Made by a program: the position numbers and the translations under genes | Source of the DNA: Gammaproteobacteria bacterium | Lineage (GTDB): Bacteria > Pseudomonadota > Gammaproteobacteria > Arenicellales > Poriferihabitantaceae | Direction: 5' to 3' | DNA: 64,000 bases | Assembly (NCBI GenBank): GCA_026709505.1 | Contig: JAPOSW010000022.1 | Location: forward strand, 1 to 64,000 | Part shown: positions 1-64,000 of the stretch, in pieces | Layout: the number at the start of each line of letters is the position of its first letter | Numbering within the stretch: position 1 is the stretch's first letter | Notes under the pieces: generated by a model | Seen by the model: the letters and a program-made list of their open reading frames with translations, nothing else | Told to the model about the DNA's origin: nothing | Databases searched by the model: none

Positions 1-140
1 CTACAGGCGACTGCAGGCCATGGCCGTGGACCGTGGCGGGTGACGCCGTGTCATGTGTGATATGGTGATAGATTAAAGACACCAACCCGGCTTCTTGAAA
101 ATGATGGCACCCGATAATCCAAATCTGGCATTCCTGATCA
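1..140. other. Window edge without a supported gene
   Basis: The first 40-60 bases are open in two plus-strand frames that reach stops at about 43 and 60. They could be the 3' tail of a gene lying outside the window, but too little is present to recognise one. The remainder up to the zeta-toxin-like gene shows no clear feature. Confidence 0.3.
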
Positions 141-755
141 ATGCCGCAAAGATTCATGGCCGATCAACTTGACAATCGTCCCGTATTCACGATCGTGATG
201 GGATGCAATGGTGCCGGAAAAAGTGCATGGAAAAGAGCAAATTACGACATCTTGCCTGAACGTTATTTCGACCGGGATTCAGTGGCAGGCGGAATCGGCG
301 ACTGGAACAGCGTTGAAGCTCGGAAAAGAACTGCTGAAATTGTTAACGAAGAAGTTGACAAGGCAATTCGTGACAGGATGAGTTACGGAATAGAGAGCAC
401 CTATTCCGGACGCCCGGGACGCGAGCGCGTTGCCCAGGCAAGACAAGCGGATTATCGGACCAAGGGCATCTATATCGGGACAAAGTCACCCGAGATAAAC
501 ATTGAAAGGGTGGCGCATCGCGTTCAGGAGAATACAGGACACTATGTTGACCCGAAAATTACCCCTGAACGCTATAAATATTCATTGTCGAATTTGCGTC
601 GAACGGTTGATCTGTTTGACCAGTTGGAAATACTCGACAACTCAAATGACAGCCCCCTTAGTGTTCTGGACCCTGTTGAGCAATGCTGCCTTGAATTCGG
701 TCAAGTTGTTTCTCGCCTTTCTGACTGCAGAATGGTGAATTGGTGCGTGATGTAG
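141..755 (+). CDS. Zeta-toxin-like P-loop kinase/ATPase
   Basis: A 204-residue protein with a Walker A motif (GCNGAGKS) near residues 22-29, directly after a hydrophobic strand (FTIVMG). A conserved-looking IESTYSG follows at about residues 84-90, as in zeta-toxin/AAA_33 small kinases. Family members phosphorylate nucleotide sugars or other small substrates and some act as toxins; the substrate here is unknown. An alternative start is the ATG at 156 (MADQLDN). No antitoxin of the epsilon type is visible beside it, so it may be an orphan. The last ~25 residues look poorly conserved and the stop may have shifted. It lies just upstream of a ParDE pair on the other strand. Confidence 0.65.
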   Translation: MPQRFMADQLDNRPVFTIVMGCNGAGKSAWKRANYDILPERYFDRDSVAGGIGDWNSVEARKRTAEIVNEEVDKAIRDRMSYGIESTYSGRPGRERVAQARQADYRTKGIYIGTKSPEINIERVAHRVQENTGHYVDPKITPERYKYSLSNLRRTVDLFDQLEILDNSNDSPLSVLDPVEQCCLEFGQVVSRLSDCRMVNWCVM

Positions 756-1318
756 CTGGAGAGCGTTGCACAGTCGCTGGCGGAGAAAGGACCGGATTGC
801 TCAAAAAAAGCGGCGTAGTGAAAATTATGGCTCCCATCAGAAATGATTTGTCGATTGATAATGCTACCGATGAGCCGGCGCCATATTCTTCTCCCCCCTA
901 TTTTCGGCACATGTACACGGCAAGGAGTCGGGAACATCAAGGCGTCTTTCGCTCCGGAATGCGGCAGGGTAAAGAGAGAATAAGCGCGTCATCAATCTGA
1001 GCGATGCAAAGTGGCAAATAGAAGAATCACTCGCAAGACCTGAAATGGCAGAGGCAGAAAACAATCCCGCATCATCAAATTGCCACCCAAGCGCCAAACC
1101 ACTGGCTGGGTTTCGATGGCCCCTGGTAGATGAAAGCAAGTTCCCGGTAATGTACACCGGGATGACATCGCCAATCCGTCTCGGCGGGTCTACTCAAACG
1201 TTTTCGTCAGTGAAATAGCCGCAATCAAGTCAAGCAGCAAAACCTGAAGTAAATGATCGGAATCAATCCAGTCAGCAAGCCTTGGTTTGCGATACCCGGA
1301 AAAATGACTTCTTTTCTG
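756..1318. other. Intergenic stretch with no supported gene
   Basis: About 560 bases between the zeta-toxin-like gene and parE. Several short overlapping open frames occur on both strands, but none shows recognisable motifs, a good ribosome site or codon use like its neighbours. It probably holds decayed sequence. Confidence 0.4.
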
Positions 1319-1657
1319 TCAGGCCGAATTTGACGAAAGAAGCTCACGCAATCTGCCATCGATATTCATTCGCTCGTGAAAGATCTCGACTAATTCAAGC
1401 GTGTCGCTAGTTTCTCTCAGAATCAGGTAATGCCGAGCTTCCCGGCAGTAGCTGAGGCCAGTTGCGTCCCGTCTGTCCTGAAGAAGCGCTCCGCAGGGGC
1501 GAGGCAAAGGCGGCTGACCGCTAGCAATCGCCCTTAAACGCTCCGCTAAGCCATGCGTATATTTTTCAGCTTGTAAATCACCAAATGCTCTGATAGTCCA
1601 TTCGAGGATATCCTCAAGACTTGCAAGAGCGGCTGGTGCATAAACAATGCGTTTCAC
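1319..1657 (-). CDS. parE: ParE/RelE-family toxin
   Basis: A 112-residue protein with the ParE/RelE superfamily layout: an N-terminal strand (RIVYAPAAL), two helices holding DILEWTIRAFG and AERLRAI, then the C-terminal sheet region SYCREARHYLILRE followed by LVEIFHERMNI. ParE members poison DNA gyrase whereas RelE members cut mRNA; this one resembles the ParE side. The GTG start overlaps the stop of the antitoxin gene by a GTGA junction, so the two are translationally coupled. The pair is transcribed leftward. Identity as a type II toxin is well supported by the family pattern plus the partner; activity is inferred. Confidence 0.85.
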   Translation of the reverse strand: MKRIVYAPAALASLEDILEWTIRAFGDLQAEKYTHGLAERLRAIASGQPPLPRPCGALLQDRRDATGLSYCREARHYLILRETSDTLELVEIFHERMNIDGRLRELLSSNSA

Positions 1658-1926
1658 GTCAACCTGGACCGGGCCGACTTAAGAGCCTCTCCCAGCACCA
1701 TCTCCGGGTCGCCCGTAATTCCTTCCCCACGTTCAAGCTCATCCAATGCAGCCGAAATTCTCTCAACAATCATGTCCAGCGCATGGCGATCATGCAATGT
1801 GCGGAGACCGTCCCGCATGACTTCGCTAGCGCTGGCATAACGCCCGCTGGCTACCATTTCATCAACAAAGTTGCTGAGTTCCGGAGTAAGAGCAATATTT
1901 CTGGCATGGGTAGCTGGCATAATCAC
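1654..1926 (-). CDS. parD: ParD-family antitoxin (ribbon-helix-helix)
   Basis: A 90-residue CopG/ParD-like protein. NIALTPELSNFVDEMV is the DNA-binding strand and first helix, and SGRYASASEVMRDGLRTL is the signature that follows in ParD proteins. The C-terminal part is the toxin-binding tail. It precedes parE in the usual antitoxin-first order with a 4-base overlap. Family members bind the toxin and repress their own promoter, which here would lie just above position 1926. Length and motif match the family. Confidence 0.85.
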   Translation of the reverse strand: MIMPATHARNIALTPELSNFVDEMVASGRYASASEVMRDGLRTLHDRHALDMIVERISAALDELERGEGITGDPEMVLGEALKSARSRLT

Positions 1927-2410
1927 GAATCATATTGAATAAGGTGGCCAATTATGACACCGCCAAGTCATATTTTCAAGCTGAAGCTTGGTCCAATAAG
2001 AAATGAGCCTGAAGCGAAGGCGGAATTCCAGCGTGAAACGAGCCTGAGTGCTGGGCCAATGCGTATTGGGGTCTCGAAGTTGGGATCATCAGGAGATGGC
2101 TGTCATGCTAGAAACGAAACGGGTGAACACCCTCGAAGAGGTCGGGCAGGTGGTTCAGGCATCACGCCGCCCTGCCTCCATCAACAGGAAATCCATTGTC
2201 GAAACAGGTGGTGGACATGGTACTATCCGGGATTCTATTTGTGGTCACAAAAACCGGAGGCAGATTGCACTGCGGACTGGAAGAGGAGAATAGCAATAGT
2301 CAAGAACAACCTGGTCTCGTTCAAGTATTGAATTCTCTCGATCAAGGCAATTCTCGTCTAAGCAAGCCCACCCAGACTCCCATCCATCTCTGACGACCCG
2401 ATCCAGGAAA
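1927..2410. other. Intergenic stretch upstream of hisB
   Basis: About 480 bases between parD (leftward) and hisB (rightward), so it should carry promoters for both. Small open frames at 1954-2331 and 2048-2293 (+) show no recognisable domain. The segment MLETKRVNTLEEV near 2105 loosely resembles the start of some integrase-type transposases, which is too weak for a call. No riboswitch or attenuator with a histidine-rich leader peptide was seen. Confidence 0.35.
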
Positions 2411-3001
2411 ATGACAGCAAGAACATCACAGATATCGAGGAAGACCAATGAGACACTGATCGAGGTGAAGGTCAATCTGGACGGAACCGGCCTCTGTTCC
2501 CTGAACACCGGCATTCCGTTTCTGGAGCACATGCTTGAGCAGGTGGCTCGTCATGGCATTATTGACCTTGATATTTCTGCACAGGGAGATTTGCATATTG
2601 ATGACCATCATACCGTTGAAGACATTGGCATCACACTGGGTCAGGCAGTTGCCGAGGCGCTGGGAAATAAAAAGGGCATATCCCGTTACGGCCATGCCTA
2701 TGTTCCGCTTGATGAAGCATTGAGCCGGGTAGTGCTTGATTTCTCGGGACGACCGCTGTTAACGAGCAACGTTGAATATCCAGACCGCATGATCGGCAAA
2801 TTCTCCGTGGCCTTGGTGCATGAATTCTTTCAGGGCTTTTGCAACCATGCTCTGGTCACCATGCACATGGACTGCCTGCGCGGCAAGAATGCCCACCATA
2901 TTGTCGAAACCCTGTTCAAGGCCTTTGGCCGGGCTCTCAAGATTGCCGTAGCCGTTGACGGTCGAATCACGGGAGTGCCCTCGACCAAGGGCGTACTCTG
3001 A
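2411..3001 (+). CDS. hisB: Imidazoleglycerol-phosphate dehydratase
   Basis: A 196-residue enzyme that dehydrates imidazole glycerol phosphate to imidazole acetol phosphate in histidine synthesis. Metal-binding HHTVED lies at residues 66-71 and the second-repeat counterpart [12 protein letters not shown] near 160. [10 protein letters not shown] at about 33-42 is also diagnostic. It is a monofunctional dehydratase (no N-terminal phosphatase domain as in E. coli). First gene of a tight rightward run hisB-hisH-hisA-hisF, with 14 bases to hisH. Confidence 0.97.
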
Positions 3002-3015
3002 ACCCGGGCATCGGC

Positions 3016-3681
3016 ATGCAGCCGCACCGAGTCGTCGTTGTCGACCTGGGGACCGGCAATCTTCGATCTGTCACCAAGGCAGTCAACACGGTCAGCCCGG
3101 ATTCCGAGGTCCATGTTTCCGCCGAGCCATCAGTAATCGCCGGTGCTGATCACATGATTCTACCCGGTCAGGGGGCAATAGGCACTTGGCTGAAGCAGCT
3201 GGAGCTGGGTTCCAAACTCAGACAGGCAGTGATGAGTGCGCTTGGCGATAAGCCGGTGCTCGGCATATGCCTGGGACTGCAGGCCCTGTATCGCTACAGC
3301 AGCGAAAACGGCGGGCAAAATGGCTTTGACCTGATATCCGGCAGCGTCAAGCATTTTTCAGAGGCCGGAACCGGTTTTGGCTCGGCAGTCGGTCAGCACC
3401 CGAGAAAAATCCCGCACATGGGCTGGAACCGCGTCACGCACACAACAGACCACCCGCTGTGGAAAGACATTCATGATGGCGAACGGTTCTATTTTGTGCA
3501 CAGCTATTATGCCGATAGTCAGGACCCGGATCAGGTCGCCGGGCAAACCGAGTATGGGATTACCTTCACTTCGGCGGCAGCGCAGGGCAACTTGTTCGCA
3601 GTTCAGTTTCACCCTGAAAAAAGCCAGCGTGCCGGACTGACCCTGCTCAAGAATTTCATCAACTGGAATGGAACCTGTTAA
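3016..3681 (+). CDS. hisH: Imidazole glycerol phosphate synthase, glutaminase subunit
   Basis: A 221-residue class I glutamine amidotransferase. It supplies ammonia from glutamine to HisF for making imidazole glycerol phosphate and AICAR. The nucleophile is Cys85 in GICLGLQ, and the His/Glu pair is H199/E201 in QFHPEKS. The oxyanion region reads PGQGAIG where most HisH have PGVGAF, a small variation. The stop overlaps the hisA start (TAATG), implying coupling. HisF lies two genes downstream, as expected for a heterodimer. Confidence 0.96.
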
Positions 3682-4433
3682 TGCTGATCATTCCTGCAAT
3701 CGACATCAAGGACGGGAAATGCGTGCGCCTCAGACAAGGCGACATGGACCGGGAAACCATTTACTCGGATGATCCTGCAACCATGGCCGAGCGCTGGATC
3801 GAACAAGGGGCCAGACGCATTCATATCGTGGACCTGGATGGTGCATCCCAGGGAAAACCGGTCAATGCGGACATCGTCCACAAGATTACCCAACGCCACC
3901 CTGAAGTGCCGGTCCAGATCGGAGGCGGTATTCGCAATGAAGAAACCGTAGCAGCCTACATTCAGGCAGGGGTTAAGTACGCGATTATCGGGACACAGGC
4001 AGTACGAGAACCGCAAATGATAGATGATCTGTGCAGCCGGTTTCCAGGACAGGTCATAGTCGGGCTGGATGCCCACGATGGGAAAATCGCCATTGAGGGC
4101 TGGTCGGAAATCTCAGAGCACAGCGCGATCGATCTTGCCCGCAATTTTGAGCATGCTGGAGTTGATTCGATTGTCTATACCGACATTTCTCGTGACGGCA
4201 TGCTTCAGGGAGCCAACGTTTCAGCAACGGCCGCCTTGGCCGGGGCAGTCTCCATACCGGTGATTGCCTCAGGTGGCATTGCCAGCCTGGATGACATTCG
4301 TCTGCTTGCTGAATATTCCCAGAGCGGCATTGTCGGGGCAATTACCGGCCGGGCAATTTATGAAGGCAGGCTGGATTTCAGTGCCGCTCAGGCACTTGCT
4401 GACGATCTGGTCGCCAGCTGCCCCATCGTATAA
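3681..4433 (+). CDS. hisA: ProFAR isomerase (HisA)
   Basis: A 250-residue (beta/alpha)8 barrel that isomerises ProFAR to PRFAR in histidine synthesis. N-terminal [17 protein letters not shown] holds catalytic Asp8, and [14 protein letters not shown] in the second half holds the partner acid. Phosphate-binding glycines appear in IGGGIR and ASGGIA. It starts on the last base of the hisH stop and ends 11 bases before hisF. Confidence 0.96.
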
Positions 4434-4444
4434 TCGAGTATCCC

Positions 4445-5221
4445 ATGCCTTTAGCCAAACGAATCATTCCCTGCCTGGATGTTGACCGGGGCCGGGTTGT
4501 TAAAGGCACCCGCTTCGTCAACTTGCGAGATGCGGGAGATCCCGTTCAAGTCGCATCCCGCTATGATCAGGAAGGCGCAGATGAGCTCGCATTTCTCGAT
4601 ATCACCGCAAGTTCCGATAATCGAGACACGATTGTTCATGTCGTTGAGGATGTTGCCGAACAGGTATTTATTCCACTGACCGTTGGCGGTGGAATCCGCA
4701 CGCTTGAAGACATTTCGCGCTTGCTGAATGCCGGGGCTGACAAGGTGTCGATCAACACCACGGCGGTCAATAACCCTGATTTCATTCGCGAAGCCAGCCA
4801 GCATTTCGGTAACCAGTGTATTGTCGTGGCAATTGATGCCAAACAAGTCGATGCCAAACCGGATGGTTCAATACAATGGGAAATTTTTACTCATGGCGGA
4901 CGAACCCCGACCGGCATTGATGCGATTGAGTGGGCAAAGAAAATGGAACAGTACGGTGCGGGAGAATTACTGGTAACCAGCATGGATCGGGACGGAACAA
5001 AAAATGGCTTCGATCTCGATTTAATGAAAACTATCACCAGCCAGACCGGAATTCCGGCGATTGCTTCAGGCGGGGTTGGCACCCTGGAACATCTCGTCGA
5101 AGGCGTGATTCAAGGCGGGGCCGATGCAGTGCTGGCAGCGAGTATCTTCCATTATGGCGAATACACGGTACACGAGGCCAAACAATACATGGCTCAGCAA
5201 GGGATCGAAATTAGACTGTAA
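4445..5221 (+). CDS. hisF: Imidazole glycerol phosphate synthase, cyclase subunit
   Basis: A 258-residue barrel that uses ammonia from HisH to convert PRFAR to imidazole glycerol phosphate. [15 protein letters not shown] at the N-terminus holds catalytic Asp12, and [10 protein letters not shown] carries the second catalytic Asp. TVGGGIRT and ASGGVGT are the phosphate loops. It is the last intact his gene here. In many gammaproteobacteria hisI and hisE follow directly before tatA; in this window only decayed hisI remains. Confidence 0.96.
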
Positions 5222-5259
5222 AGCAATCTCGTAGAAGAGCAGCCGTTGTTCCATTTCAG

Positions 5260-5630
5260 TCCAATGGGGTTCTCGCATGACGGGGGAACATTACCGACAG
5301 CATCAGGTAGAACGAGGCCGCATTGATCCCGGCGGTTGCACAACAATACGATACCGGTATGATCATGATGGTTGCATGGATGAATCCGCAAGCCTTTCTT
5401 GACATCCATTGAAAAAGGCTCAATCGCCGGGAACCTTACGGCATGATGCCGCCACATGAACAGTCAGGCTGGCCGGAAATTTTTTCCAACGCAAAAGCCT
5501 CGCACCAGATTACAGATGAAGTTTCAGGTGTTTTGCCGTTACAATACATGATTCCCTTGGGGTTCTGAAGTCTATGCCTGTCTTTTGACTGCTGGCAGGA
5601 CTGATGAATTTTCCCATCCACGACTATAGA
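5260..5630 (+). pseudogene. hisI: Decayed hisI (phosphoribosyl-AMP cyclohydrolase)
   Basis: The frame starting near 5287 reads TDSIR, stop, NEAALIPAVAQ, then MMVAWMNPQAF, which matches the HisI N-terminus (WNE.GLIPA.AQ, LM.AWMN.EAL). The TAG at 5308-5310 stands where HisI normally has Trp, a one-base change from TGG. A second stop (TGA) follows at 5410. The same frame resumes with IFSNAKASHQ and EVSG near 5479-5529, aligning with the YFSRSR and GE.SGH blocks, and another frame near 5576 resembles the ACHTGR block. The order hisF-hisI-hisE-tatA is common in gammaproteobacteria, and no room is left for hisE. Histidine synthesis therefore needs hisI/hisE elsewhere, or the cell is an auxotroph. 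Confidence 0.75.
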
Positions 5631-5656
5631 TTAAATAAACCGACGGAGATCAAATT

Positions 5657-5914
5657 ATGGGCTTTGGAGGAATCGGTCCGGTTCAACTGATCATTATTCT
5701 GGTAATCGTTTTGTTGATTTTCGGTACAAAGAAACTGAGAAATTTTGGTGGTGACCTAGGCGGAGCCATCAAAGGGTTCAAGAAGGCTGTCAAGGAAGAA
5801 GAAAATCCCGAATTGGACAACGAAAACAAGGCAAGCACAGAAGAAGCATCTGCTGAAACCACCGCACAACAGTCGAAGAAAGAAGAATCCAGTGAAACCA
5901 ATAAAGCGAGCTGA
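5657..5914 (+). CDS. tatA: Sec-independent protein translocase TatA
   Basis: An 85-residue protein with one N-terminal membrane segment (residues about 7-22), then the hinge [14 protein letters not shown] and an amphipathic helix ([13 protein letters not shown]). The C-terminal tail is acidic and disordered. TatA multimers form the pore for folded proteins carrying twin-arginine signals. It is followed by tatB after 19 bases; a ribosome site (GGAG) lies just before the ATG. Confidence 0.95.
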
Positions 5915-5933
5915 TCACGCTGGATAAGCGGCC

Positions 5934-6425
5934 ATGTTTGATATCGGTTTCTGGGAGATGGCGTTCATCAGCGTCATCGCATTGCTCGTAATTGGCCCTG
6001 AACGACTACCCGCTGTAGCTCGGGGGGTCGGGCTATGGGTTGGTAAAGCGCGCCGCATGATTAATGATGTGAAGCGCGACTTCAAAAAGGAACTGGATGA
6101 AACCGAACTCAGTAACCTCAAGGAACTCAAGGATGACATTGACTCGGCAGCCAAGGAACTTAAACGTACTGCTGATGAAGCAGTTGTTGAAACCGAAAAG
6201 TCTGGCGCTGGTCTGAAAGAGACAATTGAATCGGTTGGCAACGAACCAGTCGAGGAGATCGCGAAAACCCAGCCTTCCCCCACAACTACGAAAAAAGCCA
6301 AGAGCCAGAGCACCGCAAAGTCGTCTGACGAAAAACCCAGGGTTTCAACAGTCAAAGAGAAGTCCAGTCAGTCGAAGACAGCAGAAGCATCGGAAAATGA
6401 CCTGCAGGGAAAAGCGCCTGCATGA
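5934..6425 (+). CDS. tatB: Sec-independent protein translocase TatB
   Basis: A 163-residue protein. MFDIGFWEMAFISVIALLVIGPERLP is the typical TatB membrane segment with its Glu and GPERLP hinge, followed by the amphipathic helix (ARGVGLWVGKARRMI) and a long charged, low-complexity tail rich in Lys, Glu, Ser and Thr. With TatC it forms the twin-arginine signal receptor. Positioned between tatA and tatC in one operon. Confidence 0.95.
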   Translation: MFDIGFWEMAFISVIALLVIGPERLPAVARGVGLWVGKARRMINDVKRDFKKELDETELSNLKELKDDIDSAAKELKRTADEAVVETEKSGAGLKETIESVGNEPVEEIAKTQPSPTTTKKAKSQSTAKSSDEKPRVSTVKEKSSQSKTAEASENDLQGKAPA

Positions 6426-6478
6426 TGCCTCCAGCAGCATTCTTGAACGGATATTTCTTTGATTGGCTAAATTGAAGA

Positions 6479-7315
6479 TTGAGCGAAGTGGCCAACTCCA
6501 AACCCAAGGACAAGAAACAGAAAGTATCACCGGGAGCCGAAGGCACACTCCTGTCACACTTGATTGAATTGCGTGACCGGATACTGCGGGGTGTTTTGGC
6601 TATCCTCATTGTCTTTATCTGTCTTGTGCCGTTCGCCAATCCGCTCTATGAGTTCCTGGCCAGTCCCTTGATGAATGCCTTGCCTGAAGGCAACAGCATG
6701 ATCTCGACCGAGCCCCATGGTCCGTTTTTTGTGCCATTCAAATTTGCCTTTGCGGCGGCTTTTGCAATTGCCGTACCCTATCTGCTGTACCAGATATGGG
6801 CATTCGTGGCTCCGGGCCTGTACCAAAATGAAAAGCGCCTGATCATGCCATTGATCATCTCCAGCAGCTTTTTATTCTACCTCGGCATCACATTTGCCTA
6901 TTTTGTGGTATTCCCGATCATCTTTACTTTCTTTGCCAATGTGGCTCCAGAGGGGGTAGCGGTGATGACCGACATCAATGCCTATCTCAGCTTTGCAATC
7001 AAGTTGTTTTTTGCATTCGGGTTCGCGTTTGAGGTACCCATTGCCACCATATTGATGATCTACATGGGTGCCACTTCCGTTGAAAGTCTCAAGAAGAAGC
7101 GGCCCTATATCATCGTCTGTGCGTTCATCGTCGGCATGCTTCTAACCCCGCCCGATGTATTTTCGCAAACCCTGCTTGCACTGCCGGTCTGGCTGCTGTT
7201 CGAGGCCGGCCTGTTTTGCAGTCGATTCATGGGAGTGCGGGATAAAGAGAACGCAGCCGGTCCTGATGACTCAGAGCAAGCGCCCGATACCAAGGCACTG
7301 CCCAAAGCGGAATAG
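6479..7315 (+). CDS. tatC: Sec-independent protein translocase TatC
   Basis: A 278-residue polytopic membrane protein that binds twin-arginine signal peptides. LLSHLIELRDRILRG is the family's cytoplasmic N-terminal motif, and the conserved FAFGFAFEVP and LTPPDVFSQ regions are present. Six membrane segments are expected. The start is a TTG at 6479 (SEVANSKPK follows); no ATG lies upstream in frame near it. The 53-base gap after tatB is larger than elsewhere in the operon. It ends facing bpt on the other strand. Confidence 0.94.
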   Translation: MSEVANSKPKDKKQKVSPGAEGTLLSHLIELRDRILRGVLAILIVFICLVPFANPLYEFLASPLMNALPEGNSMISTEPHGPFFVPFKFAFAAAFAIAVPYLLYQIWAFVAPGLYQNEKRLIMPLIISSSFLFYLGITFAYFVVFPIIFTFFANVAPEGVAVMTDINAYLSFAIKLFFAFGFAFEVPIATILMIYMGATSVESLKKKRPYIIVCAFIVGMLLTPPDVFSQTLLALPVWLLFEAGLFCSRFMGVRDKENAAGPDDSEQAPDTKALPKAE

Positions 7316-7337
7316 AGCTTACTGGTTCTATTGATTT

Positions 7338-8063
7338 TCAGGAAATCATCTGCTCATTGATGATCTGCCATTCCTTGTCGATGTAGCCCTCAAGAGGTTT
7401 AAAGCGTATCTTGTAGTTCATCTTTTGGCATTGCTTGATCCAATAGCCAAGATACACATAGTCAAGATTGTGCTCCTTTGCGTACTCGACCTGCTTCATG
7501 ATCGCGAAAGTGCCCAATCCTCTTTTTTCATGATCAGGATCAAAAATCGTGTATACCGCAGATATTCCTTCATCGGGCAAATCGCAGACCGACAGCGCCA
7601 CTAGGTCACCATCGACCCGAAACTCCATGAAGATTGTCTTGACAATGGAGTCAATCATGAATTGCCGATAACGGACCGGATTGTTATGGTCCATGGTATC
7701 GCCGGAATGCCGCCATGACTGGTAACGACGAAACAGGCCGAAATGCTCGTTGCGGAAGCAGGGCGACATGATGCTCATTTGCACATCATGATTGTGCCGG
7801 TAGCAGCGCTTCTGGGCACGGCTTGGGGTGTATTCCCAAACCGGAATTCGTACCGAAACACAGGCATTGCAGACATGGCAGTGTGGCTTGTACACAATAT
7901 CGCCACTTCGACGATAGCCGGACTTCAGAAGCACCGTAAACTGGGAATCATTGATCGGATAGTCCGGTTCAAGCATCAGGGTGGATGCGGTTTTCTCCGG
8001 CAAGTAGGAACAACCGTGTGGAGCCGACATGTAAAGTTTTGGCGGCCTTCCCTGAAATTTCAT
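7338..8063 (-). CDS. bpt: Aspartate/glutamate leucyltransferase (Bpt)
   Basis: A 241-residue arginyl-transferase-family enzyme that adds leucine to proteins starting with Asp or Glu, marking them for ClpAP. The N-terminal Cys region (GCSYLPEKTA, CHVCNACVSVRIPV) and C-terminal fold with VYLGYWIKQCQKMNYK are characteristic. I place the start at the ATG at 8063 (MKFQGRPPK), because its ATGA overlaps the aat stop; a GTG five codons upstream is the alternative. It pairs with aat in an N-end-rule operon, as in Pseudomonas and relatives. Confidence 0.93.
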   Translation of the reverse strand: MKFQGRPPKLYMSAPHGCSYLPEKTASTLMLEPDYPINDSQFTVLLKSGYRRSGDIVYKPHCHVCNACVSVRIPVWEYTPSRAQKRCYRHNHDVQMSIMSPCFRNEHFGLFRRYQSWRHSGDTMDHNNPVRYRQFMIDSIVKTIFMEFRVDGDLVALSVCDLPDEGISAVYTIFDPDHEKRGLGTFAIMKQVEYAKEHNLDYVYLGYWIKQCQKMNYKIRFKPLEGYIDKEWQIINEQMIS

Positions 8064-8794
8064 GATTCCTGTACCCACGAATCAGGCACCCGGCCCCAGA
8101 GACCCGGAGTTGGCAGCTGATCGACTTGTTTGAGAATGCGCATGAATTGGGTACGCGATAACTCCTCGGCTCCCATGCTCAGGAGGTGTCCGGAAGTAAC
8201 TTGGCAATCGATCAGGGCATAATTGAATCTGGTCAGCTGTTCGGTGAGATGGGCAAGAGCCGCCTTTGATGCATCGGTGTTGATGCTGAACATGCTCTCA
8301 CCGAAAAATATCCGGCCGATTGCGAGTCCATACAGCCCGCCTACCAGTTCCCGGTCCATCCAGGTTTCGACCGAATGCGCATAGCCCATCTCGTGCAGCT
8401 TTGTATATGCGTCAACCATTTCCTCGTGAATCCAGGTTGCATCAGGACCAAGGTGGGGTCTGGCACAGCTTCGAATTACCTGATCGAATCCATGATCGAT
8501 TGTGCACCGGTATGCGTATTTGCGGATTGATTTGCGCAAGCTTCTGGACACTCTGAATTTCTCGGGAAAGATGACGCATCGCGGGTTGGGAGACCACCAC
8601 AGAATGGGAGCTTCGTTATACCAGGGAAAGATGCCAGCACGATAGGCCTGGATCAGCCGTTGTGGATCGAGGTCGCCGCCGCATCCAACCAGACCCGAGT
8701 CATCGCATTGACTACTCGAATTTGGGATTGATCCATTCTGCTGATTTAATGCGTCTTCTTCGTTCAACATTTTCTCTGAAGGATTCAGGCTCAT
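8060..8794 (-). CDS. aat: Leucyl/phenylalanyl-tRNA-protein transferase
   Basis: A 244-residue enzyme that transfers Leu or Phe from tRNA to proteins with N-terminal Lys or Arg. Diagnostic segments are the GIFPWY region with ILWWSPNPRCV, HLGPDATWI, and GYAHSVETW followed by GGLYGLAIGRIFFGESMFS. The N-terminal 30 residues are not conserved, so a later start is possible. It is cotranscribed leftward with bpt, and diverges from tsaD across about 100 bases that must hold both promoters. Confidence 0.94.
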   Translation of the reverse strand: MSLNPSEKMLNEEDALNQQNGSIPNSSSQCDDSGLVGCGGDLDPQRLIQAYRAGIFPWYNEAPILWWSPNPRCVIFPEKFRVSRSLRKSIRKYAYRCTIDHGFDQVIRSCARPHLGPDATWIHEEMVDAYTKLHEMGYAHSVETWMDRELVGGLYGLAIGRIFFGESMFSINTDASKAALAHLTEQLTRFNYALIDCQVTSGHLLSMGAEELSRTQFMRILKQVDQLPTPGLWGRVPDSWVQES

Positions 8795-8891
8795 TTCCGA
8801 ATCTGCCTGTCAAAAATATATACTACAACGGTTCATGGTCAATGTAAATTTACTTGGCATACCGTCTACCTGACATTTGCAAAATACTTCC

Positions 8892-9923
8892 ATGCGGTTT
8901 CTGGGCATTGAAACGTCCTGTGATGACACGGGTGCGGCTATTTATGATAGCCAGCAAGGTCTTGTAGTCAACCGTCTGGCATCTCAGGTTGACATCCACA
9001 ACCTGTATGGCGGAGTGGTTCCCGAACTTGCAGCGCGCGACCATATCCGCAAGCTGCTGCCTCTTGTCGAAAACCTGCTGCAGGATCCAGCCAATGAAGG
9101 TCGGAGTGTGGATGCAATCGCCTATACCGCAGGCCCAGGCCTGGCCGGAGCGCTATTGGTTGGTGCCTCAGTTGCCTCTGGGCTTGCCTATGCCTGGAAT
9201 GTGCCGGCCTTGCCAATCCACCACATGGAAGGACACTTGCTCGCACCAATGCTTGAAAATCCGGCTCTAGACTTTCCATTCGTAGCATTGCTAGTATCGG
9301 GTGGCCATACCCAGCTTGTTGATGTTGAAGCCGCAGGAAAGTATCGGATCATGGGACAGACCCGGGATGACGCAGCTGGGGAAGCATTTGACAAAACTGC
9401 CAAGCTGCTGGGGCTGGGTTATCCCGGGGGGCCTCAAATTGCGGCCTTTGCTCAGAAAGGGCAGAAAGAGCGCTTTGTCTTTCCACGGCCCATGACCCGA
9501 CAACCGGGGCTTGAATTCAGTTTCAGCGGATTGAAGACCCAGGTTCTGACGACAGTCCGGCAGCAGTCGCGTCTTGATTCACAGACTGTTGCTGATATTG
9601 CCCTGGCATTTGAATTGGCGGTTGTGGATACCCTAACGATCAAGTGCATGCGAGCACTGGAGGCGTCTGGGCGGAAACGTCTTATTGTCTCGGGCGGTGT
9701 CGGTGCAAACCAGCGACTTCGTGATCGACTTCGCCAGGAATGTAAAAAGCGGGGTACAGAGGCATTTTATCCGCGCATGGAATTCTGCACCGACAACGGC
9801 GCCATGATCGCCTATGCGGGCTATTTCAGGTGGGAACATGAGATGAAGGAAGCCCCGAAATTCAAGCATTATGGCGGGTTCGACATCAAGCCAAGATGGA
9901 GCCTTGAGGACCTGTCAAAATGA
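8892..9923 (+). CDS. tsaD: tRNA N6-threonylcarbamoyladenosine synthase subunit TsaD
   Basis: A 343-residue ASKHA-fold protein that transfers the threonylcarbamoyl group to A37 of ANN-decoding tRNAs, together with TsaB and TsaE. The metal-binding HHMEGH lies near residue 110, and [10 protein letters not shown] at the N-terminus and [11 protein letters not shown] near the C-terminus are signatures. I use the ATG at 8892 ([10 protein letters not shown]) rather than the TTG 15 bases upstream, because family proteins begin there. The rpsU gene often found beside tsaD is not in this window. Confidence 0.95.
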
Positions 9924-10238
9924 CTGGCAGACTAATGGTGGACCCAACTTCAAATCCACTTCCTTGTGAGTCCTGTCTTCAGGCGAAAAGGAAAATACTG
10001 GATATTGCCTGCTTCGTTGTTTCAAGTCATTCTCACCATAATGAAGCATTCGCTTCTTATCAATCACTCAAAGCCTGGTTTGTTTCTGACTTTGGCTAGA
10101 GCGATTTTATTTTCAGGGGTATTTAATCCTCATAAGCAAAGCTTTAGCCTTTCGATTAAATTCTGAACACATACCAAATCTCTCAAACTGTTCCTTGTCT
10201 CTTGCCTGATTCATCAATTTTCGAGCATTGTTGTTTGC

Positions 10239-10484
10239 CTATTCCCTTGCATCAACATGATCAGAATTTTTTTGTTCGAAATCTTTTAAATTCAAGGGAC
10301 TGGAAGAATCTGCTGTTTTTGGCAACGGCAAGCGATCCAAGAGTTTCTTGATGTCCTCTTGGACTGTTTTCAGCCTATTTTGCAAAGCTTCAATCTTTGT
10401 GTTAGCGGTTCCTACCCATATACCAATCCCCAATTCCAGTCCGCAGTAATGGAATTGGGGAAACCATTTCGTAAAACAAGCCAT
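10239..10484 (-). CDS. Small ORF with predicted coiled coil, unknown
   Basis: An 81-residue reading frame whose middle (TKIEALQNRLKTVQEDIKKL) has heptad spacing of a coiled coil. A different frame just upstream on the same strand (10590-10500) reads YSLQASDGYHDDVVM, reminiscent of the HDD motif near the C-terminus of T4-type terminases. The two could be parts of one frameshifted gene. I do not recognise the family, and it may be a relic. Confidence 0.3.
   Translation of the reverse strand: MACFTKWFPQFHYCGLELGIGIWVGTANTKIEALQNRLKTVQEDIKKLLDRLPLPKTADSSSPLNLKDFEQKNSDHVDARE
10428..10460. repeat. 11-bp perfect inverted repeat
   Basis: CCCCAATTCCA at 10428-10438 is matched by its complement TGGAATTGGGG at 10450-10460, with an 11-base loop. 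The arm is identical to the first 11 bases of the IS30-type ends at 31452 and 33884, so this may be a minimal insertion-sequence footprint with the two ends almost abutted. It overlaps a small reading frame on the minus strand. Confidence 0.6.
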
Positions 10485-10565
10485 GCAAAACAGGACAAAA
10501 ATTCATCACTACGTCATCGTGGTATCCATCCGATGCCTGTAAAGAGTAACCTTCCGAGTTAAATT

Positions 10566-10645
10566 TTGGGACTTGTAAAAAATGGTTGACAAGCAATCCA
10601 CGGCATCATTTGACTCCTTGTTTGGGTGATATCCGTGAAACTGTC
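10566..10645 (+). repeat. Degenerate repeat, antitoxin-like start (copy 1)
   Basis: This stretch is similar to 37570-37650. Both contain a GACAAGCAAT block, a TCATT block and then GTGATATCCGTGAAA. From the GTG at 10626 it reads VISVKLSE, resembling the start of ribbon-helix-helix antitoxins (ISVKLP), but a stop follows at once. It is probably a relic of a toxin-antitoxin gene or its leader. Confidence 0.4.
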
Positions 10646-10898
10646 AGAGCGATGATCGAGTGATTGGGAGAAGACTTGGCCTGTAAGCGGTATTTCTACT
10701 TTGGCTTTTTGCACAAGCTTTAAGGTAAGGGACTAAATTTTGCAGGGTAAAAGAATAACCCGCAAATCTGGTTTGGGATTTCTGGAACTGATCACCAATC
10801 CAAGGTAAAATGCAACACATCAATGACTAGCTGCTTATCCAATTGGGACGAGCAGTTAGCCGTTTTCAAATGTTCAACACTTTTTATTGGATGAAAAA

Positions 10899-11909
10899 AT
10901 GATTTTACGTAATTTTCTAGCTGTACTAGCCCTGTCTGCGTCCATGTTCGGCACTCAAGTGCTGGCGCAAGATGCAACCTTTTTCAGAATCGGCACTGGC
11001 GGCGCAGGAGGAACCTATTTCCCGATTGGCGGCACGATCGCCAATGGAATATCTGCCCCGCCCGGAGCGCGCCCTTGTGACAAGGGTGGCCAGTGCGGGG
11101 TTCCCGGACTGATCGCTATCGCTCAATCAACAACGGCCTCGGTGTTCAACAATGCTGCCGTTCAAAATGGCGAACTGGAAGCGGGATTGGCCGCCGCCGA
11201 TGTAACCCGGTCAATGTTCCGGGGGGAAGGAAAATTCGATGGAAAACCGCATCCCAATCTGCGCATTGTCGCCAACCTCTTTCCCGAAGACCTTCATCTC
11301 GTTCTGCCAAAAGGTTCATCCATCAACGATCTCGGGGATTTGGCAAACAAACGCGTTGGAATTGCGCAGGCGGGTTCTGGAACGCAGGTCGCCGTGCTGC
11401 AAATGCTTGAAGGATGGGGCGTGACTCGGGACAACATGGACGAAGCAGAGCTGAATAACAGCCAAAGTGCCGAACGCTTGGCCGATGGACAGCTTGATGC
11501 CTATTTCTATGCCGCTGGATGGCCGGTTGCCGCAATGGTTCAGCTTGCATCCACCAAGGGCATGGAACTGCACTCGTTCACAGAGGCTGATGTGAAGAAA
11601 ATCAATGACATTATTCCGGCCTACATTCCTTCCCAGATTCCTGCAGGGGTGTATGAAGGAGTTGATTACGATGTGCGAACACCAGCGGTCAGTGCGTTGC
11701 TGGTTGTTTCTTCGAATCTTGACGAGGACCTGGTTTACGGAATCACTGCTGCCCTGTGGAATAGCAATACCCGAAAGCTGCTGGATAACGGGCATCCCAA
11801 GGGCAAGCTGATCACGGCCGAAACCGCGCTTGACGGCATTTCAACTCTGGGAGTTCCTCTGCATCCCGGGGCAGAAAAATTTTATCGAGAACAGGGAATG
11901 ATTCAGTAA
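10899..11909 (+). CDS. TRAP transporter solute receptor, TAXI family
   Basis: A 336-residue periplasmic binding protein. An N-terminal signal peptide (LRNFLAVLALSASMFG, likely cleavage after VLAQ) precedes IGTGGAGGTYFPIGG, the motif naming the TAXI family. Later blocks VGIAQAGSGTQVAVLQMLEGWG and LDAYFYAAGWPVAAM also fit. I take the ATG at 10899; a TTG lies four codons upstream. The partner fused permease follows after a hairpin. Known TAXI receptors bind dicarboxylates or glutamate; this substrate is unknown. Confidence 0.93.
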   Translation: MILRNFLAVLALSASMFGTQVLAQDATFFRIGTGGAGGTYFPIGGTIANGISAPPGARPCDKGGQCGVPGLIAIAQSTTASVFNNAAVQNGELEAGLAAADVTRSMFRGEGKFDGKPHPNLRIVANLFPEDLHLVLPKGSSINDLGDLANKRVGIAQAGSGTQVAVLQMLEGWGVTRDNMDEAELNNSQSAERLADGQLDAYFYAAGWPVAAMVQLASTKGMELHSFTEADVKKINDIIPAYIPSQIPAGVYEGVDYDVRTPAVSALLVVSSNLDEDLVYGITAALWNSNTRKLLDNGHPKGKLITAETALDGISTLGVPLHPGAEKFYREQGMIQ

Positions 11910-11927
11910 TCCTGTTGCCCTTTCCAA

Positions 11928-11968
11928 ATCCAAAAGCCGGCGGCAGAGAAACTGTCGCCGGCTTCTCA
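11928..11968 (+). terminator. Hairpin between TAXI receptor and permease genes
   Basis: A strong stem, AGCCGGCGGCAG pairing with CTGTCGCCGGCT around an AGAAA loop, follows the receptor stop by about 25 bases. The U-rich tail is short. In TRAP operons such a hairpin can stabilise or attenuate so that receptor exceeds permease; that role is inferred. Confidence 0.6.
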
Positions 11969-11984
11969 TTGACGCGGTATCCAC

Positions 11985-14234
11985 ATTCACACTCCTGAAA
12001 AAGACCAGCAAGAGCTTGATGCCAAGCAGCTTGACAGCATCGAAAGAAAATACGATGAAGGCGTCAACACTCGACAGATAGGCGCTCGATTCCAGACGTT
12101 TCTGCGCTTGGTCGCAATCATTTTTGCGGTCTATCATTACTACACTGCAGGGTTTGGTCTACCCCCTGATCACTGGCATATGGGCTGGCATTTGGCCGGT
12201 TTGTTCATCCTCATCTATGCCCTGTTTCCAATTGTTCGCACTCGGAAGCTGATGACCGTCAACCCGAGTCTGTTCAGGGTTGGAAATGTCCCGATTTATG
12301 ATCTTGTGCTGATGCTGCTTGGGGTGAGCTCCGCTCTCTATCTCGGTTTTGCATGGCACGGCGTTGCATTCCTCGGTATCGAAGAACAGTCATTCCGCAT
12401 GGGGAATCCCAATTTCTATGACATTGTTTTCTCGGTCATCATTATTGTATTGGCACTTGATATTGCGCGGCGGACTCTGGGCTGGGTCCTGCCACTGATT
12501 ATCTGCTTATTTATCTCGTATGCCCTGTTTGGACCGTATTTTCCCGGACTGTTGCAACACCCGGGCGTCCGCTTCAACACTTTTGTGTCCTCCATGTACT
12601 TTCCTCAGGAAGGGATATTTGGGGTCACGCTGTGGGTTGTCTCTACGATTGTTTTCCACTTCGTCCTGTTCGGGGTTGTCGCTCAACGAACTGGCTTGGG
12701 GAAACTGTTTATTGACAACGCAACAATTCTCGCAGGCCGATATACCGGTGGTCCTGCCAAGATCTCGGTTGTCTCATCGGCCTTTTTTGGGACCATTTCG
12801 GGTTCTTCTGTCGCCAATACCGTGTCAACCGGAGCCTTGACCATTCCGAATATGAAGCGACTCGGCTATCCCGGGCATTTTGCAGGGGGCGTTGAAGCGG
12901 CGGCTTCAGCAGGAGGGCAGATTACGCCACCCATTATGGGGGCGGCGGCCTTCATCATGGCCGAATTTCTCGAAGTCCCTTATACCACAATTGTCATCGC
13001 TGCCATTTTCCCGGCTCTTCTGCATTACCTGGGTGTATTTTCGGTGGTACACCTTATGGCCCGAAAGCTCGAATTGAAGGGGATAGCCCGCGATGCATTG
13101 CCCAAGTTCCGGGCCGTATGGGGCGAAGGCTGGGCGAATATCATTCCCTTGTTGGGATTGCTGTGGGTCCTGTTTTCCGGGTATACGCCCTTCATGTCCG
13201 CTTTCTGTGGAATCTCGCTTGCGATAATTGCTGGCATGTCCCGGTATCGAGAAGCGAGAACCCTGATCTATCCGGCTTTGTTCCTGGTTTTTGTTCTGCA
13301 CAAGTATGTTTCCGGCGGGTTTGATCCCGCTACGACGCTGATTCTGTCTTTTGGGTCCGTTGTTGCAACCTTCAATGCACAGAAGCGAGTGAATGTCATG
13401 CACATGATTTCAATTTTTGAGGTCGGGGTCAAATATTCCCTGGCTGTTGGCGCAGCGGCCGCCGCAGTTGGCATTGTCGTGGGGGTCATCAACACAACCG
13501 GCATTGGCTTCAGGGTTGGCTTCATGGTTACCCAGGGTGCCGCCAATCTGGCCAGCGATATTCATCATGTGGTGACTTTAGGAAACCTGCTGAATTTTAC
13601 AATCGCCGATCTTCAGCTTCTTCTATCGTTAATTTTCGTTGCAGTCATCTGCATACTCATGGGTGCCGGAATTCCGACTACGGCGCTGTACATCATGCTG
13701 GTATCCGTGGCCCAGCCTGCCCTGGCACAACTTGGAATCCCCCCGATTGCCAGCCATATGTTTGTTCTTTATTATGGGGTTGTCTCAGAAATCACGCCGC
13801 CAGTCTGTACTTCAGCATACGCAGCATCAGCGATCGCCAATTCCAATCCCTTCAGAACCGGGATATCCGCATTCACCCTGGGATTGGGGAAAGTGGTAGC
13901 CCCCATGGCATTTGTGTATGCACCGGTTCTGCTGTTTGTCTCTTCCACCGGTTTTGACTTATGGGAATTTACCTATACCGGCTTAAGCTGCATTTTTGGA
14001 GTAATTGCCTTGTCGGCATCCGTAGTTGGCTACCTGTTTGTGCCTATGAAAGCACTGTCCCGAATTTTGATGGCTGTATCTGGAGTGGTATTTATCGCAC
14101 CCTCTCTACAGGCCGATTTTGTCGCACTAGCCATCGCTGCGCCCGCACTCATCGTCCAGCTTCTCTGCTTGTTCAAATCCCGGTCAAAGCATTATCTGAC
14201 CAATAGTCCTGCCTCTGGGGATGGCCCAAGGTGA
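11985..14234 (+). CDS. Fused TRAP permease (DctQM, 4TM/12TM)
   Basis: A large membrane protein joining the small and large TRAP permease subunits, as is usual for TAXI systems. At least 708 residues run from the TTG at 12108, with signature GTISGSSVANTVSTGALTIPNMKR, GGQITPPIMGAAAF and MGAGIPTTALYIM. The same frame stays open upstream to 11973, and residues there (LDAKQLDSIERKYDEG) look like the conserved N-terminal tail of the family, yet no ATG, GTG or TTG lies in that part. The start may be ATT at 11985, or the original start may have mutated and TTG 12108 is used. It imports an unknown solute using an ion gradient. Confidence 0.9.
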   Translation: MHTPEKDQQELDAKQLDSIERKYDEGVNTRQIGARFQTFLRLVAIIFAVYHYYTAGFGLPPDHWHMGWHLAGLFILIYALFPIVRTRKLMTVNPSLFRVGNVPIYDLVLMLLGVSSALYLGFAWHGVAFLGIEEQSFRMGNPNFYDIVFSVIIIVLALDIARRTLGWVLPLIICLFISYALFGPYFPGLLQHPGVRFNTFVSSMYFPQEGIFGVTLWVVSTIVFHFVLFGVVAQRTGLGKLFIDNATILAGRYTGGPAKISVVSSAFFGTISGSSVANTVSTGALTIPNMKRLGYPGHFAGGVEAAASAGGQITPPIMGAAAFIMAEFLEVPYTTIVIAAIFPALLHYLGVFSVVHLMARKLELKGIARDALPKFRAVWGEGWANIIPLLGLLWVLFSGYTPFMSAFCGISLAIIAGMSRYREARTLIYPALFLVFVLHKYVSGGFDPATTLILSFGSVVATFNAQKRVNVMHMISIFEVGVKYSLAVGAAAAAVGIVVGVINTTGIGFRVGFMVTQGAANLASDIHHVVTLGNLLNFTIADLQLLLSLIFVAVICILMGAGIPTTALYIMLVSVAQPALAQLGIPPIASHMFVLYYGVVSEITPPVCTSAYAASAIANSNPFRTGISAFTLGLGKVVAPMAFVYAPVLLFVSSTGFDLWEFTYTGLSCIFGVIALSASVVGYLFVPMKALSRILMAVSGVVFIAPSLQADFVALAIAAPALIVQLLCLFKSRSKHYLTNSPASGDGPR

Positions 14235-14506
14235 ATGGTTTTCTTGAACTCTTAAGCCTCAAGACAAAGTGAGTCTTTCGACTATAATCGCCTTCTCCTG
14301 GCCTGAGATTGAAGTCCTGCTTCCCGCCTTGTCGGAAACGCCAGCAGCACGCATGAACAGGGAAAAAAGCACCGGAATTAGGACAGGGACTGACTAAAAA
14401 AAGAATCAATTTGTCCTCGTCTTCGGCAGATTGTGAGAAAATTTAATTGATAAACTGGCCAGTTCAGCGAGTATCCCAACAAAATCACGTCTTCAAGAGG
14501 TTCAAT
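14235..14506. promoter_or_regulatory. Intergenic region with a 12-bp palindrome
   Basis: About 270 bases between the permease and the TPP enzyme. A perfect palindrome AACTGGCCAGTT lies at 14453-14464, about 45 bases before the ATG, and could be an operator; that is a guess from symmetry alone. AAGAGG at 14494-14499 is the ribosome site for the next gene. Confidence 0.3.
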
Positions 14507-16162
14507 ATGGTCAAGAAAAACGGGGGGAACCTTGTTGTCGAATCCCTGGTAGCTCTGGGTGCAAAACATAGTTTCGGCATTCCTGGCGAGAGTTATCTCG
14601 CCGTTCTGGATGCCTTGCATGATGCCGCCGGCAAGCTGGATTTTACGATTTGCCGAAACGAGGGTGGTGCTGCATTCATGGCCGCTGCCTATGGAAAACT
14701 GACCGGAACCCCCGGTATCTGTTTTGTAACACGCGGACCGGGTGCGACTAATGCTTCAATCGGAGTTCACACCGCCATGCAGGACAGTGTTCCGATGATC
14801 CTGCTGATTGGCCAGGTGGATACAACAATGCGAGAGCGCGAGGCATTCCAGGAGATCGACTACCGGGCTTTCTATGGCCCTGTTGCAAAATGGGCAACCC
14901 AAATCGAACACGTGGATCGTATTGTCGAAACGCTCTCGCGTGCCTGGACCCTGTCTCTCTCAGGCCGCCCGGGACCGGTTATCGTAGCATTGCCTGAGGA
15001 CATGCTGATCGATCAGTCCGAAGCACCTGCCTTGAAAGGCCCTGTAACAATCGAAGAACCCACCCCTTCCTGCCATTCCATTCAGGCCTTCCAATCCCTG
15101 CTCTCGGATGCAAAGCGTCCTGTGGTTCTGGTCGGCGGTAGCGGCTGGACTGATGCGGGGCAGGAAGCGCTCCGGAAATTTGCCGAAAACTCTGATCTTC
15201 CAGTAGTCACATCGTTTCGACGGGTCGATCTTTATGACAACCACAGTCCGAACTTCGTTGGTGATGCCGGCGTTGGCATGACCGCATCAACCAAGAGACT
15301 GTTTCATGAGGCCGATCTGATTCTGGCAATCAACGTACGCTTCGGAGAAATGACTACAGATGGCTATACCCTTCTCAACATGCCCAAAACCAGGCAAAAA
15401 CTGATACACGTACACGCATCCGAACGCGAACTCGGTAAAATTTATATGCCGGATTTGGCTATTCACGCCGGACCCAACCTGTTTGGCGCGGCCGCAGCAG
15501 AGCTTGAAGTCAGCAGCACATGGGCAAAATGGCGGGAACAAGCGCGAATTGATTATGAACGCGAGTTTGATTTGCCTGACCAGCCAGGCCCAGTAGATAT
15601 GGGCAAGATAACGGCCTATCTTTCGGATCGCTTGCCTGAGGACGCAATCGTGACCAATGGTGCCGGCAATTACACCATCTGGCCAAACAAATTCTTCCGG
15701 TTTGGACCTCGGCAAAGACTGCTTGCTCCTCAGTCTGGAGCAATGGGCTACGGCTTGCCCGCAGCTATTGCTGCGAAGCATGTTCATCCGCAGCGAACTG
15801 TGGTGTGCTTTGCCGGAGATGGGGATTTCCAGATGACGTTCCAGGAACTGGGAACCGCCATGCAGATTGGGGCCCAGCCGATCGTGCTGGTATTGAACAA
15901 TGGCATGTATGGCACGATCCGCATGCATCAGGAACGTAGCTATCCGGAACGAGTATTTGGCACCAAAATCATCAACCCGGATTTTGTAATGCTGGCTAAA
16001 TCTTATGGCTGCCATGCAGAAAAGGTAGACAGTACCGCAGACTTTCCGGAAGCATTTGAACGAGCTTTAGCTTCAGAAAGCGGAGCGGTTCTGGACCTTG
16101 CGATCTCGCCAGAGGCCATTACGCCCAGGCAGAGTCTGAGCGAGTTGCGAAATTCAAAGTAG
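14507..16162 (+). CDS. Acetolactate-synthase-like TPP-dependent enzyme
   Basis: A 551-residue thiamine-diphosphate enzyme with three domains. The N-terminal pyrimidine-binding domain has the catalytic Glu in FTICRNEGGAAFMA and RGPGATNASIGVHTA. The middle domain is FAD/ADP-like. The C-terminal diphosphate domain holds GDGDFQMTFQELGTA, the GDG...NN motif ending in VLNNGMYGTIR. I prefer ATG 14507 (AAGAGG upstream) over the TTG at 14447. Catalytic-subunit size fits acetolactate synthase, but no regulatory subunit gene (ilvH) is adjacent and it sits beside a TRAP system. A related decarboxylase or sulfoacetaldehyde-type reaction is possible. Confidence 0.85.
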   Translation: MVKKNGGNLVVESLVALGAKHSFGIPGESYLAVLDALHDAAGKLDFTICRNEGGAAFMAAAYGKLTGTPGICFVTRGPGATNASIGVHTAMQDSVPMILLIGQVDTTMREREAFQEIDYRAFYGPVAKWATQIEHVDRIVETLSRAWTLSLSGRPGPVIVALPEDMLIDQSEAPALKGPVTIEEPTPSCHSIQAFQSLLSDAKRPVVLVGGSGWTDAGQEALRKFAENSDLPVVTSFRRVDLYDNHSPNFVGDAGVGMTASTKRLFHEADLILAINVRFGEMTTDGYTLLNMPKTRQKLIHVHASERELGKIYMPDLAIHAGPNLFGAAAAELEVSSTWAKWREQARIDYEREFDLPDQPGPVDMGKITAYLSDRLPEDAIVTNGAGNYTIWPNKFFRFGPRQRLLAPQSGAMGYGLPAAIAAKHVHPQRTVVCFAGDGDFQMTFQELGTAMQIGAQPIVLVLNNGMYGTIRMHQERSYPERVFGTKIINPDFVMLAKSYGCHAEKVDSTADFPEAFERALASESGAVLDLAISPEAITPRQSLSELRNSK

Positions 16163-16250
16163 CACTGACAAACAAGAACCTGCGGCCGCAAGCTAGCCAT
16201 TTTAGCCAGATGATAAATTGTCCCGTGTCGGGAAAATTCGAGAGCTGCGT

Positions 16251-16406
16251 CTACTTGATTTTGGCTTCCTTGTAGATAACGTGCTTGCGAACCACCGGAT
16301 CGAACTTCTTGATTTCCATTTTTTCGGTCATGGTCCGCTTATTCTTGGTGGTGGTGTAATAGTGGCCTGTGCCAGCCGATGAAACCAGTTTAATTTTATC
16401 TCGCAT
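16251..16406 (-). CDS. rpmG: 50S ribosomal protein L33
   Basis: A 51-residue ribosomal protein starting [17 protein letters not shown]. It has no cysteines, so it is the zinc-free form. The start is set by a GGAGG ribosome site at 16416-16420 on the minus strand; the longer frame to 16448 is not needed. It follows rpmB in the usual rpmB-rpmG operon. Confidence 0.96.
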
Positions 16407-16419
16407 GATGACTTTCCTC

Positions 16420-16662
16420 CTAGGCCGGGCTTCTGGCCTTTCGTGCACTGATATCGGTCAGCACCTGCTCGATCCCTTTCTTATCGATAATTCTCAGGCC
16501 AGCGGCCGAGACACGCAAGTGAACCCAGCGTTTCTCGCTTGCAACCCAGAATCGACGGCGATGCAGGTTCGGAAGGAACTTGCGCTTGGTCTTGTTGTGG
16601 GCATGCGACACATTGTTTCCCGTGATCGTACGCTTGCCGGTTACTTCGCACACTCTGGCCAT
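16420..16662 (-). CDS. rpmB: 50S ribosomal protein L28
   Basis: An 80-residue protein with the L28 signature: [21 protein letters not shown], then NLHRRRFWV and [17 protein letters not shown]. It is one of the small late-assembly proteins of the large subunit. Transcribed leftward ahead of rpmG. The last three residues (SPA) extend slightly past the usual C-terminus. Confidence 0.96.
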
Positions 16663-16897
16663 TTATTTTGCCTATTTGTTTTGGATTGTTTAGAGGGGGC
16701 GATTTATACCAGAAATGCGACTGAATTGGTAGTACTTTCGATGTGGCTATTGAGCTGGAACGGGTTTCTGGCAGACTAACTTGAACTTTTAAGCAGTGCC
16801 GTGTCGTTAACTTGGTCAATGTCGGTAGATGCGCACTCAAAAATCTTCAAGCATCATTGAATCCGAAAACAATTGTCTGGCAGTCGGATGAATGCCC

Positions 16898-17614
16898 TCA
16901 GTAGTTTGCTGCACACTCCTGTCCCCCCGTGCCTTTGCCATCCAGGGATTCCACCTCAATGATTGAACCTTGTCGATAGTGGTATCGAAGATATCGCCAG
17001 TGAATGGCATCCGAGAGCGCTTTTGGGCGCAATACGCCAAAACACTCACCATCCGCTCTCACACTTCGGCAGTGAATGCCGAAGCTGTCAGCAACCCGCA
17101 ATGCTTGACCGAGTTGCTGTGATTCACCGTAATCATCAGGGCGGTAGATGGCGTGTCCAGCCAGTTGCCGCACGTCATGCAAAGTGGCTGGCCCCAATTG
17201 TGCACGTATTACGCGCATTTCCTGGGTCGCTTTATCGACTCTAGATTCTCGTAGAAATCGTGCCCGGTGATACGAAGTCTCAGCAATGGCGACTTCCTCA
17301 TCAGACGTGCAGTAATAGACGCCAAAATCCAGGTTGAACCTGCCGCCTCGTCCGTCAACCGGCGGGTGAGTAAAAGCCGCCATGATCCATGATGCACCAT
17401 CGCCGTATACACGGTCTTCGGGTCGCACCAGGCGAATATCGCCCGCTTCATCCCGCAACCTAGGGTTGGTAAGATGCTCGACTGCATAAAGCACGTCCCA
17501 ATCCTGAGGACTAGAGACGCGCTCAAACAGGTTGATCTGAGGATAGCGGGACAGAATGACGCGATAGACCGGCTTGTCTATCTCGCTCAGAGGTAGAGTG
17601 CCGATGTCGATCAC
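16898..17614 (-). CDS. RES-domain toxin
   Basis: A 238-residue RES-family protein. PVYRVILSRYP near the N-terminus supplies the Arg, GGRFNLDFGVYYCTSDEEVAIAET in the middle holds the Tyr/Glu region, and a conserved Ser-containing segment comes later; together these give the name Arg-Glu-Ser. Known members deplete NAD+ by phosphorolysis or hydrolysis. A GTG start at 17614 overlaps the antitoxin stop (GTGA). The antitoxin lies directly upstream, giving a complete type II module. Confidence 0.85.
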   Translation of the reverse strand: MIDIGTLPLSEIDKPVYRVILSRYPQINLFERVSSPQDWDVLYAVEHLTNPRLRDEAGDIRLVRPEDRVYGDGASWIMAAFTHPPVDGRGGRFNLDFGVYYCTSDEEVAIAETSYHRARFLRESRVDKATQEMRVIRAQLGPATLHDVRQLAGHAIYRPDDYGESQQLGQALRVADSFGIHCRSVRADGECFGVLRPKALSDAIHWRYLRYHYRQGSIIEVESLDGKGTGGQECAANY

Positions 17615-18012
17615 CAACCGCCCCGCTCCGCATCGAGGAAATTCCTCACCATGGCCAAGTCCAACATCTGTCCCGCCAGCAACCGGTCCAACGGTGCCAC
17701 TCCATTGAACAGCGGGTTGTCATTGGGAGTGGCCAGCCACTGATCGGCCAATGCTTGGTCAGACAGCAGGATTTGCAGGGATTTGTATATCCCCAGGATA
17801 TAGCTTGCTCGCTCCAGTGTATCCATTGTTAGTCTGGCCTTTTCCGGCTGGCTCTTCCAGTTGTAGAGAGTTTTCTCGTTGCCAAGACCCAGCAAGGTCA
17901 TTTGCTGAGGACCGGTCAGTTGCCACTCGCTGAAAATCGCGAAAATCGCCGGCAAAAGCGAGATGGCGACACTCTGTCCACGTTGCAGCAGATGTTCAGT
18001 TCGATTAATCAT
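17611..18012 (-). CDS. Xre/MbcA/ParS-type antitoxin
   Basis: A 133-residue antitoxin partner of the RES toxin. The N-terminal part is a helix-turn-helix-like region (QMTLLGLGNEKTLYNWKSQ), and the C-terminal part has the DUF2384-type motif NPLFNGVAPLDRLLAGQ and a tail ending ERGGW that should plug the toxin's active site. I choose the ATG at 18012 (MINRTEHL) over the upstream TTG at 18024, which would run into the operator. The palindromic repeats just upstream suit autoregulation. Confidence 0.85.
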   Translation of the reverse strand: MINRTEHLLQRGQSVAISLLPAIFAIFSEWQLTGPQQMTLLGLGNEKTLYNWKSQPEKARLTMDTLERASYILGIYKSLQILLSDQALADQWLATPNDNPLFNGVAPLDRLLAGQMLDLAMVRNFLDAERGGW

Positions 18013-18024
18013 GACTTCTTCCAA

Positions 18025-18057
18025 ATACTGTATTATTACAGTATATTGTTACAGTAT
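18025..18057. promoter_or_regulatory. Palindromic operator of the RES-Xre module
   Basis: ATACTGTA at 18025-18032 and TACAGTAT at 18037-18044 form an 8-bp inverted repeat with a 4-base spacer, and TACAGTAT occurs again at 18050-18057. It starts 13 bases upstream of the antitoxin ATG, as expected for an autoregulatory binding site. Confidence 0.65.
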
Positions 18058-18222
18058 AGAAGATTGTGATGTTTCAGTCAAATATCAAGGCTTTCAGCAG
18101 CTTTTCCTTTGAAACGGATTTCTGGCACGCCACACTCGTCTTCAAGCAATCTCGTCATGCCGAGAGTCATGTGAATATGGGCTTAACCTCGGAAACTTCC
18201 CTGAAACATGATCAGGATAGTC

Positions 18223-18855
18223 TCACTCTTTTTTCTGGGCATGCTCTTCAATCGCTTGTCCAGAGTCCTGATCCACAACCGTTCCTCGTGCAAGAATCGG
18301 CAGGGCAGACTGCAAATATACCCACATCGACCATAGCGTCAGCAACGCTGTCACGTAAAAAACAATCTCGCCAATACGAAATACCGGTATGCCATTTACC
18401 GGCTCGGCATACAGCAGCAGCACTATCGATACCATCTGAAACACAGTCTTGAGCTTGCCCAGCAGGCTCACTGAAACCAGTCCCCGACTCCCCAGCTCCG
18501 ACATCCACTCGCGCAACGCTGATATGGCGATCTCCCGACCGATGATCACGCAGACCGCAACCGAAAACACGGCAGGATGAATTACCCGTTCCAGCATGTC
18601 CGGATCCGAAGCCAGCAGTACCAGCGCACAGGCAACGATCAGCTTGTCCGCCACCGGATCCAGAAAGGCCCCCAGATCCGACACCGCCCCCAGTCTTCGG
18701 GCCAGGAATCCGTCCAGCCAGTCGGTCATGGCTGCCAGCAGGAAGATGCCAGCAAGTACCGTCTCCCGATGGGGAATCTCGAGAAAATACACAATCACCA
18801 GAACCGGTACCAGTGCTATCCGAAACAGCGTCAGTAAATTAGGCAGATTCAGCAT
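18223..18855 (-). CDS. pgsA: CDP-diacylglycerol-glycerol-3-phosphate 3-phosphatidyltransferase
   Basis: A 210-residue membrane enzyme that makes phosphatidylglycerophosphate. The CDP-alcohol phosphotransferase motif is complete: DWLDGFLARRLG followed by FLDPVADK. Four or more membrane segments are visible. The C-terminal ~25 residues (DQDSGQAIEEHAQKKE) are charged. It follows uvrC on the minus strand, a common gammaproteobacterial order, after about 180 bases. Confidence 0.94.
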   Translation of the reverse strand: MLNLPNLLTLFRIALVPVLVIVYFLEIPHRETVLAGIFLLAAMTDWLDGFLARRLGAVSDLGAFLDPVADKLIVACALVLLASDPDMLERVIHPAVFSVAVCVIIGREIAISALREWMSELGSRGLVSVSLLGKLKTVFQMVSIVLLLYAEPVNGIPVFRIGEIVFYVTALLTLWSMWVYLQSALPILARGTVVDQDSGQAIEEHAQKKE

Positions 18856-19036
18856 GGAGGCAGCAACGATCTTTCCAGATGATTCGAGGTGTAATTTTTC
18901 GGCACCCTGTAACCTCTAATTGGCGAGGCAATCCGCCATATCGGGTAGGCAGGGACGCATGGGAGAGTATATCAACCATGTTCATGCTCTCCAAATTGAC
19001 CAGTAACCACAATCGGAAACCCGCCCCGCCGATCTG

Positions 19037-20920
19037 CTAAACATCGTGCATTCGATCGTGAATCCGCCGCGCCAGCACCGGGCTGATCCCGGGCACTCTG
19101 CTCAACTCCTCGATTCCAGCACGCTTGACTTCCCGTATGCCCCCAAAATACCTGAGCAGGTCCCGCCTTCTTTTTTCGCCGATACCCTCGATATCCTCAA
19201 GCAGCGATGATGTCCGAGCCTTGGAACGGCGCTGCCGGTGTCCGGTAATTGCAAATCGATGCGCTTCATCGCGAATCCGCTGGATCAAATGCGATTCGGG
19301 AGAGGTCGCCGCCGGCACTCGAGGCGCACCCTGACCAACCAGATGCAGCTTTTCATGGCCAGAACGCCGCTCCGGCCCCTTTGATACCGCAAGCAACTGG
19401 ACGAGATGATTGATCTGGAGTTGCTCGAACACTTCCGCCGCCACCCCTAGCTGACCCTTGCCACCATCGATCAACACCAGGTCCGGAAATTGACCGTCAT
19501 TCTCCAGCACCCTCTGATATCGCCTCTCAATCGCCTGCGCCATGGCCTGATAATCATCGCCCTCGGTAATTCCGGCAATGTTGAAACGACGATACGCCGA
19601 TTTCACAGGTCCTGCCCGGTCAAAGACCACGCAGGATGCGACCGTCCGCTCGCCTTGTGTATGACTGATGTCGAAACACTCGATCCGCTGTGGCGGCTCC
19701 GCCAGTTGAAGATAACTGGCCAGCGCATCGAATTGACCGCCGATCTGTTCCCGTTCACTCAGATGCTGTCGCAAGCGGTCCTGGGCATTGATTTTCGCGG
19801 CCTCCACCCACTTGGCCCGATGCGTTCTGAACCGTTGCTTGATTACAACCCGATAGCCACTCTCCAGCGAAAAAACCTGCTCTGTCGAAGCCCGGTTATC
19901 CATTTTCTCGGCAATTAGGATTTCTCGCGGAATGGTCGTGCCCAAATAGAACTGCGGCAGAAAATCTTCCATCAATCGTGAGGGGGTTCGATCCAGCGGA
20001 TTCGACTGAATATCCAATCGGGAGCCAAGATTGCGGCCCCGCCTGATGGAGACTACATTGAAACAGGCCATGCCTGATTCAACAGCAACCGCAACCACAT
20101 CCGCATCTTCCTGCCCGGCGGATATATACTGCCGCTCGCGAATTCTCTGTAAAGAGGCAATCCGGTCTCGATAGATTGCCGCCGCCTCATACTCCATGCT
20201 GCGCGATGCCGTCTCCATGCGCTCGGATAACTCTTCAATCAACACGGCATCCCGACCCTCCAGAACCGCGATCGACTGACGCAAGTCCTCGGCATATTCA
20301 TCTGCCTCAATACATCCTACACACGGCGCACTGCAACGCTTGATCTGGTATTGCAGACAAGGCCGGGAGCGATTTCGGAAAAAGGCATCGCTGCATTGCC
20401 GCAACTGAAACGTCTTGTGCAGATGGCCGAGCATCTCCCTTACCGATGCAGCACTCGGATAAGGGCCATAGTACTTGCCGGGATTGGACCTTGACCCCCG
20501 GTAGAACGTCAATCGGGGAAACTCGTGATTCTGCTCCAATCGGATATAGGGGTAGCTTTTGTCATCGCGAAGCGAAATGTTGTAGCGGGGACGTCTGGAC
20601 TTGATCAGATTGTTCTCGAGCAGCAATGCCTCGCTTTCCGTTCGTGTGGTCTGGACTTCAGCATGATGGATTTTTTCGACCATCAGGCGGGTTTTCAGAG
20701 ACGGGCTGCTCTTGCGAAAATAGCTTTGCATCCTCTTTTTGAGGTTTTTCGCCTTGCCAACGTATAATGCATGCCCGTCCTGACCGGTAAATATGTAAAC
20801 CCCGGGCTGTCCGGTGACATGTTTCAGAAAGGATTGCGCATCAAAAGGCGAATGAGCACTAACCATGTCGCAAGCTCCGGCCTCTGTTGACGGGCAAATT
20901 CTCTGAACAGGCTCGCTCAT
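19037..20920 (-). CDS. uvrC: Excinuclease ABC subunit C
   Basis: A 627-residue nuclease that makes both incisions in nucleotide-excision repair. The N-terminal GIY-YIG domain begins QPGVYIFTGQDG and holds ALYVGKAKNLKKR. A small Cys region (CLQYQIKRCSAPCVG) and UVR motif follow, then the RNase H-like domain with ECFDISHTQG and LVLIDGGKGQL, and C-terminal helix-hairpin-helix repeats (DIEGIGEKRRRDLL, RVPGISPVLAR). An alternative start is the Met at residue 19 (MVSAHSPFD). Confidence 0.96.
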   Translation of the reverse strand: MSEPVQRICPSTEAGACDMVSAHSPFDAQSFLKHVTGQPGVYIFTGQDGHALYVGKAKNLKKRMQSYFRKSSPSLKTRLMVEKIHHAEVQTTRTESEALLLENNLIKSRRPRYNISLRDDKSYPYIRLEQNHEFPRLTFYRGSRSNPGKYYGPYPSAASVREMLGHLHKTFQLRQCSDAFFRNRSRPCLQYQIKRCSAPCVGCIEADEYAEDLRQSIAVLEGRDAVLIEELSERMETASRSMEYEAAAIYRDRIASLQRIRERQYISAGQEDADVVAVAVESGMACFNVVSIRRGRNLGSRLDIQSNPLDRTPSRLMEDFLPQFYLGTTIPREILIAEKMDNRASTEQVFSLESGYRVVIKQRFRTHRAKWVEAAKINAQDRLRQHLSEREQIGGQFDALASYLQLAEPPQRIECFDISHTQGERTVASCVVFDRAGPVKSAYRRFNIAGITEGDDYQAMAQAIERRYQRVLENDGQFPDLVLIDGGKGQLGVAAEVFEQLQINHLVQLLAVSKGPERRSGHEKLHLVGQGAPRVPAATSPESHLIQRIRDEAHRFAITGHRQRRSKARTSSLLEDIEGIGEKRRRDLLRYFGGIREVKRAGIEELSRVPGISPVLARRIHDRMHDV

Positions 20921-21008
20921 GAACCGCTCGAATCAGATTGAACCGACGGTGTACAGCAATTAAAATACGCATTGCTCCTCTTATAGTCTTCATACCTTTC
21001 TTCTATCC

Positions 21009-21569
21009 ATGAAAATATCGGCATTCGATGCCCGTGTGGGCAGTTTACTAGAGTACCAAAATAAACTGTTTCGAGTTCTTAAAAAAAACCATGTCAAACC
21101 GGGCAAGGGAGGCGCTTTTGTGCAGCTGGAGATGAAATGCATCAGCGACGGCACCAAACTGAATGAACGATTCCGCTCCGAGGACAAGATGGAGAAAGCC
21201 TTTATCGAACCTCGCAACATGCAGTATCTGTACATGGACGGCTCCAGCTACGTATTCATGGATATGGAGTCCTTTGAGCAAATCACCATGACCGAAAGCG
21301 ATCTCGAGGAACAAATCCCCTTTCTAATGCCAAATACCCCTGTGCAAATCAATTTCCACAGCGGTATTCCGGTGGCCATCGAACTGCCGGCCTCGGTGAT
21401 TCTCGAAGTGGTCGAGACTGAAAGCGTGGTCAAGGGCCAGACCGCGTCGGGAAGCGGAAAACCCGCGACCCTTGAAACCGGCCTTCGGGTCACCGTTCCA
21501 ACGTTCATCAATATCGGAGAGAAAATCAAGGTCAACACTGACAATGGGGAATATATCGAACGTGCCTAA
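21009..21569 (+). CDS. efp: Elongation factor P
   Basis: A 186-residue, three-domain translation factor that relieves ribosome stalling at polyproline. The modifiable lysine is Lys33 in the loop KPGKGGAF, the form that is beta-lysylated by EpmA/EpmB in many gammaproteobacteria; those genes are not in the window. The C-terminal signature ATLETGLRVTVPTFINIGEKI is intact. It diverges from uvrC and lies just upstream of the decarboxylase gene. Confidence 0.96.
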   Translation: MKISAFDARVGSLLEYQNKLFRVLKKNHVKPGKGGAFVQLEMKCISDGTKLNERFRSEDKMEKAFIEPRNMQYLYMDGSSYVFMDMESFEQITMTESDLEEQIPFLMPNTPVQINFHSGIPVAIELPASVILEVVETESVVKGQTASGSGKPATLETGLRVTVPTFINIGEKIKVNTDNGEYIERA

Positions 21570-21623
21570 CCCATGATGGGAGTAACCCTCTTTTGCACGG
21601 ACATTTTCTTTTCAAGCCAAGCC

Positions 21624-23063
21624 ATGACTCCGGAAGAATTTCGAAAACTGGGACACTTGCTGATCGACTGGATTGCGGACTATCGGGGCAATATCGAGCA
21701 GTATCCGGTTCGCTCGCAGGTCAAGCCCGGCGATGTGCGCAATTCCTTTCCCTCCACGCCGCCGGAGCGACAGGCATCCAATGCGGAAATGATCCAGATG
21801 CTTGAGGAGAAGGTCATGCCCGGCATGACCCATGTCCAACACCCAATGTACTACGGCTGGTTCCCATCCAACGCAGCATTGTCGTCAGTACTGGGCGATA
21901 TCACTAGTTCCGGTCTCGCTGGCTTGGGCATTTCCTGGGAAAGTTGCCCCAGCCTGACCGAAGTCGAAGAACTGGTCTGTGACTGGATGCGCCAACTGGC
22001 CGGTCTGTCCGGCAAATGGTCTGGATGCATTCACGATACGGCATCCACGGCCTGTCTGGCCTCGCTGATCGTGGCTCGTGAGCATGCCACCAATCTATCC
22101 CAGAATCGTGACGGCCTGCAAGGCCAACAAAAGCCCTTGATTGTCTATACCACAGAGCACTCGCACTCCAGTGTTCAGAAAGCCGCACTCTTGGCTGGTT
22201 TCGGATTCCATAACATACGCTATATCGGGACGGATTCTGAAACCTTCGCAATGCTCCCTCAAGCGCTGGCCGAGACTATCCAAGAAGACCTGGACAGAGG
22301 ATGTTTACCGGCTGCAATTGTTGCTACTTCAGGTTCAACTGGCGTGCTGTCTTTTGATCCACTGGAAGAGATCGCAGAAATCGCAAAACAGCACGGCATA
22401 TGGCTGCATGTCGATGCAGCAATGGCTGGGAGTGCCCTGATTCTTCCGGAATGCCGGCATCTCATGCAGGGTATTGAACTGGCGGATGCGATCTCATGGA
22501 ATCCGCACAAATGGTTTGGGGCGCAAACTGACTGCGCGTTGATGTATGTAAAAGATACAGGCATGCTCAAATCCGTGATGTCCACCAACCCCAGTTATCT
22601 GCGATCTGCTGCGGGTTCGGAAACGACCCAGCTGCGCGACTGGACAATCCCGCTGGGCCGCCGCTTTCGGGCCCTCAAGATTCTTTTCATGCTTGAAATT
22701 GACGGAATTGAACAGGTCCGCACTCTAATGCGGAGGGATATGCAAAATGCCCGCTGGCTGGCAGAACAGGTCAAAGATAATGCAGACTGGAAAGTGGTGG
22801 TTCCAGTAACCTTGCAAATGGTCTGTATCCGGCATGAGCCTGAAGGGCTATCGGGCGACGCACTTGATAATCACACCCTGAACTGGGTTCATGCTGTTAA
22901 TCGCTCCGGAAAGGCCCTGATTACTCCATCCATATTGAACGGACGATGGATGGTGCGCGTTTCGATCGGTGCCATAATGACTGCCCGAGAACATGTAGAA
23001 AAGCTGTGGAACATTATCCATAAAGCGGCAGAAGAGAGTCTGGGTGAATCACCTCCATGCTAG
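21624..23063 (+). CDS. Pyridoxal-phosphate-dependent aromatic-amino-acid decarboxylase family
   Basis: A 479-residue group II decarboxylase. WNPHKWFGAQTDC holds the Schiff-base lysine, HVDAAMAG the cofactor aspartate, and ATSGSTGVLSFDPL the region before it. N-terminal MTPEEFRKLGHLLIDWIADY matches the aromatic-L-amino-acid decarboxylase branch (DOPA/tyrosine/tryptophan type). I start at ATG 21624, since residues before it (from 21573) are not family-like. The substrate cannot be read from sequence. It follows efp after 54 bases. Confidence 0.88.
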   Translation: MTPEEFRKLGHLLIDWIADYRGNIEQYPVRSQVKPGDVRNSFPSTPPERQASNAEMIQMLEEKVMPGMTHVQHPMYYGWFPSNAALSSVLGDITSSGLAGLGISWESCPSLTEVEELVCDWMRQLAGLSGKWSGCIHDTASTACLASLIVAREHATNLSQNRDGLQGQQKPLIVYTTEHSHSSVQKAALLAGFGFHNIRYIGTDSETFAMLPQALAETIQEDLDRGCLPAAIVATSGSTGVLSFDPLEEIAEIAKQHGIWLHVDAAMAGSALILPECRHLMQGIELADAISWNPHKWFGAQTDCALMYVKDTGMLKSVMSTNPSYLRSAAGSETTQLRDWTIPLGRRFRALKILFMLEIDGIEQVRTLMRRDMQNARWLAEQVKDNADWKVVVPVTLQMVCIRHEPEGLSGDALDNHTLNWVHAVNRSGKALITPSILNGRWMVRVSIGAIMTAREHVEKLWNIIHKAAEESLGESPPC

Positions 23064-23197
23064 TTGTCAACAATATAATCAATCGCCCAGAAACGCCTCT
23101 GATGCGCACATGAGTTCCCGGTACTGCAATAGCATGACAAGTAAAAACCCGATCATGGATTTGTGATTAACCCTCAAGTATTGAATACGGAATAAAA

Positions 23198-24436
23198 ATG
23201 ACGAAACCGATTGTCATCGTAGGGGCAGGCCAGGCTGCAGCCTCCTTCGCCTCGCGCTACATCACGCATGCTGACCGATTGCCGGTATTGCTGATTGGAG
23301 AGGAGCGCACACCGCCCTATCAACGTCCGCCACTTTCCAAGAAATACCTGAGCGGTGAATTTCAACGCGAACGACTGTGGATTCGTCAATCTCACTGGTA
23401 CGGCGATAATGGAATCGACACCCGATTCGGAACCCGAATAACAGCACTTGTACCAGAAAAAAAACAGGTCATTACTGATTCCGGCGAGTCAATCGAATAC
23501 GAAAAACTGATTTTGTGTACGGGGAGCCATGCCCGGCGTTTGCCGGATGCGGCGGGCGGGTCGCTGGAGGGCGTGCTCACGCTTCGCGGCATCAATGACG
23601 CCGACAGACTCAATGCCTATCTGGATGGCAAGCATCGGCTCTTGATTGTGGGAGGTGGCTATATAGGACTCGAAATTGCTGCAACTGCGAGGACACTGGG
23701 GCATGCCGTAACGGTCATTGAAATGGCCGATCGGATATTGCAGAGAGTTGCCTCGACGGAAACCTCGGATTATTTTCGTGCCCTTCACAAGGATCATGGA
23801 GCAAATATTCTCGAAGCGACCGGTCTCGCCCGAATACACGGCGAAAATGGGACTGTTCGAGGGGTTGAGCTGGACCGGGGCGGGTACATTGAGGCTGATG
23901 CCGTATTGGTCGGAATCGGTGCAGCGCCCAATATTGAGCTTGCAGAAACCGCCGGCATCGAATGCGAAAATGGAATCGCGGTTGATGAGACCTGCCAAAC
24001 CTCAATTCCCGGCATCTATGCTGCCGGGGACTGCACGAGCTTTGTCAGGCATGGTCAGCGGATTCGCCTCGAATCGGTTCAGAATGCGGCAGATCAGGGC
24101 GATTTGATCGCTCAGATTCTGTCAGGGAAGGATGATCAATATACATCAACTCCCTGGTTCTGGTCTGAACAGTACGATTGCATGCTACAGATCGCAGGAC
24201 TCAGTCAAGGCTACACGCAAACCGTCATCCGGGACAATAGTACTGCGGGGGGGCAATCGGTGTGGTATTACCAGAACGATGAATTGATCGCGGTTGATGC
24301 CATGAACGACACCAAATCCTATGCATTCGGGAGGCGGATGCTTGAAATGGGCTTCAATCCGCCCATGGATCAAATCGGCGACGAAACCACCGACCTGAAG
24401 CTTTTACTTCAAGGAAATCAGAAAAACCCTGGGTAA
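23198..24436 (+). CDS. Ferredoxin/rubredoxin reductase-like FAD oxidoreductase
   Basis: A 412-residue NAD(P)H- and FAD-binding protein of the BphA4/rubredoxin reductase type. VIVGAGQAAASFA at the N-terminus binds FAD, LLIVGGGYIGLEIAATA near residue 150 binds NADH, and GIYAAGDCT near 270 is the second FAD motif. PPYQRPPLSKKYLSGE is typical of ferredoxin reductases serving oxygenases. The C-terminal reductase domain (TPWFWSEQYD) is present. No ferredoxin or oxygenase gene is adjacent, so its electron acceptor is unknown. Confidence 0.9.
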   Translation: MTKPIVIVGAGQAAASFASRYITHADRLPVLLIGEERTPPYQRPPLSKKYLSGEFQRERLWIRQSHWYGDNGIDTRFGTRITALVPEKKQVITDSGESIEYEKLILCTGSHARRLPDAAGGSLEGVLTLRGINDADRLNAYLDGKHRLLIVGGGYIGLEIAATARTLGHAVTVIEMADRILQRVASTETSDYFRALHKDHGANILEATGLARIHGENGTVRGVELDRGGYIEADAVLVGIGAAPNIELAETAGIECENGIAVDETCQTSIPGIYAAGDCTSFVRHGQRIRLESVQNAADQGDLIAQILSGKDDQYTSTPWFWSEQYDCMLQIAGLSQGYTQTVIRDNSTAGGQSVWYYQNDELIAVDAMNDTKSYAFGRRMLEMGFNPPMDQIGDETTDLKLLLQGNQKNPG

Positions 24437-24554
24437 TGGACTCGGACGAGCCGAGCCTGCTCTGGTCCTGAATCGATGTGGGTATTCTTGATTGCTGGGT
24501 TGAATCGGGTCGAGACTCCTGTCGAAAAGAAGGGAAGAGCGGAACCAGTAAGCG

Positions 24555-24890
24555 GTGTTTACTCTGTTCGGAGGTTCTCCATGGCCGAACTATCATCTCG
24601 AAACAGAGAGGCAAGGACGGGTTCACGACCATCGACCGGGAGGCGGCAGAGGCGCTGAGCCAATGATGAAGGAGGACATCTCCCAGTTGCCGTTGGTTGA
24701 TGGCAAGGATTTCGTCGGGAGTCTGGGCTACTCCCGACTTTTGGAGAACCTGATCGACGAGCCGCTGATCCAGGACAAAGCGGTTCACGAGATCACTACC
24801 CTTGTTCCAGTTTGTGCCGGTCGATATCATTCTGTCCATGCTGCCCTCTATGATCATGCCAGATTGCCAGATCATCATGGAGCACAATGA
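24555..24890 (+). pseudogene. CBS-domain fragment, likely cystathionine beta-synthase relic
   Basis: The frame reads MMKEDISQLPLVDGKDFVG, then SLGYSRLLENLIDEPLIQDK, matching the C-terminal CBS-domain pair of bacterial cystathionine beta-synthase-like enzymes (M...DISQLPV.D...VGS). The second domain is partial. Nothing resembling the catalytic PLP domain lies upstream, where the ferredoxin reductase ends at 24436. It appears to be a truncated remnant whose frame happens to stay open. Confidence 0.5.
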
Positions 24891-24970
24891 GTAGGGAATT
24901 TCCGTGCATCATCACTTGACATGATCTGCTCGAATCAATTGCGGCTGTCTGATTAGACGGTGCAGATTCG

Positions 24971-25585
24971 TCATCCGGCGTGAGTTTCCGATATCCGTTC
25001 GGCCACCTGATTGCTTAAATCGGGAACTGACTGCCCAATATTCTGACTAGGATGCTCATGCTCGCTACCTTGTACGCCGGGCTGTCGAATATCGTGAAGT
25101 TGCCGATCAATCAGATCACTGGAAAGAAATACGGACCGATCCGACTTCCAGATTTCTAGCGCTTTTATCAAAAGTGCACGGCTGCATGCTTTGGCAGCCC
25201 AAAGCTGTTCAACGACCCACAGCACTCCATGGGTTCGGATGCCTTCGGAGGACGCAATTGCACGCAATTGTGAGTCACCCGTCAGGAGAATACTGTCATC
25301 GTAGAACTGCGCGGTAACCACACAAAAGCAGTCATTGGCTGAAAGGCGTCCAAACCGACATCTGAGAGTGAGGGAAGCCGCAATTTCTTCAGGAGTCAGA
25401 TTGTGGGTTTTCATGCCACCACGATCAAGAATTCTCCAATCACCGGGCGTGAAACTCGTCAATTCGGATTCACGAATGGGCAATGGGACAATCAGGCGAA
25501 ACGGGAGATGGCATAATTTCGGCAACAGTCGCCCTTTGCGAAGGTCGATCAGGCATGAGGCGTCATTGACCGCAATGGTGAACAT
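24971..25585 (-). CDS. PIN-domain protein, probable toxin partner
   Basis: A 204-residue protein. NDASCLIDLRKGRLL at the N-terminus supplies the first PIN acidic residue, and LSANDCFCVVTAQ with SILLTGDSQLRAIA supplies the later ones. GVLWVVEQLW near 115 is typical of this branch. PIN proteins are Mg-dependent RNases. Its ATG overlaps the stop of the upstream ImmA/HTH gene (TGATG), so they are coupled, a pairing seen for COG2856-type antitoxin/toxin loci. The ~60 C-terminal residues are not recognisable. Confidence 0.7.
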   Translation of the reverse strand: MFTIAVNDASCLIDLRKGRLLPKLCHLPFRLIVPLPIRESELTSFTPGDWRILDRGGMKTHNLTPEEIAASLTLRCRFGRLSANDCFCVVTAQFYDDSILLTGDSQLRAIASSEGIRTHGVLWVVEQLWAAKACSRALLIKALEIWKSDRSVFLSSDLIDRQLHDIRQPGVQGSEHEHPSQNIGQSVPDLSNQVAERISETHAG

Positions 25586-26664
25586 CAGCCGTCTGGTCCT
25601 CGGATTTCACGTTCGATGGAGGAGAGAGGGAGATGCAGAAGCTGTGCAGCACGAACCGGAGATATAAGCTGTTCTGCCAATGCACGCCAGACCAAGTTCT
25701 CAAAGTGTGCCGGCCTCTCGAAGAAGCCGAATCCCTCATCTTCCCGGATTGGTTCCGGCTCTTCCCTGCGCCAAGGTCGCGCATAGCTGCGGAAAGCGTG
25801 TTCAATCGTCGACTTCGGCAGGATGCCGACTTGCCCAAGCCTCATCAACATGGCCGATGCTGAAACACCATAGAGTCGCTTCAACTGCATCAGTTCGTGA
25901 TAGGTAATGCCGTGACGGCGCTCTCCCGCTTGGGTTGCGAGATGCTCGAAGGGAACTAGAAATGCGCCTGCAAACCGGTCAACAGCTTTCTCGAGTCGAA
26001 TTTCCGGATTGCCGGTTGCACGAATAACCTGATGTGCGAGTTCATGTGCAAGGTTGAAGCGCTTGCGCTCGATGCCGGTCTGGCTGGATACGACAACTAC
26101 CGTGGCAACAGGCCTTTCGCCGCTGCATAATGCATCGCAGGTCAGTCCGTCGAATCGCTGAGGCAGATTGGCCTCGATTACCCTGATGCCCTTTTCTTCG
26201 AGAAGGCCAGTCATGCTGGGGATCGGATTGATGCCAAGTCTCCAGTGCCGGCGGAGTCCGTTAGCAATGTCGTCGATTTCTGCAAAGCTCTCGACCTGTC
26301 CAGTCACCAGGCTGCCAAATGGATTATCCTGGGGAGCGAGATCAATGATATCCTCGATAGCCAGATAATCCTCGAGCCTTTCGATTACGATGGCCTCAGC
26401 CTTAGCAAGATTTTGGGCCGAAATTCCCGAGCGTTTCCGGAACTCGATGCCCTGCAGGGTATTCACCTGCCCGCCCATCAGGAAGTCTAGGGATACTCCA
26501 AGAGTTTTCCCAAGTCCGACTAGAACCGACGATGACGGCATCATTTTACCCGACTCATATTTGCTGATCGCTTGCACAGTAACCCGCGGCGAGAGCTGAT
26601 CGGCCAGCGCCCGCATCGACAACCCCGCTCTCTTGCGCGCTAGTCGCAGTCTTTTGTCGAACAT
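25585..26664 (-). CDS. HTH-Xre and ImmA/IrrE metallopeptidase fusion
   Basis: A 359-residue protein. Residues 1-60 form an Xre helix-turn-helix (RKRAGLSMRALADQLSP, AISKYESGKMMPS), and a zinc-peptidase motif FNLAHELAHQVIRA lies around residue 210, followed by EKAVDRFAGAFLVP. These repressor-protease proteins control phage, ICE or toxin genes by cleaving partners. I use ATG 26664 (MFDKRLRLARKRAG); the frame is open to 26694. It should regulate itself and the downstream PIN gene. Confidence 0.88.
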   Translation of the reverse strand: MFDKRLRLARKRAGLSMRALADQLSPRVTVQAISKYESGKMMPSSSVLVGLGKTLGVSLDFLMGGQVNTLQGIEFRKRSGISAQNLAKAEAIVIERLEDYLAIEDIIDLAPQDNPFGSLVTGQVESFAEIDDIANGLRRHWRLGINPIPSMTGLLEEKGIRVIEANLPQRFDGLTCDALCSGERPVATVVVVSSQTGIERKRFNLAHELAHQVIRATGNPEIRLEKAVDRFAGAFLVPFEHLATQAGERRHGITYHELMQLKRLYGVSASAMLMRLGQVGILPKSTIEHAFRSYARPWRREEPEPIREDEGFGFFERPAHFENLVWRALAEQLISPVRAAQLLHLPLSSIEREIRGPDG

Positions 26665-26760
26665 GATGTTCTCAAATATAATTGTGGTTGACATTATACA
26701 AATATTATTTGAAAATTAAACCTCAAGTTAAATTAGTATAGGTTAAATCAGAAAATCAGA

Positions 26761-26985
26761 ATGAAAGGAAAGAATCAACATGTTGTTCCTCGTGCAGGTT
26801 GCTGGGCGGTGAAGGCTGCCGGCAATAGGAGAGCGACATCAACCCATCCGACCCAACGACAGGCGATCAAAGTGGCCCAGCGTATTGCACGGTCTCAGGG
26901 CATGGAAATGCTGGTACATGGCCGGAATGGGCGGATTCGAGAACGTAGCACCTACGGCCGCGATCCATATCCTCCCAAGGGGTAG
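26761..26985 (+). CDS. DUF2188 family protein
   Basis: A 74-residue protein. HVVPRAGCWAVKAAG, then QAIKVAQRIARSQGMEMLVHGRNGRIRE and a C-terminal PYPPKG is the whole DUF2188 pattern. Function is unknown. Families like this often sit in mobile or accessory regions. It diverges from the ImmA/HTH gene across about 95 AT-rich bases, likely a shared regulatory region. Confidence 0.8.
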   Translation: MKGKNQHVVPRAGCWAVKAAGNRRATSTHPTQRQAIKVAQRIARSQGMEMLVHGRNGRIRERSTYGRDPYPPKG

Positions 26986-27652
26986 GTCATGGAAAGCGTG
27001 GCGATGACTGGAATGGCTGCACAGCTCAATGGCTGCACAGCTCAATGGCCGCCAACTCAAGAGAAGTATTGAGGTTTATGTTTGCGGCAACTGCATTTTA
27101 CATTATCTTAGTTGCGTCATTGCCTGATTGTCCGGAATCCAGAATTAGATTGAGGGTTTAACCGGATGGTCCCGACTGACGGCTTGCAGAATAAAGAATA
27201 CCGAAAAGTCCATTTATGTATCTATTCTCAGCCTTCTGGCAGGTATATGTACCGATGGATATGCGAAGAATTTCGAATATGGAAATATTTACCGACCAGT
27301 GCCATAGTTTTCCAGCCGGGCATTGCCGGATTCCTGCATCTGTCCACATGGGGGTCCGAAAACGATTCCTGTGCAGGGTTCAAATCAGTCAAGCACTTCT
27401 TCTTGAGATAATGCCAAAGCCAGATAAAAAGCGGGTTTTTTGGATACTGCCCCAGCCAAATCCCTCACTGCTTGCTTGAAACAGTACCGATAGAGCCAGC
27501 TCAGCCACAAAACCCCTGATTCCAGACAACCTTGTTTTTGCTTGTCAAATTGCATGATTCACATGCCCGGCATGAGAAAGGGCCAAACCTGTAGACCAAT
27601 ACTCCCTCAGTGGTTATCACCTGAAACAGGAACTCCTGGCTATTAGCGCGTT
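26986..27652. other. Intergenic stretch with a short tandem duplication
   Basis: About 670 bases with no supported gene. A 17-base unit (AATGGCTGCACAGCTC plus a base) is directly repeated at about 27013-27046. Small open frames near 27166-27479 lack recognisable motifs. Confidence 0.4.
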
Positions 27653-29044
27653 TCAAATATCTGCTGTGGGAGCTTTTCCACAGGTATCTTCGATAGCCTG
27701 GGCGGCATCAAGCAGGATATCTTCCCGGAAACGTGCCGCAACCAGTTGCACACCCAGTGGTATGTGATCCGCTTTGGTGCATACCGACATCGCCGGAACT
27801 CCCACAAACGGCAAGGCAACCTGAGTCAGTTGTGCTGCAAAAACCGACCGAAAATCTTCGGCAGATCTGACATCCAGCATATCTGGGAATGGTGGCTCGG
27901 CTGATATCGGGCACAGCAAAAGGGTATTCTGCAGCAGGAATTGCTGCCACTGCCTTGCCAGATACATGCGTCTCTGCAAGGTCTCCATCAAGGACTCCAG
28001 GCTAGTTGGACGATCCAGCATCTCCTTGCCCTGCTCAAACACAAAAATCGCCTCTTCATTACCCTCGTCGTATATTGCCTGTCCTCCATCCAGGGTGAAT
28101 TCCGAAAACCATAGCCTGAGCTGATGTACTGCCAATTCCCGCATTGAGGGAATCGAAGCCTCGATGATCTTCCAGCCGGCCTGTTCGAGACACTCTGCCG
28201 CCCTCTGAATTTCTGCGGCAGCCAGTGCGCTAGTGGCCATGCCATCGGGGTTTGTGCAGACCACCACCGTTTTCGGGTATTCACCGAGATCATGGGGAAC
28301 TGGCACCCAGGACGGATCCAGACCACTTTCGACAGACATTGCAAGATAGCCCAATCGTATATCCTCAACCGATCGCGCGAGCGGTCCTGAAACCGCGGCC
28401 AGCTGACCGCTTATATAACGTTCGGGAAGTGACAGATTGGCAGCTGGTATACGACCGGGTGTTGGTCGCAAGCCATGCACTCCACAGGCATAGGCCGGAT
28501 AACGTATGGATCCTGCGATGTCAGTGCCATGTCCGATCGTCCCAATGCCTGCCGCAGTGGCAGCTCCAGCACCGCCTGATGAACCGCCGGGGGTGAGTGC
28601 ATTATTGCGTGGATTCAGGGTATGTCCGTGTAGCGAGTTGCTGGTAAACCAGCGCATCGAAAACGACGGAGTATTGGTCCGGCCAACGATCACGGCACCA
28701 GCTTGTTTTAGATTCGTGACAACTGGAGAGTCGACTTCGGCCCGATGATCTTTTTGCAGTCTAAGGCCATTGGTCGTGGCAAAACCCGCTTGATCAACTG
28801 TGACCTTCACTGTCACAGGCACACCGTGAAGGATTCCGGGCTTTTCCCCTCTAGCGAGAGCCTGATCCCGTTTTCGGGCTTCATCCATCGCCTGTTCCGG
28901 TATCTCATCAACCACCGCATTAATCATCGGATTAACGCCTGCCAGTCGTTCAAGAGTCTGTTCCGTAGCCTCTATGGCACTAATCTCGCCGGCTGTTACT
29001 TTTTGGGCAACTTCAGCAGCGTCCAACTTCCAGATTTCACTCAT
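27653..29044 (-). CDS. Amidase (amidase-signature family)
   Basis: A 463-residue hydrolase. The Ser-cisSer-Lys triad is visible: VPVTVKVTVDQ (Lys), TPGGSSGGAGAA (first Ser) and GTDIAGSIRYPA (nucleophile Ser). It resembles bacterial amidases related to GatA, but the gatCAB context is absent. I choose the ATG at 29044 (MSEIWKLDAAEV), 37 bases after the MttB-family stop; the frame continues upstream without family similarity. It is probably cotranscribed with the methyltransferase gene, so an amide of the methylated-amine substrate is conceivable (inference). Confidence 0.9.
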   Translation of the reverse strand: MSEIWKLDAAEVAQKVTAGEISAIEATEQTLERLAGVNPMINAVVDEIPEQAMDEARKRDQALARGEKPGILHGVPVTVKVTVDQAGFATTNGLRLQKDHRAEVDSPVVTNLKQAGAVIVGRTNTPSFSMRWFTSNSLHGHTLNPRNNALTPGGSSGGAGAATAAGIGTIGHGTDIAGSIRYPAYACGVHGLRPTPGRIPAANLSLPERYISGQLAAVSGPLARSVEDIRLGYLAMSVESGLDPSWVPVPHDLGEYPKTVVVCTNPDGMATSALAAAEIQRAAECLEQAGWKIIEASIPSMRELAVHQLRLWFSEFTLDGGQAIYDEGNEEAIFVFEQGKEMLDRPTSLESLMETLQRRMYLARQWQQFLLQNTLLLCPISAEPPFPDMLDVRSAEDFRSVFAAQLTQVALPFVGVPAMSVCTKADHIPLGVQLVAARFREDILLDAAQAIEDTCGKAPTADI

Positions 29045-29081
29045 TACGCATGTTTCCGTTTTTCGGGTTGGTTGTCGCCAT

Positions 29082-30608
29082 TCATATCGGCGAGCCTCCT
29101 TCCCGGGTTCTTTTCTCGATGAATGCATTGATAGCTTCTGTCCGATCCCGGGGGAAGTCCGGCGGCTCAAATTCCTTCAGAATCCTTTTCCAGATTCCAT
29201 TTGCCCTTTGCGTGGCCGACAATCCACCGCTTTCCAGCCATTGTCCATAATTACTCCAGTCTGACACCAACGGCTCATAAAATTCATTCTTGTAACGGGA
29301 CATCGTCTGTTCACACTCGAAAAAATGCCCTCCGGGCTTAACACTGGCAATCGCCTCAAACGAGAGCTCTTCCTGATCGGCGCCAAGCGGATCAAAAATC
29401 TCGGCAAATGTCTGCAACACTTCTATATCGAGAATAAATTTCTCAAGCGAGCCTGTCAAACCGCCTTCCAGCCAGCCAGCTGCATGTACAAGCATATTCA
29501 CGCCACCCAAAATACTGCCCCAGGCAGACATCATGTATTCATAGACCGATTGCTCATCCGGTAAGTTTGATGCAGTTGCTGCCGAGCCTCGCCAGGGGAT
29601 TCCGATATGCCGAGCCAACTGACCTGCCCCAAATGCCGCCCGCACCGCTTCCGGTGTCCCAAATGCAGGAGAACCGGATTTCATGTCAACATTGGAGGTA
29701 AACGAGCCATACATCACCGGTGAGCCGGGGCTCACAATCTGCGAGAGCGTGATTCCGGCCAGCGCTTCGGCATGTTGCAGAACCAGTGCACCAGTCATGC
29801 TGATCGGCGCCATCGCACCGGCCAGCGTGAAGGGAGTAATGACCGACAATTGGCCTGCACGGGCAAAATCGATAATGCCCTGACACATTGGGATATCGAG
29901 CTGGCGAGGGGAATTGGTATTGATGACCGTATAACACCAGACTTTTTGCTTAAATTCTGACTTGGTCAAGCCCCGCATGATACGAACCATTTCAAAGGCA
30001 TCCTTGACCTGACCGCTTCCTCTCGAGTAAATGTACAGTGGCTTGGTACTTAAGGTCAGTTGCGACTCGGTTACATGCAGATGGCGCAGCGGCACCGGTA
30101 TGTCCTGCGACTCAACATTTGGCGAGAGGATATGGATGACGTCAAAATATTCGCAAAGACGAATAATGTTCCGGGTATCCGCAAGCGTTGCGACTCTTTT
30201 GCCTTGATCAATATCAGACACATGGGGAGCACCCCCGACACATACAAATGCAACATTGTTTCCACCCAGAGAGACCCGGTCTTCTTTTCTGGCACCCTGC
30301 AGGTCGATCAGGCTTGGAGCACTCAAGAGACTTGAGTCAACCAGCATCGACTGAATACTGACCATTTGCGTTTTCTCATCAACGCTAGCCCCGGCCCTTT
30401 TGAACAGATCACGGGCCTCCTGATTCAGGACTCGGATTCCCAGTTCATCAAGTACCCTCAAGGCGGTTTGGTGAATATCCTCAACGTGGTCCTGACTGAA
30501 GGCCGGCTGCAGGCCAAGAGTGTTTTTCAGTTTTTGGTAATCCCTGCTGGGTACAGGGGCTATGTTTTGGCGTTGAGACCGGTTTCGTCTTCGTAGAGTT
30601 CTGCTCAT
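29082..30608 (-). CDS. Trimethylamine methyltransferase MttB family protein
   Basis: A 508-residue member of the MttB superfamily that lacks any in-frame amber codon, so it is of the non-pyrrolysine type (glycine-betaine or related corrinoid-dependent demethylases such as MtgB). Recognisable blocks are GGAPHVSDIDQGKR, LTLSTKPLYIYSRG, and GSPVMYGSFTSNVDMKSGSPAFGTPE. I use the ATG at 30608 (MSRTLRRRN); a TTG lies nine codons upstream. No corrinoid protein gene is adjacent. A second member starts at 62926. Confidence 0.88.
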   Translation of the reverse strand: MSRTLRRRNRSQRQNIAPVPSRDYQKLKNTLGLQPAFSQDHVEDIHQTALRVLDELGIRVLNQEARDLFKRAGASVDEKTQMVSIQSMLVDSSLLSAPSLIDLQGARKEDRVSLGGNNVAFVCVGGAPHVSDIDQGKRVATLADTRNIIRLCEYFDVIHILSPNVESQDIPVPLRHLHVTESQLTLSTKPLYIYSRGSGQVKDAFEMVRIMRGLTKSEFKQKVWCYTVINTNSPRQLDIPMCQGIIDFARAGQLSVITPFTLAGAMAPISMTGALVLQHAEALAGITLSQIVSPGSPVMYGSFTSNVDMKSGSPAFGTPEAVRAAFGAGQLARHIGIPWRGSAATASNLPDEQSVYEYMMSAWGSILGGVNMLVHAAGWLEGGLTGSLEKFILDIEVLQTFAEIFDPLGADQEELSFEAIASVKPGGHFFECEQTMSRYKNEFYEPLVSDWSNYGQWLESGGLSATQRANGIWKRILKEFEPPDFPRDRTEAINAFIEKRTREGGSPI

Positions 30609-31450
30609 TTGCCATGCCTTCGAAGTATCAAGCAAACCTCAGGATAACAGTCGGGTTAGTGTACCTTAATGTTGGGGGTGTTTCACGGTCAGGTGAAATT
30701 TCCATATGTAGACTTCAGTCTATTTCAGACTGTCCCGACTCTCGAATAAGACAGAGGGACTGAGCTGCTGGATTAGCGAAACCATCCGGTATTGGCTGCC
30801 TAATCCCTAATTTCCACCTCGCCAGTAGTCGACTCTACTGCTTGAAAATATAAATATTCATGAAAGAATCAAATATATGCTGCGCTTTTGAATTAAGAAG
30901 AGAGGCAAGAAAAAAGTAAATATTCGGTCAATCCTTTGATCCTCCTGCAGGCAATATCACCGCCGAGGATACCGCAACTGCCACACCAGTGTCTTGAAGG
31001 GTGTCTCGCTGCCGGATGCTTTGACTCACTGGCATGACAATTCTGGCACTTACGGAACCGGTTTGAAGGGATGGAAACGTCTGGCTAATGCCTAGATTGG
31101 GGACTAGGTCCGGCATATGCCGGTTCACCGCATATGGTTTGATTCAGTTGTGGTGTCAAGCCAATTCAGAAATGTGGTTAGGGTCAGAGATTGACGGATG
31201 GTGGGTTCAGGCCCCTGCATGGAAGTGGCTTCCAGCAGTACTAATGCCTGATGACTACCTATGCAACGAACCAGCAACCAATCGATGGGCAATGCCATCT
31301 CCGTCCATGAAATTGCTGATGGCATCCGAAACCATATATCAGTGTTATACGTCTTAAGCATGGTATCCGCGGTTAAGCCCCGAATGGCTTTTCTTTCCGA
31401 TACGAACAAGACACTTTCCTGTAGCACCACTGCTTTTGGGTTACGGTATC
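30609..31450. other. Intergenic stretch, no supported gene
   Basis: About 840 bases between the MttB-family gene and the IS30-type element. ORFs at 31088-31357 (+) and 31125-31430 (-) overlap and show no recognisable domain; a minus-strand frame at 30928-31128 (VPNLGISQTFPS) is likewise unassigned. Possibly decayed insertion-sequence or host sequence. Confidence 0.4.
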
Positions 31451-32510
31451 ACCCCAATTCCACTCTGAAGTGCAACACTCTGGGGGTCGGCAGCGTGTTG
31501 CATACGGCCAGCAGGCGGACGACAATCTCCATGTCAACATCAACGGAGAACTGTCATGCGCAAAAGCTGCCGCCACCGGCAGGCCCTGGACCGGGCGTGT
31601 GCCTGCCGCAGCCGTGCTTCGGGCGTTCCCCGCAAGATGACGCCGGAGAAGTGGCAGCAGGCCGAGGCCTGTCTCCGGGAGGGCTGGAGTCCGGAGCAGG
31701 TCTCGGGGCGCTTTCTCCTAGAGGGAGAGGAGATGGCGAGTCACGAGTGGATCTGCCGGCATGTGCGCCGGGACCGCAAGGCGGGCGGAGACCTGTACCC
31801 GTGCCTCCGGCGGCGGGGCAGGAAGCCGAACTGGTGGGGCGGCCGGCATTCCGGCCGGGACCTCATTCCGGGGCGGGTGGACATTGCCGAGCGGCCGGCG
31901 GAGGTGGAGCAGAAGAGCCGCATCGGCGACTGGGAGCTGGACACGATCATCGGCGCGAGGCACCGGGGAGCGCTGCTCTCCCCGGTGGGCCGGATGTCGA
32001 AGTTCACCATCCTGGAGCTCCTGGCCAGCAGGGCCTCGGCGCCCGTGACTGAAGCCCTGCTGCGGCGCATGGGGGGTGCACCGGGGCCGGGTGCGCACCC
32101 TGACTGCGGACAGCGGCAAGGAGTTCGCCGGTCACCGGGAGATCTCCGCCGGGCTGGAGGCGGGGCTCTGCCTTGCGACTCCTTGCCACTCCCGGGAGCG
32201 GGGCCTGAACGAGCACGCCAATGGCCTGGTGCGCCAGTACTTCCCGAAGGGCACCGGCCTGACCCGGGTCACGGCGGAAGAAGTGCGTCAGGTCGAGGAT
32301 TGCCTGAACCGCCGCCCCGCAAGGTGCCGGGCTGCCGCACGCCATTCGAGGTCTTTCACGCAGTCCTGCCCTCGCCCTGATTCCCTGGCCGGGTCAGGTC
32401 CCGGGCTGCGCCCGTAGCCGGCGGGCGATGGAGGCATGCGCCTGCAGGGCCTGCATCGCCTACAATGCCGGAAAGTCGAGACTGTCGCCGCTTCGGACTT
32501 GAACTGGGTG
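31451..32510 (+). mobile_element. IS30-family insertion sequence
   Basis: An element of about 1,060 bases. The left end begins CCCCAATTCCACTCTGAAG (31452); the right end near 32490-32510, read on the other strand, is an imperfect match (about 15 of 22 bases). Between them lies a frameshifted IS30-type transposase. It is clearly richer in GC than the flanks. A second copy of the left end plus the leader occurs at 33884, so two related members landed within 2.5 kb. No clear target duplication was identified. Confidence 0.75.
31556..32380 (+). pseudogene. Frameshifted IS30-family transposase
   Basis: An N-terminal helix-turn-helix part includes MTPEKWQQAEACLREGWSPEQ, then a DDE domain with IGDWELDTIIG (first Asp). 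Near 32070 the frame shifts; the continuation LTADSGKEFAGH (second Asp) and LNEHANGLVRQYFPKGTG (Glu) is in another frame to about 32318, after which the original frame resumes with TPFEVFHAVLPSP. All three acidic residues exist but in two frames, so it is inactive unless frameshifting restores it. Confidence 0.85.
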
Positions 32511-32776
32511 CACAATATTCATATTGTGCGCCGCATAAATTATGAATTTGTAGACGAAATGGCCCCATCTTGAGACCATTTACGAGTAAGATTTTCCTGC
32601 CGTCGGCGAAAAACAGGGGTTTTCTGTCAGGTACTAATTAGAATTGCCGGAGTGTTAGATGACAGGTACGCTTCTACATAAAATTGATGTAGAATACATT
32701 ACTTATATGGTGGTACGGATATTGAAGATAAAATAGTAAACAGAGAATCTATACGACAATTATTGGTATCTCAAGT
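32511..32776. promoter_or_regulatory. Upstream region of the SDH-type protease gene
   Basis: About 265 AT-rich bases between the IS30 element and the protease gene. GC drops sharply at the element's right end. It must hold the protease promoter; no specific operator was identified. Confidence 0.35.
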
Positions 32777-33658
32777 ATGGCTAAAGGTGCGAACGATCTT
32801 ATAGAAAGACAACTCAACGATTTGATCAATACCGTCGAATCTGTCACTTCTGGAGACTGTTTGTCATATTCTGGACCAATCGCATTTGGAGCTGATGATG
32901 CAATTCGAGATGCTGTGGAAAGACTAAGGAATAGATCAAAAAGACGCGGCAGCAAGCTTGTCATTATTTTGGAAACACAAGGTGGTTTCGCGGAAGTCGC
33001 ACGTCGTATCTCTGACACCATAAGACATCACTATTCTTTAGTGGACTTCTTGATTCCAAGTCATGCAATGTCCGCTGGAACTATTTTAGCCATGTCCGGT
33101 AACGCTATCTATATGAACTATTACTCTGTGCTCGGGCCAATTGACCCATTGGTAGAGAGCCAGGATGGAAACAAACTAATTCCAGCAATGGGTTACTTGA
33201 TTAAATATGAAGAGCTTTTGAAAAAGGCTAATACTGGCAAAGCAGGTGCAGCCGAGATTCAAATTCTATTAGGTTTTGATCAGGGAGAATTATACTCCTA
33301 TGAGCAGGCCCGTGAACTCTCCGTTTCCTTACTGGAGGAATGGCTGGTCAAATATAAGTTTAAGACTTGGAAAATTACAGACAAACGGGCAATAAAGGTC
33401 ACTAGTTCAATGAAAAAGAACCGAGCACGTGAAATTGCCATGAAACTAAACGATGCTAAACGATGGAATTCCCATGGCATCGGTATAAACATGGAACGCC
33501 TTAGAAGGGATTTAAACTTAAAAATTGACGATTTTGGGGATATTGAAGAACTTAACGATTCAATAAGTTCTTATCACAAACTTTTGAAAGACTACATGGA
33601 AAAGATGGGGCAAAACGCTATTGTCCACACTCGCGAATCTTATGAAGCGTTACTTTAA
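32777..33658 (+). CDS. SDH-family Clp-fold serine protease
   Basis: A 293-residue protein of the serine dehydrogenase proteinase (SDH_sah) family with a ClpP/crotonase fold. The strand with ETQGGFAEVARRISDTIRHH is followed by PSHAMSAGTILAMSGNAIYM, which holds the nucleophile Ser region, and SVLGPIDPLVE is the downstream signature. A C-terminal helical part (residues about 200-293) is charged. AT-rich codon use differs from the IS30 element and from core genes. Such proteases accompany membrane or defence functions in other bacteria; the target is unknown. A 70-codon ORF follows after 10 bases. Confidence 0.85.
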   Translation: MAKGANDLIERQLNDLINTVESVTSGDCLSYSGPIAFGADDAIRDAVERLRNRSKRRGSKLVIILETQGGFAEVARRISDTIRHHYSLVDFLIPSHAMSAGTILAMSGNAIYMNYYSVLGPIDPLVESQDGNKLIPAMGYLIKYEELLKKANTGKAGAAEIQILLGFDQGELYSYEQARELSVSLLEEWLVKYKFKTWKITDKRAIKVTSSMKKNRAREIAMKLNDAKRWNSHGIGINMERLRRDLNLKIDDFGDIEELNDSISSYHKLLKDYMEKMGQNAIVHTRESYEALL

Positions 33659-33668
33659 GAGGAATCAA

Positions 33669-33881
33669 ATGAGGCATTTATCAATTGGGGAAATCCTCCA
33701 AAAAAATCCAGAAGCAAAAGAGATTTTTGAGGAAAACGCCAAAAAAATCGAAAATTTCCCCACAGTAAGCTGCAAGAAGACAAGCTATAGGTTAGCACTT
33801 CCTTATTCAGGCAATCGCCCGCACCATAAAACCCCAACTGAAAATAGCACTCCCGTTGCTGCAACATACCAGAGATATTAA
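33669..33881 (+). CDS. Small protein downstream of the SDH-type protease
   Basis: About 70 residues from the ATG at 33669 (MRHLSIGEILQKNPEAKEIFE), 10 bases after the protease stop, so probably cotranscribed. GAG/GGAA-rich sequence upstream can serve as ribosome site. The N-terminal 30 residues look helical; the rest (KTSYRLALPYSGNRPHHKTP) is not recognisable and may have been altered by the IS30 end that starts at 33884. Unknown function; a regulator or partner of the protease is possible. Confidence 0.5.
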   Translation: MRHLSIGEILQKNPEAKEIFEENAKKIENFPTVSCKKTSYRLALPYSGNRPHHKTPTENSTPVAATYQRY

Positions 33882-33883
33882 CT

Positions 33884-34063
33884 CCCCAATTCCACTCTGA
33901 AGTGCAATACCCCGGGAGGCGGGTTGTTGCAGACGGCCAGCGGGCGGATGACAGTCTCCATGTCTTCAACAGCAACGGAGAACCGTCATGTCAAGCGACT
34001 GCCTCCAGCTGGCCTGCGATGAACGATGCCAGATCAAGGTCCTGTTGTCCAGAGCCTTGTCCT
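33884..34063 (+). mobile_element. IS30-type left-end fragment
   Basis: Begins CCCCAATTCCACTCTGAAG and matches the left end and ~100-base leader of the element at 31451. It runs into a transposase-like start that reads DERCQIKVLLSRALS, typical of the IS30 N-terminus, then a stop. The rest of the element is missing, so it is a truncated relic in the same orientation as the larger copy. Confidence 0.75.
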
Positions 34064-34315
34064 GAAAATCGAAAAAGGCCATGAACATCAACAGCATGGT
34101 AGCCACAATAATTTCCATCTACCAGCCATATCCAATATATTGCCCATATACTCCTTGATCTGCTTCAGTAATGATTCCGGACCCGAATCCCATTTCCAGG
34201 CGCTCCACATAGTGAAACGCTGACAATCCGTGTGCAAATGGCACTCTCTGGTTTCAATGTTGCGTTATTACGAGATTCGATTATCATGTAATACCTCTGG
34301 CATCCAAAAACCTTC

Positions 34316-35641
34316 ATGCTCGATTTCAAACGAAACAAACTGGCGGAGTTTGTTAAAAACGACAGCGGAGAATTTCCGCCCGTCTTTGTTGGCCGCGAAG
34401 ATATCCTGGAGGATATCTTGGATCAGTCCCACCATTCTTTCAAGAGGGGCAGCGCTCCAGCTAAAAACGCAAAAGTCATTCATGGTGCACCAGGTGCGGG
34501 TAAGACATCTCTCTTAACTGAATTGTCTCAACGCGGAAGAACCGAAGAAAATCATTCTCGCACTGTTGTGGTGACAAGCGCGGAAATCAAGAATCGTCTT
34601 CCTGACGTGATGAAAGCCATTGTAATTGCGGCTTCCAAACCGAAAAACCAATGGCTTGCGTCGCTGAAAACGAGATCTGATTTAGGACAGAGAATAGGAA
34701 ACGTCAGCTTCCTCTCTTTTCGTGCTGATTTTGCACAGATGACACAACCTCGAGGACCAGATGATCTTTATACCTTGGCGAGAATTGTCCCTACAGGCAA
34801 ATGGGAACATCCTGTGACCCTCGCGATTGACGAAGCCCAACGCTTGAGAGGAGACATCACCACTCCGCATGCAGAATTCCTGCAGGCTATCCATGATGCC
34901 AACCGTGTGCCCTTGCCGTTGACACTTGTATTTGCCGGCCTAGGCGATACGCAGGAACGAGTTAATGATATGGGAATAACGAATTGTGTTCACGTTTTTG
35001 CGGTTGGTGCATTAAACCGAAAGGAGCAGGGCCAGGTGGTCGACGGATTCTGTGAACATTTCGGAGTGGAAGTCGGTACGCATCACGAAAGGCTTCACTC
35101 CTTCTTTGAACCGACCGATGGCTGGCCGCGCCATATCTACTGGGCGCAATGCGCATTGGCCGAAACATTGCTTGAGCCAGATGTTGATGGTCATTTGGAT
35201 AAAGTCTCCGATTGGTCAACAATAGAGCAACGTCGTGATCGGCTCCGTATCAGGTATTACGAAGACCGAAGATCACTGGCCCTGAAAATATCTGACAAGC
35301 TGGTTGGAGCAGTGATGAAGACAGTGGCTGCTTATAACGACCGCGGCATCAAGATCAATTTTTCTCGTCTCGCAGATCAAATCCACTGTTATTCACATGA
35401 ATTCAAGATCTATAGCAGTGGATGGTGTGTACCGGAAGATTTCGGTACGGGATCAGGTGCTATCAGACGTTATATTGAACATCTTGTTCATCAAGGTGCG
35501 TTAGCCGAGGATGTGTGGAGCAATACCTACCGGTGTCCCATACCCAGTTTTCAGTCTCATTTGATTAGTCGAGCGAATTTCACGACTGAAGAAAGTATGG
35601 CTTTGGAGCAAACTCTGAACACCGAAATCATCGACTCCTGA
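34316..35641 (+). CDS. AAA+ ATPase, divergent member of a three-copy family
   Basis: A 441-residue P-loop ATPase. FPPVFVGREDILEDIL precedes Walker A GAPGAGKTSLLTEL, and Walker B is TLAIDEAQRLRG. LTLVFAGLGDTQERVND is a sensor-I-like strand. The C-terminal ~150 residues have no clear domain. It resembles the two shorter ATPases at 35914-37131 and 41740-42912 in architecture (GRE box, Walker motifs, VFAG/VLAGTP) but is more divergent. It converges with the 35914 gene. No effector domain is fused. A STAND-like or Orc1/Cdc6-like role is possible; function is unknown. Confidence 0.75.
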   Translation: MLDFKRNKLAEFVKNDSGEFPPVFVGREDILEDILDQSHHSFKRGSAPAKNAKVIHGAPGAGKTSLLTELSQRGRTEENHSRTVVVTSAEIKNRLPDVMKAIVIAASKPKNQWLASLKTRSDLGQRIGNVSFLSFRADFAQMTQPRGPDDLYTLARIVPTGKWEHPVTLAIDEAQRLRGDITTPHAEFLQAIHDANRVPLPLTLVFAGLGDTQERVNDMGITNCVHVFAVGALNRKEQGQVVDGFCEHFGVEVGTHHERLHSFFEPTDGWPRHIYWAQCALAETLLEPDVDGHLDKVSDWSTIEQRRDRLRIRYYEDRRSLALKISDKLVGAVMKTVAAYNDRGIKINFSRLADQIHCYSHEFKIYSSGWCVPEDFGTGSGAIRRYIEHLVHQGALAEDVWSNTYRCPIPSFQSHLISRANFTTEESMALEQTLNTEIIDS

Positions 35642-35685
35642 TTCGCGCCTGCCAGAAAAGTCTTATTGTGATAGAACCAGTGATG

Positions 35686-35898
35686 CTAATCCTGGGAATA
35701 TTTATCCAATTTGGCTTTGAGTTTGATGTATTCAGAAGTACCTCGAGGTAAAAACAGAAAATTAATCTCAAAATCAGAACTGATAGTGGTTAATCTTGCT
35801 TTTGAATGTTCTTCATTGGAATCACTGGGCAAGTGCGAGATTTCACAGCTATGCCCGATGAAAACTGGAAATTCGCTCCCGATCTTTTCTTGGTCCAT
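35686..35898 (-). CDS. Small ORF downstream of an AAA+ gene
   Basis: A 70-codon frame starting 15 bases after the stop of the AAA+ gene on the same strand (MDQEKIGSEFPVFIG). It may be cotranscribed, but no strong ribosome site or known domain is visible. Confidence 0.35.
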   Translation of the reverse strand: MDQEKIGSEFPVFIGHSCEISHLPSDSNEEHSKARLTTISSDFEINFLFLPRGTSEYIKLKAKLDKYSQD

Positions 35899-35913
35899 GC
35901 GTAGCTTTCGGGT

Positions 35914-37131
35914 CTACCTTTCGAATTTTCCCATTGCCTGCCTCCTGACGTATTGCATCAGACTCGGGATACCCGGCTCATAACACAGCAATGGATCTTC
36001 TCCCTCGATTTCACTTGGTACAGAAACCTCCCAGATATACCCGATATGAGATAGCTTACGAATATTATCCAGGATCAACTCATTTGCGGGTGATGCTCCC
36101 TCATCTTGCAAGGCTTTTCCAACAAGATTTTCCATTTCTACACCAGAAATATATTTCTCGTCTGTTTCACTGAATGCCTGTCCTATGCGAATCGCCGGAG
36201 ATCGCAGATTCATTTCCCGTAATTCAGCGTAGCGGTCCTTGTACATTGCATTGCATTTGGACGCTGCTTTTTTTTCAACCTCTCTGACAGTATCCATCTT
36301 CACTTCGGATGCCCCGGTCTCATGCAGCCTCTTGGCAATGCAGTCCCCCCATACCTGTATGAAGTAGGGGTATCGGTGAGCGCGTCTTGACACTTCGGTT
36401 GCAGCCTCGTGGTCAAAAGCAATCCCATGCTGTTTCAGCGGCAGTGTCAGGGCGTCGCGCGCTTCTTCGCTCGAAAGCCGCCCCAACGGGAATATTGCGC
36501 TTCGGCTCCAAAAGGTGGCATCGGCCTTTCGCAATTCTGACTCGAGATTCGGCGTACCTGCCAGCACAAGAAAAAACGGGCAGTCCTCTCCGCGGATATC
36601 TTGACTGGCATTGAATAAAACCCTGACAATATCCGGATCCAGTGTATGCGCCTCATCCATAATCATGATAACTGGCTTCTTCTTGCACTTCTTCCTTAAC
36701 ACATCTTTAAGCGCAAGTGTTTCTTTTGGCCGATTCAGGCTTGCTTGCGCCCGGGCTACCCCGATATTGGCTGAGGCCGATAAATTTTGAAACAGAGGCC
36801 TGATAAGCTTTTGGGTTCTTTTCAACAAGCCAGGATCATTGCCGTCAATCAGCTCGATCAGTTGGCCTGTACCTTCAAATTCCGAGGGCGTTAACCACAG
36901 AGTCTCCAGCCTGTCGTCAGTCTTCTTCTGCAAATAGCGTAACATTGCAGTCTTGCCATTCCCTCGAGGACCGTAGACGATCATGTCACTGACTATATTC
37001 TGTCTCTGAACAAGCTTTTCCAGACGGTCTTCAAAGAAAGCCTGCTCCTCCATACGACCCGCCAGATACGGAGGTTCTGATCCTGTTCCCGGACGAAATA
37101 AATCCTTCAGTTCTACTTTGGGTTCAGTCAT
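35914..37131 (-). CDS. AAA+ ATPase, family copy 2
   Basis: A 405-residue ATPase. PPYLAGRMEEQAFF is the N-terminal box, YGPRGNGKTAMLRYL is Walker A, IMIMDEAHTLD is Walker B, and FFLVLAGTPNLESEL is the sensor strand, followed by AIFPLGRLSSEEARDAL. Its C-terminus ends LCYEPGIPSLMQYV. It is closely related to the 41740-42912 protein along the full length (same boxes in the same order, YEPGIPSLM at the end). Unknown function; possibly a regulator or defence ATPase. Confidence 0.78.
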   Translation of the reverse strand: MTEPKVELKDLFRPGTGSEPPYLAGRMEEQAFFEDRLEKLVQRQNIVSDMIVYGPRGNGKTAMLRYLQKKTDDRLETLWLTPSEFEGTGQLIELIDGNDPGLLKRTQKLIRPLFQNLSASANIGVARAQASLNRPKETLALKDVLRKKCKKKPVIMIMDEAHTLDPDIVRVLFNASQDIRGEDCPFFLVLAGTPNLESELRKADATFWSRSAIFPLGRLSSEEARDALTLPLKQHGIAFDHEAATEVSRRAHRYPYFIQVWGDCIAKRLHETGASEVKMDTVREVEKKAASKCNAMYKDRYAELREMNLRSPAIRIGQAFSETDEKYISGVEMENLVGKALQDEGASPANELILDNIRKLSHIGYIWEVSVPSEIEGEDPLLCYEPGIPSLMQYVRRQAMGKFER

Positions 37132-37753
37132 TCCTTTCAGTAATTTTTATCAGATCTACCTTCTTCGTACAGAACCACTACTGGCTCACTCAACCATATC
37201 ACTAATCCGTAGTGGAACACTCAGCATCAGGTGCAAAGCCTTGTGTGCTGGAAAATCCAAATCCATGCCTGAAATCATCCACTGGTGGGAGGATGCCAGA
37301 TCCTACAAAATCAGGGCATACAGGGCTCTATGTGTGTTTCATGCTGTCTACTTCGGAATATATAGTTATATTACACCACTCAATTTTCAGACTTCAATTC
37401 CCCCTGAAACCATTGATTGAAATATTGATAAATATTGAAGAAAAGTCTAGTTTCGGGTAGAGCATGCTTTTTAGGCATACATATTATTGAACTTGCCCGC
37501 AAGAAACCTTGCGGTAAATTATAAATCCAAACCGGCCCGTTAACGGAATTGATTAGGGGCTTGGGCTTGTAAGGAATAATCGACAAGCAATTCACGTCAT
37601 CATTCCCCGACTTGTTGCTGGTGATATCCGTGAAATTGCCTGCGATGCTGGAGTGGTGTTTCTGGACGACTTGATAGAGCAGATACTTCGAGACCGCGCC
37701 GCATGGATCTCTGGCACCGGAGGAGCAGTGTGCGGCCATGCGGACGTTTAACT
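37132..37753. other. Intergenic stretch with antitoxin-like relic
   Basis: No intact gene. From about 37570 to 37650 it repeats the segment at 10566-10645. The GTG at 37621 starts a frame reading VISVKLPAMLEW, similar to the N-terminus of ribbon-helix-helix antitoxins, which quickly hits a stop. It lies directly upstream of the PIN relic, as an antitoxin should. Confidence 0.4.
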
Positions 37754-38102
37754 CCTAGGATCGCCCGACCACCAGCAACGTTCTATGAGGAAAATCTGGT
37801 TTGCAGTCGTTTGCTGATATACGAATTGTGGACACCTATACATTCACGCGGGCCTTGCACAGTCCCATAGGGAGACGGTTCATTCTCTAATTGGTCGTAT
37901 AGCCATGCTGGAACTGAAGCCTGAGGTATTGGAAAGGGCATTGTATGCTTTCCCCGGATCTGAACCACTGAGAACGCTGGATGCACTGCATTTGGCATCA
38001 TGTGCATGTTTGATCGAGCATGGACAGTCAGACTCGCTAGATGCTATCAGAGGATGAGCAGTGCCGCCCAATCCATGGCAATGCCACTCTTCCAACTGGA
38101 CA
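37754..38102 (+). pseudogene. Decayed VapC-like PIN toxin
   Basis: Three frames together rebuild a PIN-domain protein. First RPPATFYEENLVCSRLLIYE (37769 on), then after a frameshift near 37855 LIGRIAMLELKPEVLERALY and PLRTLDALHLASCACLIEHG, and after another near 38045 MSSAAQSMAMPLFQLD. The LRTLDALHLA and RLLIYELW blocks are typical of VapC proteins. It cannot be translated as one protein now. Confidence 0.7.
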
Positions 38103-38346
38103 ATCGTAACATTGCTTCAACTGTTTTGATTCCAGCGTACCTGTAAAATGACTGATTGCGAACGCATCACTACAGTCGGCCCCCAACTGATCATGAAACG
38201 GGCAAGGGCTGTCATTTATCGGATGGATAGGAGTGAAACGGAATGCCGACTGTTGCGACTCACGAATAAGGTCTGGATGTGTATAATCCCATCCAATACC
38301 ATTCAGGCATGTACTTCAATGCCGACCTTCACTTGAGGATATTTCA
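38103..38346. other. Short spacer before the cupin gene
   Basis: About 240 bases without a recognised gene. TTGAGGA at 38334-38340 lies 6 bases before the TTG start of the cupin gene and is its likely ribosome site. Confidence 0.4.
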
Positions 38347-38709
38347 TTGCCTGTATCTCCCGAAAAAACGCCGGTCCGCATGATGCGTTTTGCCGACCTT
38401 GAGTTTGCTCCCAGATTCGAACACGGGGATACGTCACAAGTTGCCGAACTCTGCGGGACGGATGACGCCACTCAATTGGGGGTCGGCTGGGCGAGACTCT
38501 CAAAAGCCCGGATCTCCTGGACAATTCGCTATGATGAGGTAGTGGCTGTCTATCAAGGGCAACTCAAGTTGCACACGGAAGGCAAAACTCATCAGCTCAG
38601 TGAGCTGGACAGTATCCGGCTACCCGGCGGAACTCAGCTGGTGCATGAGGCAGAACATGCCTTGATTCAATATGCGATCCATCCCGCGAACTGGGCTTCG
38701 GGCTCGTGA
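38347..38709 (+). CDS. EutQ-like cupin protein
   Basis: A 120-residue single-domain cupin. The fold's core appears as GWARLSKARISWTIRYDEVVAVYQG and DSIRLPGGTQLVHEAEHAL, resembling EutQ/ethanolamine-utilisation-type cupins. Metal ligands are not obvious. The start is TTG with a TTGAGGA ribosome site. Four bases separate its stop from the FAD-oxidase start, so the two work together, perhaps in amine or amino-alcohol catabolism. Confidence 0.75.
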   Translation: MPVSPEKTPVRMMRFADLEFAPRFEHGDTSQVAELCGTDDATQLGVGWARLSKARISWTIRYDEVVAVYQGQLKLHTEGKTHQLSELDSIRLPGGTQLVHEAEHALIQYAIHPANWASGS

Positions 38710-38713
38710 TGCG

Positions 38714-40033
38714 ATGAAATCGGTCTCGCATCTTCCCGTCAATGACTCCACCAATGGCTGGAGTCGAATCCTCCCACACCGATCTCCGAAGCCGCCCCTG
38801 AAATCGGATATACGTGTCCATACTGTTGTAGTGGGTGCAGGATATTCCGGTCTGGCCGCGACCCGGCGCATGGCCGAGAACCGGCCGAACGAAAAAATCG
38901 TCCTGCTGGAAGCGCATGAAGTTGGAGAGAATGCATCGGGCAGAAATTCCGGATTTGCCATTGATCTACCGCATGTAATCTCAAGCAACATGAACGAGCT
39001 GGAAGGCGCCCACCGTCATATGAAGCTGTCGAGAACCGCTATCGCCTATCACGAGGAACAGATTGACAAACACAACATTCAGTGTGACTGGAAGCAGAGC
39101 GGCAAATACCAGACGGCCGTCACCGATTACGGGATCAGGAAATACCTCGAGCCATTCATGCGGGAACTTGAACAGCTGCAGGAGCCATACACCTATGTTG
39201 ATGGACCGGAACTCTCGAACACCTTGGGTACCCGTCATTTCAGCGGAGCGGTGTATACCCCCGGCTGCCGCTTGCTGAACCCTGCAGCTCTGGTCAGGGG
39301 ACTTGCCGATACATTGCCCGAAAATGCCGTCTTGTATGAACATACTCCGGTAATCGGGATAGACTGTTCGAATTCCATTCATCTGAAAACTCCGTCCGGC
39401 AGTGTGCATGCCGACCGGTTGATCATAGGCGTGAATGCGTTCGCCCGGTATTTTGGCTTCTACACAAGACACATACTGCCATTTGCCGCCAACGCTTCAC
39501 TCTCGCGAAAGCTGACAGCTGATGAACAGGCCTCCCTCGGCTGCAAAGAGCCCTGGGGCGTCACCCCGGCCAATGCATTTGCATCAATTACCATGCGCTA
39601 TACCGAAGACCACCGCATTCTGATTCGGCAAAATATTTATTTCAACCGCCGGATGCGTGAATCACAGGACTATCAGGATCGGATCGCCAGACTGCACAAG
39701 CGCCTGTTTGATGAACGATTTCCGATGTTGCCCGAGGTCAGTATGGAATACACCTGGACAGGTTATCTCGCACTCTCGCAAAACGGTGCACCGGGCTTCG
39801 GCCAGATTGCAGAAAATATCTATTCCTGCGTCTGCCAGAATGCGATCGGCGTGACCAAAGGCACAATTAGCGGCATGCTGGCCGCAGACATGGCATGCGG
39901 TGAGGATCATGAACTGATTGGCTACATGCAGAAACTCGGCAAACCGAACCCATTACCGCCAACTCCCTTTCTGGACATTGGTGTGCGTGCCAAACTACTA
40001 TGGGAAATGTGGAACGCCCGCAAGGAAGTCTGA
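38714..40033 (+). CDS. FAD-dependent amine/D-amino-acid oxidase family (DAO)
   Basis: A 439-residue flavoprotein. VHTVVVGAGYSGLAATRRMA near residue 35 binds FAD, and EHTPVIGIDC plus ENIYSCVCQNAIGVTKGT fits the DAO family, close to PuuB-type gamma-glutamylputrescine oxidases and other amine oxidases. I use the ATG at 38714; the longer frame to 38672 would overlap the cupin gene. The substrate is not determined by the sequence. Confidence 0.85.
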   Translation: MKSVSHLPVNDSTNGWSRILPHRSPKPPLKSDIRVHTVVVGAGYSGLAATRRMAENRPNEKIVLLEAHEVGENASGRNSGFAIDLPHVISSNMNELEGAHRHMKLSRTAIAYHEEQIDKHNIQCDWKQSGKYQTAVTDYGIRKYLEPFMRELEQLQEPYTYVDGPELSNTLGTRHFSGAVYTPGCRLLNPAALVRGLADTLPENAVLYEHTPVIGIDCSNSIHLKTPSGSVHADRLIIGVNAFARYFGFYTRHILPFAANASLSRKLTADEQASLGCKEPWGVTPANAFASITMRYTEDHRILIRQNIYFNRRMRESQDYQDRIARLHKRLFDERFPMLPEVSMEYTWTGYLALSQNGAPGFGQIAENIYSCVCQNAIGVTKGTISGMLAADMACGEDHELIGYMQKLGKPNPLPPTPFLDIGVRAKLLWEMWNARKEV

Positions 40034-40348
40034 CACATCAAAATTTTGTCGGTGACGAATACAGGTAGGCTGGCATCCATGATTGTCGAATTGCCTGATC
40101 CACAATTCATGACTGAAACGGTATTTGGTTCGAACGGTAACGGAATGCACATGGCTTTCCGTACAGATTTCGAGACACTGAATGGAATGGTCCGAACAGG
40201 TTGAACAATCCTGGCTCTACTGTAACAAACGTTTCATTGGCTGGCTCATTCGCTCATAAAAGCCAACACGCAAGGGACTCGTACTGTTCGGCAAGAGCTG
40301 GAAATAAAGGGCGACCGAAGCTGCCCCTTTGCATCTCATCTCATCTGA
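40034..40348. other. Short spacer with a 41-codon open frame
   Basis: About 315 bases between convergent genes. An open frame at 40079-40204 (+, MIVELPDPQFMTETVFGSNG) resembles no family I can name and is probably a relic. No clear terminator is seen. Confidence 0.35.
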
Positions 40349-41143
40349 TCAGGTGCCCGGCCCCTGATAGGGCGATTGCAGGCAGTATCTTGAATAATCC
40401 GTGCTTGAGCGCAGGGAGCGGTTGCCGTTGATCGTGACATAGTAGTCAGCGAGGCTGTGGGTCCAGTCCTGGCCGTCTGCCTGCTTGACCGATCCCGGAT
40501 ACAGTCTGGCTGCCACTGCGCGTGTTCTACAAACACAGGTATTGTTCATGTTGCCGCCTATCGGCACGTAGACAGTGCGGTTTCCCGGACTCTCGCAGTG
40601 ATCGTCTTCGCGGATAGTGAAGCTCAAGCTGTTTCGCGCCGGGTTCACCCGGTAGCCCGTCCCGCCGACGATGACGATCTCAACCTCGCTGTCTCCGGTG
40701 TCAAGGTGGTCGTTTTTCCAGCAGATCGGGTCCATAGACTGCGGACTAAGCTTAGAGTCGCTGCCGGCCGGTATGGTCACGGTCGCGAGGGACCGGATCG
40801 TGCGTGTGTCCGTTTCGTCTATATAGACCGGCACTCCGTAATCCCGAAACCGGTCGTGGCCGGATCGCGTCAGGGCGAGGACACGCACCGTCAGGTCGGT
40901 TGGCGGAGCTATGCTTCCCTCGCTGATTCCGATGCCGATGCTGATATTTTGGCCAGCTTGTGTACAGAACATGTCCGTACCGTCCCCTGCCTCGGGACAC
41001 CCGTCTGAGCAGCGGTTAAAAGCTCCACCCAGCATTTCGACCGTTGGAACCTGCGCCCCTGCCGGAACGGCGATCACTGCAAGCAGCAGCAGGGCAGCTA
41101 GTTTAGCGAGGGGGGGGGGGGTGAACTTCATTAATTGTTTCAT
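40349..41143 (-). CDS. Secreted protein with Calx-beta-like repeat and poly-C tract
   Basis: A 264-residue predicted exported protein. A lipophilic signal segment (LAKLAALLLLAVIAVPAGAQ) ends with a likely cleavage after AGA. A region reading RSLATVTIPAGSDSK and then RNSLSFTIREDDHC resembles Calx-beta or similar extracellular Ig-like repeats. Several cysteines suggest disulfides. A run of 12 G on the plus strand (41110-41121), read as Pro codons just after MKQLMKFT, lies between the start and the signal segment; gain or loss of one base would shut off the gene. Codon use and context suggest recent acquisition. Confidence 0.65.
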   Translation of the reverse strand: MKQLMKFTPPPLAKLAALLLLAVIAVPAGAQVPTVEMLGGAFNRCSDGCPEAGDGTDMFCTQAGQNISIGIGISEGSIAPPTDLTVRVLALTRSGHDRFRDYGVPVYIDETDTRTIRSLATVTIPAGSDSKLSPQSMDPICWKNDHLDTGDSEVEIVIVGGTGYRVNPARNSLSFTIREDDHCESPGNRTVYVPIGGNMNNTCVCRTRAVAARLYPGSVKQADGQDWTHSLADYYVTINGNRSLRSSTDYSRYCLQSPYQGPGT

Positions 41144-41739
41144 GATCTGCTCCTTTCAGAATGCCCGGCGGGGGAAGGGAGAAAGCCGCTAGGCGATTGA
41201 TAACTTAAGCTAGGCGGATTGTATCATGTTTTCCTAGTGGGTAAAGCACCATTGCCATCACACAACCCGCTAGAATGCTTTTTCTTGCCGTGATTTATAC
41301 GACTGCAGGTAGCTATGGTGAGACCCGCACTCTTCTTCGACGCTGCTTCATGACAGGCGGAACCTATACCATGAATGTAAATCCTGTTGCTGGCCAGACG
41401 AGCAGTGACTTCTCCATCAGCCCCAAACCTTTCTGGATGTTGCGCTATACTATATCTTGAATGCACACAACCTTTAGATTTGAATCAGGTTTCAACATGG
41501 TGATATCTGAACCTACAGAACGAGTTTTTCGATTGCGACATCCAGCTGACGGTAGACTTTTGCATTGGCTCCGGTGTGTTGCCTGTCCAGCATCTGCGAT
41601 AGGCCTCTGACCATGATTCGTTGGTGCACCCTGGCAACAAGACAGAAGGCACGCGACCCGAAGTGTGCCAGTTCAAATGACTGGTCGGTTTCAGTTTTTG
41701 CCTCGCTAGAGCTTCTTCAGCGTTCTTGTCAGTACTGAA
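41144..41739. other. Spacer with degenerate repeat (copy A)
   Basis: About 600 bases upstream of the AAA+ gene. The part at 41526-41715 is similar to 61990-62192 (both with a CATCTGCGA block and then a GCCTCGCTAGA or ACCTCGCTAGA block). Read on the minus strand, one frame gives LSQMLDRQHTGANAKVYR and the other copy LSQMPNRQYAGGDCKG, so both derive from one protein-coding family broken by frameshifts. The family is unknown. Confidence 0.5.
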
Positions 41740-42912
41740 ATGAATGGCATGCTTGACGGACAAAGGAATGAGTTGCTAACGCTTTTTTCCCCCGGTGATG
41801 GCGGTGAAATTCCACCATATCTGGCCGGACGCGAAAAAGAGAAGCAATTTTTCCAACTGGCGATCTATACTCTGATGGAAAGGCATCAGGGACACCAGAA
41901 CATGATTGTTTATGGTCCACGGGGTAATGGCAAGACCTCCCTGCTTGAAATGCTTTCGGAATACACTAGGAGTGAATACGGGAATAATATTGAAGTATTG
42001 TGGGCCACCCCCTCGGAAATAAGAACACCTGAGAAACTGGAACACTGGATCAAGTCCGAAGGAAGACCAGCAACACCGGTAGTACAGGATATACAGGGCA
42101 AGGCAGGAGCTTGGATCCTGGAGGGGTCTGCAAACCTGAAAATCCAGCGTCCCGATGGCATAAAGGCCGCAATCAGGGAACGCTGTACTGCCAATCCTGT
42201 AGTTCTGATCGTAGACGAAGCGCATAGATTAGAAAAACAGACAGCAGAAGACCTGCTAAATGCCAGCCAGACAGTGCGGCGTGAGAAGTTCCCGTTTTTT
42301 CTGGTATTGGCTGGTACGCCAGACCTGATTGGCACTCTTGATCAGGCAGAGTCATCTTTCTGGGACCGTGGTCAAGTATTTCCGTTGGGTCGATTATCGT
42401 TACAGGAATCTGTTGAGGCCTTGATCAAGCCACTTGACCCTTTCGGTATCCAGATTGCCAAGGGATTAGCCGAGGAAGTAGCTGCCAAGGCACACTGCTA
42501 TCCGTTCTTCATCCAGTTCTGGGGCAAATGCCTGATGGAGCAACTGGTGGATAGCGGGCAAATGAGCATTGACCGAGATGTAGTCATGAATGCAGAACCA
42601 CAGGTCATCGCACGCAGAAATCAGATGTACGCTAAACGGTTCTCTGAGCTCAATGACCGAAAATTACTGAACATTGCAGGAGAAGTGGCCCGGGCCTTTG
42701 TTTCCAACGATAATAAACCAATACCCGTTCTCAAGATTTTTGGCCTGGTTGGCGAAATGGAAAGCATAAAGACACTGGAGTCGCTTGGCTATATCTGGCA
42801 GGCGCCACCGGATAAGGGTGATACGCTCAGCTATGAGCCGGGAATTCCAAGCCTGATGGGATATATTGACAAACAAACATTGGGACTGTCTGTACCAGAA
42901 TTGACATCATAA
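41740..42912 (+). CDS. AAA+ ATPase, family copy 3
   Basis: A 390-residue ATPase close to the one at 35914-37131. PPYLAGREKEKQFF is the N-terminal box, YGPRGNGKTSLLEML is Walker A, VLIVDEAHRLE is Walker B, and FFLVLAGTPDLIGTL is the sensor strand, then VFPLGRLSLQESVEAL and a C-terminal YEPGIPSLMGYI. Architecture is the same through the whole length. No partner gene is clearly linked; the DMGDH-like gene 200 bases downstream looks separately controlled. Unknown function. Confidence 0.78.
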   Translation: MNGMLDGQRNELLTLFSPGDGGEIPPYLAGREKEKQFFQLAIYTLMERHQGHQNMIVYGPRGNGKTSLLEMLSEYTRSEYGNNIEVLWATPSEIRTPEKLEHWIKSEGRPATPVVQDIQGKAGAWILEGSANLKIQRPDGIKAAIRERCTANPVVLIVDEAHRLEKQTAEDLLNASQTVRREKFPFFLVLAGTPDLIGTLDQAESSFWDRGQVFPLGRLSLQESVEALIKPLDPFGIQIAKGLAEEVAAKAHCYPFFIQFWGKCLMEQLVDSGQMSIDRDVVMNAEPQVIARRNQMYAKRFSELNDRKLLNIAGEVARAFVSNDNKPIPVLKIFGLVGEMESIKTLESLGYIWQAPPDKGDTLSYEPGIPSLMGYIDKQTLGLSVPELTS

Positions 42913-43013
42913 ATCGATACTGTGCCGGATTTTCGGATAATCTAGGCATGCCGCAAACCCGCTGAAATTCGCATGTCTATATCCGACAGAGACTCAAATT
43001 TCGATCAGTGGCA

Positions 43014-43040
43014 TTGAAGAAGACGAATTTCTACTATACT
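43014..43040 (+). promoter_or_regulatory. Possible promoter of the DMGDH-like gene
   Basis: TTGAAG (43014-43019) and TATACT (43035-43040) are separated by 15 bases, slightly short for a sigma-70 promoter. It lies about 75 bases upstream of the ATG. Read from sequence only. Confidence 0.35.
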
Positions 43041-43113
43041 TGCCCAACCCGGATCTGCCTGTTGTTGCCACAGCTCAGACTCGGGCGGCACACAAACCTC
43101 ATGGAAATCACTT

Positions 43114-45678
43114 ATGGCGGAATTACCTTCTGAAGCAGATGTCGTCATCATTGGGCAGGGCGGGATCGTCGGGGCCTCGGTTGCACACCACCTGATCGAA
43201 AAAGGATGGAAAAATATCGTTGGCATCGACAAGACCTCGATCCCTACCGATATTGGCTCCACCTCGCATGCCTCGGACTTTTGCTACATGACCTCGCATG
43301 ACCTGACCAGTTGCTGGACCACTCTGTACAGCGTCGACTTCTACGAAAAACTGGGGCACTATGCACGGGTCGGAGGACTTGAAGTCGCCCGGCACGATGA
43401 CCCCGAACGCATGGAGGAACTGAAAAGAAAGGTCGGGTCGGGGAAATGTTTTGGCACGCGTGTCGAAATGGTTGACGCAAAAACTGCCAAGCAGAAATTT
43501 CCGCTGCTTGAAGAGGACATGATTCAAGGTGCCATGTGGGATCCGGATGCCGGACTCGTGGTTCCGCGCTCACAGGCAGTGGTCGGCGAACTCGTTGAAC
43601 AGGCCGTGGCAACGGGCAAGCTCAAGGCCTTTGCCAATAATCCAGCCACCGGTCTCGAAATCAAAAACGCCGGGATTCAGGGCGTGCATACCCCCAAGGG
43701 GTTTATCCGCACCGATCATGTGGTGGTATGCGCCGGTCTGTGGGGCCGAGTTGTCGCCAAGATGGCAGGGGAAGACTTGCCAATCATGCCGGTCGACCAT
43801 CCGTTGTGTTTTTTCGGGCCTTATCGAGAGTTTGAAGGTACCGGCAAGGACATCGGCTATCCGTTGCTACGCGATCAGGGCAATTCTGCCTATCTCAGAG
43901 ATACCGGGGATCCAACTACCCCCGAGGGGGGGCAGATAGAATGGGGATACTATGAAGAGAAGGAACCCCGCCTTGTGCATCCGGAAGACCTGCTTGAGAA
44001 GGAAGAAGCCCGACTCTCTCCCTCACAGCGAGACCTGGAACCGGAACAGGTAATTGAACCACTGGAACGAGCTATGGAGCTAACCCCGATTCTTGGTGAA
44101 CTCGGTTTTGACAGCAAACGCTCATTCAATGGGCTGCTGCAGGTCACCGCCGATGGCGGACCTGCAGTCGGTGAATCACCGCAAACCCGAGGGCTGTGGT
44201 ATGCCGAAGCGGTGTGGGTCAAGGATGGGCCAGGAATCGGCAAGATTATTGCTGACCTCATGACCGATGGGATGACCGACATTGATACCCACAGTATTGA
44301 CGTTGCCCGTTTCTATCCAGTCCAGAAAACCCTGCCGTACATTCACGGCCGCTGTTATGAATCAGCCTTCAAAATCTACAATCCGGCTGTGCACGACCGG
44401 GAGCCCTACACCAGGGGCCGGCAACTCCGCCGCAGTCCCTTCTGGGCAAGAGAGCAGGAACTCGGCGGGTATTTCATGGAGCTCGCGGGCTGGGAGCGTG
44501 CGCATGGCTATGCCGCAAACGAACACTTGCTCGACAAGTATGGGGACCGGGTGCCGGTGCGCGAGAACGAATGGGATAACCGACACTTCTGGCGAGTGTC
44601 AAACGCCGAGCATCTTGCGATGTCCGATCATGCTGGCATGATCAATCTTTCGCATTTTGCAGTTTACGACATTGTCGGCAAACATGCCGAACGGCTGATG
44701 GAGTATCTGTGTGTGGCCAAAGTAGGTGGAACAACTCCGGTAGGCAAGGGCATCTATACGCATTTTCTTGACAGGCGAGGAGGCATTCGTGCCGACCTGA
44801 CCGTGCTTCGTCTCGGTGAGGACCGCTACCGGGTAATTGACGGAGCCGATGCTGGAAATCGCGATTTTATCTGGATGAAGCGCATGGCCGAAAATCTTGA
44901 TCTGGCAGTCAGTATCGAGGGTCGCAGCGATCATCTGGCCTGTCTGGGACTTTGGGGGCCCGAAGCACGAAACATCCTGAAATCGGTTGCCGACTATCCT
45001 GATGAGCTGGAACACGAGAACTTCGCCTTTGCGACGAGCAAGCACATTACCCTGCAGGGCATACCGGTGCATGCGTTTCGAATTTCCTATGTAGGCGAGC
45101 AAGGCTGGGAACTGCATGTCCCGTTCAGCTATGGCCTGTCCTTGTGGGACCTCATTTACGATAGAGGTGCGGTCCCGGTCGGCATTGAGACATACGCCAA
45201 CAGTCGTCGTCTCGAGAAAAGCTTCCGACTGCAGAACGCTGACTTGCTGACCGAATACAACCTGTTTGAGGCAGGACTTGCCCGTCCCCGTATCAAGGAT
45301 GCTGAATTCGTTGGCAAAGGTGCCTATACGGAACAAAGCCAGCGCTCGCAGCAGAGCGCCTATCTCTCGACTTTGATCATCACCGACAATATTGATGCCA
45401 ATGGCGTTGTTCGCTATCCGGTTGGAACCTGTCCGATTCTGAATCCGGATACGCGTGAGGTCCCGGTGGACAGCCTAGGACGTCGTTCCTATACGACCAG
45501 TATTGCTTATGGTCCGTCGGTCGGCAAAAATATTGCAATGGGTTATCTGCCTGCCGATTATGCCGAAGAAGGTCGCGAACTTCTGATTGAATACTTTGGC
45601 GAAGTTTATCCAGCCCAGGTTGCGGCAGTCGGCTGCAAGGGACTTTACGACCCGGATAATCTGCTCCCCAGAAACTGA
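43114..45678 (+). CDS. Dimethylglycine/sarcosine dehydrogenase-like FAD-GcvT fusion
   Basis: An 854-residue protein with two parts. The N-terminal DAO domain holds VVIIGQGGIVGASVAHHL (FAD-binding), and the C-terminal half is a GcvT/aminomethyltransferase-like folate domain with ISYVGEQGWELHVPF near residue 650. This is the layout of dimethylglycine and sarcosine dehydrogenases that pass a one-carbon unit to tetrahydrofolate. The FAD motif reads GQGGIVG rather than GxGxxG strictly. Together with MttB-family genes it fits use of betaine-type methylated amines. Confidence 0.88.
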   Translation: MAELPSEADVVIIGQGGIVGASVAHHLIEKGWKNIVGIDKTSIPTDIGSTSHASDFCYMTSHDLTSCWTTLYSVDFYEKLGHYARVGGLEVARHDDPERMEELKRKVGSGKCFGTRVEMVDAKTAKQKFPLLEEDMIQGAMWDPDAGLVVPRSQAVVGELVEQAVATGKLKAFANNPATGLEIKNAGIQGVHTPKGFIRTDHVVVCAGLWGRVVAKMAGEDLPIMPVDHPLCFFGPYREFEGTGKDIGYPLLRDQGNSAYLRDTGDPTTPEGGQIEWGYYEEKEPRLVHPEDLLEKEEARLSPSQRDLEPEQVIEPLERAMELTPILGELGFDSKRSFNGLLQVTADGGPAVGESPQTRGLWYAEAVWVKDGPGIGKIIADLMTDGMTDIDTHSIDVARFYPVQKTLPYIHGRCYESAFKIYNPAVHDREPYTRGRQLRRSPFWAREQELGGYFMELAGWERAHGYAANEHLLDKYGDRVPVRENEWDNRHFWRVSNAEHLAMSDHAGMINLSHFAVYDIVGKHAERLMEYLCVAKVGGTTPVGKGIYTHFLDRRGGIRADLTVLRLGEDRYRVIDGADAGNRDFIWMKRMAENLDLAVSIEGRSDHLACLGLWGPEARNILKSVADYPDELEHENFAFATSKHITLQGIPVHAFRISYVGEQGWELHVPFSYGLSLWDLIYDRGAVPVGIETYANSRRLEKSFRLQNADLLTEYNLFEAGLARPRIKDAEFVGKGAYTEQSQRSQQSAYLSTLIITDNIDANGVVRYPVGTCPILNPDTREVPVDSLGRRSYTTSIAYGPSVGKNIAMGYLPADYAEEGRELLIEYFGEVYPAQVAAVGCKGLYDPDNLLPRN

Positions 45679-45727
45679 CCGAACGCCATCTGGAATCCAG
45701 CTCGAAAGTTGCTGTCCTGGTGCGCTC

Positions 45728-46819
45728 TCATGGTTTGCGGGAATTGGCTCGTGTTCGGTTGTAGACGCTCGGAAAAATGACCAGGTGCTGTAAATCCAGA
45801 TTAATGCTGATCACCTCGCCCGGCTTGAAAGTGTAATGGCTCGGCACATGGCAGACCAGCCGAAATCCGTTCTTGATCACCAGAGTGTACAAGTGATCCG
45901 CACCGCGAAAAGCACGGGACTCGACATGGGCCTTTATTTCTCCCTGGGGATCATAATGCACATCATCCGGCCTGATGAGCAAATCGACAGGAGTATTTTC
46001 AGGATAGGAGGTTGACAAATGGCCGGTGATCACACCGAGCCCGGTCTCGAGTCGATGCTCATCAAGAACCTTTGCCTGAATAAAGACGCCGCGACCCACG
46101 AATTCAGCCACATATCGTTCCCGGGGCCAGTGATAGAGGTTGTATACGGTATCCCACTGCAGAAGTTTCCCCTGACTCATGACCCCCATCAAATCGGAAA
46201 AGGCAAACGCTTCCATTTGATCGTGAGTTACCAGAAGGGCGGTCACTCCGGTCTGGCTCAGGGTCTCACGCAGCTCCCGGGCCAGTTGTTCACGGCGTTC
46301 CATGTCCTGACCACTGAAGGGTTCATCCAGCAACAATACATCCGGTTCCGGTGCGATTGCCCGAATCAGCGCTACCCGCTGCTGCTGACCACCGGATAAC
46401 TCGTGAGGATACATCTCGGCATAAGATTCCAGATTGACCATCTCCAGCAGTTGTGACACCCGTCTGCGGATCGCTTCCGTTTCATAGTACCGAATGCCAA
46501 ATCCCACATTGCCTGCTACCGTGAGGTGTGGAAACAATGCCAGGTCCTGAAACACCATGCCAACATTTCGGCGTTCTGGAGGCAGATGCTCTTTCGGTCC
46601 TGAAACCTCCTGTTTTCGAATCAGAATACGCCCCTGATCGAGTTTCACGAAACCCGCAGCTGCACGAAGCAATGACGTCTTTCCGCACCCGGTCGGACCC
46701 AGCAAACTGCCGACTTCTCCTTTTTCGAGAGACAGGCTGACTTCATCAACGACCCGCTTGCCACCAAGATTGACCGTGACATCGATGATTTCAAGATGGC
46801 TGTTGGACATCGTGTTCAT
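45728..46819 (-). CDS. fbpC: Fe3+ ABC transporter, ATP-binding protein (FbpC-like)
   Basis: A 363-residue ABC ATPase. Walker A GPTGCGKTSLLRAA, signature LSGGQQQRVALIRA, Walker B VLLLDEPFSGQD, and a C-terminal TOBE-like domain (DVHYDPQGEIKAHVESR). It overlaps the permease gene by four bases (ATGA). Members of this branch energise ferric-iron or thiamine transporters; the FbpA-like gene upstream supports iron. Confidence 0.88.
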   Translation of the reverse strand: MNTMSNSHLEIIDVTVNLGGKRVVDEVSLSLEKGEVGSLLGPTGCGKTSLLRAAAGFVKLDQGRILIRKQEVSGPKEHLPPERRNVGMVFQDLALFPHLTVAGNVGFGIRYYETEAIRRRVSQLLEMVNLESYAEMYPHELSGGQQQRVALIRAIAPEPDVLLLDEPFSGQDMERREQLARELRETLSQTGVTALLVTHDQMEAFAFSDLMGVMSQGKLLQWDTVYNLYHWPRERYVAEFVGRGVFIQAKVLDEHRLETGLGVITGHLSTSYPENTPVDLLIRPDDVHYDPQGEIKAHVESRAFRGADHLYTLVIKNGFRLVCHVPSHYTFKPGEVISINLDLQHLVIFPSVYNRTRANSRKP

Positions 46820-48483
46820 TTCGGTCTGGTGCCTGCCCGGGATCGACTGATCGCGCGATTCAACAATATCACCGGGATGATCCCTATCGCAACTATCGCA
46901 AGTGCAGCAGTTGAAGAATCCGCCAGCCGCTCATCCGAAGCCAGTTCATAGGCTCGCACCGCCAGAGTGTTGAAATCAAAGGGTCGAAGAATCAATGTCG
47001 CAGGCAATTCCTTCATTACATCCACAAACACAATAACAATAGCCGTCAACAGACTGCCCTTGACGATGGGCAGATGCACATGGCGAAGCACAGTGGTTCG
47101 ATTACTGCCCATCGATCGTGCAACATCATCCATTGAAGGCCTGACCTTGTCCAGCCCGGCTTCGACAGACTGCAGTGAAATCGAGAGAAAACGCACCGTA
47201 TAGGCAAACAGCAGGATAAACACGGTGCCCGAGAAAAACAACCCTACCGTCACGTCATAATGTGTCTTCGAGAAATCATTGATCGTGTTGTCCAGTGCGC
47301 CAAACGGGATCAGCACGCCGACCGCGATCACCGTTCCCGGAATGGCATACCCCATTGACGACAAGCGAGAGAAAAATCGCATTGCCCTAGAGGGATTGAT
47401 CCGATTGCCGTAAGCCAGAACCAGTGCCGGTATCAGGGCAACCACGGCAGCACCAGCCGCCAGAGCAAAGCTGTGCCAGACAAGATCGAAAAACCGGCGG
47501 TCCAGCATCACGTCCCAGGTTTGCAGGGCCCAGATGATCAGTTGCACAGTCGGCACAATAAAGCCAAACAGTAATGGCAATACGCATGCAATCAGTGCAA
47601 TAGCCGCGGCACCCCGGGCAAGGGGAATGTCCGGCAATTGCTGATAGCGGTTTGTGGTATGGTGAAAATGTGCACGCCGGCGCGACCAGCGCTCGAGCAT
47701 GATCAGGCCAAATACAAAGAACAGCAGGATGGCGGACAGCTGTGCCGCCGCGACTGCGTCAAACATCCCAAACCAGGTTCGATAGATGCCGGTAGTAAAG
47801 GTACTGACTCCGAAATACTGCACAGTGCCAAAATCCGCCAGTGTCTCCATGAGTACCAGAGAGAGTCCTGCCACAATCGCCGGTCTAGCCAGCGGAACCG
47901 CCACTTTCGAAAAGCTTGTCCAGCGACTGCAGCCCAGCGTCCGGCTCACCTCCAGCACGCAAATGGACTGACCAATGAATGCGGCTCTGGCCAGCAGGTA
48001 GACATAGGGATACAGCACCAGCGAAAACATGATGATGGCACCGGTAATTGAGCGGACTTCCGGGAACCAGTATTGACCATAGGAAAGGCCAAATGATTCA
48101 CGAATCCAGACCTGGAGCGGTCCACTGACGTCAAGCATCCCAGTATAGGTATAGGCAATGATGTAAGCGGGCATGGCCAAGGGCAACAACAACAGCCAGG
48201 ACAACAGATCTCTTCCCGGAAAACGACACATGCTGGTCAGCCATGCAGTGGTAACTCCAATACTGCCTGCACCAAGAGTTACCCCGAGCATCAGCCATAA
48301 CGAGTTGACCACATACTCGAGTAAAACCGTATCAACCAGATGACCCCAGTTCTCGCTCGGCGCAAATAAGTAAATACAGATGGCCCCAATAGGCACTAGG
48401 AGGATCAGGGTCATGACGGCTCCGATAACCGTCCAGCCACTTGGAAGTGGCAATGTTCTCAGACTCCGATAGGCGATCTGCAT
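46816..48483 (-). CDS. fbpB: Fe3+ ABC transporter permease (FbpB-like)
   Basis: A 555-residue double permease with two EAA-type loops, EVSRTLGCSRWTSFSKVAVPLARP and DDVARSMGSNRTTVLRHVHLPIVKG, and about 12 membrane segments. This is the iron/thiamine permease type with both halves in one chain. Cotranscribed leftward with fbpC. The FbpA-like receptor lies 2.3 kb upstream, separated by a decayed AAA-ATPase/nuclease gene. Confidence 0.88.
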   Translation of the reverse strand: MQIAYRSLRTLPLPSGWTVIGAVMTLILLVPIGAICIYLFAPSENWGHLVDTVLLEYVVNSLWLMLGVTLGAGSIGVTTAWLTSMCRFPGRDLLSWLLLLPLAMPAYIIAYTYTGMLDVSGPLQVWIRESFGLSYGQYWFPEVRSITGAIIMFSLVLYPYVYLLARAAFIGQSICVLEVSRTLGCSRWTSFSKVAVPLARPAIVAGLSLVLMETLADFGTVQYFGVSTFTTGIYRTWFGMFDAVAAAQLSAILLFFVFGLIMLERWSRRRAHFHHTTNRYQQLPDIPLARGAAAIALIACVLPLLFGFIVPTVQLIIWALQTWDVMLDRRFFDLVWHSFALAAGAAVVALIPALVLAYGNRINPSRAMRFFSRLSSMGYAIPGTVIAVGVLIPFGALDNTINDFSKTHYDVTVGLFFSGTVFILLFAYTVRFLSISLQSVEAGLDKVRPSMDDVARSMGSNRTTVLRHVHLPIVKGSLLTAIVIVFVDVMKELPATLILRPFDFNTLAVRAYELASDERLADSSTAALAIVAIGIIPVILLNRAISRSRAGTRPK

Positions 48484-48804
48484 GAATTCTCCGCAGGCTG
48501 ATTTGCACTCGGACTGTCCCGAAACTACTTTCGGGTAACTAAATATATTCTAAACAAGACCCCTTGGCCTTGGTATGAGATGTGAAATGGCAAATCAGAA
48601 GAACCGGCCGAATGTGATACGGTTTTCAGATTAGGCGGGCCACATTTTTGAAGTTATTCGTCATTTTCTGTAACTACTCACCCTATTTGAGGTGGGAGGT
48701 TATGGGAAATGTGCAGTTCTCAACAGGCATTCAGGGGTGATCTCCAAAGTGTCTGCTTTCACAACATGTTCAACTCATTCCTGCAATGCACACTGGATAT
48801 AGCA
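48484..48804. other. Spacer before fbpB
   Basis: About 320 bases with no supported gene. The AT-rich stretch near 48530-48640 probably contains the fbpBC promoter; no Fur-like box was recognised here. Confidence 0.35.
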
Positions 48805-50401
48805 TCAAAGAGTCTCGACGCGAATATCCAGCAGGTTGCGCTTTTTTCTTCCAAATGCCATGCCGATCAGGTGAATCGGTTTCTCCCCGGCCCCGGTACT
48901 TCTCGGCATAGCCCTTCTCCCGAATCTGCGCAATGGCACCGTCAAGGCACTCCTACCTTCCTTTTCATGTCCTTCTTGCCCTTGACCGTCTTCAACTCGA
49001 GCACGAACACCTGTCCCTCGTGCAGGAGCACCATGTCCAAGCGGCCATGGCTGGTCATTTCCTCTGCCCTGAGATCAACCGGCGTGGTCCGGAAACTCAT
49101 GTACAGCAGGCTCGCTTGCCAGGACTCGCAGCTGCCCAGGCTGCCCCTGTCATGCCATGCCACGCATGGGTAATGCCCCCCAGCATGGCCTGGACCTTCG
49201 CCATGAAGGCTGGAAAATTATTGTCTCCCAGGGCCTTGACCAGCCCGCTTCCTGCCGTTGCGATCTCCTGGCCCTGGCCGGTCAGGCGATTGGCCAGTCC
49301 CTTGTTGAAGCTGCTCTGCACCTCGAAGTTCGGATAGTCCAGACGATACAGGACATTGTTTTCCTGCACCTCCCTTTCCTTGATGGCCAGGTACCCGGAC
49401 TGGAACAGCAGGGCCTCGTGACTGAATTCACCGAGTTCGAAATTCGAGACGAAATCCGCATCGACCACGCAGTTTTCCACCTGCATGGGAGTGACCCTTC
49501 TCTCAAGCAGCAGCTGGTACAGATAGCCGGGCTCCCCGGTCCTGAACCAGTGTGCCCGAAATTCATGTTCATTGAACAAGTGAAGAATATCGTGGGGATT
49601 GTAGAACTTCTCGGCACCCAGCCAGCTGTAGCCGTTGTACCAGGTCCGGATCATCTCCTGGTCCAGTCCTTCAAGCTCTGGAGCGAACACGGTCTCCAGA
49701 TCGTTATCCGTGTATCCGCAGATGGCTGCATGCCTCGGAGACAGGCTGATGTCCGTGAGATTGTTCAGGCCGGAGGAAAAGCTGGTTTTCGAAAACATCG
49801 TAATGCCGGTGACGAACACAAGGCGGATGTGCTCTTCCGCATCCTTGAGAATGCTATAGAAATCTCGCAAATTGTCCCTGATTTCCCGGGCCTTTTCGAG
49901 GTTCTCCAGTACATTGAGAACAGGCCGATCATATTCGTCGATCAGTACCACTGCCTGCTGGCCGGTCGCCTGATGCAGTTGATACAGGATATGGCGAAGC
50001 CGTTCCGAAGACGACTTTACGGGAGGGAGTTCCAGATCAAAGACCTGCTCGATTTTGTACAGCTGGCTCAATAGACTGTCTTCCAGTTTCTCGAGCGTGC
50101 TGACTCTTCCACCGAAACTGAGGCGGACCACGGGATGCCTGACTGACCAGTCCCAGTGCGGGTGGATGTCCAGACCCCAAAACAGGGACTCGTTTCCCTC
50201 GAACAGTTCCTGTAGTGTACTTAACAGAAGACTCTTGCCAAAACGTCGGGGGCGGGAGAGAAAGTAGAACCGTCCCTGTCTAATCATCTCCCCAATCAGG
50301 GGGGTCTTGTCGATATAGTAGCAGCCCTCCTTTCGAAGGTTGGCAAATGACTGGTAGCCGATTGGCAGTTGAAGGCATTCTGTCTGCACTGGCGTACTCA
50401 T
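48805..50401 (-). pseudogene. DUF1703-type AAA-ATPase/nuclease, frameshifted
   Basis: The main frame (50401 to 49097) encodes the N-terminal AAA part: YYIDKTPLIGEMIRQGRFYF, Walker A-like RPRRFGKSLLLSTL and Walker B-like VVLIDEYDRPVLNVL. The PD-(D/E)XK nuclease part appears in another frame at 49163-48942 (SHGRLDMVLLHEGQVFVLELK), and a third frame continues AIAQIREKGYAEKYRGRGE, then after one more shift PIHLIGMAFGRKKRNL with a stop at 48805. At least two frameshifts break it. Such genes form large, rapidly decaying families. It interrupts the iron-transport genes. Confidence 0.8.
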
Positions 50402-50756
50402 AACTCGGCTATCCTAACACAGTGGGGGCGAAGTAGTTACGCCGAATTTTTCAGAACCCCTGAAATCATGACATTAAAAGGCGCGGTGCACTAGCTGTTG
50501 GATGCCGCAGCCACTTCTTGGAGACGGATGTCCTTCACGTATTTTTCGTAAAATCCCCATGGAGCAGTAGATATTTCGCATTCGGGATTTATCCTGAACA
50601 AGATCCCAAAACTGCATCAACATCGGCACTGATCAACGCAGGAATCATGAATTCCCGTTTCAGAATTTACTCATCTGACAGACACAAAAAATAACGACTG
50701 TCCAGTGTTTGCGAATGAGACCAAATTCGCATTATGCCTGAGAATGGTCCGTAAGC
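50402..50756. other. Spacer between the DUF1703 relic and fbpA
   Basis: About 355 bases with no supported gene. No clear terminator was found downstream of fbpA. Confidence 0.35.
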
Positions 50757-51797
50757 TCAACGCCATCCGGCACGATCCATCAGTTGCAGTGCCTGTTTGT
50801 TGTTCTCTCCCAGTACGGTCAGATTTAGGGTATCGGACTTGAATTCCCCGAGTCCCTGCATGGTCTCGGAAACCCCGGTTCCGGGGACCACTGGATATTC
50901 GTTATTAACTTCGGCATACCAGGCCTGGGATTCTGGATTGATCATGAATTCGAGAAGTGCCTCGGCCGCAGCCTTGCGCTGTGCATGACGCACAATGCCG
51001 GCACCGCTTACGTTCACATGGGCGCCTCGACCATCCTGATTCGGCCAGAAGATGCCGAGTTTTTCTGCGACCTGCCGATCCTTCTCATCATCACTGTTGA
51101 CGAGACGGCCAAAATAATAGGTGTTCACCACCGTGACATCACATTGACCGGCTGCCACTGCACGCAACTGATCGGTATCGCCGCCACCGGGATTGCGTGC
51201 AAAATTCGCAACCAAGCCACGAGCCCATTTCTCTGTCTCCTCTTCACCTAGGTGCTCGATCATGGAAGCGACCAGAGATTGATTATAGATGTTGCCGGAT
51301 GACCGTATGCACAACCGGCCTCGCCACTTCTCGTCTGCAAGGTTTTCGTAGGTGGACAGTTCAGATGGATCCACACGATCTCTTGCATAGAAAATCACCC
51401 GCGCCCTTCGTGAGAGTCCGAACCAGTGGCTGTCCTTGTCACGGAGGTGCCGCGGGATAGTCCGGTCCAGAACCTTATTATTGACGGCCTGCAGAATTCC
51501 CGAAGCTTTTGCCTGTTCAAGACGGCCGGCATCAACCGTGATGAAAACATCCGCTGGGGTTGCATCGCCCTCGATTTCAATACGCTTCAACAGGCCATCT
51601 GCCTTGCCGGTGACCAACCGAAAACGAATTCCGGTCTCTTCCTCGAACCTTTCCAAAAGCGGCAGGATCAGTGCCTCCTTGCGTGCCGAATAAATGTTGA
51701 CCATATCCTGATCGACCGCTGAAGCTGGTGTTCCGGACATCCCCATCAGGATCACTGTCAAGCAGAGAATCTGGAGTTTAACTAGGTTCATTTTCAT
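50757..51797 (-). CDS. fbpA: Fe3+ ABC transporter substrate-binding protein (FbpA/FutA-like)
   Basis: A 346-residue periplasmic protein. The signal peptide is LVKLQILCLTVILMG with cleavage near ASA; mature protein begins VDQDMVNIYSARKE. VTVVNTYYFGRL holds the adjacent tyrosines that bind iron in this family, and IYSARKEALILPLLERFEEETG is the usual N-terminal lobe start. It overlaps the preceding gene by 20 bases. Iron specificity follows from the family and Fur sites nearby. Confidence 0.92.
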   Translation of the reverse strand: MKMNLVKLQILCLTVILMGMSGTPASAVDQDMVNIYSARKEALILPLLERFEEETGIRFRLVTGKADGLLKRIEIEGDATPADVFITVDAGRLEQAKASGILQAVNNKVLDRTIPRHLRDKDSHWFGLSRRARVIFYARDRVDPSELSTYENLADEKWRGRLCIRSSGNIYNQSLVASMIEHLGEEETEKWARGLVANFARNPGGGDTDQLRAVAAGQCDVTVVNTYYFGRLVNSDDEKDRQVAEKLGIFWPNQDGRGAHVNVSGAGIVRHAQRKAAAEALLEFMINPESQAWYAEVNNEYPVVPGTGVSETMQGLGEFKSDTLNLTVLGENNKQALQLMDRAGWR

Positions 51798-52821
51798 GGT
51801 AGGTTTTCCTGCAGAATAAATTATGGGAGGCTACTGACAGATTTCGTAACCAGTGCCCGGTTTGCATGATCGTAGCTTGAACATGCCTTGCTCCTTCATT
51901 GAAGGGGTGTATGTAAACGGAATAGAATGAGTTGGGGTTTGCGACCGGATTACTGAGCCCATAGCGCAGCGACTGATCCGGCTCGGAATAACAGTGCGTG
52001 CCAAACCAGCGATCCCAGCAGGCTAGGGCCACTCCAAAGTTGCGGTCAAGGTGTCTGGGTTCGATCGAATGGTGAATCTGGTGTTGTGCAGGTGAAAGCA
52101 GGATGTTTTCAAGCCATGACCAATAGCGGATCGGTACTTCACTATGGCGCAAGTTTGCACCCAGTACATTGAATGCAAACTTGAAGGCATTAGCCCCCAG
52201 GACCATGATCAAGCTGACTTTCTCGCCAAAGCAGAAAACAAAAACCCCGATACAGATACCCTGCACCAGTGCCCCGCGCAAGGCAAACACGATTGCCTCG
52301 ACCGGATGAGTCCTCAGTACCGTCATGGGATTTAGCCGGGTCGCGCTATGGTGTACCTTGTGAAAGGCCCATAGCACTGGCAATGCATGCAGCAGCCGAT
52401 GCACAGCATAACGGGCAAAATCATCCATCACGAACAACACGAAGGTGAAGGCAAGCGCGATCGAGAAGGCTGATACATCAGGCAACAGGATGGGCCTGCC
52501 CGCAAAAATCTCATGCAGTAGGGTGAAGCAGAACGTGGCAACCGCAGCATGCCCTATAAGCCGTGGCAGCATTGATCCCATGAACAGCGTATTGACCAGA
52601 AATACCATATAGTCAGCTCTGGCACTACCCGAGAACCAGATCTCTCTTGCGAAAAGCTTTTTGAAAGCCTGACGCGGATGATCCTGCCTGCACAGGATCA
52701 TCCACAATAACGCAATCAGTAGTGCCGAACCCAGGTATCCCCAGAACAGCCGTTTCCCGGGATCCAGAAAAGCCTTGACCCAATCGGCCATGACCTCCTG
52801 AATTATCGGCAACATTTCCAA
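51778..52821 (-). CDS. Sterol desaturase/fatty acid hydroxylase family protein
   Basis: A 347-residue membrane protein with the histidine boxes of the family: HRLLH, HKVHHSATRLNPM, and QHQIHHSIEPRHLD, which bind a di-iron centre. Four or so membrane segments are predicted. It lies between the DUF4856 gene (25 bases upstream) and fbpA (20-base overlap), so it is part of the presumed Fur-regulated operon. The substrate (a fatty acyl or sterol-like lipid) is unknown; the di-iron need may explain the iron context. Confidence 0.85.
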   Translation of the reverse strand: MEMLPIIQEVMADWVKAFLDPGKRLFWGYLGSALLIALLWMILCRQDHPRQAFKKLFAREIWFSGSARADYMVFLVNTLFMGSMLPRLIGHAAVATFCFTLLHEIFAGRPILLPDVSAFSIALAFTFVLFVMDDFARYAVHRLLHALPVLWAFHKVHHSATRLNPMTVLRTHPVEAIVFALRGALVQGICIGVFVFCFGEKVSLIMVLGANAFKFAFNVLGANLRHSEVPIRYWSWLENILLSPAQHQIHHSIEPRHLDRNFGVALACWDRWFGTHCYSEPDQSLRYGLSNPVANPNSFYSVYIHPFNEGARHVQATIMQTGHWLRNLSVASHNLFCRKTYHENEPS

Positions 52822-52846
52822 GATGTACGATCCGGGATCGAATGAT

Positions 52847-54250
52847 CTAGTCGTTCTCGGAGTATGCGCCTTCGGATAGTGAATTCACCAGCCCTTCAAG
52901 GTCTCCGGTCGCATCATTCTTCCTGGCTTGGAGGCTGTAGGCATCATCCATCAGTTTCTGCAATTTGAGCATATGCACCATGTACCCCCCGAGATCCTTG
53001 GCGCCACCGATCTGGTAATTTCCATCGGCATCGATACCGGTTACCTGTCCGCCTCCAAGCAGGGCGGGCCCGTAGCCAATCAGGCGGTTCATTCTGGTGC
53101 CGACCTCACCGAGGTCCTTGCCGCCGGTTTCGAGTGCCATTGCAAATCCTTTCAGTTCACCCCAGTGCTTGGCGTATGCCCTGAAGGTATCATTGGCGTT
53201 TCCACCGGTCTCGACAATGGTCTGCAGTTTTTCCAGATCCTTGTAAACCGAACCCGCATACTTGAAGACAGCCTCGGCAATCACCTTTTCCCATAGCGTC
53301 TTGATGGTCTCGGCATGGGCCTTCAGCTGGGCACGCTGACTAGGGCTGAGGGCTTCTCCGTTTGCATCGGCAATCAGTTGCCGACCATCCAGGAAAGCCT
53401 GAAAGATGGCACGGAGATAGTCAGTACCTGCCTTATCCGAGTCTGCAGCATAGTAGGCGTGGGCATAGGTCATTTCGCGATAAAGGTCGACCTTGCCATC
53501 CTGATTATAGTCAGCAACAGCCTGATCCTTCATTTTCGCGATTCCATAGGCCTGATTCGCGTCCAGATCCAGAGCATGGGCCGGAGCACCAAAATACCCG
53601 AATCCTTCATCCCAGGAGTGTTCCTTGCCGGTGTAATGCTTGCCTTCACCGTAAGGCTTGTCGTTGGGCTTGTTGTCCGCCTCCAGTTTTTCATCCAGAT
53701 AGTTATCCACGGCCTGATGATAAAAGACTGCACCCATGGCAAACTTGGAAATGAGCTGCGGGTAGTCGAAACCGGTCACAGGATCAAATCCGCGCTTGGC
53801 ATTTGCGGCCTTGTCGATCATGAATTCGATCACTTCCGGACCAGTCATTTTTCCGGGCCATCCATTCACCACGCCTTTATAGGTCTTGCCTTTCAGATTA
53901 ACGCCTTTTGAAATCTGGTCAACTTCACTCTGGACGATTGTGAATCCATCCCGGGATGTGGGGGCAATTATCTTTCGTCCTTCCTCCTTGCCGGAGAAAT
54001 ATTGCATCATCTGTTGTTTCAGCTCTGCTGCATTTGAACCATCCCCCTGGCTGGCAAGCTTCTTGAGGGAAGTGTGCAGCACCTGCCGTGCTGCCTGGCC
54101 AGTGTATGCCGTAGAGTCGGCTTTATCCCCTGAATACCCCTCAAGGGTGATCGGGTATGGACCGTATGTTTGGGCTGAAGCCAGTGTGCTCATGCCGAAT
54201 AGCACTGCAATAGACAGTACGGAAAGGTATTTTGTTCTCATTGATTTCAC
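52847..54250 (-). CDS. DUF4856 family secreted protein
   Basis: A 467-residue exported protein with an N-terminal signal (YLSVLSIAVLFGMSTLASAQ) and a helical body rich in Asp/Lys (HSWDEGFGYFGAP is typical of DUF4856). Proteins of this family resemble imelysin-like iron-regulated proteins. A divergent Fur box lies just upstream (54292-54310), so it is probably Fur-repressed. First gene of the leftward run with the hydroxylase-like gene and fbpA. Confidence 0.85.
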   Translation of the reverse strand: MKSMRTKYLSVLSIAVLFGMSTLASAQTYGPYPITLEGYSGDKADSTAYTGQAARQVLHTSLKKLASQGDGSNAAELKQQMMQYFSGKEEGRKIIAPTSRDGFTIVQSEVDQISKGVNLKGKTYKGVVNGWPGKMTGPEVIEFMIDKAANAKRGFDPVTGFDYPQLISKFAMGAVFYHQAVDNYLDEKLEADNKPNDKPYGEGKHYTGKEHSWDEGFGYFGAPAHALDLDANQAYGIAKMKDQAVADYNQDGKVDLYREMTYAHAYYAADSDKAGTDYLRAIFQAFLDGRQLIADANGEALSPSQRAQLKAHAETIKTLWEKVIAEAVFKYAGSVYKDLEKLQTIVETGGNANDTFRAYAKHWGELKGFAMALETGGKDLGEVGTRMNRLIGYGPALLGGGQVTGIDADGNYQIGGAKDLGGYMVHMLKLQKLMDDAYSLQARKNDATGDLEGLVNSLSEGAYSEND

Positions 54251-54291
54251 CTCGATTCAAAATATGTTTATTCAGGGTTGCAAATATAAAT

Positions 54292-54310
54292 GATAATGAT
54301 TAACATTACA
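54292..54310. promoter_or_regulatory. Fur box between DUF4856 and DUF2325 genes
   Basis: GATAATGATTAACATTACA matches the 19-bp Fur consensus (GATAATGATAATCATTATC) at 15 positions by my count. It sits 42 bases upstream of the DUF4856 start and about 75 upstream of the DUF2325 ATG, so one site could control both divergent genes. Confidence 0.75.
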
Positions 54311-54314
54311 ATAT

Positions 54315-54333
54315 GTGAATAAGAATTATTCTT
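54315..54333. promoter_or_regulatory. Second Fur-like palindrome
   Basis: AAGAAT-T-ATTCTT at 54321-54333 is a perfect inverted repeat; extended, it matches the Fur consensus at 12 of 19 positions. It is nearer to the DUF2325 gene. Confidence 0.5.
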
Positions 54334-54386
54334 AAATAAAAGAAGACCGAAATACTGAAAACTTTTGCAACCTTTCGTTATTGATC

Positions 54387-55634
54387 ATGTGTGAAAACTG
54401 CAAGCGCTGCGAGATGCCTCTGGCCCGGAACGGGCAGCGGCGCAAGTTATGGGAAATTCGCCCGGATATGCATTGCAGCATCCTGGGCACCTGTCTTGAA
54501 CATTCAGAGCTCATGAAGATTGCCTATCAGTCAGGACACATCCCGGACAAGGATGTCACGGAATATCAGGTTCACAGTCACTTTGTACAACAGGCCGAGG
54601 AACCGGGTCGTCCCTCACGGCTGATGCACAAGAAACTGGACCAAAAGTACCAAACCTCAGTCCGCACGTTCGGGTCCGCAAAGACCGAGACGGAGCTTAA
54701 GAAATTCTGGGAAGAATCTCTTGAAAAGGGCGATGTCCCCGGTCCTTTCTGGGCGCTGATGAGCCATCCGTGTTTGACAGAATCATTGCTGGTTCAGGCA
54801 TTCGGTGAAGTACACATGTTGTCTCACTTGAATGGTGCTACCAACCATGCCAAGGCAAAGAGCCTGCAAAATGCCAAAAAAGCACTAGTCAAGACAAAAC
54901 GACAGCTAATTCTTCAGTCAGAAAGGCGTCAGTCGTTAATCAACGAGCATGCAGGACAGATCCGGGAACTTGAACAGCGTCTGATGATCGCAGAACAAAA
55001 GAATCGATCAGTTGAGGAAATGAGTGAGCGATTGCGTGAGTTTGAGAAAGGTGATCTTTACCACACCCTTGCACGTGAAACTGAAAAACTCAAGACCGAT
55101 CTTGAACGGGCAGAGCAGCTGAGAGATGATTATGCAGGCCGCCTTGATCGTCAAGGCGGGGAATTGTCGGAACTCAAGCTGGAATATGCAAAGGCCATCA
55201 AGAAGATCGAGGTGCTGAACAGGCTGTCTGCCCGTGGCGGGCGAAATGAAGATCAACCGGACGACAATACTGGACCTTTAGCCGATTCCAAACATGAAGA
55301 GATTGACCTGTTCGGGAAAAGCGTTGCCTATGTTGGAGGACGGGCCGGAACGATCAGCAACTTTCGTGACCTGATCGAGAACTTCAATGGCAATCTTCTT
55401 CATCATGATGGCGGCATCCAGGACAATATGAAGTCATTGACCGGGGTCCTGAGTCGTGCAGACATCGTAGTCTGTCCAATCGAGTGTGTCAGTCATGGTG
55501 CCTGTAACAAGGCGAAATCGTATTGCAGACGGGCGGCGAAGCCTTTTGTGCCGCTTCGAACCACCGGCGTCTCATCGTTAATGAGTGGCCTCAAGCAAGC
55601 CGTCGAATTCGATTACGAACTGAACCGTAATTGA
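54387..55634 (+). CDS. DUF2325 family protein
   Basis: A 415-residue protein from ATG 54387 (MCENCKRCEM). The N-terminus has a CxxCxxC cluster, the middle is a long coiled coil (about residues 155-285), and the C-terminal DUF2325 domain reads KSVAYVGGRAGTISNFRDLI and ADIVVCPIECVSHGACNKAK. Function is unknown; these genes often associate with iron or heme loci. It is divergent from the DUF4856 gene and convergent with fur. Confidence 0.85.
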   Translation: MCENCKRCEMPLARNGQRRKLWEIRPDMHCSILGTCLEHSELMKIAYQSGHIPDKDVTEYQVHSHFVQQAEEPGRPSRLMHKKLDQKYQTSVRTFGSAKTETELKKFWEESLEKGDVPGPFWALMSHPCLTESLLVQAFGEVHMLSHLNGATNHAKAKSLQNAKKALVKTKRQLILQSERRQSLINEHAGQIRELEQRLMIAEQKNRSVEEMSERLREFEKGDLYHTLARETEKLKTDLERAEQLRDDYAGRLDRQGGELSELKLEYAKAIKKIEVLNRLSARGGRNEDQPDDNTGPLADSKHEEIDLFGKSVAYVGGRAGTISNFRDLIENFNGNLLHHDGGIQDNMKSLTGVLSRADIVVCPIECVSHGACNKAKSYCRRAAKPFVPLRTTGVSSLMSGLKQAVEFDYELNRN

Positions 55635-55744
55635 TCTGTGTGCGATTTTTTGAGTGACGGATATTTCTGATTGCCTATCTGATGAGGCTGTTCAGGATTA
55701 ATAGCGGGGTTTGCAGACACCAAAAACAGCATCAGGGAATGACC

Positions 55745-56200
55745 CTATGCTGTCTGACCGCATTGATCAGGATGCTTGCAGATGCCGAACAGTGTGAGGG
55801 AATGATCCTGCATTTCGAAATCGTGTTCATCCGCAACCTGTTTTTGCAATATCTCGATTTTCTCATCCACGAATTCGATGATCTTTCCACATTTTAGGCA
55901 CACTATGTGATCATGATGTTCATCATCGTTCAATTCATATATTGCCTTGCTTCCTTCAAACTGGTGGCGAACCACCAGTCCTGCATCGACAAATTGCGAT
56001 AACACCCGGTAAATGGTCGCAAGACTGACGGTCTGATTTTCCCTTCTGAATTCGTCGTATACATCTTCAACCGACAAATGTCGGGCACTGCTTTCTTCGA
56101 GAATTTTCAGTATTCTCAAGCGAGGAAGTGTCGACCTGAGCCCGGCGTTATTGAGGTCTTCGCCGAGTTTGTCCATCTCGGTGACTGTATTCTGATTCAT
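55745..56200 (-). CDS. fur: Ferric uptake regulator Fur
   Basis: A 151-residue metal-sensing repressor. The HTH region includes LSVEDVYDEFRRENQTVSLAT, and the metal-binding part has HHDHIVCLKCGKI with C-terminal GICKHPDQC. Holding Fe2+, it binds Fur boxes such as those at 54292 and 56487. It begins on the last base of the bfd stop (TGATG overlap), so bfd and fur form one autoregulated operon. Confidence 0.95.
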   Translation of the reverse strand: MNQNTVTEMDKLGEDLNNAGLRSTLPRLRILKILEESSARHLSVEDVYDEFRRENQTVSLATIYRVLSQFVDAGLVVRHQFEGSKAIYELNDDEHHDHIVCLKCGKIIEFVDEKIEILQKQVADEHDFEMQDHSLTLFGICKHPDQCGQTA

Positions 56201-56454
56201 CAGGAAGAATCGCCCGGCTGCACGAGAGTATTGGGGCAGATTTCACCTGGGGTTCCGTAATTAGGTGCCGTGTCCTTCTGTGGACAGCGAGTCATTGCGT
56301 CAAACAGGCACTGTCTGGCATCGCCAAGGCAAATTCCGCAACCGGTGCCTACACCGAGACTTTTTCGCAAACAGGACAGAGATGAAACATGACCCCGCTC
56401 AACTGCGTCTTCAATTTCATGATGGCTGACTGAATTACAAATGCAGATGTACAT
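56200..56454 (-). CDS. bfd: Bacterioferritin-associated ferredoxin
   Basis: An 84-residue protein with a BFD [2Fe-2S] domain: MYICICNSVSHHEIEDAV gives the first cysteines (CIC) and GTGCGICLGDARQCL the second pair. It donates electrons to bacterioferritin to release iron. The C-terminal ~20 residues are unique. Cotranscribed with fur; Bfr is encoded at 62214. Confidence 0.9.
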   Translation of the reverse strand: MYICICNSVSHHEIEDAVERGHVSSLSCLRKSLGVGTGCGICLGDARQCLFDAMTRCPQKDTAPNYGTPGEICPNTLVQPGDSS

Positions 56455-56486
56455 GCCGGACGTTACGATGAAAACATGACAGGAAG

Positions 56487-56505
56487 TATAATGAGAATTA
56501 TTCTA
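56487..56505. promoter_or_regulatory. Fur box upstream of bfd-fur
   Basis: TATAATGAGAATTATTCTA matches the Fur consensus at 14 of 19 positions. It lies 33 bases upstream of the bfd start, in keeping with autoregulation of the bfd-fur operon. Confidence 0.65.
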
Positions 56506-56685
56506 CATGTAAAGTAAAGTCTTGTCTAATGTGAAATTAGCCTGGATGGTGGATTATTCAATTATTTCTGAATTGGAAAATGCTCGGTCGCCTTAACCCC
56601 TAATTGACAAATAAAGTACGAATAAGCAAAGCAACTCCTATATGCATTATTAGGAGTAGTGAAAAATGATTTTTTAGACAAAGCT

Positions 56686-56988
56686 TTATTGATCTTTCCC
56701 GCCAGTTGCGGAAGTCGAACTGGTATTTTCCAGCAGGAGTTGAAGCAGATACTTATTGTTCTCCAGCAAAACAGTGTTGGGAAAGCTTGTAGTGGGCTGC
56801 TAGCGTAGTACAGATAACATCACGACCTCTGTGAAGCTTTCCTGATGGGTATCGGCTGGAACCTGCTTCATGTCCATGAGGTCGATGATCTTCCAGTCCA
56901 ATCTTCGAAGCTGGTTGACTAGCGGCTTCTCGACATGATTGCTCTCGTCTAGCTTGATGTGCTTCGGTGTTTTACTTGGGAAACTCAT
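56686..56988 (-). pseudogene. hsdR: hsdR N-terminal relic (type I restriction enzyme)
   Basis: The frame from ATG 56988 reads HIKLDESNHVEKPLVNQL, then LDWKIIDLMDMKQVPADTH and ESFTEVVML, an HsdR N-terminus. A TAG stop at 56800 follows VLR. The same frame then resumes with TSFPNTVLLENNKYLLQLLL and ENTSS, typical of HsdR further on, but only a few codons after the first block, so there is an in-frame deletion too, and it ends at TAA 56686. The remaining ~900 residues are gone. Confidence 0.75.
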
Positions 56989-57221
56989 TCTTGAACTTCT
57001 CCATTGGGGTTTTTGCTATCAATACCGACAACCAATAATGGAAGAATGAAGTCCGAAATCTGGAACAGTATCGAACCAGAGAGCCGAGATATATCTGCAC
57101 TGGCGGAAGAGTGCCGGCATGGGAAGAGCATACATCGCTTCTCGAGGCTCAAGACTCGCACTCTATGATTGACCAGACTTGACGATAGCTTGCTCCACGC
57201 TTGCCCATCGCATTCTCCCAC
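56985..57221 (-). CDS. Small ORF between the helicase and hsdR relic
   Basis: A frame of 78 codons that begins inside the helicase gene and whose stop overlaps the hsdR' ATG (ATGA). The part after the helicase stop reads LSLEKRCMLFPCRHSSASAD, with a hydrophobic stretch ILFQISDFILPLLVVG. It may be a coupled short gene starting from the TTG near 57148, but no known domain is seen. Confidence 0.3.
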   Translation of the reverse strand: MGECDGQAWSKLSSSLVNHRVRVLSLEKRCMLFPCRHSSASADISRLSGSILFQISDFILPLLVVGIDSKNPNGEVQE

Positions 57222-60200
57222 TCGCCAACATCAGCTTCTCTAAGCCGACTGCGAATCTGGTGAAGCGGAGCTTCTGCCTTGATTCCAAGGCTTGCCGCGA
57301 GTGCTGGTGCTGCTGCTCTGGGTACACCAAGCAATCTAAGAGCAATAGCCTCATCACTGTTGACGCCGTAGTAAACACGTGCTGGAAGGTTGCGGATACT
57401 TCTTTGTTCATCGGAAGACATCTCATCGAAAGCATTCCCCAGTGTAAGTGACTGAAGTGCAGAGAGGCCCCATGATGCAGTTTGTGTTAATCTTCCGAAT
57501 ACACTCTGACAACATTTGGTCATTGCATTGACGGAATCCGCTTCAACCTCATTGCTATCCGTCTGACCGGGATGACTAAAGTAATCGCTCGCCATCTCTG
57601 TAAGCGGACGCCCCTGTACCCACGCACAGATAATCCGAGTGAGCTTGTCTCCATCCTGTCTCGTTCCGCCGGTGACATCCTTAAGCGAATCTCGCAGTTC
57701 GGGAACCTGCAGTAGAAGCCCCATCATCCTGCGAAGCTCGTCTCTGCGGCTGGAAAACAATTCAGGCGACCATACGTCGGCAGGTAGATTCTCATGGCTT
57801 AGCCTTGCCAGTGTCGCGTTGACCGACTCCCAAGAGAACCCTGTTGCATCGACGAGACCTAGGGGCTTTCCCTTAATTCTCTCTGCATAGGCATACACGC
57901 CCTGTACCAGACTATCCGCCCATCCCTTGTGGCTCTTGCGCAGCAACTGAAAACCAAGGGTGCCTCGGAGAACTTGTTCGACCTGTGCTGCAAACTGCTC
58001 ATGATTTCCGATCTGATGATACGTGTGAGCCAGATATTGGACAAATGCGGACCAACCCGGGTGATGCGACAGGGATTCCAGACGCAGTTGGGGTCCGGCT
58101 TCCATTGCTGTCTGTACCATGTTGATGAGCGTCGAGTTGAGTTCACCCACTGAAGTATCTATGAATTCCTCCAGCACTTGCTGTCTGACATCATTATGTG
58201 TAGCAAGTGCCACAACTCCAATATCTCCTTGATCAACGCGACCTGCTCGTCCTGCAATGTTCCAGAAGTCCTCGGGAGGCATGTTTCTTCGGTATGGCCA
58301 CTTTGAGGACCGATATTGATGACTGGCAAACACAACACCGGACACTGGAAAATTTACTCCTTGAGCAATGGTCGTCGTTGCAACCAAGATCCCCAATCGG
58401 CCACTCTCGGTCAGCCATTCCACGAGAGTATGTGTGTCCTCAGACATGCCTGCATGGTGAACACCAACACCATATTCAAGCAATCTTGCTAACGGAAAAT
58501 CCTGTCCCATTTCGTCAATTAAGAACTGTTGTACATGTTTCAGTTCTCCACCCTCCAGTGTGCGTCTGTTCTCTTCGGTTTTGAACTCGTTGGCGATCCT
58601 CCATGTTGCCAGCGGTGTGTCAGCGAGCACAATGACTGTTCCGCGCTTGTGAAGAACTTGTGCGGTTGTTGCTGCGATTCTGCCCAGCGAGTGCTTTACT
58701 GCAGACCAAGCAAAGCCGAGAGGACGCGGCTTTCCGATAACAATCTGTTCTGGGATGTCGAGAGTGTTGCGCGTTGTATGTCGAGTGTGCAAGGACAAGC
58801 TGAACTCACCTCTACGATCACCTTGGTTCGCACGAGCAATCGCCACCACGCGGTCGTTTGGAGTCCAATCGACACCTAAGTCAATACTCTTGTTGCTTTC
58901 TGGAGACAGCCAGCGAGCAATCTCCGCACCATTTCTGATAAAAGGCGTCAGCAATAGGAACTGTGCGTATCGACACTCGCGATTGATGGTTGCAAGCAGT
59001 AGTTCAAGCCTAATTCCGCGGCTCTCAGAGGCTAGCCCATGCGCTTCGTCCACAACGATCAGCGTGAGCGGGCGACCAATTTCACTCTCCCATCCGCCGC
59101 GCAACATGAGATCAAGTTTCTCAGGGGTGGTCACGAGGATTCGGAATTGCCGAGACTGATCGGCCTCGGTCAGCATGCCCGCTTCGAGGCCATCCACTTC
59201 CAGTGCCGGACTCACTTTCTCTACTGCGATTTTAAGGCGGGAAAAATCTTGGCGGAGGCGTGTGGTGAGCTGATTCACGAGCGCTCGTGTAGGGGCCAGA
59301 TAGGCAACCCACCCGTTCTCCTGATCAAACTGGTTCAGTGCTTGGAGTATCCGGAACTCGGCGATGAAGGTCTTGCCACTCGAAGTCGGCAGGTTCACTA
59401 CGACCGATCGGTGCCCCGAACCGAGCAGGCCTTCTTCCCTGAGGGTTCGTCTCTGGGGTGGAAGCATCTCGAAAATCGGGTGCTCTCGGTTGCGGGCTGT
59501 TAGCGACTGGACAAATTGGGTAACTCTACTGTTTACTGCACGCGTTACCGTCCAGATGCTGTTATCCACCATCATGTGCGCTGCTGGAGCAAGAATTCTC
59601 GATAACAACTCAAGTTCAATCAGTCGCCCATGTGCCGATGCGACAATAGCTCGGTCAAATTGTGCCTCAAGTTGCTGGTGAATGTCATATCGATCGTCAA
59701 CGGATCCCTGGCCGATGTAGGTACCCAAAATCCCGGCAGATTTCGCGAGATGATACAGGGCCATAAGAGTCCATGCCGGTGCCGTATCCTTGCGGGCCTC
59801 GGCTTCTTTCAGAAATGTCGGCTCGATAGCCCGCTGGGCTTCTCGAATGGCAGCAATTCGCCCTTGAATACTATCGAGATCATCCCAGCCATTTTTTCGC
59901 AATAGATGTAACCATATGTCCAAGACCGATGACCAGACACGAATCCCCCAATCGGCTGAATCAGGTGATAACACTGGAGGTTCGCAATCGTTCAAAATGC
60001 GGCGGAAGTCTGCAGAGTGCTCACCGAGCACTGCAATGCATCCCAATCGTACAAGCCACTGAGCTGCGGCAATTGGTTCCTCCGGCCATGTTATCGTTCT
60101 GGCAATCTGAAAAATCTCCGAAGCGACAACTCGGAGTTCATCTTCACGCTCCTCCTCATCCAGAGCATCGAACAGCTGCAGCTCAAGCGCATTCGCAACG

Positions 60201-60337
60201 AACTGGAGATCTTGATTGTCTGTTGTTTGAGTGGGCGAACCTAGAGCATTGGTAAGCCTGCGTCGACTTACCTCCGTCGATGTCTGGCGAAACCGCTCCT
60301 CGCCAATTGTGGCCCGAAGCCAAGCAACCGCAGTCAT
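57149..60337 (-). CDS. hamB: Ski2-like DEAH helicase, Hachiman HamB/AbpB-like
   Basis: A 1,062-residue superfamily 2 helicase. Walker A is LPTSSGKTFIAEF, the DEAH box is LIVVDEAHGL, and motif VI reads NIAGRAGRVDQ, typical of Ski2-like helicases. N-terminal ~300 residues are helical and not recognised. The preferred start is ATG 60337, because its ATGA overlaps the stop of the preceding ORF and GGAGG lies just before; the frame extends to 60394. Together with the HamA-like gene this fits the two-gene Hachiman/AbpAB anti-phage system, where the helicase senses damaged phage DNA and licenses the nuclease. Exact subtype unproven. Confidence 0.75.
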   Translation of the reverse strand: MTAVAWLRATIGEERFRQTSTEVSRRRLTNALGSPTQTTDNQDLQFVANALELQLFDALDEEEREDELRVVASEIFQIARTITWPEEPIAAAQWLVRLGCIAVLGEHSADFRRILNDCEPPVLSPDSADWGIRVWSSVLDIWLHLLRKNGWDDLDSIQGRIAAIREAQRAIEPTFLKEAEARKDTAPAWTLMALYHLAKSAGILGTYIGQGSVDDRYDIHQQLEAQFDRAIVASAHGRLIELELLSRILAPAAHMMVDNSIWTVTRAVNSRVTQFVQSLTARNREHPIFEMLPPQRRTLREEGLLGSGHRSVVVNLPTSSGKTFIAEFRILQALNQFDQENGWVAYLAPTRALVNQLTTRLRQDFSRLKIAVEKVSPALEVDGLEAGMLTEADQSRQFRILVTTPEKLDLMLRGGWESEIGRPLTLIVVDEAHGLASESRGIRLELLLATINRECRYAQFLLLTPFIRNGAEIARWLSPESNKSIDLGVDWTPNDRVVAIARANQGDRRGEFSLSLHTRHTTRNTLDIPEQIVIGKPRPLGFAWSAVKHSLGRIAATTAQVLHKRGTVIVLADTPLATWRIANEFKTEENRRTLEGGELKHVQQFLIDEMGQDFPLARLLEYGVGVHHAGMSEDTHTLVEWLTESGRLGILVATTTIAQGVNFPVSGVVFASHQYRSSKWPYRRNMPPEDFWNIAGRAGRVDQGDIGVVALATHNDVRQQVLEEFIDTSVGELNSTLINMVQTAMEAGPQLRLESLSHHPGWSAFVQYLAHTYHQIGNHEQFAAQVEQVLRGTLGFQLLRKSHKGWADSLVQGVYAYAERIKGKPLGLVDATGFSWESVNATLARLSHENLPADVWSPELFSSRRDELRRMMGLLLQVPELRDSLKDVTGGTRQDGDKLTRIICAWVQGRPLTEMASDYFSHPGQTDSNEVEADSVNAMTKCCQSVFGRLTQTASWGLSALQSLTLGNAFDEMSSDEQRSIRNLPARVYYGVNSDEAIALRLLGVPRAAAPALAASLGIKAEAPLHQIRSRLREADVGEWENAMGKRGASYRQVWSIIECES

Positions 60338-60660
60338 GATACCTCCATATGAAGCAAGCCCGGCCAGTCCTTGATAGGGATTGGTAGATACCAAGCGGCA
60401 ATTTCGATGCGTGTTGGACTACCGAGATTATCAGCTAGATCCCGGGCCCGAGCAGCTACATCCAGCTCATTGGGGGCAGTATCGCGAAGGAGTATCCCTA
60501 CAAGAAGGATATCCTTCCCAAGAGATTCGACATAGCGATCAATCGCCGCCCTGTAGAGCTCCCGGTGTTTGTCAGAATAGCACCTCGTACGGAGCCATAT
60601 TAGCAACGCATGCTGTATGTCGAGACGAGTAGCTTCGCCCTTAAGCTGCCATGCCAGCAT
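60334..60660 (-). pseudogene. hamA: HamA-like protein, C-terminal part
   Basis: A 108-codon ORF starting with ATG 60660 inside the end of the N-terminal ORF. Its sequence WQLKGEATRLDIQHALLIWL, LGKDILLVGILLRDTAPNEL and a terminal PIPIKDWPGLLHMEV fits the second half of DUF1837 (HamA) proteins. Joined with the upstream part it totals about 260 residues, the usual size, so a frameshift near 60650-60665 most likely split one gene. Its stop is coupled to the helicase start by ATGA. Confidence 0.65.
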
Positions 60661-61120
60661 TCATCACGTTGGGAGGTGTGCTTTTATCAGAGGATGCCTT
60701 CACCTCTCCAAAGAGCAAGAAGACGGAACCGCCCTCCTTGCAGAAGCCTACCAAATCCGCCCCTGGCAAACTAGCCCTTGGCGTACGACGGTCACGTACG
60801 AAATTCCAAGGCCAGCAGATTTCACGCGTCTCGTCATCGGCAAGAATACACTCTGCCAAAGCTTCTCCTACCGCCCACGACTTTTCTCCGGGAACTGCGC
60901 GAAGAAGATTTTCCACGAACTGTGTGGCCATCCCCGTCGTAGCCATGCCACGTAGCTCCGCCGCGAATTGATTTTGAACTTCATCGTCATCCACTCTCGC
61001 CTTCACTCGATCTGTCATGTAGGATTTGAAGCAATCCTCGTTAACAACAACATGGCCGCTCCACCGTGCAGACCCCTCTGATCCCGAGTAGCGTATTTCT
61101 GGTGCAAGTGCGGCAGCCAC
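60641..61120 (-). pseudogene. hamA: HamA-like nuclease, N-terminal part
   Basis: A 159-codon ORF from a GTG start (ribosome site GGAAAGGG nearby). ASLPGADLVGFCKE followed by VFLLFGEVKASSDK supplies the Asp and E-x-K of a PD-(D/E)XK nuclease, as in DUF1837/HamA effectors. It ends KSTPPNVMN, AGMAA, stop; intact family members continue with PP..M, then a gap and a QL block found in the other frame. Probably non-functional as read, unless the split product or a frameshift works. Confidence 0.65.
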
Positions 61121-61150
61121 GACTATGTATCCCTTTCCAAGTCTTCAGAT

Positions 61151-61510
61151 CTATCCAGACTGATAGGTAATATACCGCATTGTTTGAGAAATGCCGTCAC
61201 TACGGCGGCTGCCTGCTAGCAAATCCTGCATGAGGCCGATTTTCAGAACGCGAAGCTTATCGAGTGAAGATTGGGAGGAACTTAGAATATTGGCCATTTT
61301 TCGAATCCCAGAGTTGATTCGAATAAACTCCGAATCATCACCGGACCATGGGATTACAAAGTTACGAACTTGCTGATAATTCATGCCTTCCCGATTGCCG
61401 CCAGCATTCAGTTGCGCAATTTGCCTCTGTCTGATATTGGACTCCAGTACCGCAACAAGGCCAAGGACTCCGATTGTAAAAAATAAAAAGGCAAAAGGCA
61501 TACATATCAA
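61151..61510 (-). pseudogene. hsdS: hsdS C-terminal relic (type I specificity subunit)
   Basis: The last ~95 residues match the HsdS C-terminus: IRQRQIAQLNAGGNREGMNY, QQVRNFVIPW and LRVLKIGLMQDLLAGSRRS. The first ~25 codons of the frame (hydrophobic MICMPFAFLFFTIGVLG) are unrelated, and the target-recognition domains are missing. It ends 31 bases before the HamA-like gene, so the Hachiman-like genes directly follow hsdS in the same direction. Confidence 0.75.
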
Positions 61511-61571
61511 GGTAATCAGAATCTATGCGTCTTCATCTGCTTTCGAGTTGGTTAAAGCTCTGGATAGTGCC

Positions 61572-61679
61572 TCAAGCAAGGAATATCCAATAAACCAGGC
61601 GATCTAGTACCACCAGCCCCACAAGCAACAAAATCAGCCAAAAAACAAACTTGGCTGATTTCTTTACAAATTCATACAT
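61572..61679 (-). CDS. Possible small membrane protein (35 aa)
   Basis: Frame MYEFVKKSAKFVFWLILLLV with the hydrophobic run continuing GLVVLDRLVYWIF gives one clear membrane segment preceded by basic residues. An 11-bp perfect hairpin (61631-61641 with 61651-61661) lies inside it and would instead fit a terminator. The ribosome site is weak. Either a small single-pass peptide or chance. Confidence 0.35.
   Translation of the reverse strand: MYEFVKKSAKFVFWLILLLVGLVVLDRLVYWIFLA
61631..61661. terminator. Perfect 11-bp hairpin, possible bidirectional terminator
   Basis: AAATCAGCCAA and TTGGCTGATTT flank a 9-base loop, with T-rich sequence after the stem on both strands. It lies between the hsdS relic and upstream leftward ORFs. 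It could end transcription either way, but it also overlaps a small open frame. Confidence 0.5.
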
Positions 61680-61942
61680 GAATCAATGCGCTGTATCGTT
61701 TTCTGAATCGATCTCAAGATCCAACCGCACCGGCCCTGCGAGTTTTTTATAAGGCCTTCGCTTAGCCATGCCGACAGCATTTGCATTATCCTGTCTTCGG
61801 GCCCGACTCCTGCCTTAAGCCTTGTGTTTATAGAGTCCGGCAAATCGGATATAAACTCCGTCAGAATCTCGCCCACGTGTTCGGTAGTCAACCCTGCATT
61901 AGCCCGGGTCGTCCAATACAAAAGCATTTTCCATAAAGACAA
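61664..61942 (-). CDS. Unassigned ORF of 92 codons
   Basis: Reads MSLWKMLLYWTTRANAGLTT and later IMQMLSAWLSEGLIKNSQGR. Looks protein-like but I recognise no family; it may be a relic, perhaps linked to the degenerate ORF just upstream. Confidence 0.3.
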   Translation of the reverse strand: MSLWKMLLYWTTRANAGLTTEHVGEILTEFISDLPDSINTRLKAGVGPEDRIMQMLSAWLSEGLIKNSQGRCGWILRSIQKTIQRIDSCMNL

Positions 61943-62213
61943 CTGCCTAGGTATCTTAAACGCGCATAATCCTTAAGTATTTGAGCCAAGTTTTCAACAT
62001 GTCCAGAAATGCATCTCTACTGCGAGCTTTCCAGTTGCAGAATCCAGTTGAGCGCGGCCCTTTGCAGTCGCCTCCGGCATATTGTCTGTTGGGCATCTGC
62101 GACAGCTGCCATGTGGCACCGTTATGACAAGGCAGCACCGAAACGTGCCGGCTCGCATGACTCGCCGGTCTGAGGCTTACCTCGCTAGACATTATATCTT
62201 ATATGCCCAACGC

Positions 62214-62696
62214 TCACCCTTCCTCACCCGCAGACATCTGAGACTGCTCGTAGTTTGCAAGCCCGACCCGATCAATCAGTTCCAGCTGTGTTTCGAGCCA
62301 GTCTATATGCTCTTCCTCAGCTTCCAGGATAGACTCAAACAACTCTCGGGATACGTAATCTCCGACACTTTCAGAATCCTGAATTGCATCCTTCAGGTCA
62401 GGATGAGCCTTCATTTCCATCTTCAGATCACACTCCAGTATTTCCTTGGTATTTTGACCGATCATGAGTTTCCCCAAATCCTGCAGGTTCGGCAACCCTT
62501 CCAGAAACAGTATTCGCTCAATCAGCTGGTCGGCATGCTTCATCTCGTCAATGGATTCATGGTATTCATGCTCGCCCAAAACAACAAGACCCCAGTCCTT
62601 GAGCATTCTGGCATGCAGAAAATACTGGTTGATGGCGGTCAGTTCATTCTTCAGAATCCTGTTCAAGTGCTGGATGACTGTTGCATCTCCTTTCAT
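62214..62696 (-). CDS. bfr: Bacterioferritin
   Basis: A 160-residue iron-storage subunit. All ferroxidase ligands are in place: Glu18, Glu51, His54, Glu94, Glu127 and His130, and heme-ligand Met52 (DEMKHAD) is present. Twenty-four subunits form the shell, with Bfd (56200) as the reductant for release. Transcribed leftward from AT-rich sequence; no strong Fur box is seen immediately upstream. Confidence 0.95.
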
Positions 62697-62925
62697 GGCA
62701 ATCTCTCTCTTATAAGGGTAAATATGAAAATTCTAGCTCTACTAAAATGCGACTTTATTTCATGGATTCAAGAGTACCAGAGCCAAATGGGGATTACAAT
62801 TGCATTTCAATCGGCCTGTTGGCAACGATCCAGCATTTTACGCATTAGCTAATACAGACTGAATCAGGCTTGTTAATCGCTGACGATCAATAACCATTCC
62901 AGCTACTGGCAATCCAATGTAGGCC
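62697..62925. promoter_or_regulatory. Divergent promoter region, bfr and MttB-family gene
   Basis: About 230 bases with likely promoters for both genes. An in-frame TAG at 62920-62922 just before the ATG fixes the earliest start of the MttB-family gene at 62926. Confidence 0.4.
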
Positions 62926-64000
62926 ATGTCCAATTCCTCCCCACAACCCCGTTCCCGGGCCGGCGGTCGAGCAGCGCGTCGCACCATCCGCTCCCAGATT
63001 GACTTCGACATGCTGCCCGGACTTGTGAACACCCTGCCTCGCTGTGAAATCATGGATGGCTCGCAAGTTGAAAGGATTGATAGCGCATCAATGGACATTC
63101 TGGAAAATATCGGGGTAATTTTCCGGGACCCGATCGCCCTGCAAGACTGGAAACGGGTTGGCGCAAAAATACGAGACAACCGGGTCTATCTTGATCGGGG
63201 CCTAGTCCGGGAATTGATCACGACCATTCCCGGGCAATTCACCTATCATGCCCGTAATCCAGCCAGAAATGTAAAACTGGGAGGTAAGGACACGGTGTTT
63301 GTTCCAATGGCCGGGGCACCTTATTTGCGGGATCTGGAGGATGTTCGACGCAACCCAGGGATTGCCGATCTCAACATGTTTCATAAACTGTCGCATATGC
63401 TTCCAGCCCTTCACTCCACGAGCCACCATATTGTAGAACCCTGCGATCTTCCGGTCTCGCACCGGCATCTGCACATTACCTATTCCTCCATGAAACATTC
63501 CGACAAGATGTTCATGGGCATGAGCACCTCACCCAGAAACGCCGAAGACGTAGTCGAGATGTGTGCAATCCTGTTTGGGGATGACTACATTGACACGCAT
63601 CCGGTCACCACCGGAAACTGCAATGGCAATTCGCCATTGGTCTGGGACGAGGTCATGCTGGGAGCAATGCGTGCGTTTTGCAAACGCAACCAGCCCGTAC
63701 TCTGCTCACCGTTTGTACTCGGTGGCGCCAATACTCCGGCTTCGGTTGCAGCCTCGGTCGCACAGTTGAATGCCGAGGCGCTCTCCGCCCTTGCCTATAC
63801 ACAGGTTGTCCGGAGGGGTTGTCCGGCAATCTATGGGCACTATCTCTCAACCGTGTCAATGAAGTCCGGAGCACCGATGGCGGGCACACCGGAAATCAGC
63901 ATGATGAATTTCATGATCGGTCAAATGGCAAGGCACTATGGCATCCCGTGGAGAACCTCCTGCACTCTGGGCGGTGCCAAAACCTTCGATGCCCAGGCCG
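62926..64000 (+). CDS. MttB family methyltransferase, second copy (partial at window edge)
   Basis: About 358 residues are visible and the gene runs off the end. SMDILENIGVIFRDPIALQD near residue 55 and VFVPMAGAPYLRDLED, HLHITYSSMKHSDKMF, STVSMKSGAPMAGTPE are MttB-superfamily blocks, the last matching the MKSGSPAFGTPE of the copy at 29082. No in-frame stop in the visible part. Likely a corrinoid-dependent demethylase of a betaine or other methylated amine (inference). Confidence 0.88.
   Translation, partial: MSNSSPQPRSRAGGRAARRTIRSQIDFDMLPGLVNTLPRCEIMDGSQVERIDSASMDILENIGVIFRDPIALQDWKRVGAKIRDNRVYLDRGLVRELITTIPGQFTYHARNPARNVKLGGKDTVFVPMAGAPYLRDLEDVRRNPGIADLNMFHKLSHMLPALHSTSHHIVEPCDLPVSHRHLHITYSSMKHSDKMFMGMSTSPRNAEDVVEMCAILFGDDYIDTHPVTTGNCNGNSPLVWDEVMLGAMRAFCKRNQPVLCSPFVLGGANTPASVAASVAQLNAEALSALAYTQVVRRGCPAIYGHYLSTVSMKSGAPMAGTPEISMMNFMIGQMARHYGIPWRTSCTLGGAKTFDAQA

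Follow-up and report, generated by a model that had tools for sequence, protein, structure and literature searches.

A hisI pseudogene in the histidine operon and a folE–hisI–zigA cassette in a genus of the Poriferihabitantaceae

Where metabolic enzymes have a second, zinc-responsive copy, that copy is regarded as an emergency spare. Copies of HisI and FolE that are linked to zigA have been placed in predicted or measured Zur regulons, where they occur alongside the housekeeping copies; this was described for HisI paralogs encoded beside COG0523 genes (Haas et al., 2009, PMC2770081) and for hisI2 of Pseudomonas protegens (PMC6103462). Canonical HisI, which provides the PRA-CH step of histidine synthesis, binds zinc with three cysteines that have been called universally conserved (PMC8102479). 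For the PRA-PH step, the MazG-family phosphoribosyl-ATP diphosphatase DVU1186/DvMF_3078 of Desulfovibrio has been reported to be needed for histidine synthesis (PMC5764234).

Here we compare these systems with a histidine locus of a gammaproteobacterium of the Poriferihabitantaceae (assembly GCA_026709505.1). The window, i.e., the whole stretch of DNA that was analysed, comprises 64,000 nucleotides of contig JAPOSW010000022.1 and belongs to a genome of 3.50 Mb in 130 contigs that is 94% complete (G000). This genome is one of seven from its genus (G000-G006), a small series of related genomes. As in the Zur-regulated systems, a second HisI accompanies a GTPase of the COG0523/ZigA type and a FolE-type enzyme in G000. 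In those systems, however, it supplements a housekeeping HisI and is said to have conserved zinc ligands, whereas in G000 it is the sole copy and carries Asp in place of one Cys ligand. Moreover, the FolE of G000 belongs to the type I family (PF01227) and is the only intact copy of the genome. Plasmid pGS1191_1 of Gluconobacter albidus (NZ_CP014690) carries folE, hisI, and zigA in a block of identical order; FolE, HisI and ZigA are 71, 68, and 56% identical, respectively. That plasmid is conjugative and the block is located near a Fur-family regulator and DUF1826, while in the genus studied here the cassette is chromosomal, follows glpK and has no adjoining regulator. Backup zinc paralogs and MazG-type PRA-PH have each been described before; what seems to be new is their use as sole copies in these bacteria.

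Remains of hisI in the histidine operon

The features of the window around the former hisI gene are as follows.

2411..3001, plus strand: hisB (imidazoleglycerol-phosphate dehydratase), intact; NCBIfam NF002106, 325 bits (cut-off 283)
3016..3681, plus strand: hisH, intact; NCBIfam TIGR01855, 188.4 bits (cut-off 105.4); dN/dS 0.07-0.21
3681..4433, plus strand: hisA, intact ORF, named by sequence and operon position; dN/dS 0.08-0.19
4445..5221, plus strand: hisF, intact; 86-96% identical to five congeners and 77% to G004; dN/dS 0.06-0.11
5287..5412, plus strand: hisI pseudogene, surviving 5' part; tblastn to HisI of G003, reading of stops, blastn
5420..5502, no strand: junction where the 3' two thirds of hisI were deleted; falls between the two blocks of the blastn alignment with G003 and shows no detectable homology to congeners
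5503..5656, no strand: leader before tatA, marking the former end of hisI; blastn 80-90% to G003, G002, and G006, 74% over part of G005
5657..5914, plus strand: tatA, followed by tatB and tatC; ORFs

The stretch between hisF and tatA is a true hisI pseudogene inside an otherwise maintained histidine operon. The gap of 435 bases has no long ORF, and three-frame reading revealed a HisI N-terminus in frame 5221. The initial annotation had described such an N-terminus with a TAG in place of a conserved Trp and later stops, and had held that the reading would fall if the stretch showed no similarity to HisI on alignment. The alignment bears it out: positions 5287-5400 match the intact HisI of the congener G003 with 71% identity over 38 aa (tblastn, E 8e-17) and the nucleotide sequences agree to 77% over 133 bases (blastn), TAG 5308-5310 stands at the conserved Trp (IR*NEA here vs. 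IRWNEA in G003), and TGA 5410-5412 closes the frame. A foreign or chance match as the source of the similarity was ruled out by the E value together with synteny. The deletion has removed the 3' two thirds of the gene, and the alignment with congeners picks up again at 5503, downstream of the end of hisI in G003; the leader that begins there is conserved in congeners both with and without hisI. Thus, syntenic HisI homology and disabling lesions are both present at the ancestral locus.

Three congeners have lost the gene at the same site in different ways. In G002 the ancestral hisI is of full length but frameshifted, with a stop in the GRHHC motif; in G006 only the ends of the gene are left, with an internal deletion unlike that of G000; G005 has no recognisable ancestral hisI, although the tatA leader still aligns. 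Because G000 is a draft assembly of many contigs, one might suspect that its hisI is intact and that the stops arose in sequencing or assembly. We give this practically no credence, since the gap measures 621-622 bases in G002 and G003, so that ~187 bases are missing from G000, and since the lesions differ among the genomes and cannot represent a shared assembly error.

hisB, hisH, hisA, and hisF were annotated as intact, and all four are indeed intact ORFs; HisG is also present in G000. With the Nei-Gojobori method (G000 vs. congeners), dN/dS was 0.05-0.21 for hisF, hisA, and hisH together (congeners with a dead ancestral hisI), 0.10-0.19 for the hisI of the cassette (HisI2), 0.03-0.08 for zigA and 0.04-0.10 for a MazG-like gene described below. 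Purifying selection (dN/dS 0.03-0.21) thus acts on the remaining his genes, on the hisI of the cassette and on zigA, which makes a decay of the pathway unlikely, and histidine synthesis is probably not being lost.

The initial annotation had offered two possibilities, a second hisIE elsewhere in the genome or a pathway that is losing its function, and had called for a genome-wide search for hisI, hisE, and hisIE. The search returned one intact hisI on another contig (C55:17188-17415, E 1.2e-30) and no hisE (PF01503, E<=0.001). The first possibility was therefore right as far as HisI is concerned, with the qualification that this HisI is of a divergent type and that no second hisE accompanies it. 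According to the second possibility, the organism or its whole clade would be auxotrophic, with hisE lost first and hisI next. The missing hisE and the dead hisI agree with it, and three of 60 relatives (G029, G043, G057) are without a HisI or HisF match, so that loss does occur in the order. On the other hand, hisB, hisH, hisA, hisF, and hisG are intact, hisF, hisA, and hisH retain the dN/dS given above in lineages without the ancestral hisI, and an intact HisI2 under selection exists. Furthermore, hisI is retained in 15 of the 16 HisE-minus genomes of the family, which would be senseless if the preceding step were missing. We consider a decaying pathway very improbable and continue with the reading that the pathway is maintained. 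This implies that a stop-ridden hisI together with a missing hisE should not be equated with histidine auxotrophy in metagenome-based models.

Further observations concern the surroundings of the his genes. Upstream of them, the ORF 141-755 encodes a Zeta-toxin/AAA-like kinase domain (PF06414, 27.3 bits, cut-off 22.3), and a ParD antitoxin/ParE toxin pair lies on the minus strand just upstream of hisB (1319-1926; PF03693, 37.3 bits; PF05016, 34.1 bits). The hisF match in a named MAG (L095 1790-2923) comprises 258 residues over 1134 bases, which points to ~360 extra bases inside or to a split gene.

The folE–hisI–zigA cassette and its type-2 HisI

The intact hisI on C55 is the single PRA-CH match of G000 (PF01502). 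It is part of a cassette that lies after glpK and runs folE, hisI, zigA; a second COG0523 gene and a gene with WD40 repeats come next. The encoded HisI reaches 105 bits with PF01502 (cut-off 27) and 154.2 bits with the PRA-CH equivalog model NF000768 (cut-off 126). The product of the third gene is a COG0523 GTPase of the ZigA type and exceeds the cut-off of the equivalog model for ZigA, a zinc metallochaperone (NF038288, 616 bits vs. 600). The cassette is found after glpK in G000, G002, G003, and G005. In G006, folE is cut by the contig end, and hisI, zigA, and a dacA-like gene come after. In the block of G002 (L193, C1:42500-49500) no zigA was found and dacA comes directly after hisI, which looks like a loss of zigA, though FolE and HisI of this genome are the cassette copies only. 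A search for a Zur box in the 750 bases upstream of the cassette in four genomes yielded no conserved palindrome, only an A/T-rich conserved patch.

Judged by the roles assigned to the HisI sites (PMC8102479), the cassette HisI of each of the five congeners contains the Asp triad DxDxD of the Mg site (IDDDQD) and the His general base (SCHVG). Among the three zinc-ligand cysteines (MtHISN2 Cys126, Cys142, Cys149), the equivalent of Cys126 is replaced by Asp, while the other two Cys and the His are kept. The Asp form (DDDQD for DCDxD) occurs in the cassette HisI of the five congeners and in every copy of this D type that was extracted, from other gammaproteobacteria as well as from the Paracoccus, Phaeobacter, and Gluconobacter plasmids. 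In the HisI tree, D-type and canonical sequences are separated at 99/96. The tree does not resolve the donor of the cassette to the genus, and a possible alphaproteobacterial origin can be regarded as a lead only.

About a dozen unrelated gammaproteobacteria, among them single-contig assemblies and complete genomes such as G243, G103, and G234, have no PRA-CH match other than D-type HisI, and HisE was found in 11 of the 11 D-type-only genomes that were checked or sampled. Since it is the sole PRA-CH in these genomes, and those examined have HisE, D-type HisI very probably works as PRA-CH. For the same reason, its being the only match in complete genomes, the missing zinc cysteine is read as a variant and not as an exclusion from the PRA-CH family.

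A plasmid of Phaeobacter inhibens has two genes for phosphoribosyl-AMP cyclohydrolase within 4 kb (L262 1243-1716, 4950-5423), together with thrS, a gene for a GTP-binding protein and DUF1826.

Ancestral hisI and folE across the genus

A second folE is found in G000 at C49:23696-23929 (L330 about 4100-4480), with two stops and ridden with frameshifts; its zinc motif CEHH is gone and the read-through gives FEYH. In G001, G003, and G004 an intact folE lies beside a DUF2797 gene, with a dctP-like gene after it in G001 and G003. The same neighbours (DUF2797, dctP-like) enclose the stop- and frameshift-ridden folE remnants of G000 and G006, and in G002 and G005, where only the cassette folE was found, the ancestral folE was undetected.

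The seven genomes can be arranged in a series. Two of them (G001, G004) have no cassette, one PRA-CH match each, which is canonical, and intact ancestral hisI and folE. One (G003) has the cassette and both ancestral genes intact; in these three genomes hisF is followed by the intact hisI and then by tatA. The other four (G000, G002, G005, G006) have the cassette, a dead or missing ancestral hisI, and an ancestral folE that is dead or undetected. In the cassette carriers except G003, ancestral hisI and folE have thus decayed together.

This pattern in seven related genomes suggests one acquisition, followed by the loss of two redundant copies. In histidine synthesis the cassette enzymes would have taken on the PRA-CH step and in folate synthesis the first step, and the take-over would have freed the old hisI and folE from selection. 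Alternatively, the cassette might serve only as a backup under zinc starvation and the decay of hisI and folE might be a coincidence, given that ZigA-linked copies elsewhere stand in Zur regulons beside housekeeping copies (PMC2770081, PMC6103462). However, every one of the four genomes with a dead ancestral hisI has the cassette and no intact ancestral folE, both cassette-less genomes keep the two genes, and the four have no intact PRA-CH besides the type-2 HisI of the cassette; a mere backup role is therefore very improbable. A hisI pseudogene, a take-over by the cassette and the joint decay of hisI and folE, taken as a whole, form the best explanation, and we hold it with good confidence.

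A further-reaching proposal is more doubtful and is made here only tentatively: that a single mobile zinc-deficiency cassette permanently replaced two housekeeping zinc enzymes, PRA-CH and GTP cyclohydrolase I, with intermediates in one genus, and that its Asp-for-Cys HisI may be a zinc-sparing PRA-CH that serves as sole copy. The genus seems to show spares that have turned into sole copies for two pathways, with an intermediate species (G003) that holds both sets. With such intermediates, one can ask if the metal requirement of the two pathways, for histidine and for folate, has changed as well.

Loss of hisE and a candidate for the PRA-PH step

The absence of hisE between hisF and tatA, also part of the initial annotation, was confirmed: the gap contains no hisE ORF, and G000 as a whole gave no PF01503 match at E<=0.001. 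At the completeness of this assembly, the absence from one genome alone is no proof; since all seven genomes of the genus are without hisE, an assembly gap cannot explain it. A strong HisE match was absent from the seven genomes and from genera g2-g6 of the family, and HisE is present in genera g7 and g8 and in most of the order. The gaps between hisF and tatA in the HisE-minus genomes G001, G003, G004, G007, G010, and G020, which were read fully, contain no HisE-like ORF, and hisI stands directly before tatA. A loss of hisE together with hisI was considered and rejected. From this distribution, the loss of hisE is read as a separate and older event, because congeners and other genera with an intact hisI already lack hisE. 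Despite this loss hisI could be retained, and a different PRA-PH is thereby implied.

A candidate for the missing PRA-PH step can be named. Between glyS and gmhB, G000 encodes a 113-aa protein (C125:14534-14872, minus strand) that belongs to the MazG family (PF03819, 28.3 bits, cut-off 22), is the only match to this family in the genome, and falls just below the cut-off of the HisE model (21.0 bits). Homologues with 59-92% identity are present in 44 of 60 relatives including G000; the nearest relative in the PDB is found only at E 0.16. Weak PF01503 matches, which occur in nearly all relatives, were rejected as HisE: of the 20 that were read, 19 represent one small MazG-like family and the remaining one, in G053, is a different small MazG protein.

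The situation resembles that in Desulfovibrio, where a small MazG-family protein has been proposed as the replacement in a genome without obvious hisE. There, a transposon mutant of DVU1186/DvMF_3078 needs histidine (PMC5764234), whereas for the candidate in G000 the link is one of genomic co-occurrence. By analogy, the MazG-family protein of the glyS–mazG–gmhB locus, which could be an old housekeeping protein open to recruitment, may carry out the PRA-PH step; hisE, the gene for this step, had disappeared earlier within the family. Among the 18 HisI-positive, HisE-negative genomes, 16 carry the MazG-like protein, the exceptions being G007 and G053. It is also found in many HisE-positive genomes, and its presence therefore does not show the HisE reaction.

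The step might instead be performed by something else, either an unrelated pyrophosphohydrolase or a hisE in unsequenced parts of the genome. G007, a 96% complete genome of the same family, has HisI and neither HisE nor the MazG-like protein, and the bit scores place the candidate closer to MazG than to HisE. Set against this are the high co-occurrence in HisE-negative genomes, the lack of any other MazG-family match in G000 and the absence of hisE from the entire genus, the last of which weighs against an unsequenced copy. We rate this alternative at somewhat under an even chance, and a PRA-PH role of the MazG-family protein at about an even one.

The glyS-linked MazG-like gene looks interrupted in two relatives, by a TAG inside the match in G035 (L214) and by a split into two pieces in G056 (C99); both genomes have HisE.
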